A DNA stretch of 24,511 nucleotides from IMG/VR virus record IMGVR_UViG_3300025276_004081, positions 1-24,511 of that record; one strand, 5' to 3'. The translations under genes were made by a program, and so were the position numbers. Positions 1 through 24,511 of the stretch are shown one piece after another (the stretch's first letter is position 1; each line of letters opens with the position of its first letter). The notes below the pieces were generated by a model. That model saw only the letters and a list, made by a program, of their open reading frames with translations. It searched no databases and was not told the origin of the DNA. The stretch is from a virus.

Positions 1-74
1 TGGCATTTAAACGAGGTTATAACGTAGCAGCTCGTGTACATGTTTACTTGTTCGGTAATGCAATAGGAACTTAG
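1..74 (+). CDS. C-terminal end of an unidentified protein (partial)
   Basis: An open frame enters from the left edge (first full codon at 3) and ends with TAG at 72-74, giving about 23 residues that finish VYLFGNAIGT. It lies 3 bases before the next + strand gene, so it is probably the upstream member of the same transcription unit. The fragment is too short to assign to a family. It is listed because the frame is open to the edge and the spacing fits the compact gene arrangement seen downstream. Confidence 0.5.
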   Translation, partial: AFKRGYNVAARVHVYLFGNAIGT

Positions 75-77
75 AAT

Positions 78-260
78 ATGTTTAAATTTATATCATCATT
101 ATTTAAAAAGAAGGAAAAAGTAGAACTAGACGTTCCAGATTATCCTAATATTAAAGAAATGGAAACAATTAAAGATAGATATCATAACGAGCAACATAAA
201 AAAGCAATGCAGGCACAAATTACTGAAGATTTAGTTAACCGAGTTAGGAGACACATGTGA
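78..260 (+). CDS. small charged phage protein, unknown function
   Basis: A 60-residue protein beginning MFKFISSLFKKKEK, with a short hydrophobic/basic N-terminus and then a strongly charged, probably helical body. There is no recognisable domain. Its stop codon overlaps the GTG start of the next gene by four bases, so the two are probably translationally coupled. The ribosome binding site is weak (AGGAA about 10 bases upstream). It is probably a real small phage gene because of the tight packing on both sides, but no function can be given. Confidence 0.65.
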   Translation: MFKFISSLFKKKEKVELDVPDYPNIKEMETIKDRYHNEQHKKAMQAQITEDLVNRVRRHM

Positions 261-670
261 AAAAAGATAAAAAGAAAGATGGATGGTTTGCAAACTTTGT
301 AAACACTACGTTTACAAAAAAGCAAATATTAGATGAAGTTGCACCTACACAAGAAGCACAGAGACGAGCTGTTCTTGATAGAGAAAAAGAAGAAGCTACT
401 AAAGCAGGCAAAGCTTGGGTAGCTGTACTTGATACGCAAGTTAATCCTGACAACATTAAAAACGGATTCTTTGAACTAGACTGGAACAATCAATTTATTG
501 AAGAATTACTTGATGCAGGATATGTTGGTGAAAGTGCTGAAGCTATTGTTGACTCTTGGTTTAAAAGTATTGTTGTACAAATGCTTGATGATGACGGAGA
601 AGATACTGATAGAGATATGGGTCATATTAAAATTGTTTCTAAAGCTGACGGGAAGTCTGAAGTGTCATAA
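257..670 (+). CDS. unknown acidic phage protein (137 aa), GTG start
   Basis: The start is GTG at 257, inside the end of the previous gene. A GGAG at 247-250 stands at good distance, and no in-frame ATG occurs until far downstream, so GTG is the supported start. The N-terminus is Lys-rich (KKDKKKDGWF), the middle is Glu/Lys-rich helix, and the C-terminal half is acidic (LDDDGEDTDRD). I do not recognise the family. The stop TAA shares one base with the ATG of the oxygenase-like gene at 670, so the three genes 78-1365 form a coupled run. Confidence 0.75.
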   Translation: MKKDKKKDGWFANFVNTTFTKKQILDEVAPTQEAQRRAVLDREKEEATKAGKAWVAVLDTQVNPDNIKNGFFELDWNNQFIEELLDAGYVGESAEAIVDSWFKSIVVQMLDDDGEDTDRDMGHIKIVSKADGKSEVS

Positions 671-1365
671 TGCAAATACAAAAAATGAAAAGCTTACATC
701 CTCTTAGTCCGTATAGTCCTGTTTGGGATATTAGTTTTGGATTAACCCAATGGAATCAACCTGAAAAGGTTGACACTATAAGACAGTATATGCTGGACAA
801 AGAAGAGTATATACTAACGTTAGATGTAGTAAATGATGCAGGAACAGGATTAAATTCTAACTCTGTAACTACACGTTATGGGCAATATAATCTTTTTGAT
901 CCTATGTTTATTAATGAATGTCCTGAAATTGGTGAATTATTTGAATTTCTTCAATACTCTTATTTAGAGTTTGTTGATGCCGACAACACTCAAAATTATG
1001 TTCTTCTAGATATTATTTGTTGGTTTAACATCTTACGCAAAGGCGAACGTATAAACATACATCGTCATGGAACTACCGAAGTATCATATTTAAGTGCTAA
1101 CATGCATCTTGACACATATGAATCAAGTCAAACATATTATTCACACTTTGATATGACTAATTCATTCCCAAATATTAAAGGTGGATTAACAATATTTCCA
1201 AATTGGGTTGCACATTGGGTTGATACTTGGAATGAAGACACTCCAAGAGTAAGTTTAGCATTTGATATATACATATCTCAACCTCCGTATTACGGATGCG
1301 CTATACCCACATCATTGCCCTTTATGACACAAGACATATTAAATAGGTTGACAAACCGCAATTAA
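670..1365 (+). CDS. putative 2OG-Fe(II) oxygenase-like protein
   Basis: The 231-residue protein has the layout of the small phage oxygenase family with a double-stranded beta helix (PF13759-like). A first metal-ligand region, INIHRHGTTEVS, has His131 and His133. It is followed by a beta strand with S142-A-N, a GGLTIFPNWVAHWV segment with distal His182, and Arg193 in PRVSLAFDI, the usual 2-oxoglutarate-binding arginine position. Such enzymes use Fe(II), O2 and 2-oxoglutarate to hydroxylate a substrate, which is unknown here. The N-terminal ~100 residues are not recognised. The start is ATG 670, overlapping the upstream TAA (TAATG). Assignment rests on motif order only. Confidence 0.65.
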   Translation: MQIQKMKSLHPLSPYSPVWDISFGLTQWNQPEKVDTIRQYMLDKEEYILTLDVVNDAGTGLNSNSVTTRYGQYNLFDPMFINECPEIGELFEFLQYSYLEFVDADNTQNYVLLDIICWFNILRKGERINIHRHGTTEVSYLSANMHLDTYESSQTYYSHFDMTNSFPNIKGGLTIFPNWVAHWVDTWNEDTPRVSLAFDIYISQPPYYGCAIPTSLPFMTQDILNRLTNRN

Positions 1366-1376
1366 AATGTTATAAT
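1348..1376 (+). promoter_or_regulatory. sigma70-like promoter before RNase H gene
   Basis: TTGACA at 1348-1353 and TATAAT at 1371-1376 are separated by 17 bases, both perfect matches to the bacterial housekeeping consensus. The -35 element overlaps the end of the upstream reading frame. The -10 element lies about 30 bases before the start codon of the nuclease gene at 1406. This fits an early phage promoter read by unmodified host polymerase. Confidence 0.75.
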
Positions 1377-1405
1377 AAATTATAATTTAATAAAGGAATG
1401 ACCTT

Positions 1406-2392
1406 ATGAGTACATATGTACTAGTAGATACAGCAAATACGTTCTTTCGTGCAAGGCATGTAGTACGCGGTGACATTGATACTAAGGTAGGCATGGCACT
1501 ACATATTACTCTTAACAGCATTAAGAAAGCATGGCAAGACTTTGATGCTGATCATGTTGTGTTTTGTTTAGAAGGCCGTAGCTGGCGCAAGGACTATTAC
1601 GAGCCTTACAAGCGTAATAGGCAAGTTGCTCGTGATAAACTTACTGTTAGAGAAGCAGAAGAAGATACTGCATTTTGGGAAATCTTTGATGAGTTTAAGA
1701 ACTTTGTTACAGATAAGACTAACTGTACTGTTATGCAACACAAGCAGTTAGAAGCTGACGATCTTATTGCAGGCTGGGTACAAGCACACCCTAACGATAA
1801 TCATGTTATTATTAGCACAGATGGTGACTTTGCACAATTAGTTGCTCCGAACTGTAAGCAGTATAACGGTGTTGCTAATGTAACTATTACACACGAAGGT
1901 TACTTTAATGATGACGGTAGTGAAGTTCTTGATAAGAAAACTAAAGAAGTGAAGCCTGCTCCGATTCCTGACTACATGCTATTTGAAAAGTGTATGCGTG
2001 GTGACACTAGTGATAATGTGTTTAGTGCATACCCAGGTGTACGTAAAAAAGGCACTAAGAATAAAGTAGGACTGCTTCAAGCATACGATGATAAAGACAC
2101 TAAAGGGTACAACTGGAATAACATGATGTTACAGCGTTGGACTGATCATGAAGGCGTTGAACATCGTGTACTAGAAGACTATCAGCGTAATGTTGTGCTG
2201 TGTGATTTAACTGCACAACCTGGCAATATTAGAAGTATTATTAATGACGTAGTAGAAGATGCTATGACACCTAAAGATATAAGTCAAGTAGGCATGCGAT
2301 TAATGAAATTTTGTGCTAAGTGGGATATGCAACGCATTGCAGATCAAGCTTCCTACTATGCACCGGCATTACAAGCGAGGTATCCAGTATGA
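1406..2392 (+). CDS. rnh: T4-type RNase H / FEN-like 5'-3' exonuclease
   Basis: A 328-residue flap-endonuclease-type nuclease that, by analogy with T4 RNase H, would remove RNA primers from lagging-strand fragments during phage replication. Acidic metal-binding residues occur in the family order: Asp8 (LVDTANTFF), Glu56 with the basic helical gateway after it (EGRSWRKDYYEPYKRNR), Glu116/Asp118/Asp119 (EADDL), Asp139/Asp141 (STDGDFAQL), and Asp200/Asp203 (RGDTSDN). Length is close to that of T4 RNase H (about 305 aa). It has its own promoter at 1348-1376. Its stop overlaps the next gene's ATG (ATGA). Family assignment is strong; whether it also acts as a DNA 5' exonuclease cannot be told. Confidence 0.88.
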   Translation: MSTYVLVDTANTFFRARHVVRGDIDTKVGMALHITLNSIKKAWQDFDADHVVFCLEGRSWRKDYYEPYKRNRQVARDKLTVREAEEDTAFWEIFDEFKNFVTDKTNCTVMQHKQLEADDLIAGWVQAHPNDNHVIISTDGDFAQLVAPNCKQYNGVANVTITHEGYFNDDGSEVLDKKTKEVKPAPIPDYMLFEKCMRGDTSDNVFSAYPGVRKKGTKNKVGLLQAYDDKDTKGYNWNNMMLQRWTDHEGVEHRVLEDYQRNVVLCDLTAQPGNIRSIINDVVEDAMTPKDISQVGMRLMKFCAKWDMQRIADQASYYAPALQARYPV

Positions 2393-2856
2393 CAATAAAA
2401 GCAAACACTGTATTAAAAAACAAATTTTGGATTGTAGAAAACAACGGAGAAAAGGTCGGAACACTTAGTTACAACGACGACCGATATCTATACTCATGTA
2501 ATAACGAAACTTGTTTCTTTGATAATCAAAGGCAAATAACAAAGAAGCTTGGAACTATTCATTGGGATGATGACGTTCCAAAAACAATAACATCCTCTGA
2601 AAAGATTGTACATAATTACCCAACTAGCGTAACACCGTATAATACTATGTATGATGTTAAACGTAAATTGCCGCTATTTACTAAATCAGCAAAGTCTAAT
2701 AGCTTGTACTGTGCAGGATATTATATTATACAGTTTGACAAGGGCTGGGTTAAAAGTTTTTGCCCTAAGCTAGTTACACTAGAACGCTACCACTCTAAAG
2801 GTCCGTTCAAAACTGATGTTGAAATGAGATCGGAGTTATCAATTGCAAACCGTTGA
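2389..2856 (+). CDS. unknown phage protein (155 aa) coupled to RNase H
   Basis: I choose ATG 2389, which overlaps the stop of the nuclease gene as ATGA and is preceded by a GAGG-type ribosome site at 2375-2380. The open frame extends upstream only inside the nuclease gene. The protein begins MTIKANTVLKNKFWIVENNG and is rich in Tyr, Asn and Lys. It has a central VKRKLPLFTKSAKSNSLYCAGYY segment and a C-terminal KGWVKSFCPKLVTLERY. I recognise no catalytic motif. Its coupling to rnh suggests a replication-related or late-expression accessory role, which is inference only. Confidence 0.8.
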   Translation: MTIKANTVLKNKFWIVENNGEKVGTLSYNDDRYLYSCNNETCFFDNQRQITKKLGTIHWDDDVPKTITSSEKIVHNYPTSVTPYNTMYDVKRKLPLFTKSAKSNSLYCAGYYIIQFDKGWVKSFCPKLVTLERYHSKGPFKTDVEMRSELSIANR

Positions 2857-3088
2857 ACCACTAAACACAATTCCATTACAACTGTTTATACAACAGGTAA
2901 AAAGTGCAGAAGCTAGCCAAGCTAGAGAAATTAAATTAGATATTGCTACTGCAAAGAATTTAGCATTTACTCTTGGTATTGTAATGAGTAGACTAGAAGG
3001 CGACTTAGAAAAGCTAGTATCACAAAGTAGTCAATCAGATGAACAAATAGAAATTAACCTCGATGGCGGAACAGGGTGGAATAAGTAG
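2843..3088 (+). CDS. unknown small acidic phage protein, TTG start
   Basis: An 81-residue helical, acidic protein. The only sensible start is TTG at 2843, with a CGGAG ribosome site at 2831-2835. It overlaps the end of the previous gene by 14 bases. Residues about 15-60 look helical and amphipathic (KSAEASQAREIKLDIATAKNL). The tail is Ser/Gln/Asp-rich. No family is recognised. Confidence 0.7.
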   Translation: MQTVEPLNTIPLQLFIQQVKSAEASQAREIKLDIATAKNLAFTLGIVMSRLEGDLEKLVSQSSQSDEQIEINLDGGTGWNK

Positions 3089-3107
3089 GTACTTAATCTA
3101 AAAAAGA

Positions 3108-3115
3108 GATAAATA
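3108..3115 (+). promoter_or_regulatory. T4-type late promoter (GATAAATA)
   Basis: GATAAATA at 3108-3115 differs by one base from the T4 late promoter TATAAATA and stands 30 bases before the ATG at 3145. Expected initiation is about six to seven bases downstream, inside the left arm of the inverted repeat at 3115-3146. The region is a true intergenic gap. Confidence 0.55.
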
Positions 3116-3146
3116 TATGCGTAGTTAATATAAAGGATACGCATAT
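3115..3146 (+). repeat. 9-bp perfect inverted repeat enclosing a ribosome binding site
   Basis: ATATGCGTA (3115-3123) and TACGCATAT (3138-3146) are perfect inverted copies around a 14-base loop that carries AAAGGA. The right arm runs into the start codon of the gene at 3145. In a read-through RNA the start codon would sit at the base of a hairpin. An RNA started at the overlapping late promoter would lack part of the left arm. Confidence 0.6.
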
Positions 3147-3438
3147 GAGCAGGCCAAAACCAACCGTAATATTAGAACACATTAATAATGATAATTACAA
3201 GTCAGACCAAGTATTAGAAGCTGATGCTATTTGGGCAGTATTTTATCAAGACAGACCGTTTAACTTAAAAAGTGCGAATATGCTTACTAACTACCCCGGT
3301 CCAAAATATAAAAAGGTTTCATTTTCAAATCCCGGACACGCTCATAACTTAGCTAAAAAACTGAATGATATGTTTTCAAGCGAAGAGTTTGCAGTATATA
3401 AACTTACAGACGGCGAAGTAGTTATAGAAGATGAATAG
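3145..3438 (+). CDS. unknown small phage protein (97 aa)
   Basis: It begins MSRPKPTVILEHINN and has a compact mixed alpha/beta look, with central KYKKVSFSNPGHAHNLAKKLND, then FAVYKLTDGE and an acidic end. It may be a small DNA- or RNA-interacting domain, but no family is recognised. It is probably late-expressed because a T4-type late promoter lies directly upstream. The AAGGA ribosome site sits in the loop of an inverted repeat. The stop codon is directly followed by the next gene's ATG. Confidence 0.8.
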   Translation: MSRPKPTVILEHINNDNYKSDQVLEADAIWAVFYQDRPFNLKSANMLTNYPGPKYKKVSFSNPGHAHNLAKKLNDMFSSEEFAVYKLTDGEVVIEDE

Positions 3439-3825
3439 ATGAACTGGAAAGAAACATATACTAAGCTCTTTTTAAAAGAACAGGGTAAAAGTGTTAATGC
3501 AGTTACAGTTAAAGAATTTATGCCGTTATGGTGGAAGAACACTAGAAACAAAGGGGCTAGCGGTCTAAGGTTAACCGATTTAGGGTTTAATGTTGTTAAC
3601 GAAATTGATCTAGCAACATACGATATACCATATCCAAGAGATGTTCCACTTACTACACAAGTTATTATATTTCTAGATAAATTTATTGACTGCCCTTACT
3701 ATATTAGTCCTAGGTCAATTATAGTAACAAACGAAAAAAAAGCAGTTGAGCTTACGTTATTTTCCGGAGACTTAAGAAAATACGGATTAACTAAAGCAAT
3801 GACCCGATCAAACGAAAAGGAATAA
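3439..3825 (+). CDS. unknown phage protein (128 aa)
   Basis: The ATG directly abuts the previous stop. The N-terminus (MNWKETYTKLFLKEQGKSV) is amphipathic and helical, followed by a WWKNTRNKGASG segment. The C-terminal half reads like a small beta-rich domain (DCPYYISPRSIIVTNEKKAVELTLFSG). There are no catalytic motifs that I recognise. It lies between a late-type gene and two oxygenase-like genes in the same direction and is probably co-transcribed with them. Confidence 0.75.
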   Translation: MNWKETYTKLFLKEQGKSVNAVTVKEFMPLWWKNTRNKGASGLRLTDLGFNVVNEIDLATYDIPYPRDVPLTTQVIIFLDKFIDCPYYISPRSIIVTNEKKAVELTLFSGDLRKYGLTKAMTRSNEKE

Positions 3826-3827
3826 AG

Positions 3828-4343
3828 ATGTGGTTTAGAGGCCAAATAGATCTGGGTGTCCAAAAGTTTGACACTTATCCGCATTTGAATTATATCCGAC
3901 ACCCAGCCAATCCAAAAGATCTAACAGCATGGAAGCGTCAAGGTTACACTCATGAACACATGACTGGAGCAATGGTCGTTGATCGAGAAGTAATGCCGAA
4001 GTGGATTGAAGAATGTGCAAAGCAAATTGGATTAACAAGTTGCGGATTTACATTTTATAAAATGGTAACTGGTGACATTATGCCGAGACATGCAGATCAT
4101 TTTATGACTTATCAAAAGATATTTAATGTAGAAAAATCTAAAGTATGGAGAGCAGTTATTGTGTTAGAAGACTGGGAACCTGGACATTATTTTGACATAG
4201 AGCATGAAGCTATTGTTAACTATAAGCAAGGAGAGTACGTGTTATTTGACGCATTTACTAAACATTCTGCTGCAAATATTGGTCTTAAAGACCGTTATAC
4301 ATTACAAATTACTGGACAACTACCAAGCTTGGAGGCAGTATAA
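3828..4343 (+). CDS. 2OG-Fe(II) oxygenase-like protein
   Basis: A 171-residue double-stranded-beta-helix oxygenase candidate. It shows the HxD pair His88/Asp90 (MPRHADHF), a DWEPGHYFDIE strand, GEYVLFDAFTKHSAANIG with distal His146, and Arg156 (DRYTLQITG) where the family binds the 2-oxoglutarate carboxylate. All elements of a working Fe(II)/2OG site are present. The substrate is unknown; hydroxylation of a protein side chain, sugar or small molecule are all possible. The start has a good AAGGA ribosome site. The stop overlaps the next oxygenase gene as TAATG. Confidence 0.75.
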   Translation: MWFRGQIDLGVQKFDTYPHLNYIRHPANPKDLTAWKRQGYTHEHMTGAMVVDREVMPKWIEECAKQIGLTSCGFTFYKMVTGDIMPRHADHFMTYQKIFNVEKSKVWRAVIVLEDWEPGHYFDIEHEAIVNYKQGEYVLFDAFTKHSAANIGLKDRYTLQITGQLPSLEAV

Positions 4344-4927
4344 TGTCAACACAAGCGTGGTTTCCTACTCCAATATATACTACACAACTTGAAGGAGTTG
4401 AATTTCAAAGCGTACAAACAGAGTTGTCTAATGTAATAGACAACTTTGTATTTTCACAAAATCCTAATTGGGGTTTAGACACGCACGAACTAAGCGGAGA
4501 TGCATTTAGTGATGACAGTCTTAGTAAGTTTGAATGTAAACATTTTCTAAAAATACTAGATAAACACGTAAACTTATATTTAAATGATTTAAATTGTCAT
4601 CCAGATAGACAATATGTTATTACACAATCTTGGTTTACAAAAACTAAAAATGGAAAATATGCCCATCGTCATGATCATGGAGCAAATGATATATCAGGAG
4701 TATACTATTTAAAAACAAATCAACATGATGGTAATTTATATTTTGAAAGTTTAAATAGACCATTATCATCAAATTTTGTTTTTGGATGTATTCCAGCTGA
4801 ACAAGAGTTACCTTCAAAAGAAGGATTAATGGCACTGTGGCCAAGTATGCTTAATCACGGAACTAGAACTAACAACACAGATCACGAAAGAATAAGTGTT
4901 AGTTTCAATCTACGATTCATGAAATAA
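4343..4927 (+). CDS. putative 2OG-Fe(II) oxygenase (PF13759-like)
   Basis: A 194-residue protein with the hallmarks of the family common in marine T4-like phages. The N-terminus reads WFPTPIYTTQL. A metal site AHRHDHGANDISGVYYL has His108/His110 followed by the SGVYYL strand. Further on are GNLYFESLNRP, LMALWPSMLNHGTRTN with distal His172, and Arg183 in the closing HERISVSFNLRF. The start is ATG 4343, coupled to the previous oxygenase gene, with GGAGG upstream. The substrate is unknown. Adjacency of two different oxygenases suggests they act together or on related targets. Confidence 0.85.
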   Translation: MSTQAWFPTPIYTTQLEGVEFQSVQTELSNVIDNFVFSQNPNWGLDTHELSGDAFSDDSLSKFECKHFLKILDKHVNLYLNDLNCHPDRQYVITQSWFTKTKNGKYAHRHDHGANDISGVYYLKTNQHDGNLYFESLNRPLSSNFVFGCIPAEQELPSKEGLMALWPSMLNHGTRTNNTDHERISVSFNLRFMK

Positions 4928-4960
4928 CCCAATCTTTTTTGAAAAACCTGCATTTAATGG

Positions 4961-4988
4961 TTGACAAACGCTGTATAGGTGCTATAAT
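4961..4988 (+). promoter_or_regulatory. sigma70-like promoter before the MoxR gene
   Basis: TTGACA at 4961-4966 and TATAAT at 4983-4988 are 16 bases apart. They lie in the 126-base gap between the oxygenase and the AAA+ gene, leaving a leader of about 60 bases. Both hexamers are perfect consensus. It closely resembles the promoter at 6191-6218, including the downstream AAGGGCATA ribosome-site block. Confidence 0.78.
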
Positions 4989-5053
4989 AGTATTATAAAG
5001 TTAGAAAGTAGCACTGATAACTTAGTTCGTAAATAAACTAAAGGGCATATAAA

Positions 5054-6145
5054 ATGGAAACTGTAACTTCACTACGTACTGTAACACCAAACTCTGCAAA
5101 GAAGAGCATTAAGCATGCACTGAAAAAGAAGCGTCCGATCTTCTTGTGGGGACCTCCAGGCATTGGTAAATCCGATATTGTTGGACAGATTACAAATGAC
5201 TTAGGTAACAGTCATTTAATTGATATTCGACTATCACTTTGGGAACCTACTGATATTAAAGGTATTCCATATTTTGATAGTAACGCAGGCACAATGGTTT
5301 GGGCACCACCTGCAGAACTACCAAGTGAAGAATTTGCTGCTCAATATGATTGGGTGGTTGTATTCTTAGACGAAATGAACTCTGCAGCACCAAGTGTGCA
5401 AGCAGCTGCTTATCAGCTTATTCTTAATAGACGTATTGGACAGTACAAGCTTCCAGACAACGTTTTACTTATTGCTGCTGGTAATAGAGACGCTGACAAG
5501 GGTGTTACTTATAGAATGCCTGCTCCGTTAGCTAACAGATTTATCCACTTAGAACTTACAGTTGGCTGGGATGATTGGTTCCAGTGGGCAGTACTGAACA
5601 AGATCCACAACGATGTTGTTGGATACTTGTCATTTGCAAAGAAAGACTTATATGACTTTGATCCAAAAAGTCCAAGTCGTTCGTTTGCAACACCTCGTTC
5701 ATGGTCGTTTGTTTCAGAGTTAATTGAAGACGATCTTGACGATGCTACTACTACCGATTTAGTTAGTGGTGCAGTTGGAGAAGGACTAGCAGTTAAATTT
5801 ATGGCGCACCGCAAGGTAGCTAGTTCAATGCCTAATCCAACTGATATACTCGCAGGGAAGGTCAAAGAGATGGCCAGTAAAGAAATCAGTGCTATGTATT
5901 CCCTCACTGTGTCATTGTGCTACGAGCTTAAAGAAGCTTGTGACAAAAATGATAAGAAGTTTGATGATAAAGTCAACAACTTCCTGCGATTTGCAATGGA
6001 TAACTTTGATACTGAATTAGTTGTTATGGGCATTAAGCTCGCGCTAACACAGTATGCATTGCCCATTGATCCTGATGCAGTGGAATGCTTTGATGAATTC
6101 CACGAGCGGTATGGAAAATACATTAAGGCCGCACAAGGCGTTTAA
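5054..6145 (+). CDS. MoxR-type AAA+ ATPase
   Basis: A 363-residue ATPase of the MoxR/RavA-like AAA+ group, which usually works as a chaperone-like remodeller with a VWA-domain partner. Visible elements are Walker A GPPGIGKS (33-40), a MoxR-like insert (IDIRLSLWEPTDIKGIP), Walker B VVFLDEMNS (102-110), sensor 1 AAGNRD (141-146) and the arginine-finger region APLANRF (157-163). The C-terminal ~180 residues form the helical lid and a poorly recognised tail. It has its own promoter and a terminator directly after it. The next gene is the expected VWA-type partner under a near-identical promoter. Confidence 0.87.
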   Translation: METVTSLRTVTPNSAKKSIKHALKKKRPIFLWGPPGIGKSDIVGQITNDLGNSHLIDIRLSLWEPTDIKGIPYFDSNAGTMVWAPPAELPSEEFAAQYDWVVVFLDEMNSAAPSVQAAAYQLILNRRIGQYKLPDNVLLIAAGNRDADKGVTYRMPAPLANRFIHLELTVGWDDWFQWAVLNKIHNDVVGYLSFAKKDLYDFDPKSPSRSFATPRSWSFVSELIEDDLDDATTTDLVSGAVGEGLAVKFMAHRKVASSMPNPTDILAGKVKEMASKEISAMYSLTVSLCYELKEACDKNDKKFDDKVNNFLRFAMDNFDTELVVMGIKLALTQYALPIDPDAVECFDEFHERYGKYIKAAQGV

Positions 6146-6151
6146 TGTTTG

Positions 6152-6187
6152 GGAGGGTGTGTAAAAATACACACTCTCCTTTCTTTT
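6152..6187 (+). terminator. rho-independent terminator after the MoxR gene
   Basis: A 12-bp stem (6152-6163 with 6168-6179, one G-U pair) with a four-A loop is followed by TTTCTTTT. It begins 7 bases after the stop of the AAA+ gene and lies just upstream of the next promoter. This separates the two transcription units. Confidence 0.85.
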
Positions 6188-6190
6188 CGG

Positions 6191-6218
6191 TTGACACCCT
6201 TGTAAAAGATGCTATAAT
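6191..6218 (+). promoter_or_regulatory. sigma70-like promoter before the VWA/metallopeptidase gene
   Basis: TTGACA at 6191-6196 and TATAAT at 6213-6218 have a 16-base spacer and lie immediately downstream of the terminator at 6152-6187. The leader is about 30 bases and ends in the same GGGCATA block as the leader of the MoxR gene. Confidence 0.78.
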
Positions 6219-6251
6219 AAGTATATAAAGTAATAAAGAAGGGCATAGAAT

Positions 6252-7616
6252 ATGAACGCACTAGCACAAATAGATACACATTATTCCAATTTAGTTGTAT
6301 TACATTCAGTTCCAATGCATAATGTTGCTGGTAAAAAGAACTGGACTCCTAATCCAGATTTAACTGAACACGAATTAAAAGTAATGCGTGAAGATGTTGA
6401 AGATCGTATTATCATTGCCCGTGTAGGTCTTTTACTTAGACATCCGTTCTTTGGTAATATGGCAACACGCCTTAGGATTGTATGTGGTGATGCTTGGTGT
6501 CCAACTGCTGCTGTTGATGGCAGAAATTTATATTTTAACACGCAATTCTTTAATGCACTTTCAAACCGTGAAATTGAATTTGTTATTGCACATGAAATTC
6601 TACATTGTGTATTTGATCACTTAATGCGTAGAGAAGACCGTGACGCTTTAATTTATAATATTGCGGCGGACTATATTGTTAATAATATACTAGTACGTGA
6701 TCGTATTGGTGAGAAGCCAAAGATTATTGATTGCTACCAAGACTTTAAATACGAGAATTGGACTTCTGAAGAAGTGTATGACGAAATTAAAGAAAAGTAT
6801 GACGAAGAAGAATTAAAACAACTTGGCGAGTTACTTGACGAGCATGTTGACTGGGGCAAGGATCCAGGAGAAGAAGGCGAAGAAGGTCCAGGAGCCAATG
6901 CTAATGGTGATGGTGGAAACAGCAAGGGCCAAGGACGTCCAACTTACAGTGACGAAGAACTTAGAAAGATACGTGATGAGATCAAAGAAAACATGATCTC
7001 AGCAGCACAGTCTGCTGGTGCAGGTAATGTTCCAGGTGGCGTTGAGCGTATGCTTAAAGAGCTTACAGATCCTAAAATGAACTGGCGTGAAATACTACGT
7101 CAACAAATACAATCAACTATACGTGATGATTATACCTTTAGTCGTCCTAGCAGAAAAGGTTGGCACACTGGTGCAATACTTCCTGGCATGAACTTCCAAG
7201 AAACTATTGATCTTTGTATTAGTATTGATATGTCAGGTTCGATTGGCAACGAACAAGCTACAGACTTTTTAAGTGAAGTCAAAGGCATTATGGATGAGTA
7301 CAGAGACTATAATATTAAATTATGGTGCTTTGATACTAACGTATACAATGAAGCAGACTTTAGTGCAGACGGTGGTGATACTTTAGAAGACTACGAAGTA
7401 ACGGGTGGCGGCGGCACTGACTTTATGGTTAACTGGCAGTATATGAAGGACAATGATATTGTTCCTAAGAAGTTCCTTATGTTCACAGATGGATATGCAT
7501 GGGATTCATGGGGTGACGAGGACTATTGTGATACAGTGTTTATTATCCACAGTAATAGAGACAAAAATCTGCAAGCACCATTTGGTGTAACTGCACATTA
7601 TGAACAAGCAGCATGA
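6252..7616 (+). CDS. VWA-like metallopeptidase protein (DUF2201-like), MoxR partner
   Basis: The 454-residue protein has two parts. The first is an N-terminal zincin-like domain with HEILH at 114-118 in VIAHEILHCVFDH, a classic zinc-metallopeptidase signature. An acidic, Gly-rich linker follows (about 200-230). The second part is a C-terminal von Willebrand A-like domain with the MIDAS motif DMSGS (Asp326, Ser328, Ser330), TGGGGTD at 384-390 and FTDG at 411-414. This is the arrangement of the putative metallopeptidase/VWA family that accompanies MoxR ATPases. The pair probably forms a metal-dependent remodelling or proteolytic complex; the target is unknown. Its stop overlaps the next gene as ATGA. 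Confidence 0.86.
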   Translation: MNALAQIDTHYSNLVVLHSVPMHNVAGKKNWTPNPDLTEHELKVMREDVEDRIIIARVGLLLRHPFFGNMATRLRIVCGDAWCPTAAVDGRNLYFNTQFFNALSNREIEFVIAHEILHCVFDHLMRREDRDALIYNIAADYIVNNILVRDRIGEKPKIIDCYQDFKYENWTSEEVYDEIKEKYDEEELKQLGELLDEHVDWGKDPGEEGEEGPGANANGDGGNSKGQGRPTYSDEELRKIRDEIKENMISAAQSAGAGNVPGGVERMLKELTDPKMNWREILRQQIQSTIRDDYTFSRPSRKGWHTGAILPGMNFQETIDLCISIDMSGSIGNEQATDFLSEVKGIMDEYRDYNIKLWCFDTNVYNEADFSADGGDTLEDYEVTGGGGTDFMVNWQYMKDNDIVPKKFLMFTDGYAWDSWGDEDYCDTVFIIHSNRDKNLQAPFGVTAHYEQAA

Positions 7617-7894
7617 TTAAAAACAAACAACCAAATCCATTAGACGTATTCAAAATAAGGCAAGTAAAGTCAGCAGTGCCAACTTTTGAATACGTTAATC
7701 TACCTATTAAATATAATATAGAAGATAGTTTATCTAAATGGATAAACGTTAATCTTCGAAATAGATATTATATTGGTAGAGGAGTCACTTTAGATCAAGA
7801 CAACAAACTTCAGCAGATAATTACTGTTGGGTTCGAAAAGACTAAAGATATGAGTTACTTTATGCTGGCTTGTCCACATTTAAAGTATACTTAA
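7613..7894 (+). CDS. unknown small phage protein (93 aa)
   Basis: It starts at ATG 7613, overlapping the stop of the VWA gene by four bases, so it is translationally coupled to it. The central SKWINVNLRNRYYIGRGV and final VGFEKTKDMSYFMLACPHL look like a small alpha/beta domain. No catalytic residues are obvious. The coupling suggests a link with the MoxR/VWA pair, or simply a shared early transcript. No family name can be given. Confidence 0.75.
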   Translation: MIKNKQPNPLDVFKIRQVKSAVPTFEYVNLPIKYNIEDSLSKWINVNLRNRYYIGRGVTLDQDNKLQQIITVGFEKTKDMSYFMLACPHLKYT

Positions 7895-7931
7895 AAACCA
7901 TAGCATAATTAATTATATAGGAGAAGAAATT

Positions 7932-8201
7932 ATGAGCGAGAAACAAGACCAAGTTAATGCAGCAGACGCAGCACTAGAAGCAGGCTTATCAGGTGCGCCA
8001 ATGGAGCAGGCTCCGCAAGAACAACCAGGACCTGATCTTACAGTACAAGATTTGCAAGCACTCAAAAGTATTATTGATGTAGCAAGTCAACGCGGTGCAT
8101 TTAAGCCTAACGAGATGATGACTGTTGGACAGACTTATAACAAGTTAGAACAATTTTTAGCTGCTGTTACACAAAATCAACAGCCAGCGCAAGGAGAATA
8201 A
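7932..8201 (+). CDS. unknown small phage protein (89 aa)
   Basis: It has a low-complexity N-terminal third rich in Ala, Gln, Glu and Pro, then a helical segment (LTVQDLQALKSIIDVASQRG) and a second helix (VGQTYNKLEQFLAAVTQ). It is probably a small all-helical protein with a disordered leader, suited to a protein-protein interaction or structural assembly role. That role is inference. A strong TAGGAGA ribosome site precedes ATG 7932. The next gene starts one base after its stop, with GGAG in its tail. Confidence 0.78.
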   Translation: MSEKQDQVNAADAALEAGLSGAPMEQAPQEQPGPDLTVQDLQALKSIIDVASQRGAFKPNEMMTVGQTYNKLEQFLAAVTQNQQPAQGE

Positions 8202-8202
8202 G

Positions 8203-8826
8203 ATGACAGCATTAAAGCATACAGGAAGAATGGTTAAAAACCAAAGAGGTGTGATAGTTGCGTATAGAGTAGTACCGGGCGAACCAGACCAAAGTATTAT
8301 TGTTGATACTAGTAGCTTAGGTGCCGAGGACCATGATGCTATTATTAAAGCAGTACAAGATAATGCAGGTCAAGAAGCAGATGAATTTGCAACGGTAATG
8401 GCTAGAACACAATTACCAGATGGTTCTAATATGCTTGCACGGTTTCATACAACTGGTAAGATGATGAAGGTTCCGAGTAACACAGTAGAGATGACTCCTA
8501 ATAATAACACTACTATTAATCTTGCTGAACTGAATCAAGTAATTGCAGAACAAAAAGGTGTAACTGTAGCAGACTTAGCATTAGCTGATGCTAAAGGTAA
8601 CAGACCTGCTCCAATTACAGAAGCTAGTGATCCAACTATGACAACTGCACAAGTTGCTAATCAAATCCAAGCAGACGGTGTAATTACAGACGACATACTA
8701 GCGGCTCAATATAGGTCACAAGCGGATGCTTTATATAAAGAAGCTAAAGCATTAAGAGCTCAAGCAGAAGACCTTGTACCGACTATTAAAAAGAAGACTG
8801 CTAAAAAGACTACTGAGAGTGCCTAA
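8203..8826 (+). CDS. unknown phage protein (207 aa) with Lys-rich tail
   Basis: The N-terminal ~100 residues look beta-rich (TGRMVKNQRGVIVAYRVVPG). The middle is Asn/Thr-rich (MTPNNNTTINLAELNQVIAE), then helical (AAQYRSQADALYKEAKALRAQAEDL), and ends with a basic KKKTAKKTTESA tail. The last part could be a coiled coil. No known family is recognised. It is packed tightly between the neighbouring genes (1-base gap upstream, overlap downstream), so it is probably in the same transcript as 7932 and 8819. Confidence 0.78.
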   Translation: MTALKHTGRMVKNQRGVIVAYRVVPGEPDQSIIVDTSSLGAEDHDAIIKAVQDNAGQEADEFATVMARTQLPDGSNMLARFHTTGKMMKVPSNTVEMTPNNNTTINLAELNQVIAEQKGVTVADLALADAKGNRPAPITEASDPTMTTAQVANQIQADGVITDDILAAQYRSQADALYKEAKALRAQAEDLVPTIKKKTAKKTTESA

Positions 8827-9121
8827 TAACCGATTACCAGATGAAGTTGTTAACTACTGGCCTGAAGTTTTTAAAGATGTCGAAATCAAAGCGGTTCCAG
8901 TTAAATATATTCTAGGTGTGCATGTAACATTTACTGATGGTAAATCCTGGGATATTGATATTGATAAAGAAAAATCTAATGAAGATTCTTTAGAAGATAC
9001 TCTTAACACATTTTTTCAAGAATATAACGAGCAGATAGAGCAGATTGAGTTCAAACTAGACACTCCGAATCTTGTAAATGATGTTAAAGCTAGAACAAAA
9101 ACTTTTATGAAGAGATCTTAA
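8819..9121 (+). CDS. unknown phage protein (100 aa), GTG start
   Basis: I choose GTG at 8819, which gives the sequence (V/M)PNNRLPDEVVNYWPEVF. It overlaps the previous stop by eight bases, and the upstream alternative (TTG 8774) would create an unlikely basic leader encoded inside the neighbouring gene. The body shows beta strands (KAVPVKYILGVHVTFTDGKSWDIDI) and a helical acidic segment, then a Lys-rich end. It reads like a small conserved T4-like phage protein, but I cannot name it. A late promoter begins shortly after its stop. Confidence 0.7.
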   Translation: MPNNRLPDEVVNYWPEVFKDVEIKAVPVKYILGVHVTFTDGKSWDIDIDKEKSNEDSLEDTLNTFFQEYNEQIEQIEFKLDTPNLVNDVKARTKTFMKRS

Positions 9122-9148
9122 TCTAAGATAGTTTAATCTCTAAAAAGG

Positions 9149-9156
9149 TATAAATA
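9149..9156 (+). promoter_or_regulatory. T4-type late promoter (TATAAATA)
   Basis: A perfect TATAAATA lies in the 68-base gap upstream of the fibre-like gene, 41 bases before its ATG. This is the consensus -10 element read by the T4 gp55-type late sigma factor with sliding-clamp activation. It fits late expression of a virion protein. Confidence 0.75.
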
Positions 9157-9189
9157 CTAATAAGAAATGAGATTCCAGGAGTTAACAAC

Positions 9190-10593
9190 ATGGCATTACG
9201 GCTAAGACGAGGTACTAACGCAGAGCGTCAGCTTATTACGCCCGCACAAGGCGAGCTTATCTATACCACTGATACAAAGGCGTTATATATAGGTGACGGT
9301 TCAACTGCTGGAGGTATTGTTGTACAAGGCGGAGGAGGCGGTGGCGCTTCTACATTAAACGATTTAACTGATGTAGTAATTGGTTCACTTGCTGACGGAC
9401 AAATATTAAGTTATAACAGTGGCACTACAAAGTGGGGTCCAACTAACCTTGCAAGTATAACATTCGGTAAATTAAATCAACACACTGATGTACTATACCC
9501 GGATAACGTTCCTAATAACGGTGATATATTAATGAGTGACGGAGCAAACTGGCTTCCTCAAAACTTTACTGGCGGACAATGGAATATTGATATTGTTGGT
9601 TCAGATAGTTCACTTTTAGTTGATGGACACAATAACAAAATTACTGGTAACCTTAACGGCGACATTATTGATCCAGGCGATAACAGTACCATACTTGATA
9701 GTAGCACACGAATAATGTCTAATGTTACTACAAAACATGCTAATAATACAACAGCATATGATCCATCATTAAGAGCATTTTTTGGTGATTTTGTTGGGAA
9801 TCATCAAGGCGATGTATATTCGTCTACAATAACTGGCACTGTTAAATTATTAGATCATAGTACTGGAATATTTTACGGTGATGTATCTGGTGGTGATATT
9901 TGGAACAGTGATTCTAGTTTATTGCTAAGTGCTCATACAGGAACACTCTACGGCGATGTTGTTGGTAGTATATATGCTGACGATAGTACAACTATAGTTG
10001 ACGGGATAACCGGAAAAATAGTAGGATCTATTAAAACAACTAATGTATCTGAGTTTGATGGCGCGATTAACATTGCTAAAAATGTAGCAGCTGATCCAGT
10101 GCTTGCTTATTATTCTACTACCCATGGTGCATTTCCTACTGCGCCAATAAGTGTACAAAACATTGGCAACTCAGCAATATCAAATGAAATTGGTCTTTCT
10201 AAGTTTAGAGGAACAAATTCTGCAAGACTTGCAGTACAATCAGGTGATTCACTAGGCGGTATAGCTTGGGCAGGTGCTGATGTAGCAGGCGGCAATAGTG
10301 TTGTTGCTGGCGCTATTAGAGCTACTGTAACTGCTGCTCCTAGTGCTAACTCAATAGAAGCTGACATTACCATACTTACAAGAGATGGTGCAATTGGTAA
10401 TTATGGCGAAGCACTCCGTGTTAGACATGATAAAGTTACAACATTCAGTGGTGCAGCTAAGTTAGTAAACTATGCAGATACTACAGCAAGAGATGCTGCT
10501 ATTACTACACCAGAAACTGGAATGATGATTTACTTGACTGCTACACACAAAGCACAAGTTTATGCTAACAGTGCTTGGGTAGATTTACACTAA
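9190..10593 (+). CDS. tail-fibre/adhesin-like virion protein with Mtd-type N-terminus
   Basis: The first ~45 residues (MALRLRRGTNAERQLITPAQ...LYIGDGST) match the short N-terminal domain seen on phage fibres and on the Mtd tropism protein. Two related LNDLTDV/LNQHTDV...W modules (about 56-86 and 95-125) follow. At least five imperfect repeats of about 24-30 residues then occur (131-284; motif like GDV-GSIYADDSTTIVDG), suggesting a beta-solenoid shaft. The C-terminus (TPETGMMIYLTATHKAQVYANSAWVDLH) resembles the cap of phage fibre proteins. The protein probably binds the host surface or forms part of the fibre. ATG 9190 has AGGAG upstream and a perfect late promoter. Confidence 0.8.
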   Translation: MALRLRRGTNAERQLITPAQGELIYTTDTKALYIGDGSTAGGIVVQGGGGGGASTLNDLTDVVIGSLADGQILSYNSGTTKWGPTNLASITFGKLNQHTDVLYPDNVPNNGDILMSDGANWLPQNFTGGQWNIDIVGSDSSLLVDGHNNKITGNLNGDIIDPGDNSTILDSSTRIMSNVTTKHANNTTAYDPSLRAFFGDFVGNHQGDVYSSTITGTVKLLDHSTGIFYGDVSGGDIWNSDSSLLLSAHTGTLYGDVVGSIYADDSTTIVDGITGKIVGSIKTTNVSEFDGAINIAKNVAADPVLAYYSTTHGAFPTAPISVQNIGNSAISNEIGLSKFRGTNSARLAVQSGDSLGGIAWAGADVAGGNSVVAGAIRATVTAAPSANSIEADITILTRDGAIGNYGEALRVRHDKVTTFSGAAKLVNYADTTARDAAITTPETGMMIYLTATHKAQVYANSAWVDLH

Positions 10594-11174
10594 TTAAATA
10601 ACTGATTAGTATCATACAATTTAATAAGCTCTTCAAACTCTAAGCCAGTTGTAAACTGGCAATTAAATCTATAATCATTAGTGTCATTAACAGCATTATG
10701 ATATTCTTGTAGATTAAATATAACCGGAAGATTACGTCTATAGTCAACACTACATTGTAGATCAAATGTTGCATTATCATAGTCACGGTAATCACCAGCT
10801 GTCATTTTAAAAAAGTTTGTTGCTCCGTATGTTTCCATATCAAAAGGGTATATAGGAAAATTTATTAAAGTAACTCTTGGTGGTAGTCCTTCAACCTTAC
10901 GGTCAATGTGTATCTTTACATCTGTATAAGGTGTTTGTCCTAGTATTTCATACGAAACAGGTATTTTAAAGCGTTTTCCTACTTCATCCATAAGTTTCCT
11001 AGGAATTAAATCTTGCGGGCAAAACCAATTCCAATCATACTTGCCAAATTTGTTTTTATTATAAGTTGCGCTTCTTCCATAGTCTTCTGCATTAGCTAGA
11101 ATATTTTCGGCAAGTTTTTTACGTGTTTCCTCAGTAAAATTTATACCTTCTACATATTCAAAAAACGGTCTCAT
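10590..11174 (-). CDS. DSBH oxygenase-like protein (HxD...H)
   Basis: The last gene of the minus-strand operon, 194 aa. Residues KIHIDR hold an HxD pair (His89/Asp91). PRVTLINFPIYP follows as a core beta strand. LPVIFNLQEYHNAVND carries a distal His159, and Arg169 follows in DYRFNCQF. This order fits an Fe(II)/2-oxoglutarate oxygenase fold, although the sequence is not a textbook family member. Start and upstream stop overlap as ATGA. Its stop overlaps the stop of the + strand fibre gene by four bases, so the two transcripts converge with no visible terminator. The substrate is unknown. Confidence 0.65.
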   Translation of the reverse strand: MRPFFEYVEGINFTEETRKKLAENILANAEDYGRSATYNKNKFGKYDWNWFCPQDLIPRKLMDEVGKRFKIPVSYEILGQTPYTDVKIHIDRKVEGLPPRVTLINFPIYPFDMETYGATNFFKMTAGDYRDYDNATFDLQCSVDYRRNLPVIFNLQEYHNAVNDTNDYRFNCQFTTGLEFEELIKLYDTNQLFN

Positions 11175-11878
11175 TTAGTTTCCTTTCTACCAAGATAGTA
11201 CATTCGTCTACCCATATCTAATGCTACAATATCTCCTGTAGCAAACCAGTCGTCATAAATGCTTGTTGGACCTTTAACGTACAGCTCATGGTCTTTAATT
11301 TTCCAATCACAGTAGTATGTGCCGCCCATAATTGAATATTCAAAAGGACATCGTTCTTTTACATATTGTACTTTGTCCATATTATCAAATTCTATATTAA
11401 TAGCAATTGGGCCTATTTCACTCATTCCCCAATTTGGTTGAACGATAGCTCCTTTACTAACAAAAGCTTCTATCATTTCCCAAGTAATACAATCACTACC
11501 ACCTAGTATACGTTTACCTGTAAGATCGCAATCTACAAAGCCTTTCGTATTCATTAATGCAGTCATTTGGGCAGGTGCCAAAAATGTGTGCGTGTAATTA
11601 GTAAAGTCTTTTAGGAAAGTAAATGCATTAAATTGTTGTACTTTAAACTCTGCACCTATGCTGTATGCAGGCAATGTTTGAGCCAATAAGCCTCCTGCAT
11701 GCGTCATACGGGTCACTGTAAGCACCTTAGAGCTTCGTACAAGCTGTTGTGCATCAACTGCAACATCATTGCAAGCCTTTAAATTATCAGGCGTTCTAAG
11801 AACTATCTTAGGAGTTCCTGTAGTACCACTACTGCTTATTTCAATTCCATTTTGGAGTATATGTGCGTAATCTATCAC
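11171..11878 (-). CDS. minimal AMP-binding (ANL) adenylate-forming protein
   Basis: The protein is 235 aa, against roughly 500 for normal acyl/aryl-CoA ligases. It keeps the ATP-binding core: SSSGTTGTPK (15-24), MTHAGGL (58-64), NWGMSEIG (149-156), WFATGDI with TGD 214-216, and YYLGRKETK at the very end. It lacks the usual N-terminal subdomain (~150 residues before the P-loop) and the whole C-terminal lid with the catalytic Lys. It could activate a carboxylate as an acyl-AMP, but may need a partner or use a different acceptor. No carrier protein or condensation domain is seen. The start is GTG, overlapping the GMP reductase stop as GTGA, with AAGGT upstream. Confidence 0.8.
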   Translation of the reverse strand: MIDYAHILQNGIEISSSGTTGTPKIVLRTPDNLKACNDVAVDAQQLVRSSKVLTVTRMTHAGGLLAQTLPAYSIGAEFKVQQFNAFTFLKDFTNYTHTFLAPAQMTALMNTKGFVDCDLTGKRILGGSDCITWEMIEAFVSKGAIVQPNWGMSEIGPIAINIEFDNMDKVQYVKERCPFEYSIMGGTYYCDWKIKDHELYVKGPTSIYDDWFATGDIVALDMGRRMYYLGRKETK

Positions 11879-12918
11879 TGCTCGTACCTTTCCAAACTTC
11901 GATTAATAGTGTTATTGACTCTTACAAATTGCGATGTCTTAAACGCCATTTTAATATCCTTAACCCCTATATATGTACATAGACTACGTAAACCACCCTG
12001 TACCTGGCTTAAAACCTGATTAAGCCGCCCTTTAACCGGTATTAACAAGTCTCGACCCTCATTAGGGCGATATTCTTGTTCTGTAGGAGAAGTAAGATCG
12101 TACATTTTAGTACTGCCTAATCCATAAAAGTTAATATATTTTTTGCCATCTATTTCAACTACATTGTCACATTCTTCACATTTAGAAACCATACCTGCTA
12201 TCATTACAATTTCTGCGCCTGCACAAATTGCTTTACACACATCACCAGCAGTAACACATCCTCCATCACTAATAACTTTAGCACCGGCTAATGCTGCTTC
12301 TTTTGCACAATCAATAACTGCACTTACTTGTGGAATGCCTACACCTACTTCAGAACGTGTTTTGCATGCAGCTCCGCTGCCAACTCCAACTTTAATGTAA
12401 TCCGCGCCTGCTGCTACTAACTCTTTGATTAACTCTGGTGTAGCTACATTTCCTGCACATATTTGAGCATGCGGAAATTGTTTTCTATATTCTGCAATAG
12501 TACGTTTTATTCCTTCAACATTAGCATACACATTAGCAATGTCTACGTTAATCATTCCAATATCAGGATAAGCTGAGAATACTTCTATAGTTTTTTTGAT
12601 ATCCCACGGCTGTACTCCGCTGGTAATTGCAATGTATCGCCTATCTTCTACATTAGCTAAATTAAATAAATGTTCTGCTGTTGTATATTCTTTGTGTATA
12701 AATGTTAATACATGCATACCTGTTGCTATGTTAGCAATTTTATATGTACCAGTACTAATCATGTTTGAAATAGCTACTGGGCAAGTTGTAGTATCTAGCC
12801 AATCAATTTCAATGTTAACACTTTTACGTGTAAGGGTTTCAGTTCCTGCTCTTGGCTCTATTAATACATCACTAAAATCTAGTTTAGGTGTACTATTAAT
12901 GTCTTTAATTTTTACCAT
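11875..12918 (-). CDS. guaC: GMP reductase (IMPDH/GMPR family)
   Basis: A 347-residue TIM-barrel enzyme without CBS domains, close in layout to GMP reductase, which deaminates GMP to IMP with NADPH. The N-terminal PKLDFSDVLIEPR matches the family start. GAGNV-type strand AGNVAT (155-160) and KVGVGSGAACKTRSEVGVG carry the nucleophilic Cys185 and the Thr two residues later that distinguishes reductases. ISDGG (216-220) is the phosphate-binding loop, and EYRPNEGRDLLIPVKGR and GGLRSLCTYIG match GMPR C-terminal motifs. The start overlaps the upstream stop as TAATG. In this operon it may supply IMP/AMP for an AT-rich genome or act on a nucleotide intermediate; both are inference. Confidence 0.85.
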   Translation of the reverse strand: MVKIKDINSTPKLDFSDVLIEPRAGTETLTRKSVNIEIDWLDTTTCPVAISNMISTGTYKIANIATGMHVLTFIHKEYTTAEHLFNLANVEDRRYIAITSGVQPWDIKKTIEVFSAYPDIGMINVDIANVYANVEGIKRTIAEYRKQFPHAQICAGNVATPELIKELVAAGADYIKVGVGSGAACKTRSEVGVGIPQVSAVIDCAKEAALAGAKVISDGGCVTAGDVCKAICAGAEIVMIAGMVSKCEECDNVVEIDGKKYINFYGLGSTKMYDLTSPTEQEYRPNEGRDLLIPVKGRLNQVLSQVQGGLRSLCTYIGVKDIKMAFKTSQFVRVNNTINRSLERYEQ

Positions 12919-13862
12919 TAGTATCCACTACCATCTTCGTTTAGTTTTAAGTGTTCGTAGAATGGAGCAATCTTCCATTCTGGTGTAATACGTCCTCGAC
13001 GAGTGCTACCTGGATCAGGTATGCCTACTTCATTATCGGTATCCCAATTTGTTAGTTTTACCCAACGACCTTGGTATCTAAATTTTGGATCTTGTGTTTG
13101 ATCCAACGGAAATTCAATTCCGCACACTTCTGGTGCGCCGGCATATCTATGGTTAGTTTTATAAAAATCCCATATATACTTTTCAGGCAAATTAAATTGT
13201 TCTGAACATAACTTCACTAAATCTTCTAGCTTCATATTTTCAGTTTCGTCTTCCATGTAACGCCCGATTTGCCCAACGTTCTTAATACGCATAGTAATGT
13301 TTTGTACATTATGTTCTTTAATTAAATCCATCATACGTTTTGGTGCGCCTTCATTAACACCTTTAACAATAATTGTTCCAACGTCTATGCTAAATTTGTT
13401 AGCAATATTTTTAAAAGCTTTTAATTTTTTCTTTGCACAAGGCATGTCATCAATTTCTTGATACCACTCATTTTTGTCTACACCATTCATACTAATGTAA
13501 ACATGCTGTAGTCCAGTGTCCTGTAGTTTTTTAACATAGCTTTCACTAGATAGTCTTAGACCATTTGTTATCAATATACACAGATGTCCTGCACCAAGTG
13601 CAGCTTTAATAAATTCCACACAATGCGGGTGTAGCGTAGGCTCTGCTCCTACTATACGTATCATACATTTTCCTTTAATACGCTTTACGAATTCTTTAAA
13701 CTTCTCTAACTGCATATCAGGTGGAGTTCTAGTTGGTAAGTAACAGTTTTTACACTCCATATTACACCTATGAGTAATATCAACAAAAATATCTTGGAAG
13801 GTATTATCCTCTGGTTCTTGCTCATAGTAGTTTAGTGTTGCAAGATCAATTGTTTTAGTCAT
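12918..13862 (-). CDS. radical SAM enzyme (314 aa)
   Basis: It carries the radical-SAM cluster motif CNMECKNC (Cys33, Cys37, Cys40), a GGEP-equivalent VGAEPTLHP (71-79) and the LITNGL strand near 98, all within the first ~110 residues. The enzyme would bind a [4Fe-4S] cluster and cleave S-adenosylmethionine to a 5'-deoxyadenosyl radical. The C-terminal ~100 residues contain two scattered Cys but no clear SPASM-type cluster. They include an odd GRWVKLTNWDTDNEVGIPDPG segment. The gene is sandwiched between a B12-binding-like radical SAM enzyme and GMP reductase, coupled to both by ATGA/TAATG overlaps. The substrate is unknown. Confidence 0.85.
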   Translation of the reverse strand: MTKTIDLATLNYYEQEPEDNTFQDIFVDITHRCNMECKNCYLPTRTPPDMQLEKFKEFVKRIKGKCMIRIVGAEPTLHPHCVEFIKAALGAGHLCILITNGLRLSSESYVKKLQDTGLQHVYISMNGVDKNEWYQEIDDMPCAKKKLKAFKNIANKFSIDVGTIIVKGVNEGAPKRMMDLIKEHNVQNITMRIKNVGQIGRYMEDETENMKLEDLVKLCSEQFNLPEKYIWDFYKTNHRYAGAPEVCGIEFPLDQTQDPKFRYQGRWVKLTNWDTDNEVGIPDPGSTRRGRITPEWKIAPFYEHLKLNEDGSGY

Positions 13863-15355
13863 TTATATATTTCCTGTTTTTTTGCTTTGTATTGCTCAAT
13901 AGCTTGTATATATAAACTATTTAAGTTCTTTTCTAGGTAAACCTCTCGAGCTGTGAACTCAAGTAATTCTGCATGCGGAAATTTTGATAAATGTTCTGTC
14001 ATATCAAAATTAAATAACTTCTGCTTCATAAAATATTTGTCCATATACATACTAGCAAATTCTGTTGCTTGTTTAAAGTTTGACCATTCTGACTCCCAAA
14101 CCATAATTCTATTATCTAATTTGTTATTTTGTTTACCTATACCTTTTAAATTATTATATCCTTCTTTAACTGCCCAAGCAGATATTTCTGGATCTGTTGA
14201 TTCATAGTAACCAAATTTTTCTGAGTCAACACTAAAATCACTTTGTGTAGTATTATCTTTATCTGTACTAATATGTAGTCCCCAATAAAAATAACTTTCC
14301 CAATTTTCGTCTAACCATTTTAAGCTTTCGTACCAATGCTCAACTGGTTCATGTGGCAATCCTGCAATCATTCCGCAAGTTCCACGGTATACACCAATGC
14401 GGTCTTGAAACTCTTTTCTAATCCAAAGTAAGCCTGCTTTAATTTTACTCGGGTGCATGCCCTTGCCAATTGCCTTTGCGGCTGCTGGATGTAAAGTTTC
14501 TATACCGTAGAAATGCATCCAGCACCTTGCTCTGCATAATAACTCGACCTGATGCGGGCGAGCTATAACTAAGTCTAGTCTAATAAAACAACTAAAATTA
14601 GGTTCAAACGGCAATCGCTCTACTACGTTGGCAAGTTTTTCTATTTTAGTATCTCTATCGTTAAACGTATCATCGCTAATAATATAATTTGTAGTTCCAT
14701 AACGATTGTAGTTACTCATTAGTTCATTATAGATATCATCTTCGTGCCTACTATAATCTTCTTTTACGCCTAAGAAAGCATAGTTACAGTACTTACATTT
14801 GAATTTACACCCACGTGATAGTTCAAGTGTAAGTGCTTCTTCTGATAATATAAAATCATTATCACTGTACTCAACATTAAACTTATCAATGTTTAATCCA
14901 GTATATGAATTATTAGCATCAACTAGATAGCTATCTGGTGCCCATTCAGGATATTTGCCTACCGGTTTTTCGGCTTGATTAAACATCCAATCTAAAACAG
15001 GCTTTAATGCATATTCGCTATATCCAAATACCATAGCATCAGCACCATAATCTATTTGATACGGCTTAGGTCCGCCCATAAGTATTTTTGCATTAGGGTA
15101 ATGCTTTTTTATGTATGCAATCTTTTCGACAATCATATCATCTTGCATCCATAGATTACTAATACCAAACAAGTCCACTTCGAATGGCAAGTTATCAATA
15201 AACTCTTTTATTTCTTCATTGGACCAACGTGTTATCCAATCTAATACTTCGACTGTCCAACCGACACTACGCATCATGTCAGCAATTTTATATGCTCCCA
15301 TGGTGCGCCTTGTAATTTGGTCACCGCTGTCATTAAAAAAGATTGCTGTTTGCAT
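13859..15355 (-). CDS. B12-binding-type radical SAM protein (498 aa)
   Basis: I start at ATG 15355, which overlaps the upstream TAA by one base and has GCGAGA upstream; an ATG at 15385 would lie inside the neighbour. Residues 1-~125 resemble the Rossmann cobalamin-binding domain of class B radical SAM enzymes (AYKIADMMRSVGWTVEVLD, DLFGISNLW, NAKILMGGPKP). The DxHxxG cobalamin loop is not visible, so B12 binding is uncertain. Radical SAM cysteines are 183/187/190 in LELSRGCKFKCKYCNY. Further on come a YIISDDTFN strand and GTCGMIAGLPHEP. Such enzymes often methylate unactivated carbons or rearrange rings. The C-terminal ~130 residues are helical and unassigned. Confidence 0.85.
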   Translation of the reverse strand: MQTAIFFNDSGDQITRRTMGAYKIADMMRSVGWTVEVLDWITRWSNEEIKEFIDNLPFEVDLFGISNLWMQDDMIVEKIAYIKKHYPNAKILMGGPKPYQIDYGADAMVFGYSEYALKPVLDWMFNQAEKPVGKYPEWAPDSYLVDANNSYTGLNIDKFNVEYSDNDFILSEEALTLELSRGCKFKCKYCNYAFLGVKEDYSRHEDDIYNELMSNYNRYGTTNYIISDDTFNDRDTKIEKLANVVERLPFEPNFSCFIRLDLVIARPHQVELLCRARCWMHFYGIETLHPAAAKAIGKGMHPSKIKAGLLWIRKEFQDRIGVYRGTCGMIAGLPHEPVEHWYESLKWLDENWESYFYWGLHISTDKDNTTQSDFSVDSEKFGYYESTDPEISAWAVKEGYNNLKGIGKQNNKLDNRIMVWESEWSNFKQATEFASMYMDKYFMKQKLFNFDMTEHLSKFPHAELLEFTAREVYLEKNLNSLYIQAIEQYKAKKQEIYK

Positions 15356-15996
15356 TAACGTTTTCTCGCTACCATATTCCAACAAGGGTACGGTCCCGGT
15401 GCTGTTTTAATCTTTGGCAGTTCGTCTGGTACTAATTCTTGTATGTCAAAATTATTAAACCATCTTGTCATTTCAGCTAATTCAAACTGTGGCGGTGTAT
15501 ATTGTTCTGTTCCCATAGGTGACTCTTTTACTAATCTTCCGGATTGATTAATATATACTCCGTTTTCATTTAATGAATTGTTTACGTTATTAATGTATAT
15601 GTCTCTGTATTCTGGTGGCACAAAGTGAAATAGGCCAAAATCTATTATTACATCAAATTTTCCACTAGGCCATGTTTCTACTAAACTAGCACAAGTAAAG
15701 GTACAATTTTTATTATTGTGTGATATTGCTTCATTAATAGCATCTTGTGATATATCAAAACCAGTTACATCAAATCCCGCATTTCCTAAAAACAAACTGT
15801 TACGGCCACTGCCACATCCTATATCTAGTACACTTCCGGTTTCTGGAAAGTACTTTGCAAATGTTGTTAATAGTCGCGCAGGGATATATCCCCATGCAGG
15901 GTTTTTATCTTTATAAATGTTATTCCAAAACTCTGGCGTATTAACTTCATAAGTTTCTAAAGTCTTATTAACAGGATATTGATTAAATTCTTTCAA
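15355..15996 (-). CDS. class I SAM-dependent methyltransferase
   Basis: I choose TTG at 15996, six bases after a clear GAGG ribosome site and 14 bases inside the upstream gene. A second TTG at 16017 has no such site. The 213-residue product has the SAM-binding motif VLDIGCGSGRNSLFLG (about 57-72), a FDIS acidic loop after strand 2, FDVIIDFGLFHFVPPEYR (motif IV/post-motif) and a C-terminal GPYPCWNMVARKR. The fold matches small-molecule methyltransferases (TehB/UbiE-like). The segment before motif I, PEFWNNIYKDKNPAWGY, is typical of thiol/small-molecule members. The substrate is unknown. It sits just upstream of the B12-type radical SAM gene. Confidence 0.85.
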   Translation of the reverse strand: MKEFNQYPVNKTLETYEVNTPEFWNNIYKDKNPAWGYIPARLLTTFAKYFPETGSVLDIGCGSGRNSLFLGNAGFDVTGFDISQDAINEAISHNNKNCTFTCASLVETWPSGKFDVIIDFGLFHFVPPEYRDIYINNVNNSLNENGVYINQSGRLVKESPMGTEQYTPPQFELAEMTRWFNNFDIQELVPDELPKIKTAPGPYPCWNMVARKR

Positions 15997-16555
15997 AATC
16001 GGCCTCAGCTGTTTCAAATGTATCTTGGTATTCCCAACTAAGCATAACCCTTATTGAGTCTGATGTGTTTATAATATTATGCGGCTTTGATGTGTTAACT
16101 AAAGTTGGTACAGTTAGTATATGATCAAACAAATTGTCTGCATCTTTTATATAAGTTAAGTATTCATTAGATTTCCATTCCCTGTAAATTTCTCCAAAAG
16201 ACCCTTCAATTGAATCTACTTCTTGTCCTCCAGTAAAGAAACGTGTAACTTTTGTTTGGTCACAATTGAATACAGGAATGTTTACAGCTGATACTCTATG
16301 TTTATCAATATGAGTTAACCAACTTCCTTTGCTACACTTCATTAACTTTAATGCAGGTGCTAGTTTTGGATATCGATTTCTAATCATCCTTAATGTTATA
16401 TTATCTTCTGCACTAATAACCATTTGATCAGTAAAATTGTGTAATGCAAATGGATCAGGCATGTTATACCATTCTTCAGTTAGCAGTTTAGAGGCTAAAT
16501 CTTTAACAAAAGATAAATCAATGAAACTAGGTAATTCTTTTACATATCCTTTCAT
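15983..16555 (-). CDS. DSBH oxygenase-like protein, intact metal ligands
   Basis: A 190-residue protein paralogous to the next one upstream (16552-17103). Both start with a KxLPxFID segment, share the same helical N-terminus (PKLAPALKLMKCSKGSW here) and have the same core strands. Here the Fe(II)/2OG site is complete: His82/Asp84 (LTHIDKHR), distal His159 (SKPHNIIN), and Arg169 (DSIRVMLSWEY). It probably hydroxylates an unknown substrate. Start and upstream stop overlap as ATGA. Its tail overlaps the methyltransferase gene and supplies that gene's ribosome site. Confidence 0.72.
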   Translation of the reverse strand: MKGYVKELPSFIDLSFVKDLASKLLTEEWYNMPDPFALHNFTDQMVISAEDNITLRMIRNRYPKLAPALKLMKCSKGSWLTHIDKHRVSAVNIPVFNCDQTKVTRFFTGGQEVDSIEGSFGEIYREWKSNEYLTYIKDADNLFDHILTVPTLVNTSKPHNIINTSDSIRVMLSWEYQDTFETAEADFERI

Positions 16556-17103
16556 TCAAAATCCTCAAAATTTCCGCGGTACTTCCATAGCACAAAAAGA
16601 CTAAGCTCGTCTGAACTATTAACAAATTGTTTAGGCACACTAGCATCTATTATAGTAGTGTCATTAAGCAAATGGGTGTAATCCTTAGTTCCACCTGTAT
16701 GATACTGTGCCCAAGGGTTAGTTTCCCAGTATCCAAACTGTGCGCCTATATAATCTTCAACACCTTCGACTAGAGCAGAATCTTTAAAGAAGCTTATTGA
16801 TAGTTTAGAATTTTCTATTGGAATACAAAGTGTGCCTCCATTGTCGTTAGGAGTTGTACTAATTGGCCAAGTTCCGTTTGGGCCCATTTTTAATATTTTT
16901 AAATAGTTATCAAATTTAGGATATGCTGTTTTTATTACTTGCAATTGTTCATAATCATCTACCATAATTTTATAATGGTCTGTAAATGATTGAAGAGCTT
17001 CTGCATCTGTAAATTGTCTCCAATTATCATTTACTAATTCGTTAATAATGTCTTTTAAAAATGATGTATCAATAAATTTAGGCAATGTCTTTGCATATTT
17101 CAT
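16552..17103 (-). CDS. DSBH oxygenase paralogue lacking metal ligands
   Basis: This 183-residue sister of the 15983-16555 product keeps the overall sequence pattern (LPKFIDTSFLKDIINELV, YPKFDNYLKILKMGPNGTW, CIPIENSK, FVNSSDELSLFVLWKY). Every active-site ligand is replaced: the HxD positions read Ser82-Thr-Thr84, distal His becomes Gln159, and the Arg becomes Leu/Ser. The reading frame is intact and has a strong AGGAG ribosome site, so it is probably a functional non-catalytic protein, for example a partner, inhibitor or binding protein of its active sister. It is not an obvious pseudogene. Confidence 0.75.
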   Translation of the reverse strand: MKYAKTLPKFIDTSFLKDIINELVNDNWRQFTDAEALQSFTDHYKIMVDDYEQLQVIKTAYPKFDNYLKILKMGPNGTWPISTTPNDNGGTLCIPIENSKLSISFFKDSALVEGVEDYIGAQFGYWETNPWAQYHTGGTKDYTHLLNDTTIIDASVPKQFVNSSDELSLFVLWKYRGNFEDFE

Positions 17104-17627
17104 AATATTACTCCTTTTAAGTGCGTATCGTATATATCACAAACTTCACTGTATTGCTGTTCAAAACATAACTGGAATACTATCCTTGTATTATCATCTT
17201 GTGTTAAATGAACATTATGATTATATCCGCCTGTATTTAAAATTGCTCCTAGCCCATCATAGTTTACATTACACATAAATTTTTCATTGTCATCATAAAA
17301 ATATGTTGAACCGCAATCAGTAGTTAATGGAAAACTAATAACAGTTTGTCTAGGCATATATAGGTTTTCATATTCATTATACCTATTTTTATCCTTGTGT
17401 ATTTTACTGCCCGATTCAGATACACGTAACATTTGACATACACAATCTAACCCTGTAGTATTAAATTTTTGTATAGTACTAGGCAATTTAAAAAAACTTA
17501 TCTTATAACTTATATCTACAAATGCTCCTGGAGCAGTTGCTATTTCTATTAACTCCTCTTTTGTATTTTCCGACAGCATATACTTAACTTGTCGAAAATA
17601 TGGATCATAAGTTTGTAGCATATTCAT
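17100..17627 (-). CDS. DSBH oxygenase-like protein
   Basis: I choose ATG 17627 (MNMLQTYDPYFRQ); ATG 17621 is also possible. The frame extends upstream only inside the aminotransferase gene, which it overlaps by about 20 bases. The metal site would be His77/Asp79 (GSKIHKDKNR), with core strand RQTVISFPLTTDCGSTYFY, distal His137 or His140 (GGYNHNVHLTQ) and Arg148 (DNTRIVFQLCF). The pattern is that of Fe(II)/2OG oxygenases. It is similar in size to its two downstream neighbours, so three such genes stand in a row. The substrate is unknown. Confidence 0.7.
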   Translation of the reverse strand: MNMLQTYDPYFRQVKYMLSENTKEELIEIATAPGAFVDISYKISFFKLPSTIQKFNTTGLDCVCQMLRVSESGSKIHKDKNRYNEYENLYMPRQTVISFPLTTDCGSTYFYDDNEKFMCNVNYDGLGAILNTGGYNHNVHLTQDDNTRIVFQLCFEQQYSEVCDIYDTHLKGVIL

Positions 17628-18441
17628 CTTTTTTCTTTTCGTATTCTTCAATAAGCAGTTGTGTAACAGGTCCTGAATGTTGTGTTGCTGTAACGCCGCC
17701 ACTGGAACTTGCTATAAAAACTTCGTCTGCACTTATAAACTTTTCTTTTCTAATAGGACATCTAATAAACGATACGTTGTTTTCGTTTGCAATATTTTCA
17801 ACAACACTCATTGTAATACCTTTAAGAACATTTCTGTCTGCTGTGTAGATAACTCCGTTATCTACAATACCTACATTAAATCCAGGACCTTCAGTAATGC
17901 AGCCGTCGATATCAACTAAAACTGTTGTATCAAACCCTTTAGGACGATTACGTTGACTCATAGTTAATTCTATCCAAGCCATATTTTTAAATTCTTGTCC
18001 GTAGTAATCATCGTTAACTCTATTAGTATATTCATCTAGTACAATTGATACTACAGGTTTTTTACCAATTGGATAACTTGGTTTAATATACATAGCAAAA
18101 TTTATAGGACAGTTCTCTATATCTCTTGGATTGCCACTTGGCGGATATCCGCGCCAAACTAAAAACCATACAAATGCATTTTCAATTGTATTACGTTTAG
18201 CAAGTTCTTTAATAATTTCTAAAGTATCTACGTCTGGTAGTTCTAGTCCATAACGTTCTGCACTATTCTTAAAACGCTGTAAGTGTTTTTCATAACAAAA
18301 TGCTTTACCGTTATACACTGGCATAACATCATACGTAGCATCACAATGAATAAATCCAAAGTCTAACACACTAGGACCTATTTCTCCTAGCGGCTTATAT
18401 TCGCCATTTTTATATGCTACTAAGTCTAATACGTTAGTCAT
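17605..18441 (-). CDS. class IV PLP-dependent aminotransferase (BCAT/D-amino-acid type)
   Basis: The 278-residue protein has fold-type IV features: GPSVLDFGFIHCDATYDVMPVYNG at the start, KHLQRFKNSAERYGLELP (Arg56 region binding phosphate), WRGYPPSGNPRD, catalytic Lys152 (GQEFKNMAWIE), DGCITEGPGFNVGIV (Glu184 region contacting PLP nitrogen) and NVLKGITMSVVENIA. It would transfer an amino group between an amino acid and a keto acid, or deaminate/lyse (ADC lyase is a relative). ATG 18441 is used rather than TTG 18444, with AAGG upstream, overlapping the small membrane gene by 8 bases. Rare in phages, it implies a biosynthetic step needing an amine. Confidence 0.85.
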   Translation of the reverse strand: MTNVLDLVAYKNGEYKPLGEIGPSVLDFGFIHCDATYDVMPVYNGKAFCYEKHLQRFKNSAERYGLELPDVDTLEIIKELAKRNTIENAFVWFLVWRGYPPSGNPRDIENCPINFAMYIKPSYPIGKKPVVSIVLDEYTNRVNDDYYGQEFKNMAWIELTMSQRNRPKGFDTTVLVDIDGCITEGPGFNVGIVDNGVIYTADRNVLKGITMSVVENIANENNVSFIRCPIRKEKFISADEVFIASSSGGVTATQHSGPVTQLLIEEYEKKKDEYATNL

Positions 18442-18691
18442 CAAAATGTACCTTTTTTAATTGTGGATCATCAGGTAATTTTTGTTTAAGTTGTTTTAGT
18501 CGATTAATGCGCCATTCTAATAACTTAAAATCAAGAACCCAAGGAAAAATTGCATGTATTAAACTTCCAATACAAACAAATAATAAAAAGAAGAATTCAC
18601 TTATTGCAAGTTTAAAGTGCCAGAAATAACCAGCGTTAGGTTTGCCGGCTTTTATTTTTGCTTCTTGTAGATGTGTTTTATTAAACCACAT
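18434..18691 (-). CDS. small single-pass membrane protein
   Basis: An 85-residue protein with one strong hydrophobic stretch (about 27-50, ISEFFFLLFVCIGSLIHAIF) followed by PWVLDFKLLEWRINRLKQLKQKL, a basic amphipathic helix. It resembles small DUF6356-like membrane proteins (HAxFP at the end of the membrane segment), but the match is by eye. It would sit in the inner membrane with the basic helix inside. Its place amid enzymes suggests it could anchor the pathway to the membrane, which is speculative. AAGGT precedes the ATG. Confidence 0.7.
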   Translation of the reverse strand: MWFNKTHLQEAKIKAGKPNAGYFWHFKLAISEFFFLLFVCIGSLIHAIFPWVLDFKLLEWRINRLKQLKQKLPDDPQLKKVHFDD

Positions 18692-19235
18692 ACGTACCTT
18701 CCAATCTATTTCTTCTTGTAGAATATTCTTCTATGTTTAATCTCCATACAGTTTGTTTAGTATAGTATAACATCTGATCACCCATATTGTCAAGTATTTT
18801 CTGCTTTGCTAGCAATCCCATTAGTCTATGATTACGTGCGGCTTTTCCATTTGAATGTTCATGATCAATGTTAGTTGTAAGATATAACTTATTACTAGGA
18901 CACCATTCTATAAACTTTGGTATTATTTCACGTTGTGTAATACTATTCCAATCTCCCTTGCCTAACCCTTTAAACGTATCAGTTTGAGGCAACTCGCATC
19001 CTCTAAATAATATTCTCCATGCGTCTTTAGAAACTTCCGGCAAAGGATGACACCCTGCTACTGCTATAATATTATCTTCTTTGATTGCACAAAAATATTC
19101 ACCTTGTTCTTTACACCAATCAAATTTCATTGCTTTTAAACTAGCGTTATTTTCATATCCTAATTTTTTTGCTGCTTTACAAAAAGTTTCAAGCTTAGGA
19201 ACTAACTCATTTGTAATAGTTGTTATAAGCATCAT
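18681..19235 (-). CDS. GNAT-like acetyltransferase-fold phage protein
   Basis: A 184-residue protein with the strand order of a GNAT fold: EYFCAIKEDNIIAVAGCHPLPE (beta strands 2-3), WRILFRGCEL, LYLTTNIDHEHSNGKAARNHRLM (position of the acetyl-CoA-binding loop, although the R/QxxGxG/A motif is not clear) and DQMLYYTKQTVWRLN at the C-terminus. It may transfer an acyl group, or be a catalytically silent phage member of the fold. Two ATGs in tandem (19235, 19232) overlap the upstream stop. The second has the better distance to AAAGG. Assignment is tentative. Confidence 0.55.
   Translation of the reverse strand: MMLITTITNELVPKLETFCKAAKKLGYENNASLKAMKFDWCKEQGEYFCAIKEDNIIAVAGCHPLPEVSKDAWRILFRGCELPQTDTFKGLGKGDWNSITQREIIPKFIEWCPSNKLYLTTNIDHEHSNGKAARNHRLMGLLAKQKILDNMGDQMLYYTKQTVWRLNIEEYSTRRNRLEGTYVV
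18764..18793 (-). promoter_or_regulatory. possible internal sigma70-like promoter (minus strand)
   Basis: On the minus strand TTGACA (18793-18788) and TATACT (18769-18764) are separated by 18 bases, about 75 bases before the membrane-protein ATG. It lies wholly inside the GNAT-like gene. Chance in AT-rich DNA cannot be excluded. Confidence 0.3.
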
Positions 19236-19738
19236 TTACCTTTAACGCTAAACACTACATGCACCCTGTCTTCATTACGCGACAGCATTAAAGCAGAATG
19301 ATTTCTAGTTGCATCAAGATAATATAAATGCCCTAATTTATCCATTTGATGCATAGAATTATCTTCATTCATAAACCAACTATCTTTATTTGTAATAATT
19401 GGAATATGAAATCTAAAACTATCATCATAATGAAAAGATAAAGCTCTATTACTAGTGTGCATTCGCATAAATCTAACTCTGCCTACGTGCCAATCTTTTT
19501 TAATATATTCGTATGCATCTTCAACTACTGTTCCTTTAAAAATAGAATGTAGCCGATCCCATTTCCATTCGTCATCCGGCAAATAATTAAATATACTTCC
19601 TATACCGTCTTTTAAATCTGAGGATCCTCTAGATGTAATCATTATTTGATTACTACTATTATCAAGTGACTTATATACCTCTAATAGCCCTTGAGCATCA
19701 AATTGTGTATTTGTTTTATAAAGTTGTTCTATGGACAT
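19232..19738 (-). CDS. aspartyl/asparaginyl beta-hydroxylase-like oxygenase
   Basis: The 168-residue protein matches the Asp/Asn beta-hydroxylase (PF05118-like) core. RVRFMRMHTSNRALSFHYDD contains His103/Asp105, FRFHIPIITNKDSWFM is the conserved HxPI strand, GHLYYLDATRNHSALM has distal His147, and DRVHVVFSV has Arg158. Such enzymes use Fe(II) and 2-oxoglutarate to hydroxylate side chains, and smaller relatives act on free metabolites. The assignment to this branch is clearer than for its neighbours. It is coupled upstream to the SDR gene (10-base overlap) and downstream to the GNAT-like gene. Confidence 0.82.
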   Translation of the reverse strand: MSIEQLYKTNTQFDAQGLLEVYKSLDNSSNQIMITSRGSSDLKDGIGSIFNYLPDDEWKWDRLHSIFKGTVVEDAYEYIKKDWHVGRVRFMRMHTSNRALSFHYDDSFRFHIPIITNKDSWFMNEDNSMHQMDKLGHLYYLDATRNHSALMLSRNEDRVHVVFSVKGK

Positions 19739-20169
19739 ACTGTAATTTCTTTCACCCTATGTGGCTGTTGTAAAACCCAATCAATAATACCAACACAATA
19801 TTCAATACTCATCTTTTTATCAGTTACATCAGCTACCCTGGGCGAGTCAAAATATCCAAATCTTACATTAGTAGTTTCAATACCTTGATAGAATAGCTGT
19901 TCGTTTGCTTTATCTAATGCAAATTTTTCTACTTGATATATGTGCGGTTGTTTTTTAGATTGATCAGGACTATTAGAACCAATATTAATTATTCTTTTAT
20001 TAAGCTCTGCAGCACGGTATAATAACTTACTTTGACTAAATTCGCCGTACTCGTGTTTACAATTAATAAAAATATCACATTCTTCTAGACTATTACAATT
20101 ACCATACTTTTCTTGCAAGGCTGCTCCAAGCCCTCTCCGAGTTCCGGTAATATAAAATAAATTAGTCAT
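19729..20169 (-). CDS. reduced short-chain dehydrogenase (SDR)
   Basis: Only 146 residues against about 250 for classical SDRs, but the key parts remain: NAD(P)-binding TGTRRGLG (8-15), the INIGS strand with candidate Ser65, YQVEK (YxxxK; Tyr78, Lys82) and a following helix FALDKANEQL. After that comes TTNVRFGYFDSPRV, like the post-catalytic proline loop. The central strands and helices between the cofactor motif and the catalytic Ser are shortened. It would reduce or oxidise a carbonyl/alcohol with NAD(P)H. The catalytic residues are kept, so it is more likely a miniature enzyme than a broken one. Confidence 0.8.
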   Translation of the reverse strand: MTNLFYITGTRRGLGAALQEKYGNCNSLEECDIFINCKHEYGEFSQSKLLYRAAELNKRIINIGSNSPDQSKKQPHIYQVEKFALDKANEQLFYQGIETTNVRFGYFDSPRVADVTDKKMSIEYCVGIIDWVLQQPHRVKEITVCP

Positions 20170-21001
20170 AAAATCGTATATCCATTAGCTCACTTGTAGT
20201 TAGAGCGTTATAGTAGTACTTATCTGGTTGATCTTTGAAAAGTACCCCTAATGGAATATTACCGAAACTCTCTTTAGGATAGTCTGGATCAATTCCGCCT
20301 TCTTGCATCCAATCTCGAACTCTGTTTATAGTTTGTTTTTGGTATGGAAATTTAAGTGATTCAAATTCAATAAAAAAACTAGGTGAATAGTGTGTTAAAG
20401 GTACTGCTTCTTTTGGAGATCTTTTAGACTTGTATGCTTTAATATAGTCTTCGCCAACTGCATTGTAATTTAAGTAAAGTGTATATGGATATCTATACGG
20501 AGTAAACAACTTGTAGTCTTCGTCTTTAAACTCAATTTTATCTACATTAGGTACACTTGTTTTAGGTGATACCATTCTAAATCGTGTGCGTGGTGAAGTT
20601 TTCCATTCTAATTTAGTTTTAGATTCTGCTTGATGAATGTAATCGTTTAGTAAATCTCTATCTTTTCTTGTATTACAGGACCAGTGTTGTTTAGCAAGAT
20701 CTTCATATATATGATGTATGTCGCTAAGATCTTGCATAGTAAAATGATCACGACCGCTTTGCCTTGTATACTTGTCTGGTATTGTGTTATCTTTATGATT
20801 GTTAATAACATCAATTATATCAAATAATTTTTCGAAAGGATCTGTTTGATCTATACCTTGCGATGATAATTCATATACATGCTTTGACGGGACCAGAGTG
20901 TTGGTCTCTTTAATCATATTCCACCACCGCTTAACAAAATCATTATCGTTTAAATGGCAATCAAATATTGCACCATTTTTAAATATAAGATTCAGTCGCA
21001 T
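20162..21001 (-). CDS. unknown phage protein (about 279 aa)
   Basis: I use ATG 21001 (RLNLIFKNGAIFDCHLND); GTG 21007 is also possible, with GGAG upstream of both. The protein has a helical middle (DLSDIHHIYEDLAKQHWSCN) and an aromatic-rich C-terminal half (YRYPYTLYLNYNAVG, THYSPSFFIEFESLKFPYQ, YYYNALTTSELMDI). No motif that I can name is present. The C-terminal pattern could be a beta-sandwich binding domain. It overlaps the stand-alone SPASM-like gene, so it may belong to the same pathway. Confidence 0.7.
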   Translation of the reverse strand: MRLNLIFKNGAIFDCHLNDNDFVKRWWNMIKETNTLVPSKHVYELSSQGIDQTDPFEKLFDIIDVINNHKDNTIPDKYTRQSGRDHFTMQDLSDIHHIYEDLAKQHWSCNTRKDRDLLNDYIHQAESKTKLEWKTSPRTRFRMVSPKTSVPNVDKIEFKDEDYKLFTPYRYPYTLYLNYNAVGEDYIKAYKSKRSPKEAVPLTHYSPSFFIEFESLKFPYQKQTINRVRDWMQEGGIDPDYPKESFGNIPLGVLFKDQPDKYYYNALTTSELMDIRFYD

Positions 21002-21347
21002 CGCCACCTAACTCCTGTACTTGTGCTTTAACTTTTTGTTTAAGATCTATCTTTGCTCTTGTACTTTTATAACGAGTACTTTTAATGTCAGCAACGCAAG
21101 TACATCTATCTTTATAACACGAAATAAAACTTTTTGGAAGATTCCATACTTTATCGTCAACATGGCCTATTTTTCCTCCTACTTTACACGTGCCTCTAAA
21201 CATGCTTCCGTCTTGACGTATTTCAATACTTTCTAATCCTATGCCGCACATCCACCCTTCAAAATTAACTTGTTCATCTTTAACTAAATCGTTTGCCCAG
21301 CGGCTAGAAGGGTTACCTTCTTTATCATAGGTAATAATATCAGTCAT
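20979..21347 (-). CDS. stand-alone SPASM-like cysteine-cluster protein
   Basis: A 122-residue protein without a radical SAM barrel. It has five cysteines in the spacing of an auxiliary-cluster (SPASM/twitch-like) domain: Cys34 (GWMCGIGLESIEI), Cys54 (FRGTCKVGGKIGHV), then Cys77, Cys82 and Cys84 (SCYKDRCTCVADI). The same pattern forms the N-terminus of the product of 22032-22970 (Cys30, 50, 72, 77, 79). It probably binds an Fe-S cluster and works with the radical SAM protein encoded just upstream. A strong GGAGG precedes ATG 21347. The C-terminal 35 residues are basic and helical. Confidence 0.78.
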   Translation of the reverse strand: MTDIITYDKEGNPSSRWANDLVKDEQVNFEGWMCGIGLESIEIRQDGSMFRGTCKVGGKIGHVDDKVWNLPKSFISCYKDRCTCVADIKSTRYKSTRAKIDLKQKVKAQVQELGGDATESYI

Positions 21348-22035
21348 CGTATTCCTCCAATACTACATTTCTATATTCGTTGTCATTTAAAAAACGTACC
21401 TGTTCTTTGGTATATATTGGAGTATAACCTTTTTTGCCTGGATCAACTTGGCTTTTAGGACGAATCCGTTTCATATGATAAGAAATATCATGCTCTATAC
21501 AATATTTAACCATAGTAACTGCTGGTGGCCAATATTCAGGCTCCATCATTAAATTTAGACTCATACTTTTACCTTTATAAATTTTACAGTAATCACTTAC
21601 TGCTTTCATTTTAGGCAAAAACGTATCTGTTTCAACATATTCAAAATGACTGCTAAACTGTATTACATCAATAACACTTATTAATTGTACTAGAAATTCT
21701 TTTGTTCTACTACCATTAGTGTTTAGTCCTATCATAAATCTTCCATCTTCTTTTAGCCATCGGCAAAATTTTAAAAAATTAGGATTAACTGTAGGCTCAC
21801 CACCTGTAAACCAAATACGTATTTTTTTGTGTTCAGGTATATTTGCTTTCATTTTTTCTGCAATGCCAATTAAATTAGACAAGCTTCTATGAGGACTTTT
21901 CATATCATGTAAGCTATCTGCACAATAGCTACAATCATAGTTACACCGCTTGCCAATGTTCCAATGTATATAAAACATATTATGAGGCCTATCACTTTGT
22001 ATAGCAATTATATCCTTTGGTTCTACAAAACTCAA
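21340..22035 (-). CDS. radical SAM enzyme (231 aa), TTG start
   Basis: It starts at TTG 22035, overlapping the upstream TGA as TTGA, with AAGGA at good distance; no useful ATG exists nearby. The [4Fe-4S]/SAM motif is WNIGKRCNYDCSYC (Cys31, Cys35, Cys38), followed by FTGGEPT (76-82) and a GLNTNGS strand. It is a clear paralogue of the C-terminal part of the 22032-22970 product (shared WNIGKRCNYDCSYC, SPH, GGEPTVNP). It has no auxiliary-cluster domain of its own. The next gene encodes that domain separately. The substrate is unknown. Confidence 0.87.
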   Translation of the reverse strand: MSFVEPKDIIAIQSDRPHNMFYIHWNIGKRCNYDCSYCADSLHDMKSPHRSLSNLIGIAEKMKANIPEHKKIRIWFTGGEPTVNPNFLKFCRWLKEDGRFMIGLNTNGSRTKEFLVQLISVIDVIQFSSHFEYVETDTFLPKMKAVSDYCKIYKGKSMSLNLMMEPEYWPPAVTMVKYCIEHDISYHMKRIRPKSQVDPGKKGYTPIYTKEQVRFLNDNEYRNVVLEEYDD

Positions 22036-22970
22036 CGTTTTTTCCTTATAAATTCTAGCTCTTCTTCTGTGTAATCTAGTATTTTATTGTTGTTATTTTT
22101 ATCTACTAACGGTTCAATGCTTATATTATAGTTGCCATTGCTTTGTGGTAAGGTATCAAAAAAGTCTTTACACGTATGTAATTGTCCTGGGGATAACATA
22201 AACTTTATAGTACAGTAACCTTGTTTAATTTTACTTAGTTTTTCTATCTTTTTAGCAAGCTTCTCAGGTTGGTAAAATTCGGTATGTACACTTATATGTA
22301 GACCTCCTGCTTTTTGTAATTTTGCAAGTTTGCTAAAGCTACCAGTACCGTTTGTGTTAGTAATTACTTTTGTACCATGTTCTACAGCATAGCTAACAAT
22401 ATCGTAATAGTCGGGATTAACTGTAGGTTCTCCCCCTGTAAATGTTATTTGTAATAATTGGCCGTTTGCATGTTTGTATATTTTATCAAATGCTGTTTTA
22501 AACGATTTTATTCCTAAGTGCGGACTAAAGTTGTCATGTACAGCCGGTGGACAATAACTGCAATCATAATTACATCGTTTACCTATATTCCAATTAATTG
22601 CAAACTCAGGATTATGAGTTTGTATAGATAACATTTCTTCTTTACTATAAGTTGGTGCAGAAAAATCTACTAAATGCTTTATGCTTTTAAAATCTTTTAT
22701 ATCTTTTGATTTAAGAATATTTAAGTCTGCTGAACAATAACAACTCTCAGCAGGACATATCATAGGTTGTGTTGGTAAAGTAAAGTCTGTAAAAACATTT
22801 CCATATTGTCCACTATGTCTACACACGTTACCAAATACGTTTCCTAAACTACTAATCCATAAAAATTCTAGGCCGGCGCCGCAATGCCAACCTTTAAAAT
22901 TATTATAGGAAGTTTTTGCTTGGGCATGGTTACTTTTACGTATGCCTTCTGTTGTGTTTACTACGAGCAT
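22032..22970 (-). CDS. SPASM-like + radical SAM fusion (312 aa)
   Basis: Domain order is reversed from usual. Residues 28-83 form a SPASM-like cysteine domain (Cys30, 50, 72, 77, 79; GWHCGAGLE...CYCSADL). The radical SAM barrel follows, with NWNIGKRCNYDCSYC (Cys133, 137, 140), FTGGEPTVNP (177-186) and the ITNTNGTG strand. The barrel ends at about 290, shorter than a full (beta/alpha)6 barrel with appendages. The ATG at 22970 lies 3 bases after the upstream stop, the only non-overlapping junction in the operon. It probably catalyses a radical modification, perhaps of a peptide or sugar-nucleotide. No precursor peptide gene is evident. Confidence 0.86.
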   Translation of the reverse strand: MLVVNTTEGIRKSNHAQAKTSYNNFKGWHCGAGLEFLWISSLGNVFGNVCRHSGQYGNVFTDFTLPTQPMICPAESCYCSADLNILKSKDIKDFKSIKHLVDFSAPTYSKEEMLSIQTHNPEFAINWNIGKRCNYDCSYCPPAVHDNFSPHLGIKSFKTAFDKIYKHANGQLLQITFTGGEPTVNPDYYDIVSYAVEHGTKVITNTNGTGSFSKLAKLQKAGGLHISVHTEFYQPEKLAKKIEKLSKIKQGYCTIKFMLSPGQLHTCKDFFDTLPQSNGNYNISIEPLVDKNNNNKILDYTEEELEFIRKKR

Positions 22971-22973
22971 AAG

Positions 22974-23663
22974 TCACTTGTATCCAATTTTCATAAATCT
23001 TGTATATTCTGGAAGGTATAGCTCTCCTTCATATAGTACACGAGTCATTGGAGTAGTAATACTAAACTCTTCTATTGTTTTACTACAGTTGACATGATCT
23101 AATATTTCTTCATAATTATTGCTTTGTAAGATTACTAATGTGCCTTTAGGTATTACACTGTACCAACTATAAAAGTTTTCAATATGTTCGCAACTAGTAT
23201 TGATAATAGTATCAGCCGTATCTACTAACTCTACTTCGCTACCATTTGATCGAGCTGTTACATAGGGAAATCCTGTGTATTGTAAATCATGTATGTCTAA
23301 AGTTGATGCTTTAAACTTCCATTCGTCACGTACTTGATCTTTGTTAATAGCTTCAGCAATTGGGGCGCAGGTCTTGTCAATATCAAAGCTTCTAATCTTT
23401 TCTATATCTAACTTAGAATTAAACAACATTGCTGCAAGAGTTGCCCACCATCCTCCGCATAAAAATACTGTTCCTAACTCTACGTTTGACTCTTCTAATA
23501 ATTCAATTAACCATCGTTTGCTTTTGAGCTGTCCCCAACTAACTGCATCAGTTAAATCTACATCATAATGATCAACAGCATTTGTTAAATTTTTAAATAA
23601 AGGATTGCCCGTTAATGCATACATTCTTCCGAATACATCTTTATCGTCTTGCCACTCAATCAT
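22974..23663 (-). CDS. methyltransferase-like (Rossmann) phage protein
   Basis: A 229-residue protein with a SAM-methyltransferase-like topology. VELGTVFLCGGWWATLAAML (about 61-80) sits at the glycine-rich loop, IRSFDIDKTCAPIAEAIN (about 90-107) at the acidic ribose-binding strand, ADTIINTSCEHIENFYSW at the post-motif IV position, and GTLVILQSNNYEE at strand 5. The glycine loop CGGW is unlike the canonical GxGxG, so catalysis is uncertain. The N-terminus (RMYALTGNPLFKNLTNAVDHYD, SWGQLKSKRW) is characteristic of a phage-specific group. Coupled upstream to the glycosyltransferase-like gene. Confidence 0.7.
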   Translation of the reverse strand: MIEWQDDKDVFGRMYALTGNPLFKNLTNAVDHYDVDLTDAVSWGQLKSKRWLIELLEESNVELGTVFLCGGWWATLAAMLFNSKLDIEKIRSFDIDKTCAPIAEAINKDQVRDEWKFKASTLDIHDLQYTGFPYVTARSNGSEVELVDTADTIINTSCEHIENFYSWYSVIPKGTLVILQSNNYEEILDHVNCSKTIEEFSITTPMTRVLYEGELYLPEYTRFMKIGYK

Positions 23664-24330
23664 TAAACTTCTCCATTAGCCAATCAAAGTCGTTTATTTT
23701 ACGTAAGTCTTCCGGAGAATGTTTATGTGTTTCCCCGTATGCTTTACCTTCTATAGCTCCACGTATAGCATATTCTCCAAACGGATTTGTTTTTCCTCTA
23801 GTACACCATGTTTCTAAACGCTTTGTTGTTTCCTCATCCTTTTGTCTATCAATAACTTTACTAGATAATTTAGTACATTCTCTAAATGCACCTTTCCATG
23901 TTTCAAACGGATTTGTATTAAATGCTGTTGTGTTTGCTAGCTCTTGTACTGCTTTAAACTTTCCACTAATACTAGTTGTCATATCAGGCTTTGACATATC
24001 CATATTTATTGTAAGTTTACGTGGTAATAACTTAACGCCGCCGTATCCATAAACTAGGGCATTAACTGCATTCCTTGCTCTCCAAACATAGACAGTATCT
24101 AATTGGTGGTCTGGTACTTCGTAATCAAAATTAAAAGTGTCAACTATGTGTGCATCACCATCAACAATCCAAACCATTTTAGTAAAACATTTTTTGGCAG
24201 CAGCTACATGTGCCTGATGTATTCCTTTTACTCCATGAACACGCTTTGCTAAAGGAAATCTTGCTTTTAGTTTAGCATAGTTTTCATCTGCGTTAGGTTC
24301 TTGATATGATATGAATACAATGTCGTACAT
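23656..24330 (-). CDS. glycosyltransferase-like (GT-A) phage protein
   Basis: A 224-residue protein opening with DIVFISYQEPNADENYAKLKARFP, a nucleotide-binding start of GT-A type. It then reads IHQAHVAAAKKC and MVWIVDGDAHIVD with Asp57-Gly-Asp59, the metal-binding DxD motif that holds the nucleotide-sugar diphosphate. VYVWRARNAVNALVYGYGGVKLLP is a likely acceptor-side segment. It may transfer a sugar to a surface glycan, DNA or protein. The fold call is moderately sure; the donor and acceptor are unknown. The start overlaps the upstream stop as TAATG. Confidence 0.68.
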   Translation of the reverse strand: MYDIVFISYQEPNADENYAKLKARFPLAKRVHGVKGIHQAHVAAAKKCFTKMVWIVDGDAHIVDTFNFDYEVPDHQLDTVYVWRARNAVNALVYGYGGVKLLPRKLTINMDMSKPDMTTSISGKFKAVQELANTTAFNTNPFETWKGAFRECTKLSSKVIDRQKDEETTKRLETWCTRGKTNPFGEYAIRGAIEGKAYGETHKHSPEDLRKINDFDWLMEKFND

Positions 24331-24511
24331 TATTTTCTAGTATTTCCGTAATGTATTACTGTACACTTTGGATTAACATATGAGCGCCACGGATCAACTA
24401 CTATACTACCATCAGGTATATCGCAATACAATTTGTCTGCACTAGTTTTACCGGTATACTTGTATGTAGTACTGGCGCTGTGTGCTAATAAAAATACACA
24501 AGGTACGTCTG
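24330..24511 (-). CDS. C-terminal end of an unidentified protein (partial)
   Basis: The minus frame is open from the right edge to TAA at 24332-24330 (about 59 residues) and shares one base with the ATG of the next gene. Visible segments are CVFLLAHSAST, SADKLYCDIPDGSIVVDPWR and the end PKCTVIHYGNTRK. The IVVDPWR strand hints at a Rossmann-type fold such as a nucleotide-sugar enzyme, but the fragment is too short for a call. It shows that the operon continues beyond the window. Confidence 0.6.
   Translation of the reverse strand, partial: DVPCVFLLAHSASTTYKYTGKTSADKLYCDIPDGSIVVDPWRSYVNPKCTVIHYGNTRK

Follow-up and report, generated by a model that had tools for sequence, protein, structure and literature searches.

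Must the auxiliary cluster of a twitch- or SPASM-type radical SAM (rSAM) enzyme be covalently tied to its barrel, and how do electrons return to the SAM cluster? These open questions are touched by three adjoining genes in a metagenomic virus contig, the 24,511-base virus record IMGVR_UViG_3300025276_004081 (hereafter, the window), in which an auxiliary-type domain (S) and an rSAM barrel (R) occur as S-R in one chain (gene A), as a barrel alone (gene B) and as an S domain alone (gene C):

22032–22970, minus strand: gene A, S domain then rSAM barrel (S-R), 312 aa (open reading frame; Pfam Radical_SAM, 5.8e-15, at aa 128–242)
22707–22970, minus strand: N-terminal twitch-like S domain of A, aa 1–88, with Cys 30, 50, 72, 77 and 79 (alignment, profile and Cys spacing)
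22551–22574, minus strand: CX3CX2C SAM-cluster motif of A, CNYDCSYC, aa 133–140 (sequence)
21340–22035, minus strand: gene B, rSAM barrel alone, 231 aa, with a TTG start overlapping the stop of A in TTGA (open reading frame; Pfam Radical_SAM, 3.2e-12)
21922–21945, minus strand: CX3CX2C SAM-cluster motif of B, CNYDCSYC, aa 31–38 (sequence)
20979–21347, minus strand: gene C, twitch-like S domain alone, 122 aa, with Cys 34, 54, 77, 82 and 84 (open reading frame, profile and alignment with A)
21340–21358, minus strand: B/C junction, with Shine-Dalgarno GGAGG at 21354–21358, the ATG of C at 21345–21347 and the TGA of B at 21340–21342 (sequence)

ORF calling placed the three genes consecutively and codirectionally on the minus strand with overlapping ends, and homology bore out the S-R, R, S succession proposed in a first-pass annotation of this DNA. 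The barrels of A and B are related (BLASTP E = 1e-25) and have WNIGKRCNYDCSYC and GGEPTVNP in common, as that annotation had reported. Both show the CX3CX2C and GGE motifs and a partial barrel matching PF04055 that define the rSAM superfamily, and retention of these two motifs predicts SAM cleavage by A and by B alike. The S domain of A matches the family profile at E = 2e-36, the N terminus of A aligns with C at E = 1e-12, and a six-frame search with A recovers C at 6.1e-11. Cysteine steps of 20-22-5-2 in A and 20-23-5-2 in C, likewise as first described, give both domains the pattern C-x19-C-x21/22-C-x4-C-x-C.

We surveyed relatives with a DNA pattern for the barrel motif, WNIG-x-RCN-(Y/F)-x-C-x-YC, which gathered 90-odd viral loci, in turn searched with profiles built from C and B, and gave one Bdellovibrionales contig that served as the entry point to bacterial members. 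Viral contigs scanned with the single protein A, using peptides that were poorly conserved, yielded nothing, and neither did a genome scan with the fused alignment. ORFs with an S domain number 172 when duplicates are included: 125 R-S, 27 S alone and 20 S-R; the usual viral form is the textbook order, with S after the barrel in one chain. The bacterial search covered one phylum, Bdellovibrionota, in which 49 of 241 genomes match at 1e-10, many via the barrel alone; the virus contigs are fragments.

What kind of domain is S? Across 117 distinct homologous domains, cysteines 1–4 are kept in 116, 113, 114 and 114 and the fifth, which is serine in part of the family, in 93; judged by this conservation, the pattern is not a chance one. 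Family spacing is mostly C-19-C-22-C-4-C-1-C, with 18-30-4-1 in some clades, and the twitch domain of SkfB, with C333, C351 and a CX4CXC ending in C385/C387, reads 17-28-4-1 (PMC6231123). Compared with SkfB, the S domains of A and C show the cysteine order of a twitch domain, namely a Cys, a hairpin with Gly, a Cys and a Cys group, with four putative ligands for one cluster (PMC6231123). The seven-Cys motif of a strict two-cluster SPASM domain was not found, there being at most five conserved cysteines, four of them strictly so. Four strictly conserved cysteines within a single five-Cys set fit a one-cluster twitch domain better than a two-cluster SPASM domain. The earlier label 'SPASM-like' thus holds in that S is homologous to the auxiliary domain at the C terminus of rSAM enzymes, as fused relatives and the SkfB alignment indicate, but twitch is the better name.

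Profile searches against SPASM and twitch families gave mixed results. A profile of 40 fused proteins aligns SkfB from barrel to twitch end (positions 21–316 of 322, E = 1.4e-8). Pfam SPASM (PF13186), the sole Pfam family to touch many S domains, does so weakly (11 of 31, best E 0.0044, C not among them), and no unrelated zinc or redox family emerged. Scavenger-receptor Cys-rich matches of the S-only profile (best E 7e-6) proved spurious, being sums of weak repeats with a best single-domain E of ~7. Searching the PDB with the S-only profile returned no rSAM enzyme, and a profile of barrel end plus S returned no match; because S-only profiles reach no solved twitch domain, the case for twitch is built on the profile of fused proteins, the arrangement of cysteines and the weak Pfam SPASM matches. 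AF2 single-chain models of A (pLDDT 92.4, pTM 0.89) and of a fused relative from locus L009 (pLDDT 92.8, pTM 0.89) arrange the S-domain strands in the same order around the cysteines. The nearest solved structure to both is BlsE, although Foldseek scores did not separate twitch enzymes from viperin, which is without an auxiliary domain, so TM-scores were not taken as proof of a twitch fold. An S domain that is structural or zinc-binding, without an auxiliary Fe–S cluster, would be compatible with the weakness of the Pfam matches and the Ser at the fifth position, but the full-length SkfB alignment, the SkfB-like CX4CXC and the order of secondary structure make it improbable. The evidence for a twitch-like domain with one putative cluster site is good but not final.

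Is the boundary between B and C a true gene fission? The best outside matches of C are the C-terminal domains of fused R-S homologs (~1e-21), and the split point is the interdomain linker, where the C leader WANDLVK matches the fused linker HANDIIK; judged by these alignments, B plus C is an R-S enzyme split at its linker. The S-R, R, S layout appears again in six distinct viral sequences (L007/L031, L011/L051/L060, L025, L026, L059 and L073), a second viral split clade comprises L005, L008, L015, L024, L063 and L074, and R and S adjoin in four Bdellovibrionota loci (L111, L112, L113 and L128). Throughout the viral and bacterial split pairs, R precedes S on the same strand. A 213-aa gene with a Pfam QueC match lies between the halves in L007/L031, and R and S stand ~1 kb apart in L014. 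An assembly or sequencing error that split one ordinary gene, of which the first-pass annotation had named a sequencing frameshift as its possible undoing, would be a natural suspicion in a metagenomic virus contig, but the same layout in bacterial genomes and in independent contigs, whose B proteins are 54–72% identical to that of the window, excludes it for practical purposes, and the start signals of C and the gene between the halves contradict it further. The fission of R and S is real and conserved in viruses and Bdellovibrionota.

At the junction itself, GGAGG lies six bases ahead of the ATG of C, which overlaps the stop of B (coding overlap of 8 nt, ATGACTGA), an arrangement that suggests translational coupling of the two genes. 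Similar start signals are kept in L025, L059 and L073, and bacterial overlaps read ATGA in L112 and L113 and GTGA in L111, in a frame relation unlike that of the viral pairs. By eye, L005, L008, L063 and L074 have no ATG near the start of S and apparently use TTG where L015 has ATG. Programmed ribosomal frameshifting could in principle join B and C into an ordinary R-S protein, given open frames that overlap by ~20 nt in the window and a frame offset of 1 in most viral pairs; we regard it as very improbable, because C has its own Shine-Dalgarno sequence and ATG, the offset is 2 in three bacterial pairs, and R and S are separated altogether in L007/L031 and L014.

These sequence features lead us to think that B and C probably constitute one twitch-type rSAM enzyme in two polypeptides, with A as a permuted paralog that works in cis. 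B would act as the barrel that cleaves SAM, and C would supply the auxiliary-cluster domain located C-terminal to the barrel in fused relatives. The two would be made in tandem through the overlapping stop and start and would reassemble with the cluster of C at the open end of the barrel of B, as the fused homologs, fixed order and coupled starts lead one to expect. In known twitch enzymes the auxiliary cluster takes up a substrate electron or binds substrate (PMC6231123). The cluster of C may do either: accept the electron of the substrate radical, a role proposed for BtrN and anSME, or hold the substrate, which is its part in MoaA. A would perform the same chemistry as B plus C in one chain. 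What the sequences show is the homology, the layouts with their conservation, and the start signals; assembly in trans, cluster content, catalysis and substrate are features that we infer.

The main competing explanation is that C is a free auxiliary Fe–S protein, an electron shuttle serving several rSAM enzymes (A, B and the N_Twi type described below). Several rSAM enzymes occur per cluster, and PapB and QueE provide a demonstrated case of electrons passing between separate rSAM enzymes (PMC10470005). Among seven viral pairs, the pairwise identities of B are uncorrelated with those of C (r = −0.16), which keeps a free shuttle open. We nevertheless consider it unlikely, as S-only genes consistently sit immediately behind an R-only gene and in most cases overlap it, and the fused form puts S on the same class of barrel.

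A dedicated B–C enzyme would resemble SkfB, BtrN, SpeY and MoaA in pairing an rSAM barrel with a one-cluster auxiliary domain, and SkfB in particular in its five-Cys C..C..CX4CXC set and the full-length profile match. In those four enzymes, however, the domain is C-terminal in one chain, whereas A of the window carries it at the N terminus and C has it as a protein of its own, and A and B could not accommodate the N-terminal, peptide-binding RRE domain of SkfB. A further likeness is the GeoRSP system, in which what is by name a SPASM protein, TIGR04304 GeoRSP_SPASM (a model of 293 positions), is catalogued with a separate rSAM protein, TIGR04303 GeoRSP_rSAM; GeoRSP_SPASM is not known to carry a functional barrel. 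A search of one related genome gave no match to TIGR04304, and TIGR04302 proved to be a family of the PqqD type. CP21_027 of Campylobacter phage CP21 is a remote R-S relative, fused in the ordinary order (21% identity over 94%). The 12.8 kb of CP21 covered contained no S-R protein. In that phage, L127 4096–12817 holds rSAM genes in succession, some of which are only partial, and a number of its open frames include distant S domains. Campylobacter phages carry many rSAM genes, and CP220 has 11 rSAM proteins (PMC2853527). In the part of the literature covered, we found no description of a conserved split twitch enzyme or of a permuted twin beside one.

How does the permuted protein A relate to the split pair? 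In the main tree of 67 barrels, which excludes L011_12431, a second and highly divergent S-R protein, all 19 S-R proteins (8 viral, 11 bacterial) group together in one clade (98/95), consistent with a single permutation event, and B belongs to another, seven-member clade made up of viral split R proteins (100/100). Because A and B lie in separate well-supported clades, and that of A spans bacteria and viruses, they are old paralogs rather than products of local duplication. S would have become N-terminal once in an older paralog, before viral and bacterial members separated. The first-pass annotation had read the module as duplication followed by fission and re-fusion: the fission is conserved, a local or recent duplication of A and B is contradicted, and re-fusion is possible. 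L113, a split bacterial locus, groups with the fused L016 and L006 types (95/90), which would fit a re-fusion origin for the fused clade beside split bacterial members. Several independent fissions are possible too, as the tree gives no clear deeper branching, and the S-domain tree had too few alignment positions for its deep branches. A highly divergent second S-R protein, 336 aa long, is encoded in the same clusters at L011 12431–13438, L051 4355–5362 and L065 711–1718.

The S domain was also claimed to break with the usual order by preceding the barrel or standing apart; both placements are real and conserved, but N-terminal auxiliary placement is already known from NF033640 (N_Twi_rSAM), in which, as in A, the auxiliary domain is N-terminal to the barrel. 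A is not a member of that family: it scores 33.9 bits against a cut-off of 170, through the barrel only (E 1.8e-8), the bacterial S-R relative L125 has no match at 1e-15, and the N-terminal Cys pattern of the NF033640 type, C..CC..CxxC, is unlike that of A. Proteins that belong to NF033640, or nearly so, lie beside the three-gene module in L007 and L026. All 7 neighbouring rSAM proteins tested match NF033640 (E 2.8e-45 to 6e-114), one of them (L007) just under the cut-off, and Pfam SPASM falls within residues 16–121, ahead of the barrel, in 5 of 9 neighbours tested. An extra rSAM gene stands directly before S-R at L007 3332–4555, L011 11289–12437, L025 7275–8420, L026 7283–8461, L059 2802–3974 and L073 6971–8128, NF033640-like where tested (L007 and L026); the window is without one.

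The genes that flank the module are themselves conserved:

20162–21007, minus strand: 281-aa protein directly after C, kept beside S in L007, L011, L025, L026, L031, L060 and L073
22974–23663, minus strand: methyltransferase-like by eye, with no Pfam match, conserved upstream in relatives (neighbour comparison)
23656–24330, minus strand: conserved neighbour in three-gene and fused-type loci (neighbour comparison)
24330–24509, minus strand: fragment homologous to L013, L025 and L026 genes (neighbour comparison)

The L025 and L026 homologs of the last fragment belong to a neighbour set with two proteins matching Pfam UDP-glucose/GDP-mannose dehydrogenase, in a tally that does not name proteins. 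By Pfam tally, viral neighbours include other rSAM proteins, nucleotide-sugar dehydrogenase, aminotransferases, methyltransferases and Asp/Asn hydroxylase-like and QueC-like proteins, and bacterial neighbours include glycosyltransferases, SDR and GHMP kinases among many singletons. This context suggests that what is modified is an activated sugar or another small molecule, and together with BlsE as top structural match it hints at sugar chemistry, a tentative reading that we doubt somewhat more than we believe. The QueC-like PP-loop gene inserted between R and S lies at L007 1080–1718, and QueC matches 3 of 112 viral neighbour proteins. Elsewhere on the minus strand of the window, Pfam identifies a 314-aa rSAM barrel protein (12918–13862) and a 508-aa rSAM protein with a B12-binding domain (13859–15385). 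The surrounding region, 10590–21007, is dense and biosynthetic-looking, with an IMPDH-like gene, an AMP-binding fragment, a methyltransferase, an aminotransferase-like gene (17605–18444) and, by eye, several 2OG-oxygenase/Asp-hydroxylase-like folds. By eye, the protein of L128 5886–7694 (minus strand) resembles a NodU-type carbamoyltransferase; its gene neighbours are two N_Twi-like rSAM genes and the split R and S genes of that bacterial locus.

Found again in related phages and in Bdellovibrionota, both layouts represent a natural rearrangement. At about even confidence, we propose a split rSAM enzyme of phages and Bdellovibrionota that receives its auxiliary Fe–S cluster in trans from a translationally coupled subunit, with a once-permuted paralog in the same operon. 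Phages and Bdellovibrionota have this rSAM family in common, as parts of multi-enzyme clusters. In a two-protein version, the cluster domain can be omitted, titrated, exchanged or mutated with no need to re-engineer a fused enzyme, and the permuted sister A offers a natural control. If the fused clade beside the split bacterial members represents re-fusion, the family would record the fission, permutation and re-fusion of one enzyme.
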